A stretch of DNA of 64,000 nucleotides, from IMG/VR virus record IMGVR_UViG_3300029952_000010, positions 1-64,000 of that record, one strand, 5' to 3'. Shown piece by piece: positions 1 through 64,000 of this stretch. Source of the stretch: a virus. Each line of letters begins with the position of its first letter. Within the stretch, counting starts at the first letter, position 1. Under the pieces are notes generated by a model. It had not been told where the DNA came from and searched no databases. It saw only the letters and a program-made list of their open reading frames with translations. Position numbers and translations under genes: made by a program.

Positions 1-170
1 AGGGTTGAATCCATCAGGCAGGGACGTTACCGAGCCTAAATCAAGGTAGCCACCAACCGTAGGGTTGAATCCATCAGGCAGGGACGTTACCGAGCCTAAA
101 TCAAGGTAGCCACCAACCGTAGGGTTGAATCCATCAGGCAGGGACGTTACAGAGCCTAAATAAAGGTAGC
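1..170. repeat. Tandem 60-bp coding repeat
   Basis: Bases 1-60 and 61-120 are identical. Bases 121-170 repeat the same unit with two substitutions before diverging. The period equals 20 codons of the overlapping leftward gene. Identity at third codon positions implies recent duplication, or a collapsed or expanded assembly at the window edge. Confidence 0.95.
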
Positions 171-243
171 CTATTATTTTTTCTTTACCTGTAAATTGGT
201 CTTCGCTAATATTATAGCGGGTTTTAAATTCTTCTTTTTTCAT
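1..243 (-). CDS. Repeat protein with 20-residue leucine-rich-like repeats (partial, C-terminus outside window)
   Basis: This leftward frame opens with ATG at 243 and has no stop before the window edge, so only the first 81 codons are visible. After a 21-residue lead (MKKEEFKTRYNISEDQ...) it becomes a tandem 20-residue repeat with the core LDLGSVTSLPDGFNPTVGGY. Leu/Val positions alternate as in short leucine-rich repeats. Such repeat proteins occur in phages and prophages and are often adhesin-like or unassigned. It has its own promoter at 277-308. The function is unknown, and length and C-terminus cannot be judged. Confidence 0.75.
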   Translation of the reverse strand, partial: MKKEEFKTRYNISEDQFTGKEKIIGYLYLGSVTSLPDGFNPTVGGYLDLGSVTSLPDGFNPTVGGYLDLGSVTSLPDGFNP

Positions 244-276
244 GTCTTGCTAAGTTTTCTTTCGTTTAAAGTTTTG

Positions 277-308
277 TAAAGGTAATGGGTTGTAATGATA
301 TGTGCAAA
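277..308 (-). promoter_or_regulatory. Bacteroidota-type promoter for the repeat protein gene
   Basis: Read leftward, TTTG (308-305) is followed by 20 bases and TACCTTTA (284-277). This matches the Bacteroidota TTTG/TAnnTTTG architecture except for the last base. Transcription would begin near 270, leaving a leader of about 27 bases before the ATG at 243. Confidence 0.6.
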
Positions 309-356
309 TTTAATTTAAATTATTTTTAAATCTTTTTTAAATTATTATTTGGATAT

Positions 357-788
357 ATGAATAATAGTCCCTATACTTGTATTGTGATTGACAGACCAAC
401 ATATAAGGCATATAAAAATATGATATATAGATGTACAAATTCTTTATATCCTCGTTTTAAAGACTATGGGGGTCGTGGTATCATGGTTTGTGATAAATGG
501 TTAATTGGTTATGAAAACTTTTTATCCGATATGGGCGAAAGGCCGTCATCGGAATATTCAATTGACAGAATTGATAATGACGGTAACTATACACCTGAAA
601 ATTGCAGATGGACAACACGCAATGTTCAAATGACAAATAAAAGGCAAACTATTGTTCATAATCCGTTGGTTATTTTAGATGTTGTAAATAAATTAAACAT
701 GGGTGTATCTGTAAAAGAAATAGCAAAAAATTCACCCATGTCACAAGGTGGGATATATCATTACAAGGAAAAAATCAAGGCAAAGTAA
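357..788 (+). CDS. HNH/AP2-like phage endonuclease or DNA-binding protein
   Basis: The 143-residue protein carries the compact cysteine/histidine-poor HNH-like module common in phages: FKDYGGRGI (about 33-41), CDKW, SIDRIDNDGNY (about 68-78), then PENCRWTT. This module is usually annotated as an HNH endonuclease or AP2-like DNA-binding protein and behaves as a free-standing mobile gene. Residues from about 105 onward (VVNKLNMGVSVKEIAKNS) resemble a helix-turn-helix such as NUMOD1 tails. It opens the rightward early cluster after an AT-rich leader. Whether it cuts DNA cannot be decided from the sequence. Confidence 0.7.
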   Translation: MNNSPYTCIVIDRPTYKAYKNMIYRCTNSLYPRFKDYGGRGIMVCDKWLIGYENFLSDMGERPSSEYSIDRIDNDGNYTPENCRWTTRNVQMTNKRQTIVHNPLVILDVVNKLNMGVSVKEIAKNSPMSQGGIYHYKEKIKAK

Positions 789-804
789 AAAAAACGTAAA
801 AAAG

Positions 805-1035
805 ATGAAAAACTTAGTATTATTTCACTACCATAAGGTAAAAGGAGCAAGAGTAAAGCAAGTGTATTTAATAGCTACCGAAAATGAAATAAAAGTAGGT
901 AATACTACTGGCTATGAGTTATACTTTTATCCTGAAGGTAATAAAAGTAATTCAGTTATAACTAAAAAAGATGCTGATATAATTTTATCTGGCGATGAAG
1001 TAAAAGCACACAATGCAGATTTATATCCATTATAA
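805..1035 (+). CDS. Small phage protein of unknown function
   Basis: 76 residues from ATG 805 (MKNLVLFHYHKVKG...). An in-frame upstream ATG at 748 lies inside the preceding gene and adds a lysine-rich, unlikely extension, so 805 is preferred. The protein is mixed alpha/beta without recognisable motifs. It follows the HNH-like gene by 16 bases. Confidence 0.6.
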   Translation: MKNLVLFHYHKVKGARVKQVYLIATENEIKVGNTTGYELYFYPEGNKSNSVITKKDADIILSGDEVKAHNADLYPL

Positions 1036-1046
1036 GTATTTTAACT

Positions 1047-1241
1047 ATGAATGACTTAAAAACACTTCCGACAACTGAACTTTATTCATTATGGGCATTT
1101 TCAAGAGATATGCTTACGTTTTGGAAAGGCAGTGATAAGAATATTGAGAAATATTACAAAACTATTTCCGATAGTCTTATGGACGAAATTAACGCGCGTA
1201 TTGAAATTTTATATCCTGAATTAAACCACCTTATATCATGA
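1047..1241 (+). CDS. Small phage protein of unknown function
   Basis: 64 residues, predicted mainly helical (ELYSLWAFSRDMLTFWKG...). Its stop overlaps the next start in an ATGA arrangement, which suggests translational coupling. No family recognised. Confidence 0.6.
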   Translation: MNDLKTLPTTELYSLWAFSRDMLTFWKGSDKNIEKYYKTISDSLMDEINARIEILYPELNHLIS

Positions 1242-1474
1242 AGTACCGAAATCCAGATAATTATTTAACCATAAAGAATTTTATGGATGCGGGTGTTTAT
1301 ATTAATATAGGCGAAGCTGTTTATACCTATCAATTCATTAATGGAGAAAGTAGATTAAGTCTTCATGGGCTTTTTGATCGTATTGATAAAAACAAGATCG
1401 TGCATTTCTGTAATGGCGATAAGTGTTTATCATACGAAGATTGCTATTTATCAAATGTGACTTACGTTGAATGA
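1238..1474 (+). CDS. Small phage protein of unknown function
   Basis: 78 residues, start coupled to the preceding stop (ATGA at 1238). Central beta-rich pattern and two C-terminal cysteines around residues 64 and 69 (CNGDKCLSYEDC). No family recognised. Part of the rightward small-gene chain. Confidence 0.6.
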   Translation: MKYRNPDNYLTIKNFMDAGVYINIGEAVYTYQFINGESRLSLHGLFDRIDKNKIVHFCNGDKCLSYEDCYLSNVTYVE

Positions 1475-1491
1475 TATTAATTTTAACAATC

Positions 1492-1713
1492 ATGAAAAAC
1501 GCAGAACAAGTATTGCAACACATGGTACAGGGAATGCCATACAAATTAGCCAATGAATATAAGCCGTACATACTCGAAGCAATGAGGGTGTTCGCAAATT
1601 TATCATGTATTGAGCAACGCAAATTATGCCTTGAAAATGTTTTAGGCATGGATGCAAATCTTGAATATATGCAAGATTATATTTTAGAGGCTATGTTAGC
1701 TGTTCAGCCATGA
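1492..1713 (+). CDS. Small helical phage protein of unknown function
   Basis: 73 residues from ATG 1492 (MKNAEQVLQHMVQG...). A start at 1471 would add only MILILTI, which overlaps the previous stop, so the later ATG is preferred. The sequence is strongly helical. The stop overlaps the next start (ATGA at 1710). Confidence 0.6.
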   Translation: MKNAEQVLQHMVQGMPYKLANEYKPYILEAMRVFANLSCIEQRKLCLENVLGMDANLEYMQDYILEAMLAVQP

Positions 1714-1853
1714 AGCACATAAAGCGAAGGATTAAAATAATATTTAAGGGGAATATGGTTTATTATTACGAATTAACGCAAAGTGATTTTCAATATTTCG
1801 GTAATTGTAATTTAGGGTATCAGCCTATATGTAAAATTAAAAAAACACTCTGA
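1710..1853 (+). CDS. 47-residue basic peptide
   Basis: ATG 1710 overlaps the preceding TGA. The peptide (MKHIKRRIKIIFKGNMVYYY...) is lysine/arginine-rich at its N-terminus and ends at TGA 1853. The coupling and the absence of another gene here support it. Function unknown. Confidence 0.5.
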   Translation: MKHIKRRIKIIFKGNMVYYYELTQSDFQYFGNCNLGYQPICKIKKTL

Positions 1854-1883
1854 CTTGCCTTGATAACGTTTCAGGGTACACCA

Positions 1884-1916
1884 CCTCGCTACAACATAGC
1901 GGGGATTTGGTGGTAT
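1884..1916 (+). promoter_or_regulatory. Leader hairpin with ATTTGGTGGTAT next to the start codon
   Basis: CCTCGCTA (1884-1891) pairs with TAGCGGGG (1897-1904) around a CAACA loop. ATTTGGTGGTAT then runs straight into the ATG at 1917. GGTGG sits at Shine-Dalgarno distance and could pair with ACCACC at 1880-1885, extending the hairpin and hiding it. Similar elements occur at 5301 and 15774. Confidence 0.55.
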
Positions 1917-2120
1917 ATGGCAAACACAAAAATATTAAAGGACAGGAAGCAGACGTACCCATTTAAGACAATGGCAATAGATGAAACGTTTAAGGTTAGT
2001 AAGCAAAAGTATAATTCTATGCTTACCGCTTTTAGGTATCATAACAGCAAGTTTGATAAAATAGAAATTAGTGCTGAATTAAGTTCGCCTGGTTTTTATG
2101 AAATCACCCGCACCAAATAA
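1917..2120 (+). CDS. Small phage protein of unknown function
   Basis: 67 residues from ATG 1917, chosen because it directly follows the conserved GGTGGTAT element; an in-frame codon at 1860 would run through the hairpin. The protein is basic (MANTKILKDRKQTYPFKT...) with a polar beta-rich C-terminal half. No family recognised. Confidence 0.6.
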   Translation: MANTKILKDRKQTYPFKTMAIDETFKVSKQKYNSMLTAFRYHNSKFDKIEISAELSSPGFYEITRTK

Positions 2121-2128
2121 CCCCAACC

Positions 2129-2557
2129 ATGGAAACACAGAAAAAGGCGAGCGTAGAGGAATTAGCGGAGGCTTATGTATTAACTGGTAATACGGCAATT
2201 AAAAGCCATCAGCAGTCATTCATCGCAGGCTATAACGAGTGTGAAAAGACCCTAATTGTCACCCAGCAATTAAACGAAAGTATTATGCAAACTAATACAG
2301 CTATGGGTAAGAGGTTATTGGCATATGAGCAAGCTTTGAATACAATATTAATAAGTGATACGTTAACAGAAGCAAAGCAACATTGCGTAAATGCGCTAAA
2401 ATTGCCTTGTGACTTTCCTATACCATATAGCGAGGCTGAAGTAATAGATATGTTAAAGTCATTACGTGCGGAGATTGGCACTATGGTGGGTGATTTTAAT
2501 GAAGTTATAAAGATTGCCTCTTTAGACCCAACCGATTATTTAAAAAATAAGATATGA
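2129..2557 (+). CDS. Helical phage protein of unknown function
   Basis: 142 residues, almost entirely helical, with heptad-like spacing around residues 45-75 (VTQQLNESIMQTNTAMGKRLLAYEQAL). It starts 8 bases after the preceding gene and its stop overlaps the next start (ATGA at 2554). Function unknown; membership of an early small-gene operon is inferred. Confidence 0.65.
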   Translation: METQKKASVEELAEAYVLTGNTAIKSHQQSFIAGYNECEKTLIVTQQLNESIMQTNTAMGKRLLAYEQALNTILISDTLTEAKQHCVNALKLPCDFPIPYSEAEVIDMLKSLRAEIGTMVGDFNEVIKIASLDPTDYLKNKI

Positions 2558-2784
2558 AAATTTTAGAAGATAAAATGCTTAATTGGCAGGATAGAGCAGA
2601 TAATTTCGCAGGTCATAAATCTGTTATACTGTTACATGATGCTATAATGGTCGCTCAACAGCATTGCGACCAAACAAAATCCGAAGTGATTGAGAAAGTG
2701 TTGGAGCTGATAGGGGGCATTAAAGTATCAAGCGATCCGTACGATATATTGCCAACCCTTATAACCCAAATCAAAGCATTATGA
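2554..2784 (+). CDS. Small helical phage protein of unknown function
   Basis: 76 residues coupled at both ends by ATGA overlaps. Helical, acidic C-terminal half (KVLELIGGIKVSSDPYDILP). No family recognised. Confidence 0.6.
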   Translation: MKILEDKMLNWQDRADNFAGHKSVILLHDAIMVAQQHCDQTKSEVIEKVLELIGGIKVSSDPYDILPTLITQIKAL

Positions 2785-3035
2785 GCGAAGTAACAAAAGG
2801 TGAATGGATAAGTAAAAGCAACATGGTGTATGTTGACGATGAAAACGGATACGTTATACTTGCAAATGTTGGTGGGCTTAACGGCTCTGAATTATCCAAC
2901 GCCACCCTCATGGCAGCAAGTAAGGATTTGTTAGAGGCGTGTGAGGCAACATTAGATGCACAAACAAGAAAAGAAGTTGAGGCAGCAAAGCGGATGTGTT
3001 TAAGCGCCATCCAAAAGGCCAAATCAATTAAATAA
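2781..3035 (+). CDS. Phage protein with NATLMAASKDLLEACE motif
   Basis: 84 residues. The segment NATLMAASKDLLEACEATL (about 40-58) matches a motif seen in many small phage proteins, usually written as N-A-x-L-I-A-A-A-P-D-L-L-E-A-L. The family has no agreed function. The start is coupled to the preceding stop. Confidence 0.7.
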   Translation: MSEVTKGEWISKSNMVYVDDENGYVILANVGGLNGSELSNATLMAASKDLLEACEATLDAQTRKEVEAAKRMCLSAIQKAKSIK

Positions 3036-3043
3036 ATAAGGAT

Positions 3044-3205
3044 ATGAAACTAATAATAGATTACCAAACAATAAAACGTCCGGTTGAAAAAACCAACCCC
3101 TACCAAAAGCAAATCCTAACATACGATAAGTTCGGTCAGGTAGACGGCGGATTTATTAACCCCAAGTGGGAAGAGTGGGAAAATTTACAAGGTAAAACTA
3201 AATAA
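3044..3205 (+). CDS. 53-residue phage peptide of unknown function
   Basis: From ATG 3044 to TAA 3205 (MKLIIDYQTIKRPVEKTN...). It fills the gap between two genes with 8-base and 1-base spacings. It ends with a tryptophan-rich KWEEWENLQGK stretch. Confidence 0.6.
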   Translation: MKLIIDYQTIKRPVEKTNPYQKQILTYDKFGQVDGGFINPKWEEWENLQGKTK

Positions 3206-3206
3206 T

Positions 3207-3488
3207 ATGAAATTAAAACTAAACCTATTTGTAAAATCTAACGGGAGTGTTAGGATAACAAAACGAGATGATGGTGCATACCAAGACGAGATATATTTAA
3301 AACTTGAATTATTGTTGCCAGATGCGTTATTTAAAAGACCTGTTATAAACGCTTCGGTTAATTTAATGGCAGCGGATATTGAACAGTTTATTTTAAATCC
3401 AACTATTAAAACAGATTTACAAAACGCAATTGAGGGGGTTGTAGGTGCAGATATAACTTTGACAATAACTAATCCTGATAGCAAATGA
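3207..3488 (+). CDS. Small phage protein of unknown function
   Basis: 93 residues with a beta-rich first half (LKLNLFVKSNGSVRITKR) and a helical second half. One base separates it from the preceding stop and its own stop overlaps the next start (ATGA at 3485). No family recognised. Confidence 0.65.
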   Translation: MKLKLNLFVKSNGSVRITKRDDGAYQDEIYLKLELLLPDALFKRPVINASVNLMAADIEQFILNPTIKTDLQNAIEGVVGADITLTITNPDSK

Positions 3489-3952
3489 AACCCAACCTCC
3501 CCACATCAGAAGCCCTAAAAGCCCGCAGAATAGTTTTGCGCACGGCAATATTTACAGCATTATCAATATCGCTTGCTTATATCGCACTTGCTCCTAAGGA
3601 GAAGTGTAAGCAGATGGTTGAGGTGGCTAACCGTACTAAACCCGTTGACACTATTAATGCTTTTTATAATCACAGCGAGATACCAACACCACTACCAATA
3701 GATACCGCAGGATTGCTATTGAATATTGAGCTAAGGCACATGGATTTAATAGCCAATATAAATAATCAAGACCTCTTATTTTATCAATTTTCTTCAGAAT
3801 ATTATCAGACTAAAAAAGATAAATATAGGGTAATGGGAAATAATACACAGGTTGTAAAAAAGAAAATGATAAAGGTTGAACGCTCAATGAAAGATAGTAT
3901 TGATGAATTATCAAAGGCTATAAAAACTAATCACAGCGAGATAAAGAAATGA
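3485..3952 (+). CDS. Single-pass membrane protein with helical extracytoplasmic domain
   Basis: 155 residues. A membrane segment at about 17-36 (IVLRTAIFTALSISLAYIAL) follows a basic N-terminus. The remainder is helical with a lysine-rich coiled-coil-like end (residues 115-155). It is coupled to both neighbours by overlapping stop/start codons. An i-spanin-like or host-envelope role is conceivable, but nothing specific supports one. Confidence 0.6.
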   Translation: MKPNLPTSEALKARRIVLRTAIFTALSISLAYIALAPKEKCKQMVEVANRTKPVDTINAFYNHSEIPTPLPIDTAGLLLNIELRHMDLIANINNQDLLFYQFSSEYYQTKKDKYRVMGNNTQVVKKKMIKVERSMKDSIDELSKAIKTNHSEIKK

Positions 3953-4026
3953 TTTACCCATTAATCATAATAATTATAATAAGGGCAATCGTAATGAACG
4001 ATAGATGGTTGCATGACAAAATTTAA
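3949..4026 (+). CDS. 25-residue membrane peptide
   Basis: The start overlaps the preceding stop. The peptide (MIYPLIIIIIIRAIVMNDRW...) is one short hydrophobic helix. Included because the coupled start and compact spacing fit the operon; the coding status is uncertain. Confidence 0.35.
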   Translation: MIYPLIIIIIIRAIVMNDRWLHDKI

Positions 4027-4048
4027 CTAATTAAAAACGATAAAAAGG

Positions 4049-4303
4049 ATGAAAAAAACAATTATAACCGCCATTTTCGTAGTAGCTGCGCCAGCGGCAT
4101 TTTCACAGAACAAACACTTACCGGCTAAGGTAACAATCACATTAACCGCACAGGAGGCATTACGAATTGACAGTGCAGTACAGGCGGGTGCAAATAGCTT
4201 TGATAGCAAGAAAGCCTCGCAATCCTTCGGAATGGCTTTTGCACCGTTTTACCAGCAAGTCAGTAGGCAATTAGTTGTGGATAGCGTTAAGGTTAAAAAG
4301 TAA
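4049..4303 (+). CDS. Small secreted protein with Sec signal peptide
   Basis: 84 residues. The N-terminus MKKTIITAIFVVAAPAAFSQ is a typical Bacteroidota signal peptide with likely cleavage after AFS, before QNK. The mature part is about 65 residues and contains TITLTAQEALRIDSAV. It is probably exported to the periplasm. No family recognised. Confidence 0.65.
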   Translation: MKKTIITAIFVVAAPAAFSQNKHLPAKVTITLTAQEALRIDSAVQAGANSFDSKKASQSFGMAFAPFYQQVSRQLVVDSVKVKK

Positions 4304-4346
4304 TAAACTAATCCCTGCTCCGGGCAAATGGGCGATAGAGAAAAAT

Positions 4347-4622
4347 ATGCAAACCGAAACAGAAAAAAGATTAACATGGCAACAATTAAAGGAGTTTTGC
4401 AATAAAATTCCTGAACAGTTTTTAACTAATGAAGTTAGTGTTATAGGCGAAGAACGAGGATTTGATATTGAAATAGCAGAAACTCTTGAAGAAGATTATT
4501 ATCAAGATGATTATGCATTTCAACCAGTAAGTGTCTTTGATGACACAGATGGAGAAGTATTTGAAGATATGGGATACGATATAACACCAAAAGGATCACC
4601 ATTTTTATACATAGATTTATAA
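4347..4622 (+). CDS. Small acidic phage protein
   Basis: 91 residues from ATG 4347 (MQTETEKRLTWQQLKEF...). Upstream in-frame codons overlap the previous gene and look non-coding. The protein is strongly acidic (ETLEEDYYQDDYAFQPVS). Acidic phage proteins of this size are sometimes DNA mimics or inhibitors, but that is only a possibility. Confidence 0.6.
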   Translation: MQTETEKRLTWQQLKEFCNKIPEQFLTNEVSVIGEERGFDIEIAETLEEDYYQDDYAFQPVSVFDDTDGEVFEDMGYDITPKGSPFLYIDL

Positions 4623-4659
4623 TTAAACCCGCCGCAAACGGTTATTTGCACAAAACAAA

Positions 4660-5127
4660 ATGAGTATAATTACTAGTATTGAAACTTTCGTTTCAACCGA
4701 AATCAAAAAAATCACAGGTGCAGCCCCTAAAATCGAAGCAGATTTAGAAGCAGCAGCCACATTTGGCGTAAATGCCGTTAATTCATTAAAGGCTTATATT
4801 GCCACGCCACAAGGGACGGGATTAGAAGCGGTAATTGAAGCTATACCTGGAATAGGCACGTATGCCGCCGATGTAATCAACTTTCTGCCGCAATTGGTAG
4901 TAGATTTAGGATGGGCTAAAAACGAGTTTACTAAATCACCCGCAGATGTATTAACAGATGGGCTAACTGTTGCTATTAATGCCGCAACCCCAAACGTTAA
5001 GGCTACTAATTTAGCTACATTGGCAGCGCATATAGGAACGGTGATTAATCCATCGGCAACAGTTCAAACATTGCTTAGTGTTATCCCGGCTGCTTATGTT
5101 GCACCTGCCACGGTGACGGCGAACTGA
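4660..5127 (+). CDS. Alanine-rich helical phage protein
   Basis: 155 residues rich in Ala, Val, Thr and Ile (PKIEADLEAAATFGVNAVN...). It has amphipathic helices and a moderately hydrophobic centre (AVIEAIPGIGTYAADVINFL, about 58-77) but no convincing membrane helix. Last gene of the first rightward cluster. Function unknown. Confidence 0.6.
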   Translation: MSIITSIETFVSTEIKKITGAAPKIEADLEAAATFGVNAVNSLKAYIATPQGTGLEAVIEAIPGIGTYAADVINFLPQLVVDLGWAKNEFTKSPADVLTDGLTVAINAATPNVKATNLATLAAHIGTVINPSATVQTLLSVIPAAYVAPATVTAN

Positions 5128-5300
5128 ATAACAAAGATTATAGAGTGGGTCACAACCATCAAAAGCACAATTAAATCCGTATTAAAAAACGGGCGTACAT
5201 AAACGGTACACGTGCCATGGGCCTTTCAGCGTTGGGTCTTACTTACACCCCCGCAAGCGACCATACAGTAACTAATCAGCATATTGTACGTGGCGGGATG
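5128..5300 (+). other. Intergenic leader region, possible 31-codon ORF
   Basis: No gene of normal size lies here. A 31-codon frame starts at ATG 5217 and ends at TAA 5312 (MGLSALGLTYTPASDHTVTN...). Its last codons run into the hairpin of the next gene, so it could be a leader peptide. CCCGC near 5263 can pair with GCGGG near 5293. No clear promoter was found. Confidence 0.3.
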
Positions 5301-5335
5301 CCTCACATCTAACCGGTGTGAGGTTTTGGTGGTAT
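5301..5335 (+). promoter_or_regulatory. Leader hairpin with TTTTGGTGGTAT next to the start codon
   Basis: CCTCACATC (5301-5309) pairs with GGTGTGAGG (5315-5323), including one T-G pair. TTTTGGTGGTAT then leads directly into ATG 5336. Stem sequence differs from the 1884 element while hairpin position and the TTTGGTGGTA segment are kept. Confidence 0.55.
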
Positions 5336-5980
5336 ATGAAAAGACTATTTATCGACTTGTTCTGCGGGTCATCCTCATTTAAAGCAGAAGCAGAATCCCA
5401 CGGATTTGAGTATTTTGGAGTTGATTGGGAAAAATATGAGCACGTCTCACTTCAAAAAGATATTGGCGAATTAAAGTTAACAGATTTACCGCCTTTTAGT
5501 CAATATGATAAAATACACATACATGCTTCCCCTGATTGTAAAACCTACACAATTGCTGCAATTAGTCATCATAGGGACGGAGTAAAACCAAAAAGTGAAT
5601 ATGCCATTAAATGTGATAAGGTAAATTCATACATTTTTGCTGATTTTTTCAGGGTAGTTAACTCGTTGTACGGAAATAAAACATCCTGGAGTGTCGAAAA
5701 CCCCCGTGGGATGCTTCGTAAAATGTCGTTTATGTCTTTTTTAAAAATGGATACCGTTTGGTATTGCCAGTATGGAGATGACAGGGCGAAACCAACAGAT
5801 ATATGGACATTTAATCTTAATTGGACCCCAAAACCGTGCTGTCATAATGGTAACAAGAATTGTCATCATCAATCTGCACCACGAGGTAGCAAAACAGGGA
5901 CTCAAGGTAGGAAAGGTAGTTACGAACGTAGTAAAATACCGAACGAGTTGTGTAAAGAAATCGTATTAAGTATTGGATAA
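5336..5980 (+). CDS. Variant cytosine-C5 DNA methyltransferase-like protein
   Basis: 214 residues from ATG 5336; an in-frame GTG/ATG-like extension to 5318 crosses the leader hairpin and is disfavoured. Visible motifs: FIDLFCGSSSF (5-15, SAM-binding motif I), SPDC (about 65-68, in place of the PCQ catalytic loop) and SVENPRGML (about 118-126, ENP motif). The C-terminal RSKIPNELCKEI fits the phage-type Dcm relatives. It is much shorter than classical enzymes and lacks an obvious target-recognition domain, so specificity or activity may differ. A terminator follows directly. Confidence 0.75.
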   Translation: MKRLFIDLFCGSSSFKAEAESHGFEYFGVDWEKYEHVSLQKDIGELKLTDLPPFSQYDKIHIHASPDCKTYTIAAISHHRDGVKPKSEYAIKCDKVNSYIFADFFRVVNSLYGNKTSWSVENPRGMLRKMSFMSFLKMDTVWYCQYGDDRAKPTDIWTFNLNWTPKPCCHNGNKNCHHQSAPRGSKTGTQGRKGSYERSKIPNELCKEIVLSIG

Positions 5981-5987
5981 TCTTTTC

Positions 5988-6016
5988 AATCCGACCCTAA
6001 AAAGTCGGATTTTTTA
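5988..6016. terminator. Bidirectional intrinsic terminator
   Basis: ATCCGAC (5989-5995) pairs with GTCGGAT (6004-6010) around CCTAAAAA. A T-run follows on the right and A/T-rich sequence on the left. It separates the convergent methyltransferase and holin-like genes. Confidence 0.8.
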
Positions 6017-6307
6017 TGAAGTGGCGGGATCTTTAGTAACGGTAACGTTGGTAGTATCAGCGTTAGTGGAAACAGTAGGTGTATTAGCCCCTACAATCAA
6101 CGCATCATCTTTCTTTGAACTACTCGAACTCGATCCGAAAAAATATCCGAGGACTGTACCTAACGATCCTACAATGGCTATTAATATTTGAGGGTCGGGT
6201 TTAATATCTCTTATGCTGCACATATAGAAATAAGAAATTCCTAAAATGGTAACAATTACCGCTAACAGCGATTTAATGTTATCAGATAACCATGATGTTT
6301 GTCTCAT
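6014..6307 (-). CDS. Holin-like protein with two membrane helices
   Basis: 97 residues from ATG 6307 (MRQTSWLSDNIKSLL...); the upstream in-frame ATG at 6379 adds an asparagine-rich, unlikely extension. Predicted membrane helices at about 11-30 and 41-58. These are followed by a short serine run, FGSSSSSS, and a polar tail. This arrangement is typical of small phage holins and the endolysin gene lies just upstream on the same strand. The holin role is inferred from topology and neighbourhood. Confidence 0.6.
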   Translation of the reverse strand: MRQTSWLSDNIKSLLAVIVTILGISYFYMCSIRDIKPDPQILIAIVGSLGTVLGYFFGSSSSSSKKDDALIVGANTPTVSTNADTTNVTVTKDPATS

Positions 6308-6424
6308 TTCTTTTCGGGTAAATCGATTACTATTATATCCATACCCAAATATACAATTATTATTAAATAAAAAAGCCACTACATAAATGCAATGGCTAAT
6401 AACCGCATAGAAAACACGACTTGA

Positions 6425-6865
6425 CTATATGGCTAATGACTGTGTTGTAATTGCTTTTAATATATTTACATCCCATAATCGCCTTACACCGTTTCCTCGC
6501 ATGGCAACGGTTATATTTTCCTTTCTTAATCGTTGAATCATCCCGTCAACGGCGTTTGGTGTTCTAAGTAATTCAATAGCTATTTGTTCTGATGTTGCCC
6601 TTTCGTTTCGCCTCCTGATTAAATATTCAACATCCGATTGTGTCCAACTATGGTTGCTTTTACCAGGTTCGTGCCCTTTTGATCTTTTTGCTAATGGTAT
6701 ACCGTTAGCCCTAAGTCTTTGAACTTGTTTAAGAATAGAAACGTTAGTTGATTTTAATTCTGCGGCTATATCTGAAACCATTTCATCATTAGCCCACATT
6801 TTCATAAGTGTAACAAGTTCGTCGTTTGTCCACCTATGCCCTTTGTAGTGCATTGTTTTTTTCAT
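6425..6865 (-). CDS. Protein with two SANT/Myb- or GcrA-like helix-turn-helix repeats
   Basis: 146 residues. Two similar segments start with a tryptophan: RWTNDELVTLMKMW... (about 11-56) and SWTQSDVEYLIRRR... (about 73-118). Each ends in an LR(A/K)xxI pattern, as in tandem Myb/SANT or GcrA-like DNA-binding modules. It probably binds DNA as a regulator. It sits between holin-like and lysis genes, so control of lysis or late expression is possible but unproven. Confidence 0.6.
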   Translation of the reverse strand: MKKTMHYKGHRWTNDELVTLMKMWANDEMVSDIAAELKSTNVSILKQVQRLRANGIPLAKRSKGHEPGKSNHSWTQSDVEYLIRRRNERATSEQIAIELLRTPNAVDGMIQRLRKENITVAMRGNGVRRLWDVNILKAITTQSLAI

Positions 6866-7003
6866 TTTATCGTGCTTTACTCGGCTGAATTACCGATATA
6901 CAAACCTAACTATTTTCCGGCAAATAAACAAAACAAAAAAGCCATGCGTCTCGTCCCACATGGCTAAAGATAATCAACGGTCATATCTTAAAAAGTACGG
7001 GGA

Positions 7004-7234
7004 TTATTCCGGTATATATCTCAAAGTAGCAAGCACATCTTCAGTAACCTCACCCTGCAACCTAATCTCATCGGGCCAGAATATGCAAGCACCACTATCC
7101 ACCGACCAATGCAGCTTAGTACTTTCACCTTTAACAAAGTTATAACCCATTGCAACATCTTGCGTGAACAGTATTCTCCCACCTCGCAAGTCTGCTATTT
7201 GGTGCGAGTTGTTGGATTGATCGAGGATTGTCAT
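7004..7234 (-). CDS. Small phage protein of unknown function
   Basis: 76 residues with a beta-rich pattern (MTILDQSNNSHQIADLRGG...). Its start overlaps the endolysin stop (ATGA at 7231-7234), indicating translational coupling to the lysis gene. No family recognised. Confidence 0.6.
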   Translation of the reverse strand: MTILDQSNNSHQIADLRGGRILFTQDVAMGYNFVKGESTKLHWSVDSGACIFWPDEIRLQGEVTEDVLATLRYIPE

Positions 7235-7764
7235 GCAAGTATCCCCGCTAATATGTGATTGTAATAACCAGCTATTAATTCAGCACAATCTATACCGTTT
7301 ATAATACGCCTTGCATTAACAGGGTCGTTAGATGTTCCGGTAAAATAGTTGTTAAGGCTTTTGCCTGTAAATAAACCACCTTTCATGCCTATAACAATAA
7401 TGGCAGCAGCATAATCAGTTTGTAAAGCTAAAGCAGGATTGTTAATTAAATCAACGCCTAATAACTTGCTAAACTCTTCGTAATTACCCTTCCAAGTAAG
7501 TTGAACAAAACCACGACCATAGTACGTTTGATGCGTAATAGGGTCAGGAACGCCATAGCTATGCCCTTTGCCTAATCCAATTTCACTAATCGACTTAAGT
7601 CTACTCTCATGGTAACAAGTGGCTAAGACGTAAGCTATTTGGTGTATATCCGTAACGGCATGTTTGATACATTCTTCAAGTATAGCATTTACGCTGTCAA
7701 CTTGTTGTTGACTTAGCGTTCCTGCCATTTGGCGTAGGGTGGTGAATAGTGCGGTGATGTTCAT
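7231..7764 (-). CDS. Endolysin, GH19 chitinase-like glycoside hydrolase
   Basis: 177 residues. The fold signature of GH19-type phage lysins is visible: LATCYHESR (47-55, catalytic Glu53), GHSYGVPDP, YYGRGFVQLTWKGNYEEFSKLLG (81-103) and a C-terminal NARRIINGID. These enzymes cleave the glycan backbone of peptidoglycan at lysis. There is no signal peptide, so export needs a holin; a two-helix membrane protein is encoded downstream. A TATATTTG box ends 5 bases before the ATG. Confidence 0.85.
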   Translation of the reverse strand: MNITALFTTLRQMAGTLSQQQVDSVNAILEECIKHAVTDIHQIAYVLATCYHESRLKSISEIGLGKGHSYGVPDPITHQTYYGRGFVQLTWKGNYEEFSKLLGVDLINNPALALQTDYAAAIIVIGMKGGLFTGKSLNNYFTGTSNDPVNARRIINGIDCAELIAGYYNHILAGILA

Positions 7765-7769
7765 TTACA

Positions 7770-7777
7770 CAAATATA
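7770..7777 (-). promoter_or_regulatory. -7 promoter box of the endolysin gene
   Basis: TATATTTG, read leftward, is a perfect Bacteroidota -7 box. Only 5 bases separate it from ATG 7764, so the transcript would start at or beside the start codon. No matching -33 TTG was found. Confidence 0.5.
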
Positions 7778-7814
7778 ACTTTTCTTTGCGAGTTTTGGAA
7801 AAGTTGTGTAAAAA

Positions 7815-7884
7815 GTTGCAAGTGTCAAAAATAGTTCATTACTTAGCGGTGTAGATAATAGTTTCTACATAAAAGTTTTGCAAC
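7815..7884 (+). promoter_or_regulatory. Nested stem-loop leader of the ATPase-like gene
   Basis: GTTGCAA (7815-7821) is complementary to TTGCAAC (7878-7884), which abuts ATG 7885. Between them TGTAGA (7850-7855) pairs with TCTACA (7864-7869). The outer stem would sequester the translation start. Confidence 0.4.
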
Positions 7885-9042
7885 ATGAATTATTTAAAAA
7901 TCTCCAACAAGGGCTTAATCTGCCCTGAAGACTTGATGCTCATAGGCTCAAGCACAAAACGTGAACAATCAGACAAAATTGGAATGTTTGGTAGTGGGTG
8001 GAAATACTCATTGGCATGGTTGCTTCGTAATGATTGTAAGCCAATTATTTTTAGTGGTAAAAATCAAATTGAAGTTGATTTTGCCGTTAAGATGCACCGA
8101 ACAAATGCAGTTAATATAATTACTGTGGATGGTAAAGAAACATCTTTAACTACTGAAATGGGGCCAAAATGGACAGGATGGATGGCTATTAGGGAGGTAT
8201 TGTCAAATGCAATAGATGAGGGGGATCACTCCATAACAACAGCGTGGATGCCTGAATTTAAAGGATTTGAAGATACTACTACTATTTATATACCCATGAG
8301 TAGTGAGTTATCGGATGTGATGTTAAAATTTGATAGTTATTTTTCTTTTTACCGAAAAGAAAGCTATTCAAATGAAGATTGCAGAATGTTTGTTAAAACT
8401 GAAAAAAGCAATCTTAATATTTACCGAAAGGGTATTCGCTGTTTTGATACGAATACTCGCTCGTTAATTGATTTTGATTTTAACGATATTCATATAAGCG
8501 AAGATAGGCTTACTTCTGATACTTATATCGACAAAGCTATTTGCGATATGATTAAAAAGGGATTGCCAAGTAATATACTTAAATTAATCATACTTGAGGA
8601 AAAGCATTCATGGTTGCCCGTTACATTAACAGACCCACTATTGCAAAACCTAATTGAATTAGCGCAATCAGGAGAAAACTTTACAACAGAAACATTGCAA
8701 AGATTAGGCGGAATTTTGTTTTCAATGCCTAATTCATTGGTAGTTCCTGCGTCATGGTTTGAAAAACTTGAAAGTTTAGGGTTGGTAAAATCACCATTTG
8801 AAAAATTAGGTACAAGTCATAAATTTATACGCACCGACTTAAAAGACCTAAAAGGTATTGAGTATTATTTGAAGGGTATGGGGTTTTCGTTTAATTTAAC
8901 ATCCGGTAAAAGCGAAACGGACATTTTTTATAATAACGGTAACGTTTACGTAAAAGATGACACCACCTATGATGATAAAATGCTAATAGGTAAAATGTTC
9001 TATGGTATGAGTGTTGATGAAATAGCGTCTATTATAATATAA
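7885..9042 (+). CDS. Bergerat-fold (GHKL) ATPase-like protein with permuted motif order
   Basis: 385 residues. A segment like the Hsp90/MutL glycine loop, STKREQ..IGMFGSGWK (23-40), precedes an N-box-like helix REVLSNAIDEGD (103-114). In ordinary GHKL proteins the N-box comes first, so the fold seems circularly permuted. GHKL proteins bind ATP in chaperones, mismatch repair, topoisomerases and some conflict systems. The last 200 residues show no motif. The gene stands alone between the lysis genes and the nuclease cassette, with its own leader and terminator. Function is unassigned; ATP binding is inferred. Confidence 0.6.
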   Translation: MNYLKISNKGLICPEDLMLIGSSTKREQSDKIGMFGSGWKYSLAWLLRNDCKPIIFSGKNQIEVDFAVKMHRTNAVNIITVDGKETSLTTEMGPKWTGWMAIREVLSNAIDEGDHSITTAWMPEFKGFEDTTTIYIPMSSELSDVMLKFDSYFSFYRKESYSNEDCRMFVKTEKSNLNIYRKGIRCFDTNTRSLIDFDFNDIHISEDRLTSDTYIDKAICDMIKKGLPSNILKLIILEEKHSWLPVTLTDPLLQNLIELAQSGENFTTETLQRLGGILFSMPNSLVVPASWFEKLESLGLVKSPFEKLGTSHKFIRTDLKDLKGIEYYLKGMGFSFNLTSGKSETDIFYNNGNVYVKDDTTYDDKMLIGKMFYGMSVDEIASIII

Positions 9043-9081
9043 CATCCCGTAGTTCCGCAAAACTCTGCGGAGTTGTTACAG

Positions 9082-9116
9082 CCCTGTACCCTAAAAAGGT
9101 CAGGGTTTTGTTTTTA
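9082..9116 (+). terminator. Intrinsic terminator after the ATPase-like gene
   Basis: CCCTGTACC (9082-9090) pairs with GGTCAGGG (9098-9105), with one bulged T, around CTAAAAA. It is followed by TTTTGTTTTT. Confidence 0.75.
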
Positions 9117-9171
9117 CCATGAAAGCCATGATTAATAGGATTATGACGGCGGAGATTAGCCAGTAGATCAT
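9100..9171 (-). CDS. 23-residue membrane peptide
   Basis: ATG 9171 overlaps the nuclease stop (ATGA). The peptide MIYWLISAVIILLIMAFMVK.. is one membrane helix. Its stop lies in the terminator of the convergent gene. The coupling pattern of the upstream cassette supports it; coding status is still uncertain. Confidence 0.4.
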   Translation of the reverse strand: MIYWLISAVIILLIMAFMVKTKP

Positions 9172-9839
9172 TTACCAATAACCTTAACAGGATCAAATCC
9201 CAACCTACTCACCAGCGTACTATAAGCAATATGGCACTTACCCAACGTATGAAATCCAACATCGCCAGTTAATGACATCCAGTACACATAAGTCTTCCCG
9301 TCGCTAATTAATACAGACCAATACACGGCGGGTTTATTAATACCTTTCATGTCTCCTAGCGTACCAAATGTGCCGCCATACACTTTGCAATAAATATGTT
9401 GTGTAGCTAATAATCGGGCAGTATCTTCTTTAGCCAGTTCTGTGCCGATGTTCTGCGATTGAGGCTCAGGAGCAAGGTTTCTATTTTCATCCATAGAAGC
9501 CGTTGCGGTCGCCTGTGACCATGCTAAATCCTCAAAGGGTATAACGTGACCACGGCTGTCACCACTACCCGAATATAACACGTCGATTGAATGGGGAAAG
9601 AATGGTATGTGTGCCCTGTCTATCTTTAGCTGATGTACGATAATTAAATGTGAATTGGTAAGCAATTCATAATTACAAATCGGATTATGCGTTTTAGGGT
9701 TGAATATGCTGATATACCCACCTGTTGTGTCGGTTATGCAGTTGGGTAATGTTTGCCCCTCGCTATTCACATAAAACCCAATGCAAATAATTATCGCAAG
9801 GAATATCACCCTGCAAATGTACTGTAATGATTTTTTCAT
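9168..9839 (-). CDS. Secreted DNA/RNA non-specific endonuclease (beta-beta-alpha metal type)
   Basis: 223 residues with an N-terminal hydrophobic signal segment (11-25, VIFLAIIICIGFYVN). The catalytic motif reads SRGH (95-98) in GDSRGHVIPFEDL; family members usually have DRGH, with His98 as general base. The metal-binding segment is MDENRNLAPEPQSQNIG (116-132), followed by a conserved-type helix with Glu. Such enzymes degrade DNA and RNA outside the cytoplasm. In a phage this could scavenge nucleotides or destroy incoming DNA. It is coupled by ATGA overlaps in a membrane/secretion cassette. Confidence 0.75.
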   Translation of the reverse strand: MKKSLQYICRVIFLAIIICIGFYVNSEGQTLPNCITDTTGGYISIFNPKTHNPICNYELLTNSHLIIVHQLKIDRAHIPFFPHSIDVLYSGSGDSRGHVIPFEDLAWSQATATASMDENRNLAPEPQSQNIGTELAKEDTARLLATQHIYCKVYGGTFGTLGDMKGINKPAVYWSVLISDGKTYVYWMSLTGDVGFHTLGKCHIAYSTLVSRLGFDPVKVIGK

Positions 9840-10129
9840 GGTAATTTAATTTTGTATTTGGTTTCTAAATATTTACGCCTATCTGAAAATTGAATGCTAT
9901 CCAAGACAGATTGTTCTCTACTAGTAATTTTATCTAGTTTGCTTTGGTATAATTTAACCTTTTCATTATACGGCCCAGCTTTCATATCTGCAAAAGAGGA
10001 TCCCCAATATTCATCATAAATAAAATTGGATATATCTTGATATTTAGTGACACTATCCTGTAATTGAACCTTAGTTTGAGCCTGGCAAATGAAAGGAATG
10101 AATAGAAGTATAGTGATAAGTTTTTTCAT
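9836..10129 (-). CDS. Small secreted protein
   Basis: 97 residues from ATG 10129. MKKLITILLFIPFICQAQ is a signal peptide with likely cleavage after QAQ. The upstream extension to 10201 runs through the preceding peptide gene in another frame and is rejected. The mature part is helical and charged (YNEKVKLYQSKLDKITS). Coupled on both sides by ATGA. Exported; an o-spanin-like role is possible but there is no lipobox. Confidence 0.6.
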   Translation of the reverse strand: MKKLITILLFIPFICQAQTKVQLQDSVTKYQDISNFIYDEYWGSSFADMKAGPYNEKVKLYQSKLDKITSREQSVLDSIQFSDRRKYLETKYKIKLP

Positions 10130-10221
10130 GTTAAAAGTATAATCAACCAATAAATAAACGAAAATACTAATGTTCCCGATATTAAAAATATTGCTGCCCA
10201 AGTAACCTGTTTAACTTTCAT
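10126..10221 (-). CDS. 31-residue membrane peptide
   Basis: MKVKQVTWAAIFLISGTLVF.. forms one membrane helix. Start and stop both overlap neighbours in ATGA arrangements, which strongly suggests a translated link in the chain. Confidence 0.5.
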   Translation of the reverse strand: MKVKQVTWAAIFLISGTLVFSFIYWLIILLT

Positions 10222-10301
10222 ATGCAATGTAATTCAATGATTAAAAGTATTAAGAATACTAATGCTATTATAGATATACCATATTTTTGCAAGAGGTTCA
10301 T
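10218..10301 (-). CDS. 27-residue membrane peptide
   Basis: MNLLQKYGISIIALVFLILL.. is one membrane helix. Coupled by ATGA at both ends (10301-10298 and 10221-10218). Confidence 0.5.
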   Translation of the reverse strand: MNLLQKYGISIIALVFLILLIIELHCI

Positions 10302-10654
10302 TTAACAGCGATTAAAGCTAAGCCATGAGATGTATGCCTTTCCGTAATAAAACCACTAACTGATTTATGTTTCAATTCGTTTAGTTCCATTTTGTAATCC
10401 ATTTGCATTTTATATTCACGAAATTCAATTTGCAATGTATCAAGTTTAGATGCCGTGCTATTTTGTTGACCCTGCATTTCTTTTAGGGTATTCTTTGTTT
10501 CAACCTGAAATACCTTTGCTTGTTCCTGGTTTGTTTGAAGTTCAAGAAAATTAGAATCAATTACGTGTCCAAAATATATAACACTGCCTATCATGCCTAT
10601 AATAGGCACTATATTGGCTTTTAAATGTTCACTCCACGGCTTTGTTAAACTCAT
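10298..10654 (-). CDS. Membrane-anchored coiled-coil protein
   Basis: 118 residues. A membrane helix at about 14-31 (NIVPIIGMIGSVIYFGHV) is followed by a coiled coil at about 37-95 (LQTNQEQAKVFQVETKNTL...). The N-terminus is cytoplasmic by charge. The topology resembles i-spanins and phage envelope proteins. It overlaps both neighbours by ATGA. Confidence 0.6.
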   Translation of the reverse strand: MSLTKPWSEHLKANIVPIIGMIGSVIYFGHVIDSNFLELQTNQEQAKVFQVETKNTLKEMQGQQNSTASKLDTLQIEFREYKMQMDYKMELNELKHKSVSGFITERHTSHGLALIAVK

Positions 10655-10872
10655 TGCAAATCTTCTATAATTTTATTTTGTCGTTCTAGCTGTCTTTGCT
10701 GGCCTTCTATTATTAGATCCTTTTCAGCAATAATAGCTTCATAGTTTATTTGTTCTTCTTTTCGGCTTATCATTTTAAAATACGTCCATATCTGCAATAT
10801 ACCAAATACAACAATTATGCCCCAAATGATATTCCCGGCATAGCTATCTGAATTTGATTTTTCGGGTGACAT
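10651..10872 (-). CDS. Membrane-anchored coiled-coil protein
   Basis: 73 residues: a membrane helix at about 13-33 (GNIIWGIIVVFGILQIWTYF), then a charged coiled coil (KEEQINYEAIIAEKDLIIEG) to the end. It overlaps the upstream gene by 29 bases and the downstream one by ATGA. Could pair with the similar downstream protein. Confidence 0.6.
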   Translation of the reverse strand: MSPEKSNSDSYAGNIIWGIIVVFGILQIWTYFKMISRKEEQINYEAIIAEKDLIIEGQQRQLERQNKIIEDLQ

Positions 10873-11209
10873 TGATATAGGTATAAAATATTATGGTAAT
10901 TACCGAAAACCAAATTACAAAATTATTATGATAAGATACCCACTTTGGTGAAGCAAATAAACAAGCGATATAATATATATGTAAAACAACAAATGTATAA
11001 ATAAAATAGTTTATAAATTGTCGCTCATGCCATGATAGCTTTATGCTGCTTGTTTGCTTCCATTCAGACAGCAGTGTAAATATAAACAAAACGGGCGTAA
11101 TCTGAAACAACACACTCCATATAGGGGTCCATGATCCCCATTGCATTTGAATAGCCATGCACAACGGGTACAAATGTGTTATTAAAAATAAACGCCCGTT
11201 CCTACTCAT
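10844..11209 (-). CDS. Multi-pass membrane protein
   Basis: 121 residues with about four hydrophobic helices: ITHLYPLCMAIQ, VLFQITPVLFIFTLL, FIYTFVVLHIYYIACLF and IWFSVITIIFYTYI. No family recognised. Coupled to an acidic peptide upstream by ATGA. A holin-like or envelope-modifying role is possible. Confidence 0.6.
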   Translation of the reverse strand: MSRNGRLFLITHLYPLCMAIQMQWGSWTPIWSVLFQITPVLFIFTLLSEWKQTSSIKLSWHERQFINYFIYTFVVLHIYYIACLFASPKWVSYHNNFVIWFSVITIIFYTYINVTRKIKFR

Positions 11210-11292
11210 GGATGCGGTTGTGTTGGGTTTGGTGGTATTCCAGGCTCGCTTTCTTCCACTTCTTCGATTTGTTCGTCTTCTGGTTCTATCAT
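11206..11292 (-). CDS. 28-residue acidic, proline-rich peptide
   Basis: MIEPEDEQIEEVEESEPGIP.. starts at ATG 11292 and its stop overlaps the next ATG. A similar acidic opening (MIEPDED...) is found in the 42-residue gene at 23583-23711. Probably the first gene of the leftward membrane cassette. Confidence 0.5.
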   Translation of the reverse strand: MIEPEDEQIEEVEESEPGIPPNPTQPHP

Positions 11293-11316
11293 GATTTTTT
11301 AATTAATGATTCTTAA

Positions 11317-14300
11317 TTAATACCAACTTGAAGTCGAACTGTCAAATACTAAAATAGTCAATCCTCCTGCTGTTGGTGCCGTTATGCCATCCACTACAGT
11401 GCCATTTGCATAGGTAACCGTGCTAATGGTTTGAGTAAATTTAATTCTTACTTCATCCTTATCAACTGGAGATGATGGCAGATTAATGGTTAATGCTAAT
11501 AATGCTCCTGATGGATTTATAATATTATATTGGTTATTAACCAGTGTGACTGTTGACCCTGTTGTGGGTGTAAAAATAGTGTGCGATTTGTTTGGAATAG
11601 TCGGTATAGCCCAATTACCCGAACCATTAGTACCTGTGGCTGTCCATACATTGCCTACTGTTGAGGTTGTATTTAATAATGGGCTATTAAGTTGCGGGGA
11701 TGTTAATGTTTTATTAATTAGTGTTTCCGATCCTGTCAGGGTGGCCAAATAAGCTCCAGCGTAACTTTGATTAATCGGTGAACTTCCAACCATTGAATAC
11801 GGAGCAGTTACTACAGATGTATTGCTAATTTTAGCAGGTAACATTGCAGACATTAAAGATTTTACAAATTCATTAGCTATTACACCACCCATATATGCCG
11901 GTTGTGGATGTATATTATCTCTCAATTGCTGATTTGTAGCTGATATTTCTCCAATGGCTGAATTAACATCGGCCATGTAACATCCCCCCTGTTCGGCGGC
12001 AACTCTAATTATAGCTGATCTGTAATTGCCCCCCAATTGATAATTTGCAGTAGCATAACCATAACCCGTCAACGATTGTGAAATAAATGTAGGCGGTATG
12101 GCAATAATTGGAATACATCCAGCTGCTTTAATATAAGTTATGATATTGGCAATAGTAGTTTTAAACGATGACATACTCGTTTGTGCTTGTATATCATTAG
12201 TTCCAACCATAACTCCTACATATGATCCGGGTGTTAGCGTTATTCCCTGCATCACAGTATATTCTTGGGCTGCTGTATAGCCTGAATTACCATAGTTATA
12301 TACAGTACATTTTCCTATTCCCCGTTTTCCCTCGACTATCCATTTTAATGTATTAGGCCATGATAGATCAGAGCCTTCGCCAGATGTTATACTGTCTCCA
12401 AATGCATAAAAAATAATATCATTACCTGAATATGCTGTTTGCGAGAATCCTGAAACGAAATCATAAGCATAAACAGCTCCTGAACTTGTTGCCGATGTAT
12501 CATACCACCCGACGCCTACATATGCCATCGGAGACGGTTCTGAATATTTTGAGACAAATACTCCGTTTACATAAAATTCAATATTATTTGCACTTATAAT
12601 TCTGTAAGATACAATGGTTGTTGCCGATGATGATATTCCATATGCAGCCGTTGGCAATAACACTCCAGTTGATTCCGAATAAGAAGTCCCATTAAATTGG
12701 CCTAAATACCATTTATTATTAGCATCAATTGAAAAATATGTATATAATCCGCCTCCAATATCTACCAATACTCCAAATCTTGTTCCACTGTTTGTACTAG
12801 GTGATGTAGAGCACGTATACATATTACCTATTATGGGGACACCCCCAACAACATCTATTGCATTAGCATTAGTTATTGAACTTGTGGCCCATGTAACTTG
12901 ATTGCTTGCTGTTAAGGTACTTTGTCCTGAAATAAATCCAGATGTTCCAGTATTATATTGCCTTTGGGAGAACAAGGTGGCATTAACAACCTGAGGTTGC
13001 TGTATATTATCTTGCTCGTATACATTATCAGTTGCTTTAGATACCCAATCAGGCATATTATTTGCTTGTTCTAAAGCCGTGTTATTTCTATCTGAACTAA
13101 ATATTTTTAAAGGGGTTGTAAGGGTTGAATTTGAAAAAGTAACTCCATTTGTTGATGGTGTTGTTAAAATAACATTAGCATCAGCTGATATAATATTGCC
13201 TGATATTGTTGGCGCTGTAGCAAAATTATAATTGGCGTTTCCTGCTGAATTTTGAGGAAAATATATAGGTTTACCCGATGCGATTGTATTGGCCGTATTG
13301 AATGAAGCATAATTATCTGTTGATCCATCGGATACGCCGCCAATCCCGGGCAATGTTATAGGAATGAATGATAACGAATTCCCAATTGAAACGTTATTAA
13401 ACGTTGTTGCAGTACTATTGTAAAATAGTAAATCATTGTTTGCAAACGAAGCAGGTACAACATCTATAGTTGCCTGCACATTAGAAGCAACATTCCCAGA
13501 TGATACGCCCGCTAATTTATAATACACCAATCCAGTATTAGTAGTTGTAAATTGATGGATTAGAGTAAAGGTAGTACCACCATCAATAGACTTCTCGGCA
13601 TAAACAATTCCAGTAGAGCCGTCTCTTCGCAATCTTATAATATCGCCAACAACAACAGATATTCCGCTACTTGTTCCAACTCCTGAATTTTCAGCATAGT
13701 AATATGTTGAACCATCCGCATATAGCTGATAATACCACGGGGAATTAAAATTATTGAATGTATTGTTTACATCAATCCCTAAAACTGCTAATTGATTTGC
13801 AGAAGATGCATATGTAGTTCTTATTTCTCCTGAAATGGTACTACCAAGTGAGCCATTCATTAATACATACGCCGTACCGGATGTCGCTGTATAATTACCG
13901 CTTGAATAAGTAAAACCAGTACTTTGATTTGGCGTAGCCGTTGTTAATGCATACGATCCAGAGGGAGTTGGGTATGATTTATCAATTAATGCGTAATTTA
14001 AATTAGAAACATTTGAACCATCTCCGGCTAATGTTTCATCCGTTGTTCCGCTTGGCGTAAATCCGCCGCTAATTACAATATTACCAGACCCGATCAAAGA
14101 TTGACTATTAACTGTTTTAATATTTGTGCCACTTACCAATATCGGCTGATATCCACCAGTCAATTGCTCCAATGTAACCAACTGGGTTGGCAGAACTGCA
14201 TCAACTCCATATACAGGCATATAAAATGTAGGTAGTCCACTCCCGGGGGCAGAATCAAAAGCAGTTCCTGATCCGCCGAACATGATTGTAGAGCCATATA

Positions 14301-15069
14301 AATTTATAGGACCTCTATAACTATCACCACCCAAAAATATCCCGGTATTATTATATCCTATTAATGGTGTTCCTGATATGTTCAGACCGAAATTATACCC
14401 GGTTGTTGGGTCGTGAAATTGATACAACCCCGTTGTACTACTTGTGCCACCTAATGCAATGGGTTGATTTTGAAGACTTCCTACTGTATCTATTACTATT
14501 TGACCGTTTTTTATTGTTAATATCCCGTTTAATATACTGTTGCCATTTTCCTGAACATATGTAGTGCTATCATTATTGATGTTCCCGCTTCCGTCAACAA
14601 CCAAATGTTGGTTAGTGGCTAAATAAGGTAATATTCCGCCAAGGTTTACAGTCCCGTTAAAAATAGCGGTGTTATTGAATGTAGCGGTATTGCCCACTGT
14701 AAGAACCGAAGTTGATAAGGCTTTGCTGAAATTATATGAATTAGTTCCTACATTATATGAAAATCCACCCGGAACATATGCTTTGTTTGTCCCATCTAAG
14801 AATAATCCGCTTGCATTACCCGATCCGCCCGCTTTTATATAGCCTCCTGTTAGGAGTTGGTTTACCTGGGCTGCGGTGTAAAATTGATTGAAGTACTGCC
14901 CAATACCTAAGTAAAACTTAGTGTTTAAGCTGTCTGCTGTTCCATTGTTACGGGGCGTTGTCGGCGATGATACAGAACCAGGAGGCGCACTCGTAGGCCA
15001 AGCTGTTTGTTGCGCCCAAACTGTTGCCGTGGCTATTGTGATTATTAAGGAAAGGAGAATTTTCTTCAT
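11317..15069 (-). CDS. Tail/receptor-interacting protein with SGNH hydrolase domain and signal peptide
   Basis: 1250 residues. The first 19 (MKKILLSLIITIATATVWA) form a clean Sec signal peptide, which is unusual for a virion protein. The middle is low-complexity, Gly/Ser/Thr/Asn-rich beta structure typical of tail fibres. An SGNH esterase domain spans about 885-1085: GDSIT (891-895, Ser893), VGTND (about 954-958) and DNIHP (1051-1055). It probably deacylates host surface glycans. The C-terminal 150 residues resemble generic phage tail tips. A TATATTTA box lies just before the start. It may instead be a secreted host-surface enzyme. Confidence 0.75.
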   Translation of the reverse strand: MKKILLSLIITIATATVWAQQTAWPTSAPPGSVSSPTTPRNNGTADSLNTKFYLGIGQYFNQFYTAAQVNQLLTGGYIKAGGSGNASGLFLDGTNKAYVPGGFSYNVGTNSYNFSKALSTSVLTVGNTATFNNTAIFNGTVNLGGILPYLATNQHLVVDGSGNINNDSTTYVQENGNSILNGILTIKNGQIVIDTVGSLQNQPIALGGTSSTTGLYQFHDPTTGYNFGLNISGTPLIGYNNTGIFLGGDSYRGPINLYGSTIMFGGSGTAFDSAPGSGLPTFYMPVYGVDAVLPTQLVTLEQLTGGYQPILVSGTNIKTVNSQSLIGSGNIVISGGFTPSGTTDETLAGDGSNVSNLNYALIDKSYPTPSGSYALTTATPNQSTGFTYSSGNYTATSGTAYVLMNGSLGSTISGEIRTTYASSANQLAVLGIDVNNTFNNFNSPWYYQLYADGSTYYYAENSGVGTSSGISVVVGDIIRLRRDGSTGIVYAEKSIDGGTTFTLIHQFTTTNTGLVYYKLAGVSSGNVASNVQATIDVVPASFANNDLLFYNSTATTFNNVSIGNSLSFIPITLPGIGGVSDGSTDNYASFNTANTIASGKPIYFPQNSAGNANYNFATAPTISGNIISADANVILTTPSTNGVTFSNSTLTTPLKIFSSDRNNTALEQANNMPDWVSKATDNVYEQDNIQQPQVVNATLFSQRQYNTGTSGFISGQSTLTASNQVTWATSSITNANAIDVVGGVPIIGNMYTCSTSPSTNSGTRFGVLVDIGGGLYTYFSIDANNKWYLGQFNGTSYSESTGVLLPTAAYGISSSATTIVSYRIISANNIEFYVNGVFVSKYSEPSPMAYVGVGWYDTSATSSGAVYAYDFVSGFSQTAYSGNDIIFYAFGDSITSGEGSDLSWPNTLKWIVEGKRGIGKCTVYNYGNSGYTAAQEYTVMQGITLTPGSYVGVMVGTNDIQAQTSMSSFKTTIANIITYIKAAGCIPIIAIPPTFISQSLTGYGYATANYQLGGNYRSAIIRVAAEQGGCYMADVNSAIGEISATNQQLRDNIHPQPAYMGGVIANEFVKSLMSAMLPAKISNTSVVTAPYSMVGSSPINQSYAGAYLATLTGSETLINKTLTSPQLNSPLLNTTSTVGNVWTATGTNGSGNWAIPTIPNKSHTIFTPTTGSTVTLVNNQYNIINPSGALLALTINLPSSPVDKDEVRIKFTQTISTVTYANGTVVDGITAPTAGGLTILVFDSSTSSWY

Positions 15070-15075
15070 TGGTTG

Positions 15076-15083
15076 TAAATATA
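15076..15083 (-). promoter_or_regulatory. -7 box before the tail protein gene
   Basis: TATATTTA, read leftward, ends 6 bases before ATG 15069. No -33 TTG at proper spacing. The same TTATATTTACAAC string occurs upstream of the leftward gene at 21742. Confidence 0.4.
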
Positions 15084-15105
15084 ATACGAAAAAAGAATAT
15101 AAAAT

Positions 15106-15128
15106 AGACAGATAAATGTCTAAATTTG
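15106..15128 (+). promoter_or_regulatory. Operator palindrome overlapping a -7 box (site 1)
   Basis: AGACAGATAAATGTCT (15106-15121) has AGACA/TGTCT arms. It is followed by TAAATTTG (15121-15128), a perfect -7 box, four bases before ATG 15133. The palindrome abuts the box, so a bound protein would block transcription. Confidence 0.6.
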
Positions 15129-15132
15129 TAGC

Positions 15133-15327
15133 ATGACAGTACGAGAATTACTAAACAACCCAGATTTTAACAATGCTAGTATATCCAAAGAGGTATTCGG
15201 GCATAAGCGGATTATCAGCGATAAAGAAAAAAATAACCGTGGCAAATCATGGCTAAAAGGCGATTTCGAAAAAATATCTGATTATTTTGAAAAAAAGTAT
15301 AAATATTATTTGGAAGTGACAGATTAA
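15133..15327 (+). CDS. Small putative DNA-binding autoregulator
   Basis: 64 residues (MTVRELLNNPDFNNASISKE...), basic and helical, ending in FEKISDYFEKKYKYYLEVTD. The size and charge fit a Cro-like repressor, though no textbook helix-turn-helix is evident. The gene is bracketed by two copies of the same palindromic operator, one in its own promoter and one in the promoter of the next gene. That arrangement is the main reason to suspect autoregulation. It opens the rightward accessory cluster. Confidence 0.55.
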   Translation: MTVRELLNNPDFNNASISKEVFGHKRIISDKEKNNRGKSWLKGDFEKISDYFEKKYKYYLEVTD

Positions 15328-15339
15328 TGTCTATCTTTA
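15309..15339 (+). promoter_or_regulatory. Promoter with embedded operator palindrome (site 2)
   Basis: TTTG (15309-15312), 19 bases, then TATCTTTA (15332-15339). The spacer holds GACAGATTAATGTC (15318-15331), nearly identical to site 1. It would drive the gene at 15386, with a leader of about 40 bases. Confidence 0.65.
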
Positions 15340-15385
15340 CACCATAATCATAGCAATGCAGTTATGGTGTAATTTAAAAAACAAA

Positions 15386-15736
15386 ATGGAAACTAACGAT
15401 TTCAAAACAGTACAAGACGTAATTGATTATTTAAAGTTAATGAAAGCTAAAAATGATAAATTACAAAAAGCTAATCCCGATTTTAATATTAGCTTAAAAA
15501 CAGTTAGCGGATTGCCAATTGATTTAATCTTTGATTTGTACGATTTTATTCACGAAGGCGACAAAAGCTATGTGAGTTCTTATTCAAGAGTTCAAAAATC
15601 AGGCGACCATTTAACACTAAGCGGTTATAGTTCAAGACTGCCAATCAATTGTAGTTTTCAATCTATTAAAGTAAGGGACAAAAAAGAGCTTCAGCCATTA
15701 CCAGAGCGCACTCAATACGAGGCTATTCCGCAATAA
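15386..15736 (+). CDS. Phage protein of unknown function
   Basis: 116 residues from ATG 15386 (METNDFKTVQDVIDYLKLM...). An upstream in-frame ATG at 15356 lies close to the predicted transcription start and adds MQLWCNLKNK, so 15386 is preferred. Helical N-terminal half, beta-rich C-terminal half. No family recognised. Confidence 0.6.
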   Translation: METNDFKTVQDVIDYLKLMKAKNDKLQKANPDFNISLKTVSGLPIDLIFDLYDFIHEGDKSYVSSYSRVQKSGDHLTLSGYSSRLPINCSFQSIKVRDKKELQPLPERTQYEAIPQ

Positions 15737-15773
15737 AGACGATTCAGGTAGCAAATTAATGGCTATCCCCCAA

Positions 15774-15808
15774 CCCTGCAAGTTTCGATTTGCGGGGATT
15801 TGGTGGTA
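15774..15808 (+). promoter_or_regulatory. Leader hairpin with ATTTGGTGGTA
   Basis: CCCTGCAA (15774-15781) pairs with TTGCGGGG (15790-15797). ATTTGGTGGTA follows at 15798-15808. Unlike the elements at 1884 and 5301, a 24-base spacer then precedes ATG 15833. Confidence 0.5.
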
Positions 15809-15832
15809 ACTAAACATATTAATCAAACAGAT

Positions 15833-16246
15833 ATGAAAACAGAGAAACTTGAATTAGCGCACTTGGCGGCATATTTACCGTATGGATTGAAAGTAATGCG
15901 TGGCGATGGAATACAAGATAGGTTATGCGGGATAATGTTTAGCGACGATACCGATTATAGGAACACTAAAGAAACGTATCATAATATCGAACATCCACTG
16001 GCTAATCTCGAAACACATACCGTGGAGTTTGAAGATATTAAGCCTTTATTAAGACCATTATCGGAATTGTATAGTACTGATGGATTTTCTTTATCTAATA
16101 TGATCTCACATGGTTATCATAACACGTTTTGGAGTGAAGAAAAATTTAGTGTAAAGCATATATACTATCACGACTTGGCGATATTGCTCGAGTGGCACTT
16201 CGACGTATTCGGTTTAATTGAATCAGGACTCGCTATTAAAATATAA
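15833..16246 (+). CDS. Phage protein of unknown function
   Basis: 137 residues from ATG 15833 (MKTEKLELAHLAAYLPYGLK...). The opening LAHLAAYLPYGLKV and the closing HDLAILLEWHFDVFGLIESG recall a family common in Bacteroidota phages and prophages without known function. Its stop overlaps the next start by one base. Confidence 0.65.
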   Translation: MKTEKLELAHLAAYLPYGLKVMRGDGIQDRLCGIMFSDDTDYRNTKETYHNIEHPLANLETHTVEFEDIKPLLRPLSELYSTDGFSLSNMISHGYHNTFWSEEKFSVKHIYYHDLAILLEWHFDVFGLIESGLAIKI

Positions 16247-17001
16247 TGACGGTTTATATTTACACCCTTTCTTGCCCAACTACAGGACAAATTAAATATG
16301 TTGGTAAAACAATAAATTTAAAACAACGATTTAGGGATCACATGAAAGATTATAGAAACATGAATAAAAATAAATCATGGATTAAATCTCTAAAAATCCG
16401 GGGGCTATCACCTGTAATGCAGGTGATAGATGTTTGCTTAGGTGAAGATTGGAGATTTATGGAAGATTTTTGGATTCAGATATTGAAAACATGGGGTTTT
16501 GATTTAAAAAATCAAATACATGGAGGAAGAGGAATAACTGTTTTGTCTGAAGAGTCTAAAAATAAAATATCACTTTCTTTAAAAGGTAAAAAACAGAGCG
16601 AAGAGCGAAGGTTAAAAAACTGCAAAAAAGTTCTAAAATATGATTTAGATGGCTCTTTTATTTGCGAACACGAATCAATAACCCACGCAGAGATGTCCTC
16701 AAATATTAAAAATGGTATATTGGGTTCAATTAAAAGAAAACAATCGGCAGGGGGATATCAATGGAGGTTTTTAAATGGGATTATAGAATTACATATAGAA
16801 CCTTACAAAAAGAATATGCACAGATCTTGTAAATCCGGAAAATCAAAAAAGCCAGTTTACGAGATTGATAAAAATGGCTCTATTTTACATAAATACGAAT
16901 CAATATCTTTTGCAGAACAAAAAACAGGATTAAGTAATATATTTTACGTTTGCGCTGGATTAAGAGCCCATACAAGGAATAGATATTTTATATATGCTTA
17001 G
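16246..17001 (+). CDS. GIY-YIG homing endonuclease with NUMOD domains
   Basis: 251 residues. The nuclease module opens with VYIYTLSC..GQIKYVGKT (3-22), then Arg in LKQRFRDHM (about 25-33) and Glu in RFMEDFWI (about 70-77). A NUMOD3-like SEESKNKISLSLKGKK (about 102-117) and two NUMOD1-like repeats follow (about 127-175 and 203-250: VLKYDLDGSF.., VYEIDKNGSI..). This is the layout of free-standing phage homing endonucleases that spread themselves between genomes. It overlaps the preceding stop by one base. Confidence 0.85.
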   Translation: MTVYIYTLSCPTTGQIKYVGKTINLKQRFRDHMKDYRNMNKNKSWIKSLKIRGLSPVMQVIDVCLGEDWRFMEDFWIQILKTWGFDLKNQIHGGRGITVLSEESKNKISLSLKGKKQSEERRLKNCKKVLKYDLDGSFICEHESITHAEMSSNIKNGILGSIKRKQSAGGYQWRFLNGIIELHIEPYKKNMHRSCKSGKSKKPVYEIDKNGSILHKYESISFAEQKTGLSNIFYVCAGLRAHTRNRYFIYA

Positions 17002-17038
17002 CCCTACCTTTAACCATACAAAATAATTCGTAAGGAAG

Positions 17039-17473
17039 ATGAAAAGAGAAGAAAAGTTCAAGTTTGTTTATAAACATGATGACGGCAGGTTTTTAATTAG
17101 TTGCTTCTATACACTAGATCAATTATTAATTGTATCTGAAGATGATATATATTGTTCATTATCGGATTGTAATTGCCAGCCAATAGGTGAAACTAATGTC
17201 GTTGAGTGTGGATGTGATTCAGTAATAGATGGATTTAAACTTCATGATAAAATTCAATCCACAGGCTTAAAAGACAAAAACGGAGTTGATATCTATGAGG
17301 GAGATAAGTTAATTAATCCATCTGGGGAAGTTGGTATTGTTGAATGGTACGAGGCTGGATTTTATTTAAAATGTGACAGAAAGAGTGGGCAATCATTCTT
17401 CGTAGCACTAACAAAAGGATTTGTTGTAAATAAAACTCAAATAGGTAATATAAACCAAACCAAACCCCTTTAA
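17039..17473 (+). CDS. YopX family protein
   Basis: 144 residues. The C-terminal half has the YopX pattern: TGLKDKNGVDIYEGDKLI (about 80-97), then GEVGIVEWYEAGFYLKC. YopX proteins are frequent in phages and prophages, with a beta-barrel-like fold and unknown role. The N-terminal 70 residues include CxxSDCNCQ and CGC cysteine clusters. Confidence 0.75.
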   Translation: MKREEKFKFVYKHDDGRFLISCFYTLDQLLIVSEDDIYCSLSDCNCQPIGETNVVECGCDSVIDGFKLHDKIQSTGLKDKNGVDIYEGDKLINPSGEVGIVEWYEAGFYLKCDRKSGQSFFVALTKGFVVNKTQIGNINQTKPL

Positions 17474-17509
17474 CCCTACCCATAAACGGCATAAAAAGAG
17501 AGAAAAAGT

Positions 17510-18070
17510 ATGAAAAAAATAAGTACATTATTTAAAAAAGACCCTAACGATTTAGGTCGAGTAATCAACGAAATTAATCCCGAAAATGAATGGGCGTTTA
17601 CCAATGGTATCCCGACCAGAAAATACGATGGAACGGCATGCGCAGTAATAAATGGAGATTTATATAAGAGATATGATGTTAAAAAAGGCAGGAACGTGCC
17701 TCATTCTGCGATACCATGTCAAGAGCCTGATGAAATAACAGGACATTGGCCTCATTGGATTAGGTGTTATATTAATGAAAAAGCAGATCAATACCATTTT
17801 AAAGCCTTTGATATTGCACCCGAATTACCAGAAGGCACTTATGAATTATGCGGTCCTAAAATACAAGGGAACCCCGAACAATTAAGCGAGCATTATTTAA
17901 TAAAACATGGGTCAGGTAAATTAGAGATAAATGATTTGTCTTTTGAAGGAATCAAACAGTTTTTAACAGATAATGATATTGAAGGTATTGTTTTCCATGA
18001 AAGGGGTGGTGACAGGATGTGTAAAATTCGCAAATCTGATTTTGGACTTAAACGCACTTTAACCGCCTAA
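17510..18070 (+). CDS. Compact RNA/DNA ligase-like nucleotidyltransferase
   Basis: 186 residues with the covalent nucleotidyltransferase motifs in order: RKYDGT (37-42, Lys38 as AMP acceptor), YELCGPKIQGNPE (111-123, motif IIIa), EGIVFHE (158-164, motif IV) and CKIRKSDFG (171-179, motif V). It ends right after motif V, so it lacks the extra C-terminal domain of larger ligases. It could seal RNA broken by host defences, or adenylate another substrate. The family match (DUF5565-like) is from memory. Confidence 0.75.
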   Translation: MKKISTLFKKDPNDLGRVINEINPENEWAFTNGIPTRKYDGTACAVINGDLYKRYDVKKGRNVPHSAIPCQEPDEITGHWPHWIRCYINEKADQYHFKAFDIAPELPEGTYELCGPKIQGNPEQLSEHYLIKHGSGKLEINDLSFEGIKQFLTDNDIEGIVFHERGGDRMCKIRKSDFGLKRTLTA

Positions 18071-18072
18071 CC

Positions 18073-18264
18073 ATGCTATCAAACGAAATTAAAGCAACCC
18101 ATGAGGAATCCAAATACGATAAAGAATTAACCGATATGTGTGATTGGTTCTTATCTACCGATGAAGGTAAAAATTGCCGTAATCCATCAAGCCCATATTA
18201 CTATATCGCACCTATGGAAATTGCACGAATACTAATCAAATTCAAAAATGACAAGCGAAATTAA
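18073..18264 (+). CDS. Small phage protein of unknown function
   Basis: 63 residues (MLSNEIKATHEESKYDKELT...). It begins 2 bases after the ligase stop and overlaps the next gene by 17 bases. No family recognised. Confidence 0.6.
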   Translation: MLSNEIKATHEESKYDKELTDMCDWFLSTDEGKNCRNPSSPYYYIAPMEIARILIKFKNDKRN

Positions 18265-18736
18265 AGCAAAGATATTCAGCCTGTATTTGGGGCAGAAAGT
18301 AGAATATAACTTCAATAATAAGAAAAAACAAGATACAATATATGGTATTATTTCTAATCAAGTCGTGTTTAACGAAGTAAGCGCAGGAAGTACAGTTACA
18401 ACCAAAAATATTGATAAATGTTATCTTGTTCTCCGATCTGTTAAGCAGTTGACGGGAGTTGAGATGACAGAAATTCATAAACTTTTATTCCCTAATACTT
18501 TTTACCCAAATACAAATTATGTACTTCAGTTTCTTAATGTTATCGAAAGCCCGTACCAATACTCCTTAGATGATGATTTTAATTGCAAGGCTGAGTATGA
18601 AGATATATCAGCATTAATTGACTATCTCCGCTCAATCGGCATAGCATTGCCTGTGACAACTGTAGTCGATGGTGCTGTAAGGACTATTGGGGTGGAGGAA
18701 ATGGTGGAGGAAAAAATAATTTGTTTGGATATATAA
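18248..18736 (+). CDS. Phage protein of unknown function
   Basis: 162 residues. The first 70 are beta-rich (KVEYNFNNKKKQDTIYGIIS). The segment SIGIALPVTTVVDGAVRTIG (about 130-149) closes a helical second half. No family recognised. The promoter of the next transcript begins inside its 3' end. Confidence 0.6.
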   Translation: MTSEIKAKIFSLYLGQKVEYNFNNKKKQDTIYGIISNQVVFNEVSAGSTVTTKNIDKCYLVLRSVKQLTGVEMTEIHKLLFPNTFYPNTNYVLQFLNVIESPYQYSLDDDFNCKAEYEDISALIDYLRSIGIALPVTTVVDGAVRTIGVEEMVEEKIICLDI

Positions 18737-18755
18737 AAATAATTTTATATTTTTA
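18724..18755 (+). promoter_or_regulatory. Promoter of the structured leader RNA
   Basis: TTTG (18724-18727), 20 bases, TATTTTTA (18748-18755). Transcription would start near 18761, exactly at the 5' strand of the pseudoknot's first stem. Confidence 0.6.
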
Positions 18756-18759
18756 TGTC

Positions 18760-18854
18760 GCTGTTCCGTTATGAAGAAATTTAAAATATCCCGCTTGCAC
18801 ATTGCCATAGCTCATTCAGAGCAACGGAACAGCCTTTGTGTATAGCGGGTTTTT
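18760..18854 (+). ncRNA. Pseudoknot leader RNA, copy 1
   Basis: GCTGTTCCGTT (18760-18770) pairs perfectly with AACGGAACAGC (18823-18833). Inside that stem, CCCGCT (18790-18795) pairs with AGCGGG (18844-18849), which lies outside it, giving an A-B-A'-B' pseudoknot. A small hairpin GCTC/GAGC (18810-18822) stacks beside the first stem. A T-run follows and ATG 18862 is 12 bases on. Copies at 21802 and 62013(-) share the layout. Likely a cis-regulatory attenuator or riboswitch-like element. Confidence 0.6.
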
Positions 18855-18861
18855 ATTTCCA

Positions 18862-19038
18862 ATGAAAACCTTTAAAGAATTTAATATTTATCCTGATAAC
18901 GAATACCCTATGATGGCTAAAGCTGTTTTTATAGACGGGGTTTATAGTGGAGTTAAGTTGATGTTCAAGGCGGGACGTTCTAGTTACATCCATTTTATTA
19001 ATGATGCGGGATTAGAAGCGGAAAGGTTATTTTTATAA
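18862..19038 (+). CDS. Small phage protein behind the pseudoknot leader
   Basis: 58 residues from ATG 18862 (MKTFKEFNIYPDNEYPMMAK...). An in-frame codon at 18838 lies inside the leader structure and is rejected. Compact beta-rich protein (AVFIDGVYSGVKLMFKAG). Its stop overlaps the next ATG by one base. No family recognised. Confidence 0.6.
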   Translation: MKTFKEFNIYPDNEYPMMAKAVFIDGVYSGVKLMFKAGRSSYIHFINDAGLEAERLFL

Positions 19039-19253
19039 TGGGTAGGCAAAATATATCAAAATGGGAAGTTGCGTCTATTTATAGTGCTATGTCTGAAACG
19101 CTTGAAATAATAAAGCAAATACCAGATAATGAAATAAGAAATGCAATTAATGGACTAATAAATCATTGCAAAAAAAGGGCAAATGAGTTAGACCCAAAAT
19201 ACAATAAGCCTAAATCACTACCCGCCGGGGTTATTAAATTGGAAGGGGAATAA
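19038..19253 (+). CDS. Small helical phage protein
   Basis: 71 residues (MGRQNISKWEVASIYSAMSE...), helical, with a C-terminal ELDPKYNKP stretch. Starts on the last base of the preceding stop. No family recognised. Confidence 0.6.
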   Translation: MGRQNISKWEVASIYSAMSETLEIIKQIPDNEIRNAINGLINHCKKRANELDPKYNKPKSLPAGVIKLEGE

Positions 19254-19259
19254 AAAGAG

Positions 19260-19451
19260 ATGAGAAACGAATGGATAGATGTAAACGATAGTTTACCTAA
19301 TGATTATACCGATGTATTGTTTTATAATTCAGGGTATAAAAGGCAATTTATAGGCAGACTTTATGATAAAGAAACAAAAGAGTTTTGGGATCAATCAGGC
19401 GATACACATAGTAAAGTAACATACTGGATGCCGTTACCTCTTAATCCTTAA
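19260..19451 (+). CDS. DUF551-like protein
   Basis: 63 residues with the DUF551 signature: an opening EWIDVNDSLPNDYTDVLF (about 3-20) and a closing VTYWMPLPLNP (about 53-63). DUF551 proteins are common small phage proteins of unknown function. Confidence 0.75.
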   Translation: MRNEWIDVNDSLPNDYTDVLFYNSGYKRQFIGRLYDKETKEFWDQSGDTHSKVTYWMPLPLNP

Positions 19452-19489
19452 CCCCCTTATTAACTTACAAACTAACTAAACAAAATATT

Positions 19490-19657
19490 ATGGACAGAGA
19501 AGATTTGGAATGGCTACAATCAGTGCAAGAACAAGCATACAGGCTTTACGCAATTAATAAAATGCCTGATGATGATTATAACGACTTAGATAATTTGATT
19601 GAAAGGATATTAGAAAATAACGGAGTACATAATTCTGATGAAGATTTACAACCGTAA
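19490..19657 (+). CDS. 55-residue acidic helical phage protein
   Basis: From ATG 19490 to TAA 19657 (MDREDLEWLQSVQEQAYRLY...). Acidic and helical with DDDYNDLDNLIERI. Fills an otherwise empty stretch in the accessory cluster. Confidence 0.5.
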   Translation: MDREDLEWLQSVQEQAYRLYAINKMPDDDYNDLDNLIERILENNGVHNSDEDLQP

Positions 19658-19733
19658 CCCTTTAATCAACAGGTGTTATTAAAATTAAGGAGAGGGAAAA
19701 CCAAGTAAAATTATTATTTAATACAACATTAAA

Positions 19734-19949
19734 ATGGACGCAGTAATAGTAATATATTTAATAATCGGATATTCCCTCTCTATTTTTATGTGGGGAGTTA
19801 AGACAGAACAAAAATCCTTTTTTAAAGGAGAAACAACATATCTTCTCATAGAATATACAAATGGCAAAAGAGAATGGATTGATGATATTACAACTATCAA
19901 TGAACCACATACTGTTATTACAAGAATAAACACACTTAATCAAAAGTAA
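19734..19949 (+). CDS. Small membrane-anchored protein
   Basis: 71 residues. A membrane helix at about 3-21 (AVIVIYLIIGYSLSIFMWG) is followed by a polar domain with EYTNGKREWIDD. No family recognised. Confidence 0.55.
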   Translation: MDAVIVIYLIIGYSLSIFMWGVKTEQKSFFKGETTYLLIEYTNGKREWIDDITTINEPHTVITRINTLNQK

Positions 19950-19997
19950 CCCCTTTAACCTCCCACTTGGCGGTAATACAGTTTAAAAAAAGAAAAA

Positions 19998-20330
19998 ATG
20001 GCAAAAGTAAAATGTTCAACGTGTAGTACAGCTTATGATTTTGATATTTTAGAGCAATGCGATAACTGTAAACTATTTCATTGTCCTAAATGCTATGATA
20101 AATTTACATGTAAAAAATGCAATAATAATACACGAAACATTGAATATAATTATAAGGACTTGGCTTTAGATATTAATCCTAATTTAGTTTCGTTTCAGGA
20201 TATTTATACTACTGGATGGTATATAAGAGATGAAAATGAAAGACATATAGCCGATTGGCATTTGTTCGAGGAAGATGCATGGAAAGAAGCGTACAAAGCA
20301 CTTGGAGGGACACCCCCTACGGCTTTATAA
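19998..20330 (+). CDS. Zinc-ribbon/treble-clef protein
   Basis: 110 residues. The first 45 carry paired cysteines CSTC, CDNC, CPKC and CKKC with a His in LFHC, suited to binding two zinc ions in a RING- or FYVE-like cross-brace. The rest is helical without motif. Last gene of the rightward cluster; its 3' end overlaps the convergent structural gene by 14 bases. Confidence 0.65.
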   Translation: MAKVKCSTCSTAYDFDILEQCDNCKLFHCPKCYDKFTCKKCNNNTRNIEYNYKDLALDINPNLVSFQDIYTTGWYIRDENERHIADWHLFEEDAWKEAYKALGGTPPTAL

Positions 20331-20883
20331 TCACCGTATACGTATCGGCACTATGCCCCGTTCCATCATCAGGACTCGTCACCACCACATCAGTACCCGT
20401 ATCCTGGTAGTTAACAGGCGTGTAGTTATTGCCAGATGAATCACGGAATAGTACGGTGGGGTTTGTGAAGCCAGTGTATGGTACGGTGATAACAACTGGC
20501 GTAACACCTTGAAAAATATCAGTGATTATATCAGGAATAACTTCACCTCCTTCAACATCAATCACTATTCCACTCCCCTGATAATTAGGGTTTACCTGAT
20601 TATCTCCAAAAGCACCAAAAGTATCATACTGAGATAATTTACTAATTAGCCATCCTATCAATTGATTGAATGTATCATTTTCAACGGCAAAATTAATAAA
20701 CGGCTCTTGCTGGCTTATACAAGTCCAAAGCGTATAAATATCATATTGCTGGTCTTTGATGTTGGTATATTCCTGTGAATCAAAATACCAAAAACCTTGC
20801 TCAATATAATCGGAAATCACAAACATGCACTTCAGCGCCCTTGTAAGTGTTGAATTTACTTGTGCTTGTGAATATAAGTTCAT
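20317..20883 (-). CDS. Putative virion structural protein
   Basis: 188 residues: a helical N-terminal 110 and an Ig-like beta C-terminus (ITVPYTGFTNPTVLFRD.., TDVVVTSPDDGTGHSADTYT). It is last in a set of three adjacent leftward genes with 1-4 base overlaps in the morphogenesis block. Probably a tail or head-tail component; not assignable further. Confidence 0.55.
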   Translation of the reverse strand: MNLYSQAQVNSTLTRALKCMFVISDYIEQGFWYFDSQEYTNIKDQQYDIYTLWTCISQQEPFINFAVENDTFNQLIGWLISKLSQYDTFGAFGDNQVNPNYQGSGIVIDVEGGEVIPDIITDIFQGVTPVVITVPYTGFTNPTVLFRDSSGNNYTPVNYQDTGTDVVVTSPDDGTGHSADTYTVIIKP

Positions 20884-21413
20884 TACAATGTTGTATTTAG
20901 TATAATCTGCGTACCCCTATCTAATGCATCCTGTGCGCCTGTATAATTAGCGTACAAAACGGCTACCTGAGAATTTGACATTTCAATCAAAAGGTCAATT
21001 GACGATTTACGGTAAACTTTATCCATACGAGTTGACGGAAGCGTATCTGTTAACCTTTGCACCTGAATATTGTATAATCCTTGCTGTAAGAAGCGATTTG
21101 TAGCAATATCTGCCTCTGCGGTATAAATACTACCACCTACAGGAGTTATTGGCGTAAGCGTCATTACAATCGTTAATGCGACGTCTTGTGTAAGTCCGGA
21201 TATGGTGATTACATCGGGATTGCCGCCACCAATAGGAAATGCGATGGGATTTGGATAGCCTGTTAGTGGCGTATTGTCTGATTGAAGTATGGTAAGTGTC
21301 CTGTTTGAAAAGTTAGTCTTACTATCTCCCCCAGAATACGGCGAAGGATCGATTAGCTGAAACTGCGTAGGGTCAGCAAGTGGTACGTAAGATATTGATG
21401 CAGCGAAACTCAT
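20883..21413 (-). CDS. Putative virion structural protein
   Basis: 176 residues, beta-rich N-terminal two-thirds (NRTLTILQSDNTPLTGYPNP) and helical C-terminus. Its stop touches the next ATG. Structural role inferred from context. Confidence 0.55.
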   Translation of the reverse strand: MSFAASISYVPLADPTQFQLIDPSPYSGGDSKTNFSNRTLTILQSDNTPLTGYPNPIAFPIGGGNPDVITISGLTQDVALTIVMTLTPITPVGGSIYTAEADIATNRFLQQGLYNIQVQRLTDTLPSTRMDKVYRKSSIDLLIEMSNSQVAVLYANYTGAQDALDRGTQIILNTTL

Positions 21414-21742
21414 ACTTTACTAGCTTGGTATTGTTGTAAAAGGTATGAAGCATAAGCTATAGGAACAGCTATCTCAACGGACAATGTATCTGTATTAGCC
21501 CACCCGGATGGCAGCGACCTAAACGTGAAAATTGTTGTCTGTGTCCCGTTAACTCCTATTCCATTTGTAACATTTACTATGTTATTTTGAATAGTTGCTG
21601 CAGTAGATGTAGTAGTATCATAAACTGTGGCTAAACCTGTTATATCGAAATCATAGCCCGAAAGCCCAGATATAGTTAAAGTCTTTGCTACTACATCTAA
21701 TGAAGTAGTAGCCAAATTTGATTTACCGAGTAAAACTCTCAT
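21410..21742 (-). CDS. Putative virion structural protein
   Basis: 110 residues, beta-sandwich-like composition (KTLTISGLSGYDFDITGLAT). It starts 24 bases after a TATATTTACAAC box. ATGA-coupled to the next gene. First of the three-gene set that lies beyond the antisense HNH gene. Confidence 0.55.
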   Translation of the reverse strand: MRVLLGKSNLATTSLDVVAKTLTISGLSGYDFDITGLATVYDTTTSTAATIQNNIVNVTNGIGVNGTQTTIFTFRSLPSGWANTDTLSVEIAVPIAYASYLLQQYQASKV

Positions 21743-21756
21743 ACCTCATATTAAGT

Positions 21757-21787
21757 TTTGTTGTTGTAAATATAATGCTTATATTTG
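21757..21787 (+). promoter_or_regulatory. Promoter of the HNH gene leader
   Basis: TTTG (21757-21760), 19 bases, TATATTTG (21780-21787): a perfect match to the Bacteroidota consensus. Start of transcription near 21794, a few bases before the pseudoknot leader. Confidence 0.7.
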
Positions 21788-21801
21788 AATTAACAAACGC
21801 C

Positions 21802-21878
21802 ATGCAGGGCATAGTTAAAGATATTTTAATCCTTATTGGCGGATAGGACTGCATTCCTTGAAGCCGATAAGGATTTTT
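21802..21878 (+). ncRNA. Pseudoknot leader RNA, copy 2
   Basis: ATGCAG (21802-21807) pairs with CTGCAT (21849-21854). ATCCTTATTGGC (21829-21840) pairs with GCCGATAAGGAT (21863-21874) over 12 positions with one G-T pair. The order A-B-A'-B' is that of a pseudoknot. A T-run (21874-21878) follows and ATG 21885 is 10 bases after the last stem strand. Spacings match copies 1 and 3. Confidence 0.6.
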
Positions 21879-21884
21879 AATTAT

Positions 21885-22340
21885 ATGCCATCAGGATTCT
21901 ACGAAAGGAAAAATTTAAAGCCAATAATCAAAAGGTTTAATGAAAAATACGAAATAAATAAAGAAACAATGTGCTGGGATTGGAATGGTTCTCTGGAAGG
22001 AGGGGGATATGCGTCAATTAGAGTTAACCGAAAAATGGAATTGGGGCATAGAATTTCTTATTCGTTATTTATAGGTGAAATACCACACAAAATGGTAATT
22101 TGCCATAAGTGTGATAACACTAAGTGCGTGTCTCCCTTTCACTTGTTTTTAGGAACTCAACAAGAAAATGTAAGCGACTCTCTTAAAAAAGGGAGAAGAC
22201 CTAATGAGAAACACCCAAGTATGTATTCATATATAAAAAAAGGCTGTAGGTGTGAAGATTGTAAAAAGATAGCCAGTATAAATTCAAAAGAGAAATATAA
22301 TAGAAAAAAAAATAAAATTAATCAAATTTCAAACCTATAG
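21885..22340 (+). CDS. HNH homing endonuclease
   Basis: 151 residues from ATG 21885; an upstream in-frame TTG at 21858 is inside the leader pseudoknot and is rejected. HNH_3-type features: CWDWNGSLEGGGYASIRVNR (about 30-49), GHRISYSLFIGEI, then VICHKCDNTKCVSPFHLFLG with paired cysteines. C-terminal CRCEDC may hold a second metal. It lies antisense within the late block and overlaps the ATP-grasp gene by 23 bases, as expected for a mobile intruder. Confidence 0.8.
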   Translation: MPSGFYERKNLKPIIKRFNEKYEINKETMCWDWNGSLEGGGYASIRVNRKMELGHRISYSLFIGEIPHKMVICHKCDNTKCVSPFHLFLGTQQENVSDSLKKGRRPNEKHPSMYSYIKKGCRCEDCKKIASINSKEKYNRKKNKINQISNL

Positions 22341-23586
22341 ATTCTCCTTTTTTAATTACTTCCTGCGCCTTATCGATAGCACTTGTAGGAATATCTAATT
22401 TAAAAGCCTCTATTTTTTCTTTGTATTTTTTAGCCTTTTCCAAACACTCTTCAATACTATCTCCAATTGCTATTAAAGCCCCTATATTGTCAAAATCGGA
22501 AAAACGGGGTATTACATGATACGTGTCGTCAATTATACAATAATTTCTTAATTTGACCCATCTTGATATGCTGTCAGGAAAATCAATATTATACCAACGG
22601 TTTTCTGCCCAAGGACTGTCAAGCATAATCTCTATGCCATACTTGCCCTCAAATACAGGTTGTATCATTTTACCATCAGAGCCATGCCATATTATCTCGG
22701 ATAAGTTTTGCAGCATTTCCATATATAATTCCCCTGGTGGGCTGCCTAATCGGCATGTAATATCAGTTATCTTGCTAACCTTATCTTTTCCGCACCTGCC
22801 CTCGGTATGAAAGAAATTCCTGTAACGGTGTTTTTCTAACTCAGGGGCTATAACATCGTTAAATTCGGTAATTAGCGGTGAGAATTTTTTATATTCTTTA
22901 ACTACGCAACAATAGCTAACATCTTTAACCTCATATCCGAATATAGTCTTATCAGGAAAATTCCCGTCAATACAGTATCCGTCATAACCATATTCAACAA
23001 TATCGTCACCATCGATAGGGTCAACAATAAGCCATTCAAGTTGCTTACTTGCAGCGCCTAATTTATATTCTATTTCATCTAAATAAGCCTCCGATGTTTT
23101 ATAGTTAGAATGATGCCAAGTTTCACCGTCACCCCTATATAAATTGGTTTTTATCCATTTATCATCAGTTTTTTGCAATGCTTTTCGCAATGCATCTATG
23201 CCGATTATTTGCTTCATTTCAGGCTGTGCAAGACCTTTTGATTTAAAGAATTTATTTGATTTGTACCGTTGCAGTTCAAACTCGTCGCCAAGTCGGCTCC
23301 CCCAAACACGTTTCCCTAAACTTTCAAGGAGTAACTGAGTTTCACCAAAATAAATGGACGGGAAAATAAACACATCAACTTCATCTATATATGCCTCCCA
23401 ACTTTCAACCCGTTCAACCTTTGGTATGCCTCGACCTATCCAATCGTTTTTACTTTTTGGATACTCTCCTCTCCATTCCGAAAAGTAGTAAACATGCTTA
23501 AAATCACGGGATAAACGAACGGCTAATGATAGGTATAAACCATCATCAAATACTAAAGCAATTTTATCTTTTACTATTTCGTTCAT
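22318..23586 (-). CDS. ATP-grasp ligase (PurD-like)
   Basis: 422 residues. An N-terminal Rossmann-like domain (KIALVFDDGLYLSLAVRL) precedes an ATP-grasp core. The segments DITCRLGSPPGELYMEML (about 275-292) and IAIGDSIEECLEKAKKY (near the C-terminus) resemble phosphoribosylamine-glycine ligase. ATP-grasp enzymes form amide or ester bonds through acyl-phosphates. No other purine gene is nearby. Its start overlaps the stop of a 42-residue acidic peptide gene. Its place in a structural operon suggests a virion-protein or peptide substrate rather than nucleotide synthesis; this is inference. Confidence 0.65.
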   Translation of the reverse strand: MNEIVKDKIALVFDDGLYLSLAVRLSRDFKHVYYFSEWRGEYPKSKNDWIGRGIPKVERVESWEAYIDEVDVFIFPSIYFGETQLLLESLGKRVWGSRLGDEFELQRYKSNKFFKSKGLAQPEMKQIIGIDALRKALQKTDDKWIKTNLYRGDGETWHHSNYKTSEAYLDEIEYKLGAASKQLEWLIVDPIDGDDIVEYGYDGYCIDGNFPDKTIFGYEVKDVSYCCVVKEYKKFSPLITEFNDVIAPELEKHRYRNFFHTEGRCGKDKVSKITDITCRLGSPPGELYMEMLQNLSEIIWHGSDGKMIQPVFEGKYGIEIMLDSPWAENRWYNIDFPDSISRWVKLRNYCIIDDTYHVIPRFSDFDNIGALIAIGDSIEECLEKAKKYKEKIEAFKLDIPTSAIDKAQEVIKKGESIGLKFD

Positions 23587-23711
23587 TTCATAAATTCTTC
23601 AGACGTTTCATCATCGCTCCACAACTCATCGTCAATAGGGTCTATACCCTCTGTTGGTACGCTAATCTCCGGGTCGGGTTCGTAGTCGTAATCTTCATCA
23701 GGCTCTATCAT
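23583..23711 (-). CDS. 42-residue highly acidic peptide coupled to the ATP-grasp gene
   Basis: MIEPDEDYDYEPDPEISVPT.. runs from ATG 23711 to TGA 23583; the stop overlaps the ATP-grasp start (ATGA). About half the residues are Asp/Glu, with Ser/Thr and one C-terminal Lys. It could be a DNA mimic, an assembly peptide, or a substrate of the adjacent ligase. It overlaps the 55-residue gene by 14 bases. Confidence 0.55.
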   Translation of the reverse strand: MIEPDEDYDYEPDPEISVPTEGIDPIDDELWSDDETSEEFMK

Positions 23712-23865
23712 CTTCTCCCAAATTTAATTGTAATAATTGGTAAATACTATCTAATACCTCTTTTTGTTTGTCCGTAGCAATAGTTATGCACCGTTCCCCG
23801 TTCGGGTAAGTGGTGAAGGCTACCGATTCTGTTTCGGAATGTATTGTTTCAATTGTCACCCGCAT
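23698..23865 (-). CDS. 55-residue phage protein
   Basis: From ATG 23865 to TGA 23698 (MRVTIETIHSETESVAFTTY...). It overlaps the 3' end of the 1429-residue gene by 17 bases and the acidic peptide gene by 14. Compact beta-alpha protein without known family. Confidence 0.5.
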   Translation of the reverse strand: MRVTIETIHSETESVAFTTYPNGERCITIATDKQKEVLDSIYQLLQLNLGEDDRA

Positions 23866-26800
23866 AAGAAGAATATTTTTTTGCCTTATATGGCTTCACA
23901 TCATCGACATTCTCACGTAATACAGGCAAACCAGTTTCAACTGTCTGCCATAACTGAGTTGGTAATCCTTCGCCTTTTTCGGGGTATCTCGCATCTGAAT
24001 TATCAGTCCATTTAGCGACCTGTTGCAATATAGCAGGGTCAATTTGACCTTTCGCTTCGTTTGATAGGAATGTGTTAAGTTTATCCGTTGACCCCATTGC
24101 TGTACTTATTTGCTGTAACTGGTCTGCCAAAGGTATATGCTCACTTAGACCAGTAGCTGTTGCTAATAGAGGGGATTGTTTTAAACTTTTGCCTGCCGTT
24201 TCTGCATCTATATATTTACTATATGATGCATAAGCCTGCATAGATAGAAATAATGGATGGTCAAACAATTGAGATGGTAGACCTAATACGGCTCCTTCTT
24301 TTTGGTCGTCATCTGATTTGTAAAAACCTCCGAAATATTGAGGGTTAAAAAAAGCATAAGCCGCTAATGCCCCACCTATTGAACCTTTTTTCATGTTCCT
24401 AAGTATCATATCAGCCTGTGCATCAGTAACGCTTTTAAACCCGTCCTTTTTCCCAATAGCCTGCAATATTTTAATGCCACTTGACAGAATGCCCCCACCC
24501 GCATAATGATACCCCTCTAAAGCGATATTAGATGGTACTTTCATAAATGGGACAAGTGCCCGTAAAACTGCACCTGCCGTCCTTGTGCCAACATGGTCAC
24601 CGTTTTCAAGTGTTTTTGCAAAATTCTCAAATATAGATGCGAACTTATTGTCAGACATAAATATTCGCCTTTCAGCATCCTTGTATGCCATCATTCTATT
24701 TTGAGCATCTATTATGCTGTCATTAGGATCAAATCCGGCACGTATTGTATTAGCTACACGTTTTGCATAGCTATGTTCCCATGCTATACGTTTAAAAGGC
24801 GCTTTAATAGCAGAGTGCAAATGACCTATAAAGTCCAGCGCTTCGGGAGTCCCTTCTTTCAACCCATTTTTACTATATAAAGCCTGTAAGTCACTACCTC
24901 CTTTTTTAACAGCATCATAAGCGTCTTTCATCCCTTTCGTTGCGCCTTTTGCAAAAGCTTTACCAATTGACGATGCCATATCGAGGTCAGGATTGTTTTT
25001 AGCGGCACCCTTCATCCTACTTCGAGATACGAATTGTTCTCCAAGTGATTTTTCACGTATCCCTTTTGGAACCAATAAATTACTAAATCTTCCTGCCTGT
25101 TCCTCTAATGGTATTGCGGCCATTGTTGTTGCACCTGCTGCAAACAGCTTACCCAATACAGGCAAGGACGCTAATTTAGAAATCCTGCCATACTTAACCA
25201 CTTTGCCTAGACCCTTATCCCATGCTGCTTTTTGACTTTCAGCTATTTTAGCAATACGTCTGTCTGCCAAAGCCTGTTCCCTTATTAGGTCGGCACGAAT
25301 GTCTAAATAATCTTTATCCACCTTCACCTTATCCATTACACGCTTTTCATAATTACCCGACTTAAGCGCTTCGGTCTTTTTCACCATCCGCCCTTTCGAT
25401 GCAGCCAAACGCTTCTCATTCCTTTCAGCCAAATGCTTATCAAATCCGTCTTTTATAGCATCTTCAATATCGTCAAGGTCAATTCCGTCTAAATGGTCTT
25501 TTAAGTCATTGTATATTTTATCGGCTACCTGTGCAATATTTACAGCGCCTTCCATAACATAGTTACGTGCAAGTTTAGCCATTGGCGCAAGAAACTCAAC
25601 AGGTATTTTATTAGCGCCTATATTAGCCCGTGATTTTCGGGCAAGTGTGATTAATTCCGCCTTTATATCTTCACGCTCTTTTCGTAAAGATGATTTTGTT
25701 ATTTGCCTTTTTTGAGTACGTGCATCCAGTTCCTCGCCCCGCCTAACCTTATCGACGGTATTTTGGTCTGTTAATTTACGCACCTGTTCTTCCCTATCGG
25801 CAAGTTTGCCTTCCAGTTCTTCTATTCGTTTGGCGTGCTGCGCTACTTGCCCTTTTTCTTCTGCTGATAGTTCACCGCCATTTTTAGCTTGCTTAGCCCG
25901 TTGTTCCATGTGGCTAATAGAATAGTCATCTGCCATTTCCTCTTGCCTCATACGAAGCGAACGCCCTGCAATATTGCCTATCTTTTCAGTAGCTTGCCTG
26001 TTTTTTTCAATTAACTCACGGTTTCGCTCATATTCAATATGGTTGCTTGACGCCTTTTCGGGGTTAGCTTCACTATCTTTAAGCAGGGCATTTTGCCTGT
26101 TTTTTAGCCGTTGCTTTTGGTACTGCAAAGCAGACTGTTCATCTTCATTGGCTGTATGCTTGCCCGATATTACACGATCCGCTAATTCATTAGGATCAAC
26201 TTCACCACTATCAACCAAACGCTTGCCTTCCTTAGATACTTCATCTACCGAACGCTTATCTCGTGGGATATCTTCTTCACGCTCTTTTTCGACGTGGGAG
26301 TTTGTTATGCCGGTTTTGTCCTCTTCGGTTTTTTCGGGTTGCTGTACTTCGCCTGGAGTGCTTTTATCTCCGCTATCGTTAGTTGTTCCATCTTCTTTTT
26401 TTTCATTAACAGGCGGCTCATCACCGCCCGTTTCATTTAGCAGTTCCCCGCTCCCTTGTACCCCTTTTTCAGAGCTTTCGGAATTTTGGTCGGCATCTTC
26501 ATCCCTTCCTTTACTACTTTCGCTTTGGCTGCTTTGCCCGCTGTCATCTTTTTCATTTTCTGTTGGGTTTTGTTGTTTATTTATTATTTCCTTTAGTTGA
26601 TTATTAAGCCCTTTGCGCTTTTCTTTTAGAACATCTTGCTCTGCTTCCTCTACTGGGTTATTGGCTTGTTTAACAAGTTTATTATCGATGTCGGTTATTT
26701 GGTCGCCAATGGCTGTTTTTTGCTTCTCAACTGGGTCTATTTGCTTATGCACATCGTTGACCTTATCGACTGCCGATTGTTTTTGTTCATCGGTAATAGG

Positions 26801-28138
26801 TAATTCATTTATACCGTCAATAACTCCTTGCTTATCTTTAGCTATCGCATTTGTAAATGCCTTTACCGAAGCGGCTTTCCCGTTCAAAGATGATGCGACT
26901 ATTTGTTCCTGCTTTTCTTCGGGATCGTCTGCCCTGTACGCATTGTCGGCATGTATGCCGCCTTTAACCTGCAAATCGGTAGGATTTTCTTTTGCCTCAT
27001 GTACCGCTTTGATAGAAGGCAAATCTGCCTGCATAAAATTATGAAGGTCAATTAATGGCGAACGTTGTTGAACTTCTTTTGCAGCGCCATCAGAGGCTTC
27101 TTTACCTTCGGGTTCTCCATGAAATATACCCGTTAACCCGCCGAAAATAGCGGTTCCCTTTAGCCCATCAAATGATGTGCTTTTACCTTGCAATGCATTG
27201 GAAATAAACGGAACGGCACTAAATGCGGCTGCTTGTGATGTAGAGTGTAATATCTTCCTTCCAACCAATTGCGCTGTTTTGTTCCACCCCGAATCTTCCA
27301 TAGCCTTTGCGCCTATTTCAGATACTTTACCCGCTGCACTTGCTGCGCCGTCAAAAAATACACCTTTACCGTATTCCTTCATTCCGTTTGCAAAAGCTGA
27401 TTTAACAGCATCGCCGTTTGACTGCCCTGCATTTACAGCATCGTCATACCTATCAGACAACCCTTTTACTCCCTGTTGAATAGGAAATTTGCCAATTAGT
27501 GCATTTGCTATTTTAGGTGCGTATTTTCCACCTTTAGATAAAACTTCCCCTAATTTACCCAACTTTGCAACATCCAATTCAGGTGTCAACGCAAGTTCTA
27601 TCAGGTCAGGGGCAAAACCCGCTGCGGATGACGCTACACCTCCCATGGTAGTATTTGGTAGTTGGTTTGACTCTGCCGTATTTTTTTCTATTTTAGATAT
27701 GCCGTCTAACCCCGACGCAAAATTATTAACCAACTCCCTTGCAGGAGCTAATGAAGGGCTATTCATTGCGTTATTAGCCACGAATCGACTTAATCCTGCT
27801 ACGTCCTTACTTATTCCTTCGCCTATCTTTGCGGGTAAAAAATCGCCTATATTACTCCACGTATTATTTGGCGCATGTTTAGCTTTTAATTGTGCATCGT
27901 ATTCCGCTGGGTTGCCTCCTGCTTTAATAACCCTGTCCCTGTTTTGTTGCCCAATCTGTTTAACGACATTTGGGTCAAGAATGGGTTTATTAGGCTGATT
28001 GTGTTGATTGGTATGTGGCGTATTTGTAGCTGCTTTTTTAGGCAATATCCCAAAAGGGTCACCACCATCGCTTGTTTTTGCAGGCGCTGACTTAGGTAAT
28101 ATTCCTAAAGGGTCTTTTGGGTCAGTTACCTCATCCAT
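23849..28138 (-). CDS. Large internal virion / DNA-ejection protein
   Basis: 1429 residues. The N-terminus repeats DPLGILPK and DPFGILPK (about 8-35), a motif type seen at the start of phage internal virion proteins. A disordered, charged Glu/Ser/Lys-rich stretch covers about 480-650. Long coiled coils follow (650-900). The C-terminal part has hydrophobic segments and AVLRALVPFMKVPSNIALEG, resembling phage ejection or polyvalent proteins. Probably packaged and injected with the DNA. Alternative: tape measure. Several long antisense frames here are compositional shadows. Confidence 0.65.
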   Translation of the reverse strand: MDEVTDPKDPLGILPKSAPAKTSDGGDPFGILPKKAATNTPHTNQHNQPNKPILDPNVVKQIGQQNRDRVIKAGGNPAEYDAQLKAKHAPNNTWSNIGDFLPAKIGEGISKDVAGLSRFVANNAMNSPSLAPARELVNNFASGLDGISKIEKNTAESNQLPNTTMGGVASSAAGFAPDLIELALTPELDVAKLGKLGEVLSKGGKYAPKIANALIGKFPIQQGVKGLSDRYDDAVNAGQSNGDAVKSAFANGMKEYGKGVFFDGAASAAGKVSEIGAKAMEDSGWNKTAQLVGRKILHSTSQAAAFSAVPFISNALQGKSTSFDGLKGTAIFGGLTGIFHGEPEGKEASDGAAKEVQQRSPLIDLHNFMQADLPSIKAVHEAKENPTDLQVKGGIHADNAYRADDPEEKQEQIVASSLNGKAASVKAFTNAIAKDKQGVIDGINELPITDEQKQSAVDKVNDVHKQIDPVEKQKTAIGDQITDIDNKLVKQANNPVEEAEQDVLKEKRKGLNNQLKEIINKQQNPTENEKDDSGQSSQSESSKGRDEDADQNSESSEKGVQGSGELLNETGGDEPPVNEKKEDGTTNDSGDKSTPGEVQQPEKTEEDKTGITNSHVEKEREEDIPRDKRSVDEVSKEGKRLVDSGEVDPNELADRVISGKHTANEDEQSALQYQKQRLKNRQNALLKDSEANPEKASSNHIEYERNRELIEKNRQATEKIGNIAGRSLRMRQEEMADDYSISHMEQRAKQAKNGGELSAEEKGQVAQHAKRIEELEGKLADREEQVRKLTDQNTVDKVRRGEELDARTQKRQITKSSLRKEREDIKAELITLARKSRANIGANKIPVEFLAPMAKLARNYVMEGAVNIAQVADKIYNDLKDHLDGIDLDDIEDAIKDGFDKHLAERNEKRLAASKGRMVKKTEALKSGNYEKRVMDKVKVDKDYLDIRADLIREQALADRRIAKIAESQKAAWDKGLGKVVKYGRISKLASLPVLGKLFAAGATTMAAIPLEEQAGRFSNLLVPKGIREKSLGEQFVSRSRMKGAAKNNPDLDMASSIGKAFAKGATKGMKDAYDAVKKGGSDLQALYSKNGLKEGTPEALDFIGHLHSAIKAPFKRIAWEHSYAKRVANTIRAGFDPNDSIIDAQNRMMAYKDAERRIFMSDNKFASIFENFAKTLENGDHVGTRTAGAVLRALVPFMKVPSNIALEGYHYAGGGILSSGIKILQAIGKKDGFKSVTDAQADMILRNMKKGSIGGALAAYAFFNPQYFGGFYKSDDDQKEGAVLGLPSQLFDHPLFLSMQAYASYSKYIDAETAGKSLKQSPLLATATGLSEHIPLADQLQQISTAMGSTDKLNTFLSNEAKGQIDPAILQQVAKWTDNSDARYPEKGEGLPTQLWQTVETGLPVLRENVDDVKPYKAKKYSSYAGDN

Positions 28139-29673
28139 TATTTCAACGTCCCTTCACTTATTGCTAATTCAATCTGAGCATCAGTATACCCCGCTGCTTT
28201 TAGTTGTGTATGAGTATATTTTTTACCGCCTTGCGCTGAATATGTCTGTTCTTTTTTAGTAGAAGCCTGCGGTTGCTTTCCCCTAACAGTTGCTTGCGCC
28301 TCCTTATCAATATCACTAACAGGAACTTTCAACTGCTTTAATGCAGCACCCATAGTTTCGTGATATGATTTTGGGTCGGATGGGTCAAGTGGAATGTCTT
28401 TTGATTTTTCAACTTCGGTATACGGGTCTTGCAGTTTGCTATATTTGCTACTTTTCTCAAATGGCACTTTATCCCCACCGAACATGCCTAATGTTTTATT
28501 TGCCTTTTCAGGATTTTTATCATACTGTGATTTTAATTGTTCGTTGTACGCTTGCTTTGACTTATCCAATTTTACCACGGCAGGCACATGCAAAGTCTGT
28601 GTTCCATCAGGATTGCTTTGTATAACAGGCTTATCGCCCGGTTTAAACTGACCTTTCGGCACGTTATTATCTAAGTACTGTTGTGCCTGCTGTGTATTTC
28701 CCTGTCTACCTGCCTCGAAAGTGGTATATGTAGGCGTAATTTTTGCCGCACCCGACCCTATGCCATGCGATTGTTTCCATTCTTCATGAGCATAAAAGTT
28801 ATCAGGCTTTTCAGGCTTTTGATATTTAGATTGCCCTGGTATATTTTCTACGGGATGGTCTTTAATAAACGCCTGCACCAAAGCAGCCTGTTTTTGTTCA
28901 GGCGGAATATTTGGGTCTTGCGCTATTTGCGGATATGTTTTAGCAAGTATTATAGGCGCATCTTTATTAGTAGTTACGTAATTAAGCAACTTGTGTGCAT
29001 ACTCAGTTTGGTTAACATATTTTGTGCTTTGCGTAAAAGTTCCTGTTTGACCATTAATACTCGCCTTAAACTCTTTCGGGGCAACATATTTGCCCGTTAA
29101 TGGGTCTGTATCTTCAACTGCATTTTCTTTTACACCTTTTGTAATATCATCAATATTTTTGTTGAACTTATCCATATCGGGCTGCCTTTGCAAACTACCA
29201 AAATCTTTGATGTAGTCAGGGCTGCTTTGAGGTGAATTAAAAGACTTCATCATCTTATCGTGAGCATCATCGGCAAACGTATTGTAAAAATCCTTATTCT
29301 TTATGCCCTGTTGCTGTATAAACTTTTCATTTGCTGCGCCTGCTTTACTATCGCTTACATAGCCGCCTAAGTCTTGAAACCCCTTATCAACTTGTGCTTG
29401 TAATTGCGCTTTTTTATATGGGTCACGCTCATTTATCATTTGCCTGCCAACCGACTGTAATTGGGAGTATTTATCCATATACCCCTGTCTGTCAGGTTCA
29501 CGTATGCCTGCGGGTGAAGATTTAGCTAATTGGCCTTGTAGCTGCTTAACCTGTGCGTCACGTTGTTGTTTTTGTTGTTCAACAATATCTGCAAAGTTTT
29601 GTACAGCAGGCGCATTGTCATATACCGTTGCCCCGCCTTGCCCAATTCCTATATTCAAGTGCCCATTGCCCAT
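28138..29673 (-). CDS. Internal virion protein
   Basis: 511 residues, Gln/Lys-rich and hydrophilic, with helical N-terminal region (FADIVEQQKQQRDAQVKQLQ) and a C-terminal motif YTHTQLKAAGYTDAQIELAI. One base overlap with the genes on each side. Sits between the small helical 211-residue gene and the giant ejection protein, matching triplets of ejection proteins in podoviruses. The assignment is by context. Confidence 0.6.
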   Translation of the reverse strand: MGNGHLNIGIGQGGATVYDNAPAVQNFADIVEQQKQQRDAQVKQLQGQLAKSSPAGIREPDRQGYMDKYSQLQSVGRQMINERDPYKKAQLQAQVDKGFQDLGGYVSDSKAGAANEKFIQQQGIKNKDFYNTFADDAHDKMMKSFNSPQSSPDYIKDFGSLQRQPDMDKFNKNIDDITKGVKENAVEDTDPLTGKYVAPKEFKASINGQTGTFTQSTKYVNQTEYAHKLLNYVTTNKDAPIILAKTYPQIAQDPNIPPEQKQAALVQAFIKDHPVENIPGQSKYQKPEKPDNFYAHEEWKQSHGIGSGAAKITPTYTTFEAGRQGNTQQAQQYLDNNVPKGQFKPGDKPVIQSNPDGTQTLHVPAVVKLDKSKQAYNEQLKSQYDKNPEKANKTLGMFGGDKVPFEKSSKYSKLQDPYTEVEKSKDIPLDPSDPKSYHETMGAALKQLKVPVSDIDKEAQATVRGKQPQASTKKEQTYSAQGGKKYTHTQLKAAGYTDAQIELAISEGTLK

Positions 29674-30308
29674 TACGCCATATTGTTAAAAGGGTTCGTA
29701 GCATACGGGTTATCTACAGGAGTGTCGCCCGTAGCGTATGCGGGTTGAGAAGATTGGGGTGTTGTTCCTGTGGTCGTATTTGGGAAAGTAGAATTATACT
29801 TCGCCAAATTAGTAGCTATACTTGTAGCGCCATTAATAGCGTTGCCTAAGTTTTGATTGGATGCCCCTTGTAATGCTGCCGCCTTGTTAAACTGCTCTGT
29901 ATATTTATCAAATTTGTTATACTGCTGTTTCGCTAATTTCTGTTGCGCTAAATCGCCCCTTGACTGCATGGCTAAACGTAAATTATTTTCCCGTTGCCCT
30001 GCATCTGCTGCGTTTAATGACCCTGTTGCTAAATCTCCCTGACGTACAATAGCTGATAAGTTAGCGCCTGGATTTGCCGAACGGTTTTGTTGGGCTAATG
30101 CGCTTGCCTGATTTTGACCTATATTGTTTATTTGGTTATTGTATTGTTGCTGTGGAATACCTTGTTGAGCCATCTGATTAGCTATATTCAGGTTGTCGTA
30201 ATATTCTTGCGGTATATTGTATGTAGGGCGGGGATTATTTTTATTAATCTCGCTTGCGTCGTGACCTTCTTTAATACTTTTGTAGGCGCTAATACCTGTA
30301 CCTACCAA
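29673..30308 (-). CDS. Internal virion protein, start region possibly frameshifted
   Basis: 211 residues if begun at TTG 30308; Gln/Asn/Ala-rich and helical. The frame is open upstream to 30365 and would encode KKGRYIITFIAVAAIGGLVG, a membrane-like helix, but without ATG. An ATG in another frame at 30379 (MEASNLIRK) directly follows the cupin gene. One extra A in the AGAAAGG run near 30355 would join it to the long frame. A natural or sequencing frameshift is likely. Role by context. Confidence 0.6.
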   Translation of the reverse strand: MVGTGISAYKSIKEGHDASEINKNNPRPTYNIPQEYYDNLNIANQMAQQGIPQQQYNNQINNIGQNQASALAQQNRSANPGANLSAIVRQGDLATGSLNAADAGQRENNLRLAMQSRGDLAQQKLAKQQYNKFDKYTEQFNKAAALQGASNQNLGNAINGATSIATNLAKYNSTFPNTTTGTTPQSSQPAYATGDTPVDNPYATNPFNNMA

Positions 30309-30390
30309 TCCGCCAATTGCGGCGACAGCTATAAATGTGATGATATACCTTCCTTTCTTATTAAATTACTTGCTTCCATGATTTATCAGT

Positions 30391-30819
30391 CTAAAAATAA
30401 GGATTTATACGTTCTGTTTCAATAATCATTTCACGCAATTTATCTTCATCTGTTTCATTAGTTGGGTTAGCATGAATTGTCATCCATTTTACAGGGGTAA
30501 GCGTCTGTACTACACGTCGTGTCCCCGGAATTGTTCTGTCCATACAGGGTGCAACAATATGTTCGGGTTCCCCCTCATCTGTCCAAACCAAATATTCTCC
30601 CTCTAAAATAACAAAAAAATGCTCTGTTTTATGTAATTCCGTAGTAAATGTACAGTTTTTTGGGATATTTATTGTTCTAATATAAATTCCCGGCGAAAAA
30701 TCTTGTATCAAAGGCACTTCTGTACGGTTAGCTGAATGCCATAAAGCAAACTCCAAAGCATCTTTTGCATCTTTTGCGGTAGGCGTACAGGTTTCTTTCG
30801 TGACTTGTATTTCGCTCAT
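30391..30819 (-). CDS. Cupin-fold phage protein
   Basis: 142 residues. ILEGEYLVWTDEGE (about 70-83) and HIVAPCMDRTIPGTRRVVQTL (about 86-106) form the two sheets of a small cupin barrel. Proteins of this kind recur in phage structural operons, role unknown. Coupled to the upstream gene by ATGA. Metal-binding His residues are sparse, so an enzymatic role is uncertain. Confidence 0.65.
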   Translation of the reverse strand: MSEIQVTKETCTPTAKDAKDALEFALWHSANRTEVPLIQDFSPGIYIRTINIPKNCTFTTELHKTEHFFVILEGEYLVWTDEGEPEHIVAPCMDRTIPGTRRVVQTLTPVKWMTIHANPTNETDEDKLREMIIETERINPYF

Positions 30820-31727
30820 CTTACGCCAATTTTACTAATTTTTTCATTAACTTCAACCGTAAACAATGCAACAGGCAAATTACCCGTTCCTGTAGTCAAT
30901 GTTATTAACGCCCAATTGCCTTTCAATTTATCGCCGTTAAGTAAATCCGTGTTTTTATCCCGTAGAAATTGAGCTGAATAAACGCCCTCTTTAGTATAAA
31001 TCGTTGTACTGCCACTCGAATCTGACAGTATCCCCTTAACGAAATCCAAATCTTCTAAATCGCTTATTTGACCAAGCGATGTTGTGATCCCGCCAACGGT
31101 AGTCACCCACAATTGATCCGACTGAACAGATAATGACTTGTAGGTCTTAACTTCTTTTGGTTGACCATTACATACCAACTGTATGATTGACGGATAAGAC
31201 ACGCCACCAAAGTATGTATTACTACCAGCCTGACCGTTGTTTGATACGTAAAATGCCCCACTTCCCGCCACCAATGATTGCTCATACAAAGATATACCCC
31301 AATCAGGATAATAGTCCCTGAAATCGCTCCATTTCTCTTGTGATGGGTTATAGGCTAATGTTGTCCCCGCTTGTTGCGTCTTATCGCTAATATTAAATGC
31401 CTGTATTGAGCAATTGGCGTTAGAGTAAAATAACACATACCCATTGTATGTTGCTGTTATAGTTTCAACAAAAAGGCCAGTTGTAGTCCTGCTGATACCA
31501 ACTTCCCCACCTAAATTAGCTTGTACATACCCGCCAGATATGTTTAAAATCTGATAGGATATTTGGTATATATGCCCTGCGGTTACGGGGTATGATAATA
31601 GGGTTATATTACCCGCTTGGCAGCTACTATGGGTTGCTACCGGACCCGACACGCTCCACCCTGTCGAATTTGCTTCGGTGGTAAGGGTTACCGCTATTGG
31701 TTGATATTGTATCGCTGAGTAACCCAT
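30816..31727 (-). CDS. Putative tail structural protein
   Basis: 303 residues, beta-rich N-terminal half like a jelly-roll or carbohydrate-binding fold (AGHIYQISYQILNISGGYVQ). The C-terminal part is also beta-rich with VEVNEKISKIGVR at the end. Starts 2 bases after the giant stabilisation protein stop. Structural role inferred from position. Confidence 0.55.
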   Translation of the reverse strand: MGYSAIQYQPIAVTLTTEANSTGWSVSGPVATHSSCQAGNITLLSYPVTAGHIYQISYQILNISGGYVQANLGGEVGISRTTTGLFVETITATYNGYVLFYSNANCSIQAFNISDKTQQAGTTLAYNPSQEKWSDFRDYYPDWGISLYEQSLVAGSGAFYVSNNGQAGSNTYFGGVSYPSIIQLVCNGQPKEVKTYKSLSVQSDQLWVTTVGGITTSLGQISDLEDLDFVKGILSDSSGSTTIYTKEGVYSAQFLRDKNTDLLNGDKLKGNWALITLTTGTGNLPVALFTVEVNEKISKIGVR

Positions 31728-31729
31728 AT

Positions 31730-34700
31730 CTATACGCTAACTGTTATTGTTTGAGCGGAAACGTTATATACAAATTTAATAATTTCTGCGCCAACTCCTA
31801 TACCATACGTTCCGTTTGCACCTGCAACAACTGCGTATCCGCTATATGAGGTTGAGGCTAATTCAGTACCGCTAACAGATGGCAAATACGTACCAGAAGA
31901 ACCGTTCATTATCATATTACTATTGGATGCTGACTGGTTTACATAAGCACCATTTATTGTGCTTGCAGAAGTATCACGCCCCGCTATAATAAATGTAAAT
32001 GTAGGCTCGGCAGGATAATTAGCTATTAACTTCTGTATGTTAAATTCAAATCTTCTTGTGGGTTGAGGCGGATTAAAGTCACTTGATAATGCCCATGCAT
32101 TTGCAGCATCAGTACTTCCATATGGTAAGAAGTTCTGACCTGTGTAAACTGGCTGCTGATAAACTGCTGTTGCACCCGGTGTATTTACATAAGCGTAAGC
32201 ATTAATAGTAGTATTCGTTAGTATATCTATAACCAATATTCCTGTTGCCCCTGCTACACCCAGCGTAGTTACATTATAAGTAGCCGACTGGTCAAGTATT
32301 GTAAGTGTTGCAGAAGTAATAGTTGTATTGCTTGCACTTGATGTTACTTGAACGGTGATTACATCCCCGATATTGGTAGTCCCGCTTGCGCTTGTATAAG
32401 CGCCTCCATTAATACTATATTGACCACCCGTTATACTAATTGGGATAGGTGAAATATCAGCACCCATAACAGTTATGCTATTTGATGTTTCGAGTGTGCT
32501 TAATGGTGCATTATTTACAGGTGTAAATGAGAATGCTTGTATATGTGCTGTTGTTGCCGTGAATGTACCGTTTTGACCGTCGATTGTGAGTGTAGCTGAC
32601 TCGGGTGTATTATATGATGATGAAGTCGTTAGTTGAACTGTCACAACGTCGCCTGCATTTGTATTTCCGGTTACAGACGTATAAGCGGATCCATTAATAC
32701 TATATTGACCTCCTGTAATCGATATAGGTGCAGGTAATGTATTACCAGCAACAGTTATAGCATTTGATGTAACTAAAGTATTTTCACTTTGACCAGTAAG
32801 GGAAGTAAATGAAAAAGGGTTAACCGTTTCACTGCCTGTTGTAACGCTAAAAGTCCCGCTTGTGCCCGATACGGTTAATACCGCATTGGTTTGTGTAGAT
32901 TGGCTTGAACTCGTCGTAACTTGAACCGTAACCGTATCATTCGGGTTAACAGTACCCGGCGAAGATGTATAAGCACCACCATTTACGCTGTACTGCCCAC
33001 CTGTTATACTAATTGCAACGGGGACATTATTCCCTGAAACTGATATTGAATTGGACGTTTCCAAAGTGCTTAGTGGCAATCCTACCAATGGCGTAAATGA
33101 GAAAGGATTAACCGTAGTCGTCCCTGCTATCCACGTAAGGCAAACATTCTGCGTTACAACACCCGAACCGGGGTTGAATTGAAACGTGCCGACAGTATTT
33201 CCGACGAATGCTCCTGTTGGGGTGTATGTAGCTATTCCTGTTGTGTCGTTATATGAAACGGTTGCATTTGTGGGGTTAGTTACATCTGATATGCCACTTG
33301 GAGGAATGGTATAAGCGTTTGCTACCTGCCAGTCTGTATTGTTAAAAGTCCAAAGAACGACAACACTTGACTGAGCCTGTATGCAGGTTAGTAATTCCTC
33401 GTAAAAGTCATTGTAGTATTGTGGTATCTTAACACCCGATAATGCCGCCTGCCTGATTGCGCTTTTAAAGAACTTAGACATCTTTTTAGGGATAGGCAAA
33501 ACATCGGTAGATTCTATTTTAACAGGCAGAAAATTATTGCCGTCAATCATATATGCCACATCAAATCGGGTACAAAAACTTTCCTTAAAGTTACCTATAC
33601 CTATTTCTTTAGCCTCATACCTACCGTTATTTAGCAATTTATTGGATATGCTTTCCTGTTCATCTTCTGCGTTTAGTTGGGTGTAGGTAATATTTACGGG
33701 AATATAGAATATAGATTGTTTCTGAATAGCCAATAACACATCGCCACGCTGCCATAATACCATAATACCGCCCTTTGATGAAGATGTTTCACCGTCACCG
33801 TCGCCATATATATTGCCCTGATAAAAAGTATTTAATCCGTTTACTTTACTTCCTGTAATATATGCCTGACTGGTAATTATTGATGCCGCCCTATCTGTTT
33901 GTTCCAATTCGTCGTAATAAGTGCGGACACGACCAAAACTACTAAATGCTGATTGGTAAAAATCTGAATAGTTCAAGTCGGTAGCAAGGTATTCAATCGG
34001 CGGGTTTGAATATGGCGAAATTGCATCTTCGTAAACCCTTGTCTTATAATATGCGCCACCGTCATTAATTATGCCGCTTGTTTTGTCAAATGCGCCGTTT
34101 GTTATGGTTATTAAATCCCCTATCTCGTACCAAACTGTTGTGTTTTGATTTGTTGATGCTGCCTGATTGTTTGGCGAAGGTGAGTAAAGACGAAGAAAGG
34201 TGTTTAGCCCATCTAATGCGCTTGTATCAAACGTTGCAGACTTCTCCATCTTAACAAGATAGTTTGTAGGGTCAAAGCCTAAAACGGAAAGATTTACGCA
34301 AGGGTTGTTAATGTAAACAGGTGAACCGCCGTTGATGTAGTAATGTAAGGTACACCTGTCCCCTGCTGCATAATCGTATGAAAGTACTGTATTTACACCC
34401 TCATTTGAATATTGCTGATTGAACAGGTTGAGTGGGTTTATGCAAAATGCAAGTATACTGCCTGTACTTGTCAAATCCCCAAAATCCTTATTGATTATCC
34501 CCCAAAACTTACCGTTCCACATAATATAGTCGGATGTGTTGTAAGCCTCGCCGTTACCTAAATTGGTGTAATGTGCTGTATCTGTCGGGTCGCAAGGGGT
34601 CGTTATCTGATAGGTGTCACCAACATTATACGTTCCTGTTAGTGATAGTGATGGCGAGTTCGCTTTCGCATCCCAACTTGATATATAGTGAACAACTACC

Positions 34701-36424
34701 CCCGAAACATCGAGCAATTTATCAACTGGTGGCTTTGTAATAACCCATTGCGCATCTACAGCACCTGTTGGTGGCGCTGATTGAATAGCCCATGTGATTT
34801 GTATGGCGTTGCCGTTTACCTGTGCATAAGACGGGGTTGGTATGATATAAGTATTGTCCGTACAAAGCGGTAAAAAACGTTGCTTGCTGTCACGGAACGA
34901 CAAGGCAAGTTGATATACTGTATTATCTAATGCTGTTGGGATAGAATTTGCTACCGTTGCGCCAGCATAAAATAATTGAATGCTATTTGATTGCATCCCG
35001 TAATACGGTTGGTCTACCCAATCAATGGTATAACTACTGCCATTCATTGCATAGCTTGAATTAGGTAATTTAGCCGCAAAAGAAGCTACCACAGCACCTA
35101 AGTTTCCTGTTTGAGAAGATGGCACAGTATACGAATAGGTCAGCGTAGACGAAGCATTATGTATGTCAGCATCTGTGACCGTAATAACATCGCCTGTCAC
35201 GGGAATACCCGTTACCGTTAATGTCATTAGGCGTTTATGGTTTCCCTCACCACTATTGGACTCGCCATAAAATGCCCCTGTGATTTTAAAAGGATTGGTT
35301 CGCCCAGTTAATGGTATAGTGATATTTGGGTTATACCCAACTGCCCCTGCCACGATCTGCACAGATGGACGAGGATAAAGTGTAGAAAAATTACCTAAAG
35401 CAATGTAGTTTCCGTTAATCTTTGCCCCTGCTTCGGACGGCCATATATAGTCGTAAGTTTGGTTCGTCTGTGTATCAGGAACAGGTATCTTAACTGAATT
35501 ATTATAAAAAGCGAAACTGTACAAGTTGGTTGATGGGTCGTATGCCTCGTAAACCTCTGTTGCTACGCTTACAGATGTGTTTGGTAATGCCAACACATAA
35601 GCCCTATCCACACTTTTAATGATGTAGAAACTGTCTGTACCAAAACGAGCTGCAATATTGGTAGTAACTACCCTTATGCTGCCCATGTATACTGAAACAA
35701 TAATATAATTGTTCTGCGTAACATCAGCTCCTGCTATCGGTGTATTTTGTTGGTACGGAACAACCCTTGCGCTCCATGTACTCCATGCTGAATAATTGTA
35801 ATCAGCGTTAATGTATTGGCAATTGAATTGAGGCAGATAGCCAAAAAGGTAATTGGCAGGCTGTCCCGCATCGTTCCCATAAGTACCTGTTGGCGGAAAT
35901 GGGCATTGTGGTTTTAAGAGGGATAGGTCTTCGGGCAAAACAGTACCATACCCGCCTGATGCGAGGGTTTTAAGGTTGCAATATCCGACTTCTAAGCCTT
36001 TAGCCCACCACACAAGGTATGTTGAGTTTATCAGTTCACAATTAACCCAATTCTGAGGATTAAGTGGTAGTAATGTTTCGCCCGCTGAATTTGTTAAGTC
36101 GGTATAGATAACAGATAAAGTATTCGTAGCATTATCATATAGCAAAATCTCGTTATTCCCGTTTGAGTTATACCTAAAGGCTATTATCTGTCCTGTATCG
36201 GTAAATTTATTTCCACCTATAACATCGTTAATTCCGGGCAGTAAAGCGCCGCCTATGGCAACCATATCCTCTATGGAAGTGGATTTACCTGCTTGCTGAT
36301 TGGCTGTACCTGATGTGCGTAGGTTTCTGCGTAACGGGCTATCGATATTACCCTCGATATACTCAATGGCATCGTCCTGATTCAGTCCTCCGTTAGCGGG
36401 CGCAATTAAGTCTGTTATCTCCAT
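31730..36424 (-). CDS. Giant tail stabilisation/hub protein with Ig-like repeats
   Basis: 1564 residues. The opening APANGGLNQDDAIEYIEGN and the tandem beta segments of the first 1000 residues resemble beta-propeller tail stabilisation proteins of podo- and crAss-like phages. Three Ig-like repeats of about 90-100 residues occupy about 1102-1386 (ISITGGQYSVNGGAYTS is the hallmark). A 178-residue C-terminal cap follows. It overlaps the tail-ring gene by one base. Repeats may bind host glycans; not demonstrable here. Confidence 0.65.
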   Translation of the reverse strand: MEITDLIAPANGGLNQDDAIEYIEGNIDSPLRRNLRTSGTANQQAGKSTSIEDMVAIGGALLPGINDVIGGNKFTDTGQIIAFRYNSNGNNEILLYDNATNTLSVIYTDLTNSAGETLLPLNPQNWVNCELINSTYLVWWAKGLEVGYCNLKTLASGGYGTVLPEDLSLLKPQCPFPPTGTYGNDAGQPANYLFGYLPQFNCQYINADYNYSAWSTWSARVVPYQQNTPIAGADVTQNNYIIVSVYMGSIRVVTTNIAARFGTDSFYIIKSVDRAYVLALPNTSVSVATEVYEAYDPSTNLYSFAFYNNSVKIPVPDTQTNQTYDYIWPSEAGAKINGNYIALGNFSTLYPRPSVQIVAGAVGYNPNITIPLTGRTNPFKITGAFYGESNSGEGNHKRLMTLTVTGIPVTGDVITVTDADIHNASSTLTYSYTVPSSQTGNLGAVVASFAAKLPNSSYAMNGSSYTIDWVDQPYYGMQSNSIQLFYAGATVANSIPTALDNTVYQLALSFRDSKQRFLPLCTDNTYIIPTPSYAQVNGNAIQITWAIQSAPPTGAVDAQWVITKPPVDKLLDVSGVVVHYISSWDAKANSPSLSLTGTYNVGDTYQITTPCDPTDTAHYTNLGNGEAYNTSDYIMWNGKFWGIINKDFGDLTSTGSILAFCINPLNLFNQQYSNEGVNTVLSYDYAAGDRCTLHYYINGGSPVYINNPCVNLSVLGFDPTNYLVKMEKSATFDTSALDGLNTFLRLYSPSPNNQAASTNQNTTVWYEIGDLITITNGAFDKTSGIINDGGAYYKTRVYEDAISPYSNPPIEYLATDLNYSDFYQSAFSSFGRVRTYYDELEQTDRAASIITSQAYITGSKVNGLNTFYQGNIYGDGDGETSSSKGGIMVLWQRGDVLLAIQKQSIFYIPVNITYTQLNAEDEQESISNKLLNNGRYEAKEIGIGNFKESFCTRFDVAYMIDGNNFLPVKIESTDVLPIPKKMSKFFKSAIRQAALSGVKIPQYYNDFYEELLTCIQAQSSVVVLWTFNNTDWQVANAYTIPPSGISDVTNPTNATVSYNDTTGIATYTPTGAFVGNTVGTFQFNPGSGVVTQNVCLTWIAGTTTVNPFSFTPLVGLPLSTLETSNSISVSGNNVPVAISITGGQYSVNGGAYTSSPGTVNPNDTVTVQVTTSSSQSTQTNAVLTVSGTSGTFSVTTGSETVNPFSFTSLTGQSENTLVTSNAITVAGNTLPAPISITGGQYSINGSAYTSVTGNTNAGDVVTVQLTTSSSYNTPESATLTIDGQNGTFTATTAHIQAFSFTPVNNAPLSTLETSNSITVMGADISPIPISITGGQYSINGGAYTSASGTTNIGDVITVQVTSSASNTTITSATLTILDQSATYNVTTLGVAGATGILVIDILTNTTINAYAYVNTPGATAVYQQPVYTGQNFLPYGSTDAANAWALSSDFNPPQPTRRFEFNIQKLIANYPAEPTFTFIIAGRDTSASTINGAYVNQSASNSNMIMNGSSGTYLPSVSGTELASTSYSGYAVVAGANGTYGIGVGAEIIKFVYNVSAQTITVSV
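32265..33118 (-). repeat. Three tandem Ig-like coding repeats
   Basis: Coding segments of about 280-290 bases start near 33118, 32823 and 32540. Each begins with a phenylalanine-rich FSFT segment and contains ISITGGQYS(V/I)NG(G/S)AYTS. They are diverged in DNA, so this is not a recent duplication. Confidence 0.8.
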
Positions 36425-37215
36425 TACGCTTTAGCTACTAATTTCCAACTTGCCCGTTCTGCATTTTGCAGGTCGGTGATATTTGCAGGATTGATACGAA
36501 CTTTTGACTTGCGTTTTTCGTTGTAGTACTCCCGTCTTGCATTTTTGCATAAAGATGCGGGGTATTTCTTAGGCAAATCAGCCATATTTTGCCACCTTAA
36601 CCAATAGACCATAGCTTCGGCACAATCAATAGGTATCATATAATCCCCTGTTTCATCATCAAATCCATCGGTCATACCTTCAAAAACTACCTGAGAATAC
36701 GGGAATTTACTATCTATTACGATTATACCGTTCTGAATGTCAATATTGTAACGTCCTATTGTTGGCGTACCGCCCGATGCCCCGTAAAGGTTGAATGATG
36801 TGCCGCCTGAATAAAAATTAAGGTAGGTCAAACCAAAGCCATAAGGGTAACCCGTAGGGACTGCATCTGAATAAGAAAAATTGTTTATTCTAGGTAGCCC
36901 CGCAAGTCTGTCGGTCTGATTAAAGTATATACCATGATAGGTATTTAATTGGTCATTTAGCTTTAAAGGCACTATTTCGCCAATTTCGTTGATTAAACCT
37001 ATCTTTGAAAACTTAGTACACCATGTTGGTATCTCAACCGTTTTGTTAGGGTTAATATCTAAAACAACCGTTCTAAACCCACCCATTATATCGAGGTTAA
37101 ATTCGTTTTCTATGCACCTACGTCCGATGTGGTAAATTCTTGTGAATGCATGGTCACTTAGGTCTGCTGAGAGTAAGAAATCGGCAACAATCTGCTTGAG
37201 TGGTTTAGTCAACAT
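36424..37215 (-). CDS. Tail ring / tubular protein
   Basis: 263 residues. YHIGRRCIENEFNLDIMGGF near the N-terminus, beta-rich middle, and a C-terminal helix ending in basic residues (CKNARREYYNEKRKSKVRI). Size and position just before the stabilisation protein fit a head-tail ring or tubular component. Two bases separate it from the next upstream gene. Confidence 0.55.
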   Translation of the reverse strand: MLTKPLKQIVADFLLSADLSDHAFTRIYHIGRRCIENEFNLDIMGGFRTVVLDINPNKTVEIPTWCTKFSKIGLINEIGEIVPLKLNDQLNTYHGIYFNQTDRLAGLPRINNFSYSDAVPTGYPYGFGLTYLNFYSGGTSFNLYGASGGTPTIGRYNIDIQNGIIVIDSKFPYSQVVFEGMTDGFDDETGDYMIPIDCAEAMVYWLRWQNMADLPKKYPASLCKNARREYYNEKRKSKVRINPANITDLQNAERASWKLVAKA

Positions 37216-37217
37216 CT

Positions 37218-37856
37218 CTAATTCGGATTAGTTTGTAAATTCTCAATAGTAGGGCGTGGCTTTTGCTCGGTCATCATAAGTCGCTGAACAACCGAAGCGA
37301 CAATTTCCGATTCATAGTTCTTAGGGCAATTAATGATTGTGTCGAGTAGATTAGTACCACTTGGTATTGAACCAATCATATTAATATTTACCGAACCAAA
37401 TGAAAACTCTGTAAAGTTATCATATACAATTCGGTTATTTTGGATATAGTATAACACGACACCCCCTATCTTTGGCAGAAAGTTTTGCATGAACCTATCC
37501 TTGTTTTTTATCGGTATAACCTGTACGTTTCGTGCGCCATTAGGTATTACCGCTTGAATTTCCTGATTATTTGGCAAAGCGGCAGGTGTTGCTGGAAGTG
37601 TGGTATATTTCACTTTCAGCACAGAATCATACAAGACAGGCAAAGCTGTATATGTCGAAATGAACATATCGTTGCTGAAGGTAGTTTCACCCGAATTTGA
37701 GTTCTCAAAAGCATTACGTGTCGCCTTTGCCGCAATTTCTTCAGCTACTACCTGCGCTACAAAATTCAAACGGAACTTTGCATCAGCAGGCGGTACACCT
37801 CTGTAAAAAGTGGTGAGGGCTACTTCGGAAATTGAACGATATGTTGTGCCTGCCAT
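37218..37856 (-). CDS. Putative head-tail or ring protein
   Basis: 212 residues with helical start (FRLNFVAQVVAEEIAAKATR) and beta-rich centre (VIPNGARNVQVIPIKNKDRF). No named family recognised. Tightly packed between two ring-like genes (2-base gaps). Confidence 0.5.
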   Translation of the reverse strand: MAGTTYRSISEVALTTFYRGVPPADAKFRLNFVAQVVAEEIAAKATRNAFENSNSGETTFSNDMFISTYTALPVLYDSVLKVKYTTLPATPAALPNNQEIQAVIPNGARNVQVIPIKNKDRFMQNFLPKIGGVVLYYIQNNRIVYDNFTEFSFGSVNINMIGSIPSGTNLLDTIINCPKNYESEIVASVVQRLMMTEQKPRPTIENLQTNPN

Positions 37857-37858
37857 TG

Positions 37859-38749
37859 TTATTTAACTATTTGCATTGATGTATCGGCAAATTGCTCGAC
37901 GTCTTGCGCCCCAGTATTAACCCCAATATCCCGTAAACATAAATATATTATTTGGTCTATATCAACTGTGTTCCAAAGTGGTTGAACGCTATTTTGTGCT
38001 GAATAAACAGGTCTGTTATTAACAGCTATCGTAGCGACGCTAATTAAAAAACCGCCACCTGTACCGCCTATTGAGGTATTCGGTGCTGATAAAACATCAC
38101 CAACCAAATAGCCGATGCCTGTATTCTGTATAACCACGCTTGTAACCACACCGCCCGCAACTGTTATGTTCGCCGTAGCGTTATTGCCAATACCGCCCTG
38201 CAATGGTACGGAAAGGTATGTCCCGTTAGTATAAGCAGCGCCACCAACCAATGTGCCAACCGTAGTTATTGAACCTGCCAATGTATATCCCCAAAAAGAT
38301 GTTGTAAGCATATATAAGGCATCCAAATTAGCAGAGCTTAACGTTATAGGATAGAACTGCAAATATGCGGGATATGGCGTGTAAATAGGGTTGTTAACAG
38401 TAGGGGCGTCAAAGGCAGATGATAGGTAACTTGGCACTTCGTTTTTCTCTGCTTTGGTAACAGGAATACCGCTTGCCGATATGGTATCTATGCGTAACAA
38501 ATTAGTAGGTATAGGCGCATGTCCTGAACTGTCAATTGTTAGCGTACTTGTTGCTGAAAAAACGCTTAATCCCTCGCTTGATCGCCTGTCCATAGGGTAA
38601 CGCTCATACAGTTTGTTGAAATATGAAATCTCTGCTGCGGGGAAAAGTAGATTAAAGTCGTCAGGCGATATGTACCCGTTATAGCCATTTTTGTCGGCTC
38701 TGTATTTAAGCCTGCTGTATGCTTGGTCTATGGATAACGGTTTTGCCAT
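37859..38749 (-). CDS. Head-tail connector/ring protein
   Basis: 296 residues from ATG 38749 (MAKPLSIDQAYSRLKYRADK...); a codon at 38779 would lie upstream of the -7 box and is rejected. A glycine-rich insertion (TTVGTLVGGAAYTNGTYLSV) resembles phage beta-hairpin repeats. Helical first 80 residues fit an adaptor. Assigned by order after the capsid genes. Confidence 0.55.
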   Translation of the reverse strand: MAKPLSIDQAYSRLKYRADKNGYNGYISPDDFNLLFPAAEISYFNKLYERYPMDRRSSEGLSVFSATSTLTIDSSGHAPIPTNLLRIDTISASGIPVTKAEKNEVPSYLSSAFDAPTVNNPIYTPYPAYLQFYPITLSSANLDALYMLTTSFWGYTLAGSITTVGTLVGGAAYTNGTYLSVPLQGGIGNNATANITVAGGVVTSVVIQNTGIGYLVGDVLSAPNTSIGGTGGGFLISVATIAVNNRPVYSAQNSVQPLWNTVDIDQIIYLCLRDIGVNTGAQDVEQFADTSMQIVK

Positions 38750-38753
38750 GTAC

Positions 38754-38761
38754 CAAATATA
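38754..38761 (-). promoter_or_regulatory. -7 box of the connector gene
   Basis: TATATTTG, read leftward, four bases before ATG 38749. Suggests a leaderless internal transcript within the late operon. Confidence 0.45.
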
Positions 38762-38831
38762 CAAATTTTCATTAAACAAAAAAGCGGAAACTTTTTACAT
38801 TCCCGCCTCCGATTATGAAAACTAACTAAAC

Positions 38832-39701
38832 TTATTCCGCTGTAACCATATCTTTAATGCGGTTCGCCGCTTCTTTTACTTTTTCATCGCCATTACTCCA
38901 TTGCGCTGTTAATTCGTCAACAGCGTCCCTGCCAGTATCTATCTTGCAGATTACGGCGCCTGTTTCCCAGCTTACATGTCCTTGTATAATGGTTGTATTT
39001 ATTACGCCTGCCTGCAATGCCTTTAAGAAGTTAAAGCGAACTTCAACTTTAGGGTCTAACAACGAGCGCATAAACGCACTTGGGTTCTCTTTTGATTTTA
39101 ACACCAATAAGGTGCGTATTGAATGTGAAGATTGCTCTGTATCAATACCGTATAATGAGGCAATTGATAGCATCTTTTCTTCGGTCATCTCACGGGCAGC
39201 CTTCTCAGCCTCAAATGCGCTGTCCAAACCTTCCTGTACCTTTTTATTGTGCTCTTCCTGGTCTATCAGGAAATAAACGGCAGGGTGTCCGATGTTATAT
39301 TTATTTTTACAGCCTGCAAATGCATCCTGCACCTCTAACGCCGCCAATTTAGCGGGTTCAGTACTATCAACATGAAGCAATCCTTTTTTGAACTGTAAAT
39401 CGTTCCTGCTATCATTTATCTGCGATAATGATAACTCATCAGGCTGGTCTTTAACCCAAATTGACTTTTGGAATGAGTGTATGTAACGCCACTCCTCTAA
39501 TAATCCACTTTCAGGGTTTATAGCATGTCCGCCATTTGCCACGCCTTTGATAGCGGGATAGGGTGAACGCTTTTCGCCTGTTTTACCGTCCGTTGGTATT
39601 GCGGATGAGTTTATAGGGAATAATTCAAAGGTTTTGCGTGTACGCTTGGTCAATACCGCTGCTGGTGCTGACTTTTTTACGAAATTGGGATTGCCTGCCA
39701 T
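38832..39701 (-). CDS. Capsid-associated structural protein
   Basis: 289 residues: basic N-terminus (FVKKSAPAAVLTKRTRKTFE), acidic helical middle (QEEHNKKVQEGLDSAFEAEK) and a C-terminal helix. Directly downstream of the major capsid gene. May be a head completion or decoration protein; no family recognised. Confidence 0.5.
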   Translation of the reverse strand: MAGNPNFVKKSAPAAVLTKRTRKTFELFPINSSAIPTDGKTGEKRSPYPAIKGVANGGHAINPESGLLEEWRYIHSFQKSIWVKDQPDELSLSQINDSRNDLQFKKGLLHVDSTEPAKLAALEVQDAFAGCKNKYNIGHPAVYFLIDQEEHNKKVQEGLDSAFEAEKAAREMTEEKMLSIASLYGIDTEQSSHSIRTLLVLKSKENPSAFMRSLLDPKVEVRFNFLKALQAGVINTTIIQGHVSWETGAVICKIDTGRDAVDELTAQWSNGDEKVKEAANRIKDMVTAE

Positions 39702-39749
39702 ATTGGTTTTTTAATAGGGGCGCAACTCTCGCCACGCCCCTAATTAATA

Positions 39750-41117
39750 TTAAGTTGTTTTTGTTAAAATAGCATACTGTGATGCCCCGTTCACCCTTGC
39801 GCCAAAATAGCCAATGATGGTACGTACTTTCTCAGCAGTTGTGCTTGTTGGTGTTTCTGCAAACAAACCTGTTTCAGCATAATGCCATTTTTGGTTGTTC
39901 ACGCCACCGGGTTTTTGATACATCACGGTAAAGCGAGGTAACATAACCTGTGATTGCGCTAAGTTATCGCCCTCTCCGCCCATTTTCTTACCACGAGGGA
40001 TAAACAATGAGAAGTTTTGACGTAAACCTAAGCCTGACGAACCGAAAGTAGTCTGCTCATCAAATATGCTGTAAGGTATCAAGTTGTACTTACGACGGAA
40101 AATCTGAATAGATTTAAAGTCACGTTTGAAATCGATACCGCCACCTGTACGCCCGTTGTTATCATAAATGATAGCGCCGTTGTTGTACTCTGTAGATAGT
40201 GAGTTCTGCATATCCTGAGAAGCGTAGCTGTCTTGCAGAATGTCATACTCACCCGGTGCGCCCATGCTATCCAATGCACGGCTCATGCCTCCTAATGTTG
40301 AAGCGACGCCAAACGTGTTATAAGTTAAGTTGATACCGTTAGCCTGTACCTGTGGTATAATACCGTTGGTAGAGCTTTCGCCTGTACTTAACTGGTTGGC
40401 TTGTTTACCTTCCATAAGCAGGTATTCACGCTCATATAGCGCCATTAAGTTGTCGTTTGCTGCTTGGAAATAATCCCATGCGTAACGACCATCAAATTCA
40501 AACTCGATCTTCTCAGCTAAACCTTGGTCGGTAATATCAGCGTCCTTACGTAACTGAGTTACAAAGTTGCTGTATTTATCAACTGTTTTGATACGGGTAT
40601 TGGTTTTGCCGCTACCTTCGCCAACTGCAATATAGCCCATAACCAAAAACTCATTACCTATTGCGTAAGATGCATTATCAGTTGTGTTAAACGGTGTTGC
40701 TGTTACGGTGTGAGCATTTGCAGTAGCTTTGTTAACTGCGGTAATTTCAAGTTCTACGCCCGTTTGCGCATTACGGATTTTCATGCCAACATCAGGTGAA
40801 GATACTGTTCCCGAACCCCAATAGTAACCTGCTGCTACCGTTAAGGTAATCGCTGCACCTGCTGATACTGTTTGGGTGTTTGACGAGGCGACATAATCCA
40901 TGTTGCGACCGTGTTCTTCATACCATAAGAACTGTTTGTTGGTACTTTCCATCTCATTGCCTTCCAACTCTGAAACGAGCATATAGGGCAAGAAATTAAA
41001 TTTTTGTAAGAACTGTTCGTAAGCGTGTACGTTTACGACGTTCAATATATTGATTAGCCCCGAACGGGTGACCTGTGGGGCACTATAACTTGCTGGGGTG
41101 GTAACTGGTATTGCCAT
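39750..41117 (-). CDS. Major capsid protein
   Basis: 455 residues. Assigned by size and by position directly after the scaffold gene in a terminase-portal-scaffold-capsid order. Features suiting an HK97-type shell: N-terminal helix (VVNVHAYEQFLQKFNFLPYM), an E-loop-like region (NMDYVASSNTQTVSAGAAIT) and a C-terminal beta-rich P-domain with RTIIGYFGARVNGASQYAIL. No protease gene adjoins it. Likely the most abundant virion protein. Confidence 0.7.
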   Translation of the reverse strand: MAIPVTTPASYSAPQVTRSGLINILNVVNVHAYEQFLQKFNFLPYMLVSELEGNEMESTNKQFLWYEEHGRNMDYVASSNTQTVSAGAAITLTVAAGYYWGSGTVSSPDVGMKIRNAQTGVELEITAVNKATANAHTVTATPFNTTDNASYAIGNEFLVMGYIAVGEGSGKTNTRIKTVDKYSNFVTQLRKDADITDQGLAEKIEFEFDGRYAWDYFQAANDNLMALYEREYLLMEGKQANQLSTGESSTNGIIPQVQANGINLTYNTFGVASTLGGMSRALDSMGAPGEYDILQDSYASQDMQNSLSTEYNNGAIIYDNNGRTGGGIDFKRDFKSIQIFRRKYNLIPYSIFDEQTTFGSSGLGLRQNFSLFIPRGKKMGGEGDNLAQSQVMLPRFTVMYQKPGGVNNQKWHYAETGLFAETPTSTTAEKVRTIIGYFGARVNGASQYAILTKTT

Positions 41118-41142
41118 TTTGTTTTCTTTTTAAGTGGTTTGA

Positions 41143-42192
41143 TTAATTGTTCCTATCTCCCACCATTTGCCACGGATTTTTTGGCGCCCCCCTCTGTCCG
41201 CTTGTACCCGGCGTAAAGTTGAGGTTCTTAATATCTTCGGCTATAACTGCCTTTTTACCTGCCTCTTTCCCTGCGGTAAATGCGGATGTGACAATGTTCT
41301 TAATGTTCCGCAACTGGTGCATATCCTTTGCTATCCTTGCGGGATTAAGTTTGCCCGATTCATCTCGCCAACCCATTTCTGTAAATGTTTTAGCAGGGTC
41401 GTAGTTGCGCATTTCTGTTGACATTAATGCCCGTTCTTCTTCGGTTATCTTGTAGGGAACTTCCTCGCCCTCTACTTCAAACTTGTAATCATCAACGGTT
41501 GGCATTGTGCTGTCAACATACTGCTCCCATTCTTTACGCTGTGCTGCGAGTGCTTGCTCATCAGGTTGCGTTTCAGCGGGTGCTTGCTGTTGTATTTTAG
41601 GCAGTTCTATGGTTTCTTTTTGTTTATTTAATGCGATACGGGCATCTGAGCCATGCATAGCCAATAGGTCTAATGCTGATTCTACCGCATCGTTATGGGC
41701 GTTAGCCTTATCGATTGCCGATGTGTCGTCAGGGTCAATTTGCGCTACGTCGATACGGTCAAATGATTTTCCGTATTTAGACTTAACCTCTAAATCGATA
41801 CGCTTGTCGTTCCATTCAGGATTAACCTTGCGTAAATTCCACTTGATAACGTCCATATCGGACATATTATCGTAGTTGCGCCGTTTTTCTTCAAGGTAAT
41901 TGGCCAATGCATCTTCTTTGCCCGCTTGCAACTCCTCGTATATCTTACGGGATGTTTCGTTGGTAAAGGTTGGTTGTACTTCTTTAATGACCTCAACCTC
42001 TTTTATTACTTCACGAACTTGCGGCTCTGTTGGAGTTGCGGGGGTTTCTACTATTGGAGTCTCTACAACCGGCACTGATTCTACCAATGTAGTTTCGGTG
42101 CTTGCAGGGGTATTATCCACAATAGGTTGCTCTATAAGGGTTGGTGTGCCGCTTGCTACGGTCTGCCAGGGGTCATTAGTCGGTTCTGCCAT
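41143..42192 (-). CDS. Scaffolding protein
   Basis: 349 residues, very acidic and Pro/Thr/Glu-rich N-terminus (VESVPVVETPIVETPATPTE), central coiled coils and a C-terminal helix rich in Lys (AFTAGKEAGKKAVIAED). Composition and position right before the capsid gene are typical of scaffolds, which guide procapsid assembly and leave the head. The start lies 52 bases after a TATATTTG box. Confidence 0.7.
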   Translation of the reverse strand: MAEPTNDPWQTVASGTPTLIEQPIVDNTPASTETTLVESVPVVETPIVETPATPTEPQVREVIKEVEVIKEVQPTFTNETSRKIYEELQAGKEDALANYLEEKRRNYDNMSDMDVIKWNLRKVNPEWNDKRIDLEVKSKYGKSFDRIDVAQIDPDDTSAIDKANAHNDAVESALDLLAMHGSDARIALNKQKETIELPKIQQQAPAETQPDEQALAAQRKEWEQYVDSTMPTVDDYKFEVEGEEVPYKITEEERALMSTEMRNYDPAKTFTEMGWRDESGKLNPARIAKDMHQLRNIKNIVTSAFTAGKEAGKKAVIAEDIKNLNFTPGTSGQRGAPKNPWQMVGDRNN

Positions 42193-42244
42193 TTTTTATG
42201 ATTTATCAGTCCGTGCTATCCTCAATATTCGGCTTGTTTGGTAA

Positions 42245-42252
42245 CAAATATA
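42245..42252 (-). promoter_or_regulatory. -7 box for scaffold and capsid genes
   Basis: TATATTTG, read leftward; start of transcription near 42238 gives a leader of about 45 bases. It diverges from the rightward promoter at 42299. Confidence 0.5.
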
Positions 42253-42298
42253 AATAAGCGATACAATTAATTAATTATACATTTTTATAGTATTGCTA

Positions 42299-42329
42299 TT
42301 GCAATATTGAAAATAATGTTTTACCTTTA
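42299..42329 (+). promoter_or_regulatory. Promoter of the antisense island
   Basis: TTG (42299-42301), 20 bases, TACCTTTA (42322-42329). It reads into the XRE gene and the small-gene island between scaffold and portal. Confidence 0.6.
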
Positions 42330-42354
42330 TTTTATTGTGATACAGGTTTAGGTT

Positions 42355-42390
42355 GGCGAACGAGATGCGATATTGAGTTCGCCTTTTTTT
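42355..42390 (+). promoter_or_regulatory. Terminator-shaped leader hairpin
   Basis: GGCGAAC (42355-42361) pairs with GTTCGCC (42377-42383), followed by seven T residues, 11 bases before ATG 42401. It looks like an intrinsic terminator placed in the leader, so attenuation is possible. Confidence 0.55.
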
Positions 42391-42400
42391 AAATTATAAA

Positions 42401-42607
42401 ATGAGTAAAAACAAACAAACGATTATAGGCAAGCAAATACAAGAGGCAAGGATAGCCAAAGGGTATAAAAATCAGGCTCAATTAGCAGTTAAGTTAAATA
42501 TGTCGGTAGACACGATTGCGGGGCTTGAAAGTGGGCGTAAAAAAAGCACTTCTCTAACCATGCTGCAACTTATTGGTAAAGAGTTGGGGATAACTTTTGA
42601 GATATGA
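42401..42607 (+). CDS. XRE-family helix-turn-helix regulator
   Basis: 68 residues, essentially one HTH_3 domain: IGKQIQEARIAKGYKNQAQL (about 9-28), then SVDTIAGLESGRKKSTSLTM. Single-domain XRE proteins act as phage repressors or antitoxins. It is first in the island between scaffold and portal and its stop overlaps the next start. No toxin-like partner is recognised beside it. Confidence 0.8.
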   Translation: MSKNKQTIIGKQIQEARIAKGYKNQAQLAVKLNMSVDTIAGLESGRKKSTSLTMLQLIGKELGITFEI

Positions 42608-42993
42608 CCCTATCTCAAATAAACCAGCGGCTTGATTTGTTTAAGGATTATTTGGCGTACCGACTGGATGCTAAATTTACTCAATTAGGTTTTACATATA
42701 CGCCTGAATATATCGTAAAGATGTTTGTTACTCACGGTTTTTTGATAAACATGAGGGATATAGCAGTTGAATTATTATCTTTTGACCAATGGCTTGTGTT
42801 ATATAACCATGTTGATTTGGCTTTGTCTACTGAAAAAATAAACATAGGCACAACGCCTTTAATGCAAAAAGTTTCTTACGGAGGCGTTAATAAGCCCTAT
42901 GAGATTTTAGGTAGTTTTGATTTTTTTAAAAGTATGGATGAAATGTTGAAGCGTGAATACCCATTAACACCAAATGAATGTTATGAAAAGTAA
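42604..42993 (+). CDS. Phage protein of unknown function
   Basis: 129 residues, helical (RLDLFKDYLAYRLDAKFTQL). ATGA-coupled to the XRE gene and overlapping the next gene by 11 bases. Could be a partner of the regulator, but no toxin family fits. Confidence 0.6.
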   Translation: MTLSQINQRLDLFKDYLAYRLDAKFTQLGFTYTPEYIVKMFVTHGFLINMRDIAVELLSFDQWLVLYNHVDLALSTEKINIGTTPLMQKVSYGGVNKPYEILGSFDFFKSMDEMLKREYPLTPNECYEK

Positions 42994-43195
42994 AAGCATA
43001 GCAAAAATACTAATACCTGTTGGTAGGACTGACGAGCAAAAAGAAAACGTGCCTAATATGGGATTAAAATATACTGACCCAAATAAAAAGTCATATACAA
43101 TCATAGAAAAAATGATGCCATTGGTTGACCAAATAACTAAAATTCATCTAAAAATACAGGACTTACAGGGTAAACATGTTAAAAGATTGAAATGA
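42983..43195 (+). CDS. Small phage protein of unknown function
   Basis: 70 residues from ATG 42983 (MKSKSIAKILIPVGRTDEQK...). Basic ends and helical C-terminal half. Coupled to the next gene by ATGA. Confidence 0.55.
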   Translation: MKSKSIAKILIPVGRTDEQKENVPNMGLKYTDPNKKSYTIIEKMMPLVDQITKIHLKIQDLQGKHVKRLK

Positions 43196-43539
43196 AAACA
43201 TACAAAGAGGGTGATTACAATAAAAGTTTGGTTCATAACGCGACAAAGTATACATTTCCTTGCATCAAGCATAATGGTAAGTTGTGGAATTTGGATATGG
43301 ATACTATAATGCAGTATCCTGCGTATCACAAATTCGCTGAAAAAGAAACAGATTTAACCCAAAGAGAACAAGACCACTTATTAAGGGTTGATGCAATTAG
43401 AGATGAGTATGAGAAAGAAGTTTTTGACATTCAAGAACAATTAGATAGGATGACCATTAAGTACCAAGCGTGTAGTAACATACTTGAACGACTTAGAAGC
43501 TCATTTTGGCAATATATTTTATTTAGGTTTAAGATATGA
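43192..43539 (+). CDS. Coiled-coil phage protein
   Basis: 115 residues. A short N-terminal beta domain (HNATKYTFPCIKHNGKLWNL) is followed by a coiled coil at about 55-105. ATGA-coupled on both sides. No family recognised. Confidence 0.6.
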   Translation: MKTYKEGDYNKSLVHNATKYTFPCIKHNGKLWNLDMDTIMQYPAYHKFAEKETDLTQREQDHLLRVDAIRDEYEKEVFDIQEQLDRMTIKYQACSNILERLRSSFWQYILFRFKI

Positions 43540-43715
43540 GCGAAGTTTCAATTAAAATAGCCCATGAGAAGTGGGTGTCACGGGATTGGCATAAGTCTAA
43601 GAGAAAAATATATACATTAGCATGTCAGGCAAGATTTGAATATGAATATGCCGTTTCAATACGTGAGTTAAATGATGCAAGAACTTGGAATTTTAAACGG
43701 TTTAATTGGATATGA
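43536..43715 (+). CDS. 59-residue basic phage protein
   Basis: From ATG 43536 to TGA 43715 (MSEVSIKIAHEKWVSRDWHK...). Rich in aromatic and basic residues. ATGA overlaps at both ends support translation. Confidence 0.55.
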   Translation: MSEVSIKIAHEKWVSRDWHKSKRKIYTLACQARFEYEYAVSIRELNDARTWNFKRFNWI

Positions 43716-43966
43716 AAAAATATTTTAAAATGGTTTTAACCCCGAAATTTAGAATTGAAAAAGTAGTAAACACATCGGGTATTACGCATTTTTATATTCA
43801 AAAATTTCATTGGTACGGATGGAGATATGAATATTAAAAACCACCAATTTGTTACAGAAGCGGGCATCAGTATAATTACTCTATTTCTGATTGCGAAGAT
43901 TATATAAAATCAGAAATTGATGCGTTTAAAAATAAAGATATTAAAAGTATATACAAAGTTTACTAA
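43712..43966 (+). pseudogene. Small phage gene interrupted by an in-frame TAA
   Basis: The frame from ATG 43712 encodes MKKYFKMVLTPKFRIEKVVN.. with FYIQKFHWYGWRYEY, then hits TAA at 43835. The same frame goes on without further stop to 43966: KPPICYRSGHQYNYSISDCE.., ending VY. The two halves look like one protein of the kind with FxIQK..F.W and a C-terminal helix. A nonsense mutation or sequencing error is likely; the 41-residue N-terminal half may still be made. Confidence 0.5.
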
Positions 43967-43967
43967 T

Positions 43968-44054
43968 ATGACAATCCCTATCTTAATCGGCATCCTATAC
44001 GGAATAGGAATAATTATTATTGTTTGGGGTATTTGTAAAGCGGTAGTTAGATGA
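43968..44054 (+). CDS. 28-residue membrane peptide
   Basis: MTIPILIGILYGIGIIIIVW.. is a single membrane helix ending CKAVVR. The stop overlaps the next ATG (ATGA at 44051). Confidence 0.45.
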   Translation: MTIPILIGILYGIGIIIIVWGICKAVVR

Positions 44055-44179
44055 ACCGCCTACTCTGCTACCTACTAAACCATCAATGCGTATCATACCG
44101 ATTTGCTTCGACTAAGATATGCTTACGCTGTGGGTGTAGGTGGGTTAAAATTAAAGGAATATGGAAAAGGGTACATTAA
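44051..44179 (+). CDS. 42-residue cysteine-containing basic peptide
   Basis: MNRLLCYLLNHQCVSYRFAS.. followed by CLRCGC. Two cysteine pairs plus His suggest a small zinc-binding peptide, a type frequent in phages. It overlaps the next gene by 19 bases. Confidence 0.5.
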   Translation: MNRLLCYLLNHQCVSYRFASTKICLRCGCRWVKIKGIWKRVH

Positions 44180-44442
44180 CTGGCGCATACATGGAGTTTG
44201 TAAATCTAATACACAAACTCAATTTTGGTTTTGAAACGGAGATAAGCAGAGATGATGATAGGGTTGTATTTACAGTTATATTTGGCAAAATAGGTACTGA
44301 TTATAAACAAAAAGGATGGGTTGTAAATAGATATTTTGGTGTAAATAATTTTGATAGCCTATATGAATTTCATAAAGATGCTTACTTGAGTTGTATAGAT
44401 TTATTAAAACAATACAAGTTAGATATTGTTAACCCTACATGA
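44161..44442 (+). CDS. Phage protein of unknown function
   Basis: 93 residues, alpha/beta (ETEISRDDDRVVFTVIFGKI). ATGA-coupled to the next gene. No family recognised. Confidence 0.6.
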   Translation: MEKGTLTGAYMEFVNLIHKLNFGFETEISRDDDRVVFTVIFGKIGTDYKQKGWVVNRYFGVNNFDSLYEFHKDAYLSCIDLLKQYKLDIVNPT

Positions 44443-44600
44443 ACATCACCGAACTTTGGATAATTATATCCACCATAGTATTTACGTTAGCGGCTTTTAG
44501 CTATCCAAATACAGCACCATATTATTGGGGATTCAGGGGATTTGCAATTATATTAGCCATATTAGGTTGGTTTATTGTATTTACCCAATTCCTGCACTAA
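44439..44600 (+). CDS. 53-residue two-helix membrane protein
   Basis: MNITELWIIISTIVFTLAAF.. and FAIILAILGWFIVFTQF form two membrane helices with a short loop. It ends with TAA 44598-44600, which overlaps the portal stop (TAG on the other strand, 44599-44597). Confidence 0.55.
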   Translation: MNITELWIIISTIVFTLAAFSYPNTAPYYWGFRGFAIILAILGWFIVFTQFLH

Positions 44601-47029
44601 GCCGGTTGCCCCTGCCCCTGAGCCTCTTGAGGCGTAGCCTCCTGCTGATTATCGGGGTGCTGTTGTAATGCTGCACCTTTAGCCATAGCCTGCATTGCAT
44701 CAAGCACCGTTTGTTTTTGTGCGGCATTCGTAATGTTTAACCCCGCAAAAATAAAATCTGGAATATCCGATAGTTTCGCCCCCGGTTTCTGCAATATAGT
44801 CGTAGCAATAGCCGTTTTCAAAGCACCGCTAAACTTGTAATCCTCCTGCATAGCCACACCTTGCTGTTTCTTATCTTCCAACTCCATCTTATTAGCGTGA
44901 ATCATTTGCTGGGTCTGCATATCGCCTTGCTGTTTAGCCTGTGCGTTTTGGGCGTTTAACTGCCCCTGTTGCTGTATGTTCTGTTGCGCCTCCTGCGCTG
45001 CCTCTTTTTTACGGCGTTTAATTCGTGCTGCCATTAGATAGCTTGCGTATTTCAAATCTGTCTGCGCTACCCTGCGTATATCAACGGCATCATGGAACTC
45101 AATTTGTTTCTGCGCAAGAGCCTGGTTAATATCGTTATTCAAATTAGCCTGTTCCTGCTCATCCAAAACTACCTGTATCATCACATCAAATGCCATTTTA
45201 CCTAAGTCATCGGTTGCCTCTAACTTCAGGTTCTCAATCTTATCAGTTCCCAAAGCACGTCCATACCCGTCATAAGATAATACGCCATACTTTTTGCCGA
45301 ATACCAACATATCCCAAAGCATGATTTGCACCAATTTAGCCACCCGTTGCTTGCTGTTTAGGAACGCATCATATAGAAAATTGCTTGCCGACTGTGCTAT
45401 TTGCTTAGCGTTCTGCATAACTTCTTTACCTACCGCCTGATTGCTTATCTGCCCCGAAGCAAGCTGATTATCGCCAACAATCCTGCTAAGTATGTCATAG
45501 TGCATATTCCACTGGTTCATTAGCTGATCCAGCTTTGATGAGAATGGCACATTTGCAGGTTCAATGGGCGCTTTCCTTTGCCCATCACCGTCATCTTCAA
45601 TAGATTTATAGTATTGAATACCTGTTTGCTTGTAAATCTTATACAATTGGAACGGGGTCAAATCTGCCATTCCTTCACCCAAAGTTATATCGCTCATAAA
45701 AGCAATATCTACCTTAAATCCATCAGGGGCGGCGGATGCGATTATCTTCTGTTGTTGCAGATAAATTAACTGCATCATCTTAATGGACGGTATCATAGCT
45801 TCTGCCAATGGTTTATTACCTAATGCGCTATTGTCGGGCATATAGATAACGTAGGGCGAATACACCTCTGTCAAATTCTTTTCGGGCTTAACCATGTTCT
45901 TTGATAACCCCCATTCAAGCAGGTAATCGGTATCTGTTATCCAAACGCCTGTATAGGTGACCTCGTAAGCAGGGCTGTCTATATACTCCTTTTCGGGCAC
46001 TTTAGCATACTTTCTATTCAGCACTTCTTTACCGAACCTGTCCTGCTCAACGGAATAAGTAATGTTATTTAGCGTTTTCAGGTAAAGTATAACGGTGCTA
46101 ACCCGGAAGTTGTCATAGGGTCTTGACGGGGAGTTGGTAAAGTATTCAGACCATTCAAATGACCATGTATCGGGGTTATTATTCTTGCCCCGTTGCGATT
46201 TAGCTAATTCAAATAGTTTTTGCTCTGATACCTTGCTTGGGTACTTTTGCCTAATATCCATGATGGACATAAAATATATCTCACCCATGAATTGCCAGTC
46301 ACGCCAGTCGTAATATTCGCTCGATGAGGCGATGAAGTTTTCGGGGCGGACATTACGTATCTTAACCCTTGAGTTGTTGTCTACCTCAACCACGCTTACC
46401 AAATAGCCTGCGCAAATGGTGTCCATCAGCGACCTGTCCTTTATTACGCCATCAAAGTCATTTTCATAAAAAACAATCTCGATACCGTTTTCCATCAATA
46501 CTTCTTCACGTTCTTTGTAGTTGAACCCGTACTCCATATCCACCTCGTTCTCATCTTCGGGGTCGTCGTCCTTGAACTGCTCAATATTTACTCCGCTTTC
46601 ATGCTGAAGTGTCGCTATGCGCTGTTTCTCCATCATTTTGAAAACGTCGTTATCCCTTGCTGTTTTCTTTTTATCCTGCGTAAATGGGTCTATGGAATTG
46701 CAAACAACTTTTTCTACACGCTGATTATACCTGTCTTTAATCCTTGCTATAAACGGCATAGCGATAGGTAACGGGTCAAAAATAAGGTTGATAACAGACA
46801 TTTCACCGTCAACGTCGAGTATGTCCATATACTCATCCATTGGCTGTTTACCCATCATAAACGCCCTATTGTAATCGAACCTTTGCTTTCTTGCCGCCCT
46901 GCTTTCCCCGCTGAATGAGCCGTTATTCCAACCATCATAAGTTGCTTTCATAAACTGAAGTCCGTATTGGGCGGTTCTTTTGACATCATCCGGCTCAAGC
47001 GGATTCGGAAAAGTGGAGTTTTCTGACAT
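44597..47029 (-). CDS. Portal protein
   Basis: 810 residues from ATG 47029; a codon at 47062 lies upstream of the -7 box and is rejected. N-terminal half alpha/beta with DGEMSVINLIFDPLPIAMPF and DRYNQRVEKVVC. The central stem-like part includes PEANVPFSSKLDQLMNQWNM-type helices near QASGQISNQAVGKEVMQNA. The C-terminus is a long Gln-rich helix (AAQEAQQNIQQQGQLNAQNA), the barrel or crown typical of podovirus portals. Lies between terminase and scaffold in the late order. Forms the dodecameric DNA channel. Confidence 0.7.
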   Translation of the reverse strand: MSENSTFPNPLEPDDVKRTAQYGLQFMKATYDGWNNGSFSGESRAARKQRFDYNRAFMMGKQPMDEYMDILDVDGEMSVINLIFDPLPIAMPFIARIKDRYNQRVEKVVCNSIDPFTQDKKKTARDNDVFKMMEKQRIATLQHESGVNIEQFKDDDPEDENEVDMEYGFNYKEREEVLMENGIEIVFYENDFDGVIKDRSLMDTICAGYLVSVVEVDNNSRVKIRNVRPENFIASSSEYYDWRDWQFMGEIYFMSIMDIRQKYPSKVSEQKLFELAKSQRGKNNNPDTWSFEWSEYFTNSPSRPYDNFRVSTVILYLKTLNNITYSVEQDRFGKEVLNRKYAKVPEKEYIDSPAYEVTYTGVWITDTDYLLEWGLSKNMVKPEKNLTEVYSPYVIYMPDNSALGNKPLAEAMIPSIKMMQLIYLQQQKIIASAAPDGFKVDIAFMSDITLGEGMADLTPFQLYKIYKQTGIQYYKSIEDDGDGQRKAPIEPANVPFSSKLDQLMNQWNMHYDILSRIVGDNQLASGQISNQAVGKEVMQNAKQIAQSASNFLYDAFLNSKQRVAKLVQIMLWDMLVFGKKYGVLSYDGYGRALGTDKIENLKLEATDDLGKMAFDVMIQVVLDEQEQANLNNDINQALAQKQIEFHDAVDIRRVAQTDLKYASYLMAARIKRRKKEAAQEAQQNIQQQGQLNAQNAQAKQQGDMQTQQMIHANKMELEDKKQQGVAMQEDYKFSGALKTAIATTILQKPGAKLSDIPDFIFAGLNITNAAQKQTVLDAMQAMAKGAALQQHPDNQQEATPQEAQGQGQPA

Positions 47030-47034
47030 GAATA

Positions 47035-47042
47035 CAAATATA
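47035..47042 (-). promoter_or_regulatory. -7 box of the portal gene
   Basis: TATATTTG, read leftward, five bases before ATG 47029. A TTTG lies 17 bases upstream of it. Portal may have its own leaderless transcript, consistent with the antisense island separating it from terminase. Confidence 0.5.
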
Positions 47043-47101
47043 AAATATTTTTGGAATAGCAAAGGATAAATCGTAAATTGCGTCTAGCAACACGAGAATT
47101 T

Positions 47102-47425
47102 ATGGAATTAATAAAACATCTTTACGGGTTAGCCCGTACTTTAAAGTCTATTCAGGTAGATACTGAAACAACCCAAATAAAGCTATCATCAGTCGATATA
47201 GAACTCGACTATAACGACTATAACCATATCGAACATGAACTACATGCGTCTTTGAAGACCTATGAATTTAAGTATATTGAACCAATAACTGTATATTATA
47301 AAGGTAGAGTTAAGGGATATATCCGTGTAAGTATAGACGGGATGACTTTTAATATTTATAAAAAAATTGAGGGTTATGATGTGTCAGAAGTTAAGGTTAA
47401 GAAACCTTTTAGTAGATTTTGGTAA
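47102..47425 (+). CDS. Phage protein of unknown function
   Basis: 107 residues from ATG 47102 (MELIKHLYGLARTLKSIQVD...). An in-frame TTG at 47078 is possible. Alpha/beta without motif. First of four rightward genes between portal and terminase. Confidence 0.55.
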   Translation: MELIKHLYGLARTLKSIQVDTETTQIKLSSVDIELDYNDYNHIEHELHASLKTYEFKYIEPITVYYKGRVKGYIRVSIDGMTFNIYKKIEGYDVSEVKVKKPFSRFW

Positions 47426-47427
47426 TT

Positions 47428-47889
47428 ATGAAAGCAAAAGATATTCACTACCCATCATTAATTCGTGAAATGCAAGAGTTTGGCGCAAAGCGTTCACTTG
47501 AATTTGAAAGTCCAAAAGAGGCTAAGAAAGCATTTGAAAAATTAAAAGATGGACTTAATAACAAAATAGAATGGAAAACGCCATCGCCTAATGCTTATGA
47601 TGGTTCAACAATTAGCCGATTTGACTTTGAAGTGCCAATAATGTTTAACCCAAACCTTACTCACATTTCAGGGTTTGACTTTTCAAAATCGGGCTATCGG
47701 ATGGGATACGACCCATACCAACCATATACAGAACCATCAAAATATAAAGTTATTCGTTTGCCACGTAAGGTTAAAAAACAACTTAAAAAGTTTTGGAAAG
47801 GTAAAATGGTTAAATCAAAGTTACCTTTCTATTTGGGTATATCAAAGGTTAGTCAGTATTATTATTGTAAGGTTAAGGAGGAAAAATAG
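47428..47889 (+). CDS. Basic phage protein of unknown function
   Basis: 153 residues from ATG 47428 (MKAKDIHYPSLIREMQEFGA...). Lysine-rich C-terminal region (PRKVKKQLKKFWKGKMVK). Could contact nucleic acid; no family recognised. Confidence 0.55.
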   Translation: MKAKDIHYPSLIREMQEFGAKRSLEFESPKEAKKAFEKLKDGLNNKIEWKTPSPNAYDGSTISRFDFEVPIMFNPNLTHISGFDFSKSGYRMGYDPYQPYTEPSKYKVIRLPRKVKKQLKKFWKGKMVKSKLPFYLGISKVSQYYYCKVKEEK

Positions 47890-47890
47890 T

Positions 47891-48097
47891 ATGATAAAAA
47901 TAAACTTAAATGACGAAACAATAGCCCTCCTGCAACGCATGGGTAGTGTCGTAAATGCAGAAGATGGTAAAACTTATTACTTTCTGCCTTTTTGGTTTGA
48001 GTGTGATAATGAAAGTGAAAATTCATTTATTATACACCATTTGAATAGGCTGCCAAAGCCGTTAGTTGATAAGATAATTAAAGATAGGGAGATATGA
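47891..48097 (+). CDS. Small phage protein of unknown function
   Basis: 68 residues from ATG 47891 (MIKINLNDETIALLQRMGSV...). The frame is open far upstream, but that part is a shadow of the previous gene. Coupled to the next gene by ATGA. Confidence 0.55.
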   Translation: MIKINLNDETIALLQRMGSVVNAEDGKTYYFLPFWFECDNESENSFIIHHLNRLPKPLVDKIIKDREI

Positions 48098-48393
48098 GCG
48101 CAGCCGCAATAATGTGTTTAATGGATTCAGTTAAATATAAAAAACCAAATTCAGAACCAATTCGGGGCGGAATGGTAATATTTGGCATGAATACCCCACG
48201 CACATTAATTGAGAAAAGTACTGAAATTGTATTTAAATGGGTCGACTATAACGATGGTCTATTTTATGTCGGAAAACAACTTCGTATAATTGATGGTCAA
48301 GAATATGTTTATACCATACAACTATCAATATACGATTATGAATACACAAAGGGCAATTATGTAGTAATTGGTGATGAAATGGGAAGATACTGA
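48094..48393 (+). CDS. Phage protein of unknown function
   Basis: 99 residues, beta-rich (EIVFKWVDYNDGLFYVGKQL). Last gene of the island; about 125 non-coding bases separate it from the terminase stop, with no clear terminator. Confidence 0.55.
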   Translation: MSAAAIMCLMDSVKYKKPNSEPIRGGMVIFGMNTPRTLIEKSTEIVFKWVDYNDGLFYVGKQLRIIDGQEYVYTIQLSIYDYEYTKGNYVVIGDEMGRY

Positions 48394-48518
48394 AGACCAG
48401 TGAAATTCCGACATATGTGAAAATAGGACTTGGTGTAAATTAGGACTGCACGCAGAAAGAGCATAAAACAGAATTACAGCCGCATTCGGTACTGATAGGG
48501 TCTAAGGTCCTTTGCTTT

Positions 48519-50537
48519 TTAAACCGTCCAAGTCCTTTTCGCCCGTACATTCCTTAACTTCATAAACTGCTTAACCTTTTCGGGTGCGGTATTATTCCGT
48601 ACGTTCTCAAACCCGCCAATTAGCGCCATACCAAAAGCGATCACGTCATCATAAGCCGTACGGTCATCCGTAGTGTATACTTTCAACTGCTGCACCAATT
48701 CCAAATAGTACAGCTTATGCCAATGGTTTTTTAGGTATTCATGGATAACCTGAGTGTGCTTTTGCAGGGCGTAAGGGTCTTTAGATGGCGTGCCATACTT
48801 TACAGCCACCCTTTTTCGCTGCGGGTCAACGGTAATAGCAGGTCGCCACATAACATAGTTCTTAAAACCGTTTTGGAGGAATGTTTCGTAGTAGTCGTCC
48901 ACATCACTTTCATAGTTAGCCTTGCATCCGTAGTATTGGCACATCAGCATCACATTCTTATGAAAATCCGCTTTCATTCGGGTACGTTGCGCATATCTGC
49001 ATACCATCATTGCGCTATTATCCGGGTCGTTAATCACACCTTTCCTATACACATAGGCAACCGCCATAGACGCCTGCTTACCCGTGGTAATAGTTGCTGC
49101 AAAAGGGTCGACACCGATAGCAAACTCATCTGTCATAGCTGGGGCGAACAGACCGTTAGCGTGTAATTTCCGCCTGTTGCTCTCGCTTAAAGGGTTTAAA
49201 AAGTCCCAACAAATCTCGAAGTAACCTCTCTTATCATCACGCCATTTAACCTGACCATCCATGTCGTCACGGTAGAAAGTAATGCGCCTTAATAAGTTTT
49301 TAGGTGCTTCCTCCATTAGATAATCTTCCTGTTGCCCCAATTCAGGTGAGCTGAACTCACCGTTACCGTCTTTGCCTTGAAAGGCGTGTTTGATATTTAG
49401 CGGATTTTTTCTTTGGGCAGACAGTAATGCTTCACCCTCTAAGTTAGCCCATGTAGCAAGTATATATTCCTTTGCTAATGCTCTATTTGATATGCCATAC
49501 TCATCTACAAAAGGCTCTCCAGTTAAGGGGTGGTTGGATAAGAAACCGAAATCTGCGGGTATAAACAGGTTGGTAAGCATGGTGTTCGTCCTACCCGTTG
49601 CCTCGCTCTTTGTTGACATAGCCGAACCCACCCATGTTTCATAGAAGTTCTTACCGCCCTTCTTCTCCATTTCCTCTACGGTAGTAGTCTGTAATGCCTT
49701 GCCAGTAATGTTAGCGCCTTTCATTAAACAGTACTTCACAATCTCCCAACGGGTGTTTACATTTACCTCCAGGGTTTTACCATTTTCGTCACTGTAGTAG
49801 GTAAATAGTTCCTCACCATCATACGCTTCTTCCGTAGAAGACCTATGGTCAATGGATGAATTAAGCGCATCCTGGTATATCTTTTTGTCCCCTTTTGTAG
49901 ACTTTTTACGAGGTTCGAAGAAGTCGAGCGAGCTTGAAGGGCGTGTTTCGCCGCTATCCAATGGCTTCAACCATTCGGGCAACTTTGTCCAACTTGCCAC
50001 CATCTTATTGAATACTACCTTTACATCTGAATTGGTCTTAGATTGTATACCCGCCCTGACATCTGAATTGGTAGCGGTACGGAAATATACCCATGCTGTT
50101 GAGAATACGGTTTTACCCATACGCCTGTTGGTAATCAGGTTACCCCCCGCAAGGTTGCTGTCCTGCTCTATTCCCCATATCCATAATGCTATGTCACGCT
50201 GCGCATCGACAAACATCATTTGCTTACCTTTATCAGTCCAGTAGTTAAGGAAAAAGTAATGAAAAGGGGTAAGCCATTCAATCTTACCATTGTTAAAAAA
50301 CCAGTACCCTTCCCTAAACCGTTTCATCTCCTGAAGTAAAAATGCTTCGGTAGGCTCTATTCCCCGTTTAGGTTGTTCTGTATAAGTAAATTTCTGTTGT
50401 TTTTTGGGTAGCGAATCGCCAACTATAAATCCTCTCCTTATAGGGGATGGTGGCAACGGTACTGTTATTTCACCAACCTCTCGCTTTCTATTGCGCTCCC
50501 ACTCTTTAATGGCTGATTTAAATTCAAAGTCGTTCAT
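48519..50537 (-). CDS. terL: Terminase large subunit
   Basis: 672 residues. The ATPase part has a Walker A-like ITNRRMGKT (135-143), an acidic EEAYDGEE (236-243) and a coupling-type TTTVEEM (284-290). The nuclease part opens with IGVDPF (474-479) and has later acidic positions, including YESDVDDYYET and the C-terminal AYDDVIAF, as in RNase H-fold terminases. It pumps DNA into the procapsid through the portal and cuts it. The variant Walker A (NRRMGKT) is typical of some Bacteroidota and crAss-like phages. Coupled to the upstream small gene by ATGA. Confidence 0.85.
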   Translation of the reverse strand: MNDFEFKSAIKEWERNRKREVGEITVPLPPSPIRRGFIVGDSLPKKQQKFTYTEQPKRGIEPTEAFLLQEMKRFREGYWFFNNGKIEWLTPFHYFFLNYWTDKGKQMMFVDAQRDIALWIWGIEQDSNLAGGNLITNRRMGKTVFSTAWVYFRTATNSDVRAGIQSKTNSDVKVVFNKMVASWTKLPEWLKPLDSGETRPSSSLDFFEPRKKSTKGDKKIYQDALNSSIDHRSSTEEAYDGEELFTYYSDENGKTLEVNVNTRWEIVKYCLMKGANITGKALQTTTVEEMEKKGGKNFYETWVGSAMSTKSEATGRTNTMLTNLFIPADFGFLSNHPLTGEPFVDEYGISNRALAKEYILATWANLEGEALLSAQRKNPLNIKHAFQGKDGNGEFSSPELGQQEDYLMEEAPKNLLRRITFYRDDMDGQVKWRDDKRGYFEICWDFLNPLSESNRRKLHANGLFAPAMTDEFAIGVDPFAATITTGKQASMAVAYVYRKGVINDPDNSAMMVCRYAQRTRMKADFHKNVMLMCQYYGCKANYESDVDDYYETFLQNGFKNYVMWRPAITVDPQRKRVAVKYGTPSKDPYALQKHTQVIHEYLKNHWHKLYYLELVQQLKVYTTDDRTAYDDVIAFGMALIGGFENVRNNTAPEKVKQFMKLRNVRAKRTWTV

Positions 50538-50866
50538 TTATTAAGCGCCATAGCTTGAATGTTACGTACTTTAGGCTCTGGGGACTCCGCCTTATCATCA
50601 ATTATCAGCGCCATCCCTTTTATAAGCGCCGCCCTCTCGAACATCTTCATCAGTTGGTCGAATGATTTGTCTTCCTTGTCCCCGTTCAGGTATATCAACC
50701 CCACCTGACTCCCGTCGTTCCTTATCACTATGTCGTTTGCCAAGACGGATGCGGCTTGGTTTAGCGCCAGTAGCAATCTTGGAACGCCGTTTAGCTGCTC
50801 GTCGCACTCTAACAGATATTTTCGCTGGCTTTCTTCGTCCAAGTCGAGAAACGCTATCCTGTCCAT
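50534..50866 (-). CDS. Small acidic protein upstream of terminase
   Basis: 110 residues (MDRIAFLDLDEESQRKYLLE...), helical N-terminus. The start sits inside the 341-residue gene: 269 bases are read in both frames. Its composition is normal, unlike that of the overlapping tail, so this is likely the older frame. ATGA overlap with terL suggests a packaging-related role, perhaps a small-terminase accessory. Confidence 0.6.
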   Translation of the reverse strand: MDRIAFLDLDEESQRKYLLECDEQLNGVPRLLLALNQAASVLANDIVIRNDGSQVGLIYLNGDKEDKSFDQLMKMFERAALIKGMALIIDDKAESPEPKVRNIQAMALNK

Positions 50867-51623
50867 TTTCTATTGATTTTATTACATTTATCAAGCGCTC
50901 ATTCAGCATATTAAGGAACGCTACCCCTTTCGGTGTTATCGCCCCGTAACCATGTTTAGCCTCTGTCTTATTGTAAATATAGATATATTCTTCCTTTGCA
51001 AGAAAATTTATTGAGTAGTTAGTAATTTTCCATCGCTTGTTAGCTTCCTCATGGTACAGAAATTCATATATGTTGTATATAGATAACGCATGGGCAAATC
51101 TACGCTCCCGAACCGAACCGAACAACTCCCTTACCGATGCCATAATAAGCAATGTTCGCTCAATACCCACAAGCATATCCTTACCAGAATATCCTGTTTG
51201 AAATAACTTATCGTTCGCCTCGATCTCTAACCTCTGCTTGAGGTTACCTATGCGCTCATGGTACTGGCGCTTCATCTTCTTTTTAGTCCTGCGCTCAACG
51301 ACTTCTTCACGGCGTTCCAACTTCTTTTCCAAAGCCTTTTTAAAGTGTCCCCGTAACTCGGCAATAGTGTCGTTACGCTCTTTAAGGTAGGTTTGGTATC
51401 GATGGTTTTTGCTGATTAAATCCTCTAACAATGGCAATAACTTACCACGCTTATCATGCTTTATGTAGTAGTTGAAGTCTGACAACTTAACGTACTTGCC
51501 ATTATTTACAGCATTGCTCTTTCGTCCTGCTTTGGTATTGCCTTCTACTTCCTCAAATATAACCTCGCCACGCTTTAGCGAAATCTTCCTGACACCCGCA
51601 TGTTTTGTAGGCGTTTTTGGCAT
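50598..51623 (-). CDS. Possible small terminase / winged-helix protein with overprinted basic tail
   Basis: 341 residues. Basic coiled coil at about 75-135 (KKALEKKLERREEVVERRTK). A helix-turn-helix-like core follows at about 145-250 (WKITNYSINFLAKEEYIYIY). The last 85 or so residues are Arg/Lys-rich (LGRRKPAKISVRVRRAAKRR) and are read out of frame over the next gene. Position just before terL and the DNA-binding look suggest a small terminase-like role. Coupled upstream by ATGA. Confidence 0.55.
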   Translation of the reverse strand: MPKTPTKHAGVRKISLKRGEVIFEEVEGNTKAGRKSNAVNNGKYVKLSDFNYYIKHDKRGKLLPLLEDLISKNHRYQTYLKERNDTIAELRGHFKKALEKKLERREEVVERRTKKKMKRQYHERIGNLKQRLEIEANDKLFQTGYSGKDMLVGIERTLLIMASVRELFGSVRERRFAHALSIYNIYEFLYHEEANKRWKITNYSINFLAKEEYIYIYNKTEAKHGYGAITPKGVAFLNMLNERLINVIKSIENGQDSVSRLGRRKPAKISVRVRRAAKRRSKIATGAKPSRIRLGKRHSDKERRESGGVDIPERGQGRQIIRPTDEDVREGGAYKRDGADN

Positions 51624-52222
51624 TAGTCGGCAACTCCTATAATTTCATGGTCATACACCTTTACATGAACCTTTCCCTCATATTCAAACATATACTGGTT
51701 GTCATCTATGGTTAACACCACATCGCCAACATTATACGGGCTATCCGTAGGGGTAACGGTTAAGCGCACATGGCACTTTTTAAAGTTTGGTATCCAATCG
51801 GGTAGCAATATACCAAGTGGCGTGAACCTTTTTCCCGCAATTCGTTCGGCTATGTAAGTCCCCTTAGTAGGTAACATCTCGCCACCCTCGCCAACCTTAA
51901 AGAACACCGAATTACCTTTTATCATTTTACCGGTTACTTCACCTAAAACAGTATCGCCATTCTCATACTCAAGGTAATGGGTGAACAATTTATCCCCCAC
52001 TTTATATTCGGGATACCTCGGGTTTTCAGACAATACATAACACACCTGCGGGTTAGCCTCCTTGCGGTCGAGGTTTTCAGTTCGCTGACCTGTGTAAAAT
52101 CCGTACTCATCCCGCTGCTCCCAAACGATTGGTATAACCAATTCTACCCCATTAGGTAACGTATGGTAAAACTTAGACCTATCGTCGTATGAAACAAAAA
52201 TCCAGTCGTTTATGCACTTCAT
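51623..52222 (-). CDS. GroES-like beta-barrel protein, diverged
   Basis: 199 residues. The C-terminal segment GDVVLTIDDNQYMFEYEGKV..VKVYDHEIIGVAD parallels the end of GroES (GDKVLFGKYGG..YLIMKEEDVYAVL). An internal LGILLPDWI recalls the mobile-loop end. It lies 4 bases downstream of a true groES homologue. Possibly a duplicated co-chaperonin adapted to capsid folding; similarity is weak, so treat as a hypothesis. Confidence 0.45.
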   Translation of the reverse strand: MKCINDWIFVSYDDRSKFYHTLPNGVELVIPIVWEQRDEYGFYTGQRTENLDRKEANPQVCYVLSENPRYPEYKVGDKLFTHYLEYENGDTVLGEVTGKMIKGNSVFFKVGEGGEMLPTKGTYIAERIAGKRFTPLGILLPDWIPNFKKCHVRLTVTPTDSPYNVGDVVLTIDDNQYMFEYEGKVHVKVYDHEIIGVAD

Positions 52223-52226
52223 AAAC

Positions 52227-52493
52227 TTAATCTAATACCGCATAAACATCTTCTTCTTTCATGATAAGATAATTCTTATCCGCATAGGTGACATTAGTGC
52301 CGCCGTACTTACCAAACAACACCTTATCGCCAGTCTTGATAACCTGAGTATCTCCTACTGCCATAACAGTACCTACCTGCGGTTTCTCCTGTGCTATTTC
52401 GGGTATAATTATACCACCCTTTGACATTGTTTCAGCAGCCATTTGTTCAATAACAATCCTGCTCCCTATTGGTCTTATATTTATTTTGCTCAT
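52227..52493 (-). CDS. groES: Co-chaperonin GroES homologue
   Basis: 88 residues along nearly the whole GroES fold: IRPIGSRIVIEQ (6-17), mobile loop SKGGIIIPE (24-32), KPQVGTVMAVGD (37-48), GDKVLFGKYGGTNV (55-68) and MKEEDVYAVL at the end. Phage co-chaperonins replace the host cap of GroEL and help fold capsid proteins (T4 gp31 is the known case). It sits in the late operon ahead of packaging and head genes, in line with that role. No groEL is present in the window. Confidence 0.9.
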   Translation of the reverse strand: MSKINIRPIGSRIVIEQMAAETMSKGGIIIPEIAQEKPQVGTVMAVGDTQVIKTGDKVLFGKYGGTNVTYADKNYLIMKEEDVYAVLD

Positions 52494-52496
52494 ATC

Positions 52497-52667
52497 TTAT
52501 TTATCATACTTTACATCACTATCAAACTCTTTTGGCGTAACCTTAACCTCTTTACTACCCCGCCTCAACACATAAACATCTTCCAAATAATAATTCGGAA
52601 CAGACATGAGTGTGTACTTCTCGCCCTTGTAATATACTGTTCGGTTGATTAAGTGTTCGTTAGCCAT
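52497..52667 (-). CDS. 56-residue phage protein
   Basis: From ATG 52667 (MANEHLINRTVYYKGEKYTL...). A codon at 52703 would add a short hydrophobic stretch and is less likely. Beta-rich SH3-like pattern. Three bases upstream of groES. Confidence 0.55.
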   Translation of the reverse strand: MANEHLINRTVYYKGEKYTLMSVPNYYLEDVYVLRRGSKEVKVTPKEFDSDVKYDK

Positions 52668-52772
52668 ATTAATAGCCATCCACCCCGCCAAAGACATAAG
52701 CAACTACGAGTGGCAGGAAGTATGGACAGCTAATTTCTTTTTTATCTCGTTGTTGCACACGCAATATACACC

Positions 52773-52803
52773 TTGTTTTTCACATTTGCAAATCATATCT
52801 TTA
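52773..52803 (+). promoter_or_regulatory. Promoter of the isolated rightward structural-like gene
   Basis: TTG (52773-52775), 20 bases, TATCTTTA (52796-52803). The leader contains GGGTGGCAA/TTGCCCGCCC (about 52814-52834), a hairpin with one bulge, before ATG 52853. Confidence 0.6.
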
Positions 52804-52852
52804 CATCAGGTGAGGGTGGCAATGTTGCCCGCCCAATATTCCGAACCAAAAA

Positions 52853-53329
52853 ATGGCAAATTCAATCAATCTAACCGTAGTCGTTGACCCGAATGCGGCA
52901 AATCCAAACCCCTACTTACCAAACTCTGTTTACGTTACCGCAAGTGACATACAATGGTTCAGGGCAGACACCACAAGCCCCGTCGCTAACGTCGTTACTA
53001 CGCTTAACATCAAGTTAACCATCAACAACTCCAAAAGAGAGGCGGTTTACCTGTCTTCAACGACACTTTCCGCACTAACAACAGCGTTTCCGACATTCAT
53101 CCCATTGGTTGTTTACCAAAATCTTGAAGGAACTGCCCCAACAGGCGGCGCAGGTACAACTTATTACTACAACCCTGCCGTTATCCAGTTTTTCTACGCC
53201 GATGCCACAACAGGCGTAGGCAGCGTAGCGTCACAGGTTAATATCATGCTTCAAAAAGGCAACGGAACCACAAGCGGTAACATCCTTGTTTCCAATACCG
53301 CTTCAGCTATCGCAACAGCTTTAGGCTAG
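52853..53329 (+). CDS. Beta-rich protein, possible virion decoration protein
   Basis: 158 residues, Thr/Ala/Asn-rich and without Cys (MANSINLTVVVDPNAANPNP...). It carries two sets of beta segments (VVTTLNIKLTINNSKREAVY, VASQVNIMLQKGNGTTSGNI). The GC content looks higher than in the neighbouring small genes. It is alone on the + strand inside the leftward late block, with its own promoter, leader hairpin and strong terminator, like a highly expressed monocistron. Role inferred only from composition. Confidence 0.55.
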   Translation: MANSINLTVVVDPNAANPNPYLPNSVYVTASDIQWFRADTTSPVANVVTTLNIKLTINNSKREAVYLSSTTLSALTTAFPTFIPLVVYQNLEGTAPTGGAGTTYYYNPAVIQFFYADATTGVGSVASQVNIMLQKGNGTTSGNILVSNTASAIATALG

Positions 53330-53335
53330 GCACAA

Positions 53336-53374
53336 GAAAGCCCGGAATGCGTTTTGCACCCGGGCTTTTTATTT
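53336..53374 (+). terminator. Strong intrinsic terminator
   Basis: AAAGCCCGG (53337-53345) pairs with CCGGGCTTT (53359-53367), and TGC/GCA close the inner loop. Followed by TTTTTATTT. The A-run on the left side may also allow termination of leftward transcripts. Confidence 0.85.
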
Positions 53375-53397
53375 ATCACAAGGCAATCGGCCGACCC

Positions 53398-53727
53398 TTA
53401 CTTCGCCTTCAACTCTTCCGCAGCATTCTCCTGACCAGTTCCCTGAACAGGCTCAACCGGATTGTCAGCACCCGCTACTTTAGCCGCCTCAATCTCGCCT
53501 CCAATAGCAGCGTTATCCTTGCCACTAACAGGCTTATATACTCCCGTCTGCGTACCATCCAAAGCATCCACCTGAACCTTGCGTATACGCTCAGTTATAT
53601 CTTCATACTCCGGTGTGCCCCTTTGGTAATTCTCCCTTACCATAACCAGTTTATGCACATCAGTTTCGTATTTCCAATGCTTCGCCCCTTCCGGCGCACC
53701 ATCAGGTAGTTCTGTTTCTTTACTCAT
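53398..53727 (-). CDS. Phage protein of unknown function
   Basis: 109 residues (MSKETELPDGAPEGAKHWKY...). HWKYETDVHKLVMVRENYQR and a disordered acidic C-terminus. The opening resembles the end of the 199-residue gene upstream (SPEGAKYW). No family recognised. Confidence 0.55.
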   Translation of the reverse strand: MSKETELPDGAPEGAKHWKYETDVHKLVMVRENYQRGTPEYEDITERIRKVQVDALDGTQTGVYKPVSGKDNAAIGGEIEAAKVAGADNPVEPVQGTGQENAAEELKAK

Positions 53728-53728
53728 C

Positions 53729-53899
53729 TTATTTTTTGGTTTGATTGTTCGATGTTTTTACAGCAACTTTCGTGCCCTTTTTCTTCACTTTGCCACTGGC
53801 CGCACCCGCACCCCCCATCTTATGGTTGCCAGTAGTAAGCGCCTTGCCGGGATGACCACCCTCCTTAAATCCGAGTACCTTTTTTGCCGGTTTGGTCAT
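53729..53899 (-). CDS. 56-residue very basic peptide
   Basis: MTKPAKKVLGFKEGGHPGKA.. from ATG 53899 to TAA 53729. Gly/Lys/Ala-rich and probably disordered; could bind nucleic acid. Its start overlaps the upstream stop (ATGA). Confidence 0.55.
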   Translation of the reverse strand: MTKPAKKVLGFKEGGHPGKALTTGNHKMGGAGAASGKVKKKGTKVAVKTSNNQTKK

Positions 53900-54120
53900 T
53901 TCTTCTTCCCCTTCAATCCCGCCTTAATCGCATCGCTCGCATCATCGCCGTAAGTCTTCATACCACCACTGCCCTTAGACGGTTTGCCTATCACCCTACC
54001 CAATGCAGGATTAGCTTTCTTAATGCTATCCACCCGCCTCGTAGGTACTTGCCCACCCTGTTTCAATACAGAGTAATTAGTCGTGTCACGCTTTGCCGGG
54101 GTTACTTTTGATTTTGCCAT
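53896..54120 (-). CDS. 74-residue basic protein
   Basis: MAKSKVTPAKRDTTNYSVLK.., ending in GLKGKKK. Basic and low-complexity like its two neighbours, forming a run of three small lysine-rich proteins ahead of the packaging genes. DNA condensation or head-internal roles are possible but unproven. Confidence 0.55.
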   Translation of the reverse strand: MAKSKVTPAKRDTTNYSVLKQGGQVPTRRVDSIKKANPALGRVIGKPSKGSGGMKTYGDDASDAIKAGLKGKKK

Positions 54121-54122
54121 AA

Positions 54123-54350
54123 TTATTTCTTCTTTATAAATGTAACTTTTGTGCTATCACCAACCCTTGTTACACTTGACGCTTCAGGCATATAGCCCTT
54201 CTTTTTTAAACTATCTACCGTTTTTTGTTGCTGTGGATTTGGTCTGTCTGCTACTGGAAATTTTTTGGTTATAACATTTGATTGCTTGGTCGGAGCAGTT
54301 TGCTTTTTCTTAATTGCCCCTACTTGTTGTTTTGTGATTTTCTTTGCCAT
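54123..54350 (-). CDS. 75-residue basic protein
   Basis: From ATG 54350 (MAKKITKQQVGAIKKKQTAP...); a start at 54365 adds MKETI only. Lysine/threonine-rich with C-terminal beta segment (SVTRVGDSTKVTFIKKK). Third member of the basic trio. Confidence 0.55.
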   Translation of the reverse strand: MAKKITKQQVGAIKKKQTAPTKQSNVITKKFPVADRPNPQQQKTVDSLKKKGYMPEASSVTRVGDSTKVTFIKKK

Positions 54351-54419
54351 GATTGTTTCTTTCAAATATATAAAAAACTCATTCTATTTCACAACAGTAT
54401 GAGTTTCACCTTTTAAAAA

Positions 54420-55019
54420 TTATTTCTCTTTCCTTACGCTTAATATAACATCACTCCAATACTTCGCCCCTTCCGGTGATTTAGCATGATCGAACGCCTG
54501 CCCAATCGCCTGTGAAAAAGTTTCAAATTCTTCATCCCACTTTTCTCTGGGAGTATTATCGAAAGCTTTCATACGTGCTTCTTGCGGCAAGAAAGTTTCA
54601 AAATAATGACGCAATGAGAAATAATTAATAACACATGGGCGTGGATATAAATTACCTAATGATGGATTTATTTTACTGTAAAGCCTATTAAAGAACGCTG
54701 TATATACCCATCCCAAATCTTTAGCCAATTCTCCATCAACTCCATTGTAGAAATATGGTTTAGACCATTCTGAAAACTTTACCAATAAGTTTTCTTGATA
54801 AGAAACGTCAACATCTGTTTCTACTGCCCTTATCTCATATACATTTCTTTCTGGAGTTGTAGGAATAAATATCACAGGAACGTTTTGCGCCAACATAGCA
54901 AATTCACGCAGCATTTTGTCTGGCATTGTTACCGATTGGTCACTGCCAACATTCAATGACAATTCTAAATAAGGTTCTTTTTTGTTGAAATCATACTCAA
55001 CTCTTAATTTTGTGTTCAT
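54420..55019 (-). CDS. Phage protein of unknown function
   Basis: 199 residues, alpha/beta with many aromatic residues (LGWVYTAFFNRLYSKINPSL) and SPEGAKYWSDVIL near the C-terminus. No family recognised. Second gene of the leftward late block. Confidence 0.6.
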   Translation of the reverse strand: MNTKLRVEYDFNKKEPYLELSLNVGSDQSVTMPDKMLREFAMLAQNVPVIFIPTTPERNVYEIRAVETDVDVSYQENLLVKFSEWSKPYFYNGVDGELAKDLGWVYTAFFNRLYSKINPSLGNLYPRPCVINYFSLRHYFETFLPQEARMKAFDNTPREKWDEEFETFSQAIGQAFDHAKSPEGAKYWSDVILSVRKEK

Positions 55020-55061
55020 ACTTTACTTTCTTATCCGCTGACAACATCGTCACACGATAAT

Positions 55062-55457
55062 TCAAATGTATGGGATAGGTTTGGTATTTGCAATAGCTTC
55101 ATAGTATTTATCGGTTATGTACCCAATTAAATACGCATAAGCTTCATCGCTATCTTTTGTCAGGCTTATATTAATGTGCCTGAATATCATATCAACCACA
55201 TGGAATATTTCATGAGCGATAGTGCCCGACGAAGCCTCTAATCCTAGCCTTACTATTGTTTGACAATGCCCCCTGATAAATAATGTATGCGCATTCTGCC
55301 CCTTTATTGAACCGAACAGGAAGTCATCTTCAGTAGCTAATTTATAAGCCGCTTTTGATAATCTGCTCTTCATTTCCGACTTCAACTCTTTATCACTCTC
55401 CCCAATAGAGAACATGATATCGAAAGGGTAAATAACAAGTGGTACTATGAAATTCAT
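55062..55457 (-). CDS. Small HExxH metallopeptidase-like protein
   Basis: 131 residues from ATG 55457; a start at 55472 would precede the transcript start. GTIAHEIFHVVDMIF (78-92) holds the HEIFH zinc motif (82-86). DEAYAYLIGYIT (104-115) offers the third ligand, Glu105. Similar minimal zincins occur in Bacteroidota phages, function unknown. It is the first gene of the leftward late block; proteolysis in head maturation is conceivable because no other protease was seen. Confidence 0.65.
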   Translation of the reverse strand: MNFIVPLVIYPFDIMFSIGESDKELKSEMKSRLSKAAYKLATEDDFLFGSIKGQNAHTLFIRGHCQTIVRLGLEASSGTIAHEIFHVVDMIFRHINISLTKDSDEAYAYLIGYITDKYYEAIANTKPIPYI

Positions 55458-55461
55458 TCTG

Positions 55462-55469
55462 TAAAAATA
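55462..55469 (-). promoter_or_regulatory. -7 box before the metallopeptidase-like gene
   Basis: TATTTTTA, read leftward, four bases before ATG 55457. Candidate start of the leftward late transcript; no proper -33 element was found. Confidence 0.4.
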
Positions 55470-55793
55470 CAAAAATTTTGTAGATAGGGGGTTGGAGGAT
55501 TACCCCCACCCATTTCGCCACCCTACCCCTTAACATAAACCCGATCCCCTACAAGCCACGCCCCTCTCTTTTTTGACTTTGCAAACCGGCTTGGTTGGTT
55601 TTAACTAAGTGGTTGCGTCTGGCTGATAAAGCAATTACAAAAATGCTTATTAAGCGCATCAACATCTAATGGTATAACATACGCATTGCTACTACTTACA
55701 CAATAATAAGCCATCCTTACATCAAACTGTATTAATAAATTGGTCAATAAGTCGGAATCATTGGTCAAAAACACGGAATATATAAAATAACAC
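55470..55793. other. Intergenic region with a doubtful leftward ORF
   Basis: A leftward frame ends at 55601 and is open up to the promoter at 55824 with only a TTG at 55834. A shorter start at ATG 55717 would give 38 residues (MAYYCVSSSNAYVIPLDVDA...). It may be a small gene or a remnant. The remaining DNA from 55470 to 55600 is C-rich and shows no gene. Confidence 0.3.
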
Positions 55794-55836
55794 TTGACAC
55801 GTATTACTAATTGTATTACATTTGTATCATACAATT
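55794..55836 (+). promoter_or_regulatory. Strong early promoter with flanking operator
   Basis: TTG (55794-55796), 20 bases, TACATTTG (55817-55824). The perfect inverted repeat AATTGTAT (55809-55816) / ATACAATT (55829-55836) brackets the -7 box exactly. The second downstream gene encodes a ribbon-helix-helix-like protein, a candidate for binding it. Confidence 0.7.
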
Positions 55837-55851
55837 AAACAAAGCAATATT

Positions 55852-56094
55852 ATGAAAACTCAAATCAACTTCCACAGGATTAACAACGATGTAAATGGCA
55901 ACCCTCGCTATGTATGCCACTTTTTAGCAATTAACAACGACTATGATGAAGCGGTTAGATTAGCCCGTAAAATGGGCGGTAAACGCTTCCATAACAAACA
56001 ATTTGGTGGCGGAATAGTATTTCAGTCATATAATTTGCAAGATACTGAACGCCATATTAACGAATTGAAAGGAGTTGTTAAATGCCACGCATAA
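55852..56094 (+). CDS. Small phage protein of unknown function
   Basis: 80 residues from ATG 55852 (MKTQINFHRINNDVNGNPRY...); a codon at 55822 precedes the transcript start. Alpha/beta with EAVRLARKMGGKRFHNKQFG. First gene of the rightward early operon; overlaps the next by 13 bases. Confidence 0.6.
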   Translation: MKTQINFHRINNDVNGNPRYVCHFLAINNDYDEAVRLARKMGGKRFHNKQFGGGIVFQSYNLQDTERHINELKGVVKCHA

Positions 56095-56276
56095 AACTAA
56101 CAGAAACCAAACAACCCGCTCCGATACGGTTATATCCCTCGGAGCGGGAATACATTGAGGCGAAGTACAGTAACCTTAGTGAAGCAATCCGACTACTAAC
56201 CAAAGGCGGGAAGTATGAGGAGCAACAGAGGCAAATCGAATTATTAACCAAACAAATTAAAAACTTACAGAAATGA
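56082..56276 (+). CDS. Ribbon-helix-helix-like DNA-binding protein
   Basis: 64 residues: a beta strand (APIRLYP, about 13-19), two helices (SEREYIEAKY, SNLSEAIRLLTKG, about 20-42), then a short coiled coil (QQRQIELLTKQIKNLQK). This is the usual RHH layout with a C-terminal dimerisation helix. A candidate autorepressor acting at the inverted repeat over the operon promoter. ATGA-coupled to the next gene. Confidence 0.55.
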   Translation: MPRIKLTETKQPAPIRLYPSEREYIEAKYSNLSEAIRLLTKGGKYEEQQRQIELLTKQIKNLQK

Positions 56277-56680
56277 AAACCTTAGAATTAATCGAATTAG
56301 CGGCAAACCAATGGAATATCAAATTTAGGGTACAATACTCAAGTCTTGATCTAACCATTGAAGATTTAGAAGGTGCAATAAATGAAATTAACATACAGTT
56401 GCGCGATACTGTTCCAGTATGGATTAAAGTAGCAAAAGACGGCTTACACGCAACTATTTATAACGCCGCCGGTGTTGAATTGATATACAATCAAAAAGTT
56501 GCAAATGAATATTCACACTTAACCGATTATGCAAATAAAAATCACACCCTAACCCCCGATCACTTAAAAAGTGCAAAAAAGGTGTTGCTTAAACATTTGG
56601 CTTACAAAAAACAATTACCAGTGTTTTTAAACGGTAAATTCTACGCTGAAACTAAACGTGCTTTAAGTGGATTAATATAA
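56273..56680 (+). CDS. Phage protein of unknown function
   Basis: 135 residues, alpha/beta with basic C-terminal helix (LKSAKKVLLKHLAYKKQLPV). Coupled to both neighbours by overlapping stop/start codons. No family recognised. Confidence 0.6.
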   Translation: MKTLELIELAANQWNIKFRVQYSSLDLTIEDLEGAINEINIQLRDTVPVWIKVAKDGLHATIYNAAGVELIYNQKVANEYSHLTDYANKNHTLTPDHLKSAKKVLLKHLAYKKQLPVFLNGKFYAETKRALSGLI

Positions 56681-56841
56681 TGAAAACCATCTACTATATT
56701 ACAATAGGCACTTTACAAGGTGAAGTAACTACATTTTTGCAGCCATTTACAACTCAATTCAAGGCCCGTAAAGCGGCTGAAAAAATGATAACAGGCAAGC
56801 CACTACTTAGATATTCAATTACTAATAATAAAAATATATAA
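56680..56841 (+). CDS. 53-residue phage protein
   Basis: From ATG 56680, sharing a base with the preceding TAA (MKTIYYITIGTLQGEVTTFL...). Contains a basic helix (FKARKAAEKMITGKP). Function unknown. Confidence 0.55.
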   Translation: MKTIYYITIGTLQGEVTTFLQPFTTQFKARKAAEKMITGKPLLRYSITNNKNI

Positions 56842-56846
56842 CCATT

Positions 56847-57005
56847 ATGAAAACAAATTCCATCGCCGAGCGCATAGCCCTCAACCCGCCACGCTCACCA
56901 AAGCCAATTTTATATTGGCAAGCCTCCAACGGAGACAAAAACAACAGCATAGCACTATTACGACACAAATACGGCAATTCAGTAACCTATAAAGCAATAC
57001 GATAA
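56847..57005 (+). CDS. 52-residue phage protein
   Basis: MKTNSIAERIALNPPRSPKP.. from ATG 56847 to TAA 57005. Pro-rich centre and basic end. Shares a base with the next ATG. Confidence 0.5.
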   Translation: MKTNSIAERIALNPPRSPKPILYWQASNGDKNNSIALLRHKYGNSVTYKAIR

Positions 57006-57205
57006 TGACCAGAGAACAAGCAATCAGGGCGCAAAAAGGAACGCCAAGCCCTTACCCTGCATTCACCCCACAACAAACAAACGGCAAGTTTAGCGAAAAT
57101 ACGCCACTACTACCCCAGGCAACCCTCATCCTCTGCACCATATACGCAACAGTAGCAATATTTTGCTTAGTTTGCGCCTTAGTAGTCGGCATCATGCAAA
57201 TGTAA
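57005..57205 (+). CDS. Small tail-anchored membrane protein
   Basis: 66 residues. A polar N-terminal 38 residues (RAQKGTPSPYPAFTPQQTNG) and one C-terminal membrane helix at about 41-63 (TLILCTIYATVAIFCLVCAL). Last gene of the early operon; a terminator follows. Confidence 0.55.
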   Translation: MTREQAIRAQKGTPSPYPAFTPQQTNGKFSENTPLLPQATLILCTIYATVAIFCLVCALVVGIMQM

Positions 57206-57226
57206 GCCCAACCACCTCCAATCCCC

Positions 57227-57255
57227 AGCCCGATCCCACAAGACCGGGCTTTTTT
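57227..57255 (+). terminator. Intrinsic terminator of the early operon
   Basis: AGCCCG (57227-57232) pairs with CGGGCT (57245-57250), extended by TC/GA. Followed by TTTTT. Confidence 0.8.
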
Positions 57256-57256
57256 A

Positions 57257-57609
57257 TGTCCTATCCGCAACCATTTAATTGCGGCTTTAAATAAGGCTAT
57301 TTAAGACACTTAAAATATATGATGCATATCAATTACAACATCACCGCCAAAAGCACTAAATACGCCTCCTTTAGTGCCTTATTTGGCAAATGTGTAGTTG
57401 TTTGTATTATCTATTATCAAATTCAAATAACATAAAAAAGCCTAAAAACTGCAATAAGATATGTTTAATATGACAATTGGCATAAAAATAATGTGTAACT
57501 AATTGTGTCTCAGTATATTGCGTTTTATTCCGTCTAATATAACTTATTATTCTAAATATCAAAGTGGTAAGTTGGTATTTTTAAGGGTGTACTTTTCATG
57601 GTCTTTCCT
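57257..57609. other. Non-coding spacer with two inverted repeats
   Basis: No convincing gene. CCGCAA (57265-57270) / TTGCGG (57279-57284) and GCACTAAA (57353-57360) / TTTAGTGC (57370-57377) are hairpin-forming. The rest is AT-rich. It separates the rightward early operon from the leftward replication block, so it may contain terminators for the leftward genes. Confidence 0.4.
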
Positions 57610-58158
57610 TTACTGGTTTAAAATATCTTGCTTAACAACCCGATCCCTAAAAATCTGCATAGGCTTAAATAAGCCAATTTTAGCCATTTCTATTAATTCA
57701 ATGGCTTCTGATATACCAATAGCAAAATAAACCTTTGTCGAGGCATTGAATAATCTCTTATGGGTATTGTATTGGTTTTGTATATGCTCCGTTGCGCAAG
57801 TAACGCCATCTTTCAAAGTTAACTTAGTGCCTAATTTCTTGTTCTCGATCATAAGCGTAAATTCAGAAAAGTAAATCCTGGTATCTGGGAAACTATCATT
57901 AGAATTTTGCATCGAGTGTTGCGACTGCTCCCAAAATGACTTTTTCCCCTCATGCTTAACCGTTTCAAATGGGACGTTCGGCAAATACTTTTTCATGTAC
58001 TTTCCAATACTGGACTGTTCTGAAGCTTCTTTGTATTCCGTTTTTTTACGTTCCTTAATGGCCGTAAATCCAGTTCCTTCACACTTTTCGCATGGTAAAC
58101 ATAGTGGTTTGCCTTTGTGTCCGTATCCGTGGCATTTGGTGCATAGTTTAGAATCCAT
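57610..58158 (-). CDS. Nuclease-like protein with DnaJ-type zinc motif
   Basis: 182 residues. The N-terminus has CTKCHGYGHKG (6-16) and CEKCEGTGF (23-31), two CxxCxGxG zinc knuckles as in DnaJ. The C-terminal half has IENKKLGTKLTLKDG (about 110-124) and TKVYFAIGISEAIELIE, resembling a PD-(D/E)xK or VRR-NUC-type nuclease with the E-x-K element. Such phage proteins are often Holliday-junction or flap nucleases. First gene downstream of the putative origin. Nuclease call is moderate. Confidence 0.55.
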   Translation of the reverse strand: MDSKLCTKCHGYGHKGKPLCLPCEKCEGTGFTAIKERKKTEYKEASEQSSIGKYMKKYLPNVPFETVKHEGKKSFWEQSQHSMQNSNDSFPDTRIYFSEFTLMIENKKLGTKLTLKDGVTCATEHIQNQYNTHKRLFNASTKVYFAIGISEAIELIEMAKIGLFKPMQIFRDRVVKQDILNQ

Positions 58159-58366
58159 ATTTATGTTTTAAAAAGTTTATTGCATCCTGATCGTTATTTT
58201 TTAGGAATATCTTGTACAAATGCCTATCCCTACTTTTCTTATACTCCGTTATTAGCGGATCTTCTACCCATTCTTTTACGACTACCTTTCGCTTAACCTT
58301 TTCGACCGGCTTAATATTGCCGTTCATGTCGATGGTTATGGATTTTTTGTTGAAACGTTTAGCCAT
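58148..58366 (-). CDS. Small basic phage protein
   Basis: 72 residues, basic N-terminal half (KRFNKKSITIDMNGNIKPVE) and a helical C-terminus. It overlaps the nuclease-like gene by 11 bases and starts right beside the iteron array. Confidence 0.55.
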   Translation of the reverse strand: MAKRFNKKSITIDMNGNIKPVEKVKRKVVVKEWVEDPLITEYKKSRDRHLYKIFLKNNDQDAINFLKHKYGF

Positions 58367-58374
58367 ATTTTAAA

Positions 58375-58677
58375 GTTATGCACTTATGCAAGAGTTATGC
58401 AAGCCTTGCATAAGTGTAATTTATATGATTATCAGCGAGTTATAGAGGTGTTATGCACTTATGCAACTTTTACCGTTCCTTGATATAATAAAAATATATT
58501 ATATATATAGTTAAAATGTATTATCCTTCTGTTTTTGCATAAGGTGCATAACTTTTTTAAATAAGCGCAAAAATCTGCATAAGTGCATAAGTTTGGGTAA
58601 AAACGGCGTTTTTGATAATGTAAAGGCTGTTTTTTGTTATGCAAACGTTTGCATAAGTTTTGCATAAGTGCATAAGT
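58375..58677. other. Iteron array, putative replication origin
   Basis: TGCATAA or its complement TTATGCA occurs about 14 times. Several copies form head-to-tail pairs TGCATAAGTGCATAA (58375-58390, 58450-58467, 58576-58591, 58661-58676). Others form palindromes (58394-58412; perfect TTATGCAAACGTTTGCATAA at 58637-58656). An AT-only-like stretch at about 58480-58520 lies in the middle, as expected for a DNA-unwinding element. It is flanked by replication genes. Confidence 0.7.
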
Positions 58678-58703
58678 TTGATTTTTATACATAACTAATT
58701 GAT

Positions 58704-61007
58704 TTAAAACAACTTCTCGTAATAAACAGCCTTATTTTGCCCTAATTTAGATAAAATAGTATTCTTTTTATCACACCACCTTAATAAAAAAGATCTAACG
58801 GTAGGTTCTTTAATATTTAACTCTTTCCCTATTTCAATTGCTTTTAATGCCGTGAAGTTTTCCGGCAATGCTTTGTAAAATTCGGCAGTTGCTCCAGTTA
58901 GCTTATCGGCAGGGTTTACAGGTGTTAAAATCTTCATAGCCTTATTCATATTACCTAAAAAGTACTCCGTCAATCTGATAGCACGTTCCATACTTTGAAC
59001 GCTAACGGCATTCCTGAAATCATCAGGATTATTCATTATTTCAATTATTAACGAAAACCTTAGACAATAATCTTGGTACTTAGCAATGATACCCTTTACA
59101 TTATCCGTTACGGCTGAATTGTATTTACGGTTCTTATTGTTAAACCATTCCGCATAAAGCAACTCGGCTTCGTTGGTTAACTGAAATGTCCTTAAATTAG
59201 ACCTATGCTGGTTTACCTTATCAATCAAACCCCAATACTCTTGAGTGAGCGCAGCAGGCATTTCATATTTAACCCAATCCTGTTTTAATTGCGGTTCAGG
59301 ATATAGAAATAAAAACCTATGATAAAAACCATTATGCTCATTATCGCTTGTACTTAATGCGTCTAAAACCCCGGGCTGTATACCACCTATAATAGTGCAA
59401 AACGGGTTTTCAACCTTATCTTCATCTCGACTAATCCGCTGCATTAATATTGGCGATCCGCTCCAAAGTTCCAGCCATTTTTGTAATTCGTCACCGTCTC
59501 CGTATCGATTCATTCTTTTCATAAACCCGCTGAACTCATCAGCGTAAACACAGCAACCCATTTGATTAAATGACAGTATTTTAATTACCATTTCAATAGT
59601 GCTGTCCTTAATTAAAAGTTGACGCATTATAGGTTTTTTAGGCTCGTTGATATTATCGCCTTTCTTTTGATTTTTAAATATTGCGTACGCCTCTGTGTAG
59701 TCTTGTTTTTCTTTTACGTATTCCTTATAGGTAAAAGTATCAATCATTTCTAACGGCTTAAAAATAGCCTTTAGAGCAGGTGTTTTAGACGCTCCAGGCG
59801 GTGCGACAATAGTGAGATATAATATTGGTTTAACAAAATAACCATTGTTTGCTTGCAATTGCGCAGCGTTACCTATTAATGTAGAAATAGCCCCCAAAGC
59901 AGCACCAGCCAAATATTCATGCTGTATAGTCTGAGCATTTATGAAATTTAATATCTCGTCAGGGAAAATATCATAAGGGAATTTTAATCTGTCGGGAGTT
60001 ATTAGGGGTTGATTAGTTACTGGTTGTTGTTCGATTAATTCAATTTCAGCACTATCGCAAAGCATTTTTAATTCTTGAATAGCTAAAATCCAGTCCTTAT
60101 CATTTTTATAATAAAGTATTCGGGACGGACTTAAATTCCATGAAGTATCATCCTTGTCAACCCGGTCATTAAAGGATGGGAATCCCGGAATTGATGAAGT
60201 GAATAATTGTAAATTTTTAGTCCCATAATAAGCCTTTGCCGAATAGGATGCTTTTGAACCGATACGCAATAACGGCACAAATTTATCCTTTTGCTTTGTG
60301 CGATACTTTGTAGCTGCCTCAAGGCCTATACTACTCAATATATGACTAAAAACATCGTCAGAACATTTACTATCAAATTGGAATAAAATGTTTTCATATT
60401 CTAAAGGGTATTCTTTTACAATATTCGATTTTTGGCTTTGTAGCTGCACATACTTATCAAAAGTATTAGCTACCGATACCAATAATTCAAATTCATCATC
60501 CGTCAATTCTTCAATATCTGAAAAGTCATTTGATACCATTTCATAACCGGGTGTAGGCGAACAATAAGATAGTGTACCACCTGTATAAATAGCGATAACT
60601 TCAGATCCGTTTACTTCTCTTGCTAAACCAACCTTTGATTTTAGTTTAGGGTATTTGATGTAAACATGGTAACCGGCGTTTCGGGTTTTTTCGATACATA
60701 CCTTTGATAGTATACTATCATCAACCGAGGCAATGCCTTTCAACCATAAATCGAAAACTGTTTTATCTTCTGTATTCTTAAGGTCAAAATCAATACATCC
60801 AAACGGCGAAAATAATTTTAATGCCATTCCGTTAGCGGTATCAATGCTTTTAACCCATTCGGAAAATGTTGCCTCTGTATAATTGGTATCGGTTATTTCG
60901 CTGTGTGCTATCCAGTGGTTGGTAGCACTTTTCATTTCAGCATCCCAGATCAAAGGGATAGGTTTAAGACCTAACTTAAACAAATCAATAAATACACTTT
61001 CGTTCAT
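58704..61007 (-). CDS. Primase-polymerase / DUF3987 helicase-like replication protein
   Basis: 767 residues. The N-terminal prim-pol-like domain carries CIDFDLKN (71-78, DxD metal site), GYHVYIKYP (112-120) and YTGGTLSYCSPTPGY (141-155). A DUF3987-type P-loop ATPase follows: APPGASKTP (402-410, Walker A), CVYADEF (486-492, Walker B) and GGIQP (541-545). The last 60 residues look like a winged helix (TALKAIEIGKELNIKEPTVR). Such fusions prime and unwind DNA in phages and plasmids. Coupled upstream by ATGA; the iteron array lies immediately downstream. Confidence 0.8.
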   Translation of the reverse strand: MNESVFIDLFKLGLKPIPLIWDAEMKSATNHWIAHSEITDTNYTEATFSEWVKSIDTANGMALKLFSPFGCIDFDLKNTEDKTVFDLWLKGIASVDDSILSKVCIEKTRNAGYHVYIKYPKLKSKVGLAREVNGSEVIAIYTGGTLSYCSPTPGYEMVSNDFSDIEELTDDEFELLVSVANTFDKYVQLQSQKSNIVKEYPLEYENILFQFDSKCSDDVFSHILSSIGLEAATKYRTKQKDKFVPLLRIGSKASYSAKAYYGTKNLQLFTSSIPGFPSFNDRVDKDDTSWNLSPSRILYYKNDKDWILAIQELKMLCDSAEIELIEQQPVTNQPLITPDRLKFPYDIFPDEILNFINAQTIQHEYLAGAALGAISTLIGNAAQLQANNGYFVKPILYLTIVAPPGASKTPALKAIFKPLEMIDTFTYKEYVKEKQDYTEAYAIFKNQKKGDNINEPKKPIMRQLLIKDSTIEMVIKILSFNQMGCCVYADEFSGFMKRMNRYGDGDELQKWLELWSGSPILMQRISRDEDKVENPFCTIIGGIQPGVLDALSTSDNEHNGFYHRFLFLYPEPQLKQDWVKYEMPAALTQEYWGLIDKVNQHRSNLRTFQLTNEAELLYAEWFNNKNRKYNSAVTDNVKGIIAKYQDYCLRFSLIIEIMNNPDDFRNAVSVQSMERAIRLTEYFLGNMNKAMKILTPVNPADKLTGATAEFYKALPENFTALKAIEIGKELNIKEPTVRSFLLRWCDKKNTILSKLGQNKAVYYEKLF

Positions 61008-61642
61008 AGTGCTATTTGTTTTAAAATAGCATCCTTTAAACGTCCTTTAACATTAGGCGTTGTAACAAGCCATTGTAAGTATCTTATCTCATCGTCAGAT
61101 TTTAACGAACTGATTTCACGACCTGCATATTTACCGAAATTAAGTGATACAGGTTGGTTTGTTGTTAGATTTGTTATCCAGTAACCGCAATGCACACACC
61201 TTGCGGTTATGTTTGGCCCGGATTTGTTTACCTTAAATTCATTAATAGTAGAACACTTTTGGCATACAACATCCTTAGTCTTTGTAGCCATTGCAATTGC
61301 ATAAGTTTCTTCAGTAAAATATTCCCAGTGCCAGTCACTCCATGTATCAAAATATAAAGGATAAAATTTATTACCGTTTTTAACAAAGCAATGTTCAATA
61401 CTTTCTGATCCATCTATAAAAACACGATAGGCACGATAAGTTAAATTGCCTTCAAGTAATATGATTCTTTGCTTTTTAGACGCTTCAATAGCTTGCGTTA
61501 CTATTATATCCGATGCAACGTTCTCACAGATTTTGGCGTAGCCTATACCTTTTAAATTGAAACTGTGCTTTTCGGGGTAATAGATAAATTCATAGTCCAT
61601 CAACTTAAAGAAGTCGTGGTACTGTTTATCACGTATGTTCAT
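61004..61642 (-). CDS. Zinc-ribbon protein with exonuclease X C-terminal-like (DUF3820) domain
   Basis: 212 residues. CQKC..CVHC (about 128-150) forms a zinc ribbon. SLNFGKYAGREISSLKSDDE..YLQWLVTT (about 167-196) matches the DUF3820/ExoX C-terminal module, which likely recognises DNA. The first 120 residues are unassigned. ATGA-coupled to the prim-pol gene, so a replication accessory role is likely. Confidence 0.6.
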   Translation of the reverse strand: MNIRDKQYHDFFKLMDYEFIYYPEKHSFNLKGIGYAKICENVASDIIVTQAIEASKKQRIILLEGNLTYRAYRVFIDGSESIEHCFVKNGNKFYPLYFDTWSDWHWEYFTEETYAIAMATKTKDVVCQKCSTINEFKVNKSGPNITARCVHCGYWITNLTTNQPVSLNFGKYAGREISSLKSDDEIRYLQWLVTTPNVKGRLKDAILKQIAL

Positions 61643-61650
61643 GTTTTTTA

Positions 61651-61923
61651 TTAACTAATTTTCCATAATTGAAGTGAGTTGAAATAAGTTTTTTTACCGG
61701 TTTTATCAGTCCACGGACGACCTTTCAAGTTAAAGTCAACAGATACACTTTCCCCTTGTCTAACATTATCTAATAAATCGCAACGATCATTAATAGCTTC
61801 GATTTTTATAAATTCAGGATATTGAGGGTTTTCCGCATACTCAATTATTAACTCCCTTTTCCTTAGTTTGTCAGAAACTTGTTCTGTGTTACCAACTTCA
61901 TGTACGATACCTTGTAAATTCAT
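61651..61923 (-). CDS. DUF3127 OB-fold, single-strand DNA-binding-like protein
   Basis: 90 residues. The DUF3127 signature is clear: KLRKRELIIEYAENPQYPEF (about 19-38), then CDLLDNVRQGESVSVDFNLKG and RPWTDKTGKKTYFNSLQLW. DUF3127 proteins are OB-fold relatives of SSB, common in Bacteroidota and their phages. Its ATG follows a pseudoknot leader RNA. It lacks an acidic SSB tip, which instead appears on the neighbouring 85-residue protein. Confidence 0.8.
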   Translation of the reverse strand: MNLQGIVHEVGNTEQVSDKLRKRELIIEYAENPQYPEFIKIEAINDRCDLLDNVRQGESVSVDFNLKGRPWTDKTGKKTYFNSLQLWKIS

Positions 61924-61929
61924 TTTAAA

Positions 61930-62013
61930 AAAATAAAGGCTTAAAACCAGTTCGATATGTTGAAGCTATCTCCCCGGTCTTAAGCCCGTTAATATTTTGT
62001 TACGCCCTTCAAC
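61930..62013 (-). ncRNA. Pseudoknot leader RNA, copy 3
   Basis: Read leftward: GTTGAAG (62013-62007) pairs with CTTCAAC (61965-61959). GGCTTAAGACC (61986-61976) pairs with GGTTTTAAGCC (61948-61938), one mismatch. The order is A-B-A'-B'. TTTATTTTTTT follows, then ATG 61923. The first strand can also pair with an upstream CTTCAA (62028-62023), an alternative fold as in riboswitches. Confidence 0.6.
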
Positions 62014-62061
62014 TGCGTTTTATTGAAGTACTAATATACAAATTTTATCGCATACTAAGAA

Positions 62062-62319
62062 TTAAAAAGGCAAATCTGAATCATCCATATCAACTATATG
62101 AGGCTTGACAATAGGTGATATATAAGTATGCTCTTTGATAAAATCGTTTATCTCGGCATTACGATTATAATCGGTTTCATAATCTCCCGTATAAGGTCTA
62201 TTATTTAAATCATCAAGCATCCTTAATGAAGTTTGTAATAAACCCTCAACCCTTTCAAGTTCCATTGATACACGACCTGCCATATCCATAAAAGCCTCGG
62301 TCATTCTTTCATTTTCCAT
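62062..62319 (-). CDS. Small helical protein with SSB-type acidic C-terminal tip
   Basis: 85 residues. Helical N-terminal half (MAGRVSMELERVEGLLQTSL) and a C-terminus VDMDDSDLPF. The last residues match the SSB acidic tip (DDDIPF in E. coli) that recruits replication and repair proteins. There is no OB fold. It lies beside the DUF3127 gene and may supply the interaction tail in trans or mimic host SSB. Confidence 0.6.
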   Translation of the reverse strand: MENERMTEAFMDMAGRVSMELERVEGLLQTSLRMLDDLNNRPYTGDYETDYNRNAEINDFIKEHTYISPIVKPHIVDMDDSDLPF

Positions 62320-62332
62320 AATTTAAATTTGT

Positions 62333-62710
62333 TTATCTCAATTGCCACGGAACTAAATACTCATTGCCTAACTTTGGAAACCCTAATTTCTTACGCCATA
62401 AAGTTGCGTTATTTCTTACAACATCAAGCGAATGATTAGGTAGTAAATCAGCTATGTATAGGCATTTTTTACCAATATTGGCGAATAATATCAATCTTTC
62501 ACATCCGTTAAGACCACGGTGTTGTTTAATTTTTACCGGCTTTAACTTCTTTAACGTAGGTGGCGGCAATATGATTGTCATTGTTTCCCGTGGTGCTTTG
62601 TTTCGGTTAATTTCGTAACAGTAAAAGCAATTACGCTTTGTGCATTCATGGGTATGTTGACCTGAATTTATTTCGCCTTCCTTTCGTGATGTGGTTGATG
62701 TTGGGGTCAT
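62333..62710 (-). CDS. Phage protein with putative zinc site
   Basis: 125 residues. HTHECTKRNCFYC (about 19-31) is a possible zinc cluster. The C-terminal half (KKCLYIADLLPNHSLDVVRN) resembles a small helix-turn-helix. No family recognised. 13 bases from the methyltransferase gene. Confidence 0.5.
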   Translation of the reverse strand: MTPTSTTSRKEGEINSGQHTHECTKRNCFYCYEINRNKAPRETMTIILPPPTLKKLKPVKIKQHRGLNGCERLILFANIGKKCLYIADLLPNHSLDVVRNNATLWRKKLGFPKLGNEYLVPWQLR

Positions 62711-62721
62711 AAGAGGGTGGT

Positions 62722-63735
62722 TTAAATCAATGGTTCTTTATATAATTTTTTAGCTATCATTTCTACAATATTGGTTGAAACACCATTACCGCATAACCTA
62801 TACCTTTGAGTATCACTTAATTCTTTTAGTTTGCCATCAAATAAACCATACTTAGTCCAATCATCAGGTAACCCTTGAAGACGTTCATATTCTGTTGGAG
62901 TTAAATCTCTGAATAAATCATCACCTAAATAAATGCATTGGTTCAATCCAGTTTGTAAAGTTTGGGCTATTTGTTTCCCAACTCTCCCCCTCCTTGTTTT
63001 GCTCTCAGGGTATGCAGTATTTATGCTATCACCCACGGTTGCAATTTCATATCCGCTATTTGTTGCTGATTTAATTTTTACTATCGTATAATCACATCCT
63101 AATCTGCTTTTAGCACTTCTTGTACCGAGTGTACATGAAACTCCTTCTTTCGTATATCCGCCCTTCTTAACATCGCCTGTACGTTCTTCTCCGATAGGAA
63201 ATATTTGTTTGCTACCTGAGCCTCTAAGATGTCCGACAAAGTATAACCGCTCTCTATTTTGGGGTAATACCCAACGTGTATTAAAAAGCTGCATTTCAAT
63301 GTCGTATTGTGGGCAACTTTCATTAAGGTAGGAGAGTATTTTAATACTTTCAACGATGTCAATACCTTTGTTGACGGTGAGTAATCCGAGTACGTTTTCA
63401 GCAATAAAATTCCGAGGTCTATATTTATCAATGACTTTAACTGCTTCGTAAAGTAAGCCGCTTCGTGTACCTGTTGATTGTCCTTTGCGTTTTCCAGCAA
63501 TTGAATTATCTTGGCAAGGCCATCCGAAAGTAAACATGTCGATGTTGTCAATGATTCCGTTGCTACAAATAGCGTCAATTGATCCTGCATATATTGATTT
63601 TGAAAAATTAAATGAGTAATTCGCTATTGCATATTTATTTATTTCCGAATAATAAACTTTATTAAACTGAAAGCCGGCATTTTCTAATCCTAAATGAAAA
63701 CCACCTGTTCCACTAAACCCGTCTAAATAATTCAT
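62722..63735 (-). CDS. Cytosine-C5 DNA methyltransferase (Dcm family)
   Basis: 337 residues with the full motif set: DGFSGTGGF (5-13, I), GWPCQD (71-76, IV, catalytic Cys74), ENV (113-115, VI), QNRERLYFVG (159-168, VIII), a target-recognition region at about 180-270, RLQGLPDDW (IX) and GNGVSTNIV (X). It methylates cytosine in a specific duplex motif, probably shielding phage DNA from host restriction. No cognate restriction gene is adjacent. The start overlaps the upstream stop (ATGA). Confidence 0.9.
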   Translation of the reverse strand: MNYLDGFSGTGGFHLGLENAGFQFNKVYYSEINKYAIANYSFNFSKSIYAGSIDAICSNGIIDNIDMFTFGWPCQDNSIAGKRKGQSTGTRSGLLYEAVKVIDKYRPRNFIAENVLGLLTVNKGIDIVESIKILSYLNESCPQYDIEMQLFNTRWVLPQNRERLYFVGHLRGSGSKQIFPIGEERTGDVKKGGYTKEGVSCTLGTRSAKSRLGCDYTIVKIKSATNSGYEIATVGDSINTAYPESKTRRGRVGKQIAQTLQTGLNQCIYLGDDLFRDLTPTEYERLQGLPDDWTKYGLFDGKLKELSDTQRYRLCGNGVSTNIVEMIAKKLYKEPLI

Positions 63736-63977
63736 TTATTTTCCATAATTTTAATTTGCAATTTCTCAATTGCTGTAAGTTTCTTATTAGACTGTTTTAT
63801 TTCGGATGTTACCTGCTCCAATTCCACCTTTTCCTCACTCAACAACTCCACCAAGCAAGGAAACAAAACGCCACGAGGTGAACGGCATATCAGGACGGGG
63901 TAGTGTTCCAGATTGACTATTTCGATGTGTTCGCCTTGTAGTGCGTATTTACGTAGGTTTTGGGTGGCGAAAGGCAT
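63732..63977 (-). CDS. Small phage protein of unknown function
   Basis: 81 residues. Beta-rich start (EHIEIVNLEHYPVLICRSPR) and a coiled-coil end (KVELEQVTSEIKQSNKKLTA). Coupled to the methyltransferase by ATGA. No family recognised. Confidence 0.55.
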   Translation of the reverse strand: MPFATQNLRKYALQGEHIEIVNLEHYPVLICRSPRGVLFPCLVELLSEEKVELEQVTSEIKQSNKKLTAIEKLQIKIMENK

Positions 63978-64000
63978 TAAACAGGTGTATTTAATATCTG
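63977..64000 (-). CDS. Possible 3' end of an upstream gene (partial)
   Basis: The last bases read leftward as QILNTPV and TAA, with the TAA sharing a base with ATG 63977. This TAATG coupling is common in this genome, so a gene probably continues past the window edge. Confidence 0.35.
   Translation of the reverse strand, partial: QILNTPV

Follow-up and report, generated by a model that had tools for sequence, protein, structure and literature searches.

An apparently undescribed kissing-loop leader RNA between promoters and genes of phages

A leader RNA recurs in the DNA analyzed here, in two copies and a third that is likely a divergent member, and is carried by many other viruses of Bacteroidota. 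In it, a 5′ hairpin presents a loop that base-pairs with the tip of a terminator-like hairpin; it is apparently a real, undescribed RNA control element. In its usual form, the leader comprises a hairpin (P1) near the 5′ end, an A-rich linker, the terminator-like hairpin, a U-run, and the ATG of the downstream gene. The terminator-like hairpin consists of P2, an internal loop, and P3, and its apical loop is complementary to the P1 loop over 6 to 10 nt. Comparative sequence analysis shows that the RNA folds in this way, that its loops pair, and that it is tied to a promoter, a U-run, and a start codon. The analyzed DNA (the window; 64,000 nucleotides) comes from a virus record of 68,367 bases in which portal and terminase genes are present. 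Its terminase is closest to those of Flavobacterium and Cellulophaga phages (about 25% identity), a likeness with which the promoter type, TTTG ... TAnnTTTG, is consistent in pointing to a Bacteroidota host.

The initial annotation had proposed a recurring pseudoknotted leader RNA behind a promoter and ahead of phage genes, and both the window copies and their homologues bear this out. At the locus it described (copy 1, window 18724-18862), the promoter, 11-bp stem, interlocking stem, T-run, and ATG all lie where it had placed them, with spacers of 19 bases between strands A and B and 10 between A′ and B′, as it had reported:

18724-18755, plus strand: copy 1 promoter of the Bacteroidota type, with TTTG (18724-18727), N20, and TATTTTTA (18748-18755), form TTTG/TAnnTTTA; predicted start 18760
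18760-18770, plus strand: strand A, GCTGTTCCGTT, 11 nt, partner 18823-18833
18790-18795, plus strand: strand B, CCCGCT, the 5′ side of P2, partner 18844-18849
18796-18801 with 18837-18842, plus strand: inner extension of P2, TGCACA with TGTGTA
18823-18833, plus strand: strand A′, AACGGAACAGC, within the terminator-like hairpin, in its apical loop
18844-18854, plus strand: strand B′, AGCGGG (18844-18849), then the T-run TTTTT (18850-18854)
18862-19038, plus strand: gene for a 58-aa protein, ATG at 18862

In Flavobacterium psychrophilum, the TAnnTTTG box occupies positions −12 to −5 (PMC9723704); by this rule, transcription is predicted to begin exactly at 18760, where the long stem starts, in agreement with the start that had been assigned. 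Among 20,000 dinucleotide shuffles of the 102-nt copy 1 leader, a stem of at least 11 bp starting at the 5′ end arose 6 times, and an A stem of at least 7 bp with a crossing B stem of at least 6 bp and a T-run arose 4 times. Across viral contigs, copy 1 itself recurred in only one, which was 100% identical and from the same virus; beyond this contig, the exact pattern of its 3′ half gave chance matches only. The proteins upstream and downstream of copy 1 likewise had relatives only in the same-virus contig, and no family was found for the 58-aa protein.

Two further copies, at +21799 and −62018, emerged from a scan of the window for a promoter, a pseudoknot, and a T-run, which matched at +21802 and −62013. 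By their layout, these are the two other loci to which the initial annotation had referred (+21799-21874 and minus strand 62018-61937):

21757-21787, plus strand: copy 2 promoter, TTTG ... TATATTTG
21799-21874, plus strand: copy 2, classical kissing form, T-run next; P1 GCC/GGC with loop ATGCAG, P2 ATCCTTATTGGC/GCCGATAAGGAT, internal loop GGAT/TGAA, and P3 AGGA/TCCT with loop CTGCAT
21885-22340, plus strand: gene behind copy 2, HNH endonuclease (PF13392)
61937-62018, minus strand: copy 3, kissing form, T-run next; P1 ACGC/GCGT with loop GTTGAAG, P2 GGGCTTAAGACC/GGTTTTAAGCCT, and P3 GATA/TATC with loop CTTCAAC
61651-61923, minus strand: gene behind copy 3, DUF3127 protein (PF11325)

The claimed strand order and A′-to-B′ spacers (8 at +21799, 10 at −62018) were confirmed at both loci; the A-to-B spacers are 23 and 21 rather than 21 and 20, because the stem ends were drawn slightly differently. 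Both copies show the full set of family features, from the promoter through P1 and P2/P3, with apical loops that are complementary, to the U-run and ATG. Copy 2 was the best window match of covariance model R1 (E = 0.034). Copy 3 was not matched by R1 in the window search; its descriptor score was 63.4, versus 57.1 for the best match in reversed sequences, and its minimum free energy fold draws a different 5′ hairpin. A pattern match at −58588 was dropped as a further copy; it sits in iteron-like repeats.

Several other features of the window were recorded. Direct and inverted iteron-like repeats around TTATGCACTTATGCA (58372-58680) adjoin a DUF3987 helicase/primase gene and make this region a candidate replication origin. 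A near-palindrome that looks like a repressor operator is repeated just upstream of two genes, where it overlaps promoter-like boxes (15108-15122, GACAGATAAATGTC; 15318-15332, GACAGATTAATGTC). At the very start of the record, a 60-nt unit occurs three times head to tail (positions 1 to 180); two of the units are identical, the third is 85%, and they may represent an assembly end or part of a gene that is repeated. A stretch of about 190 nt that has no listed plus-strand gene (5128-5317) and is G+C-richer and hairpin-rich precedes the ORF at 5318 and may form another structured RNA. The RNA ligase gene at 17510-18070 (phrog_14301, 231 bits) is common to many phage contigs and to Cellulophaga phage phi10:1; no link between this gene and the leader was found.

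Relatives of the leader were reached through loci retrieved for the neighboring RNA ligase gene, which yielded two leaders of the same layout with the stem CGTCTCAC/GTGAGACG. A pattern with this stem matched 46 viral-contig stretches, members being confirmed by covariance model; the same pattern without the T-run matched 56 viral contigs. When applied to one genome per species (84,980 bacterial and archaeal genomes), the CGTCTCAC pattern gave 21 matches, 19 of which were chance, leaving two real members, both in Sphingobacterium. A covariance-model search of 396 Bacteroidota genomes with stricter filters re-found only one Sphingobacterium member. Given few members in these genomes versus many in viral records, the leader is essentially phage borne. 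Among isolated phages, it is carried by Flavobacterium phage FL-1 (model R2, E = 7e-14), Cellulophaga phages phi10:1 (R2, E = 4e-4) and phi46:3 (R2, E = 0.02), and Flavobacterium phage elemoE (found by descriptor only). BLAST of two members against phages returned a partial match in FL-1 and two Serratia phage matches that were set aside as chance. About 20 other loop types were detected in phage records by descriptor search, including window copies 2 and 3. A subtype in two phages (L033, minus strand, 244; L132, minus strand, 7219) has P1 GTCG/CGAC with loop GCATCAC or GCACTAC, a linker of 29 to 33 nt, and almost no internal loop; the loop change is matched between the two.

Alignments of 16 and then 49 members support three nested helices, P1, P2, and P3. 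In the 49-sequence alignment, which has a 4-nt internal loop TGAA/GGAT, 97.1% of cells were paired, double-change cells numbered 342 (versus 93 in shuffles), and covariation was 0.696 (versus at most 0.10 for slid structures). Covariation was strong in each of the three helices, as had been sought by the covariance-model check proposed at the outset. Compensatory change, which had been claimed from three loci with different stems (weak evidence alone), is thus borne out by the homologues. The interlocking stems described at copy 1 are real, but the family-wide form differs: the long A pairing connects the P1 loop with the P3 loop in a kissing interaction between P1 and the P2-P3 hairpin, and copy 1, which lacks P1, is the exception. 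Unconstrained folding of copy 2, the leader in contig L067, and FL-1 recovered P1, P2, and P3 and left both pairing strands in loops; phi10:1 gave nearly the same picture. The TGAA/GGAT internal loop is conserved in the CGTCTCAC group; outside this group, internal loops (GGAT/TGAA, GGC/AAA, GGGGA/GAACT) and kissing letters vary freely. Linker length against rod length was also considered as a test of geometric strain (ρ = −0.63) and discarded as uninformative, since the way the linker and P2 are defined makes one longer at the expense of the other.

No P1 hairpin closes strand A in the copy 1 transcript, and its apical loop is larger. It has the family's strand order and spacing, a terminator-like P2 whose apical loop contains A′, a P3-like extension, the U-run, and the usual distances to promoter and ATG. 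Covariance models do not recover copy 1 in the window, so its membership rests on layout. The phi46:3 leader is P1-less in the same way (A, CTCTCACAA; B, CCGCTAAA; spacers of about 20 and 10), with a T-run followed by an HNH gene, and the two are likely divergent, P1-less members of the family. A 3-nt link makes it hard for the inner P2 extension of copy 1 to form alongside the full 11-bp pairing, and the computed energies of the two nested alternatives are nearly equal (−24.9 and −23.8 kcal/mol). On this modeling, we infer that they may be the closest thing to a switch visible in the sequence.

The CGTCTCAC group is unfit to judge the kissing helix, which the search itself had fixed in all but two members found by model. 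These two members, found by a model without kissing pairs, both carry matched double changes (L159, minus strand, GTTCTCAC/GTGAGAAC; L133, CATCTCAA/TTGAGATG), and the loops of phi10:1 are also matched (GTACGAC/GTCGTAC). For a noncircular test, leaders with loops other than CGTCTCAC were chosen by promoter, P1, P2/P3, T-run, and ATG, with no loop criterion. Self-complementary loops of at least 6 nt were present in 11 of these 14 leaders, whereas with partners swapped 0.86 of 14 were complementary on average and at most 4. The loop pairing is therefore real, and its letters are free to change. In records with two or three leaders (the window, L131 to L133, L153, and L154, for example), the loops all differ within a record; the CGTCTCAC loop, common between records, is never repeated within a multicopy record. 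These differences are suggestive of orthogonality, a reading biased by the choice of records.

The leader is closely tied to its promoter and gene. In 36 of 44 members, the −7 box ends 3 to 7 nt before P1, and in most members P1 lies at or a few bases from the predicted start. The start codon follows P2 by 6 to 26 nt (41 of 44 members), and a U-run of at least four T was present in 41 of the 43 members found without requiring one. The base of P2 is G+C-rich and abuts the U-run, and a stable stem followed by a U-run is the sequence signature of an intrinsic terminator or attenuator. The genes behind the leaders are unrelated (HNH and NUMOD4 endonucleases, MazG, YopX, DUF6291, DUF3127, a helicase, and a ParB-like gene that scored below the curated cutoff), and no common function was found among those examined.

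As a kind, the element is a structured leader RNA, and we found no counterpart to its architecture. Attenuators and terminator-type riboswitches likewise place a structured leader with a G+C-rich hairpin and U-run directly before a gene; the leaders described here differ in having no ligand core, leader peptide, or common gene function and in that their 5′ hairpin pairs with the loop at the tip of the terminator itself. ColE1 RNA I/RNA II and the HIV-1 DIS form intermolecular loop-loop helices of 6 to 8 bp, the former bound by Rop according to shape; in the present leaders, both loops belong to one molecule. The CGTCTCAC group has two unpaired A residues before the pairing letters, as does the DIS loop. 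In the CI RNA immunity of phage P4, complementary segments encoded in a leader are tied to premature termination, in trans and in a single operon; the anatomy differs. HK022 putL, an RNA of about 70 nt, forms two stem-loops and is encoded immediately downstream of an early promoter of the phage (PMC9378689). The put RNAs resemble the leaders in being short two-stem-loop RNAs; they differ in that neither kissing loops nor a U-run of their own are described, they have no sequence relation to the leaders, and they occur as two copies, at the two early promoters of one lambdoid phage. HMP_4078, a candidate RNA of about 109 nt found near phage genes in Bacteroidetes, is described as palindromic and, unlike the leaders, not terminator-like (PMC8040213). 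The initial annotation had recognized no known RNA family, and at the gathering threshold Rfam 15 gave 0 matches in the window. Among 14 member loci, the only match was an unrelated DUF805b RNA (RF02914; L074, 7371-7403); this viral contig has a kissing-loop leader about 300 nt upstream of it. Sub-threshold matches at copy 1 and two members were far below gathering; matches to trpB and psRNA6, also far under the gathering score, were rejected as effects of AT-richness and terminators. No description was found in searchable papers, though an unnamed listing may exist in subscription papers, preprints, or supplementary candidate lists.

We slightly favor the view that the leader acts as a transcription attenuator on phage genes that each have a promoter of their own, one of the two roles that the initial annotation had suggested. 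Host RNA polymerase would start at or a few bases from P1 in most members, and the nascent RNA of roughly 85 to 100 nt folds into P1 and the terminator-like hairpin (P2, purine-rich internal loop, P3, and U-run). The apical loops pair in a kissing-loop pseudoknot of 6 to 10 bp; copy 1, which has no P1, has an ordinary 11-bp pseudoknot instead. Transcription would either stop at the U-run, so that a short RNA results, or read into the gene, and the loop-loop helix, alone or bound by a shape-sensing partner, would set the choice. Such an attenuator would be used several times per phage, on unrelated genes. We take the terminator to be conditional because a strong one that always acted would serve no purpose between a promoter and the only gene next to it; with P1 at the start, the U-run kept, and the start codon near, a conditional terminator is the simplest account. 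No mutually exclusive antiterminator was seen in the kissing form, in which the kissing helix is compatible with P1, P2, and P3. Because the loops change in sequence and keep their shape, it is an appealing though speculative idea that their partner does not read sequence at all and is either the polymerase, as with put RNA, or a protein resembling Rop. It is conceivable, though we would not expect it, that control is phage-wide, with one phage protein or polymerase recognizing the loop-loop helix and switching many leaders at once while differing loops prevent cross-pairing.

The other readings we consider less probable. The size, position, and two-hairpin layout recall HK022 putL (PMC9378689), and a put-like RNA that makes its own polymerase resist pausing and terminators, including its own U-run hairpin, directly or with a phage factor, would be recognized by shape while its loops drift; this is unlikely, as put RNAs are not described with a terminator-like U-run, which here follows P2 almost always, and no sequence or Rfam connection exists. 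More doubtful is that the promoter mainly yields a stable 85- to 100-nt RNA, bounded by P1 at its 5′ end and by the terminator at its 3′ end, acting in trans, for instance by loop pairing with other leaders as in P4 immunity, with the gene expressed by read-through. A promoter, a compact fold, and a terminator-like end are features of small-RNA genes, and loops differ in every multicopy genome examined, but both loop partners belong to the same molecule and the nearby gene start would be needless for a free-standing RNA gene.

A riboswitch, the other role suggested at the outset, would have read-through governed by a small molecule bound to the internal loop or the kissing complex and would suit the leader position, the tertiary fold, the terminator-like end, and the conserved internal loop of the CGTCTCAC group. 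It is nonetheless improbable: outside this group no pocket is invariant, as internal loop and kissing letters change, and the downstream genes are unrelated in function. We think it just as improbable that the fold merely shields the 5′ end of the mRNA or tunes initiation, with the U-run serving as a U-rich initiation region. P1 does lie near the 5′ end, and Bacteroidota lack Shine-Dalgarno sequences (PMC9723704), yet the start codon is outside the fold, and intrinsic terminators have the same arrangement of a G+C-rich stem base directly against the U-run. Chance, or a DNA-level inverted repeat (an operator) with no RNA structure, is very improbable, even though 64 kb of sequence will not rarely contain one 11-bp inverted repeat; for the family, this reading is effectively refuted by the covariation of three nested helices, the loop pairing, the fixed orientation to promoter and gene, and the shuffles.

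With the kissing-loop leader, phages in which gene control has been little studied gain an RNA family that is sizeable and covaries strongly. The isolated phages FL-1, phi10:1, phi46:3, and elemo carry it, which makes the mechanism directly testable. Its variable yet matched loops offer a natural test of shape-based RNA recognition and may be a source of orthogonal RNA switches.
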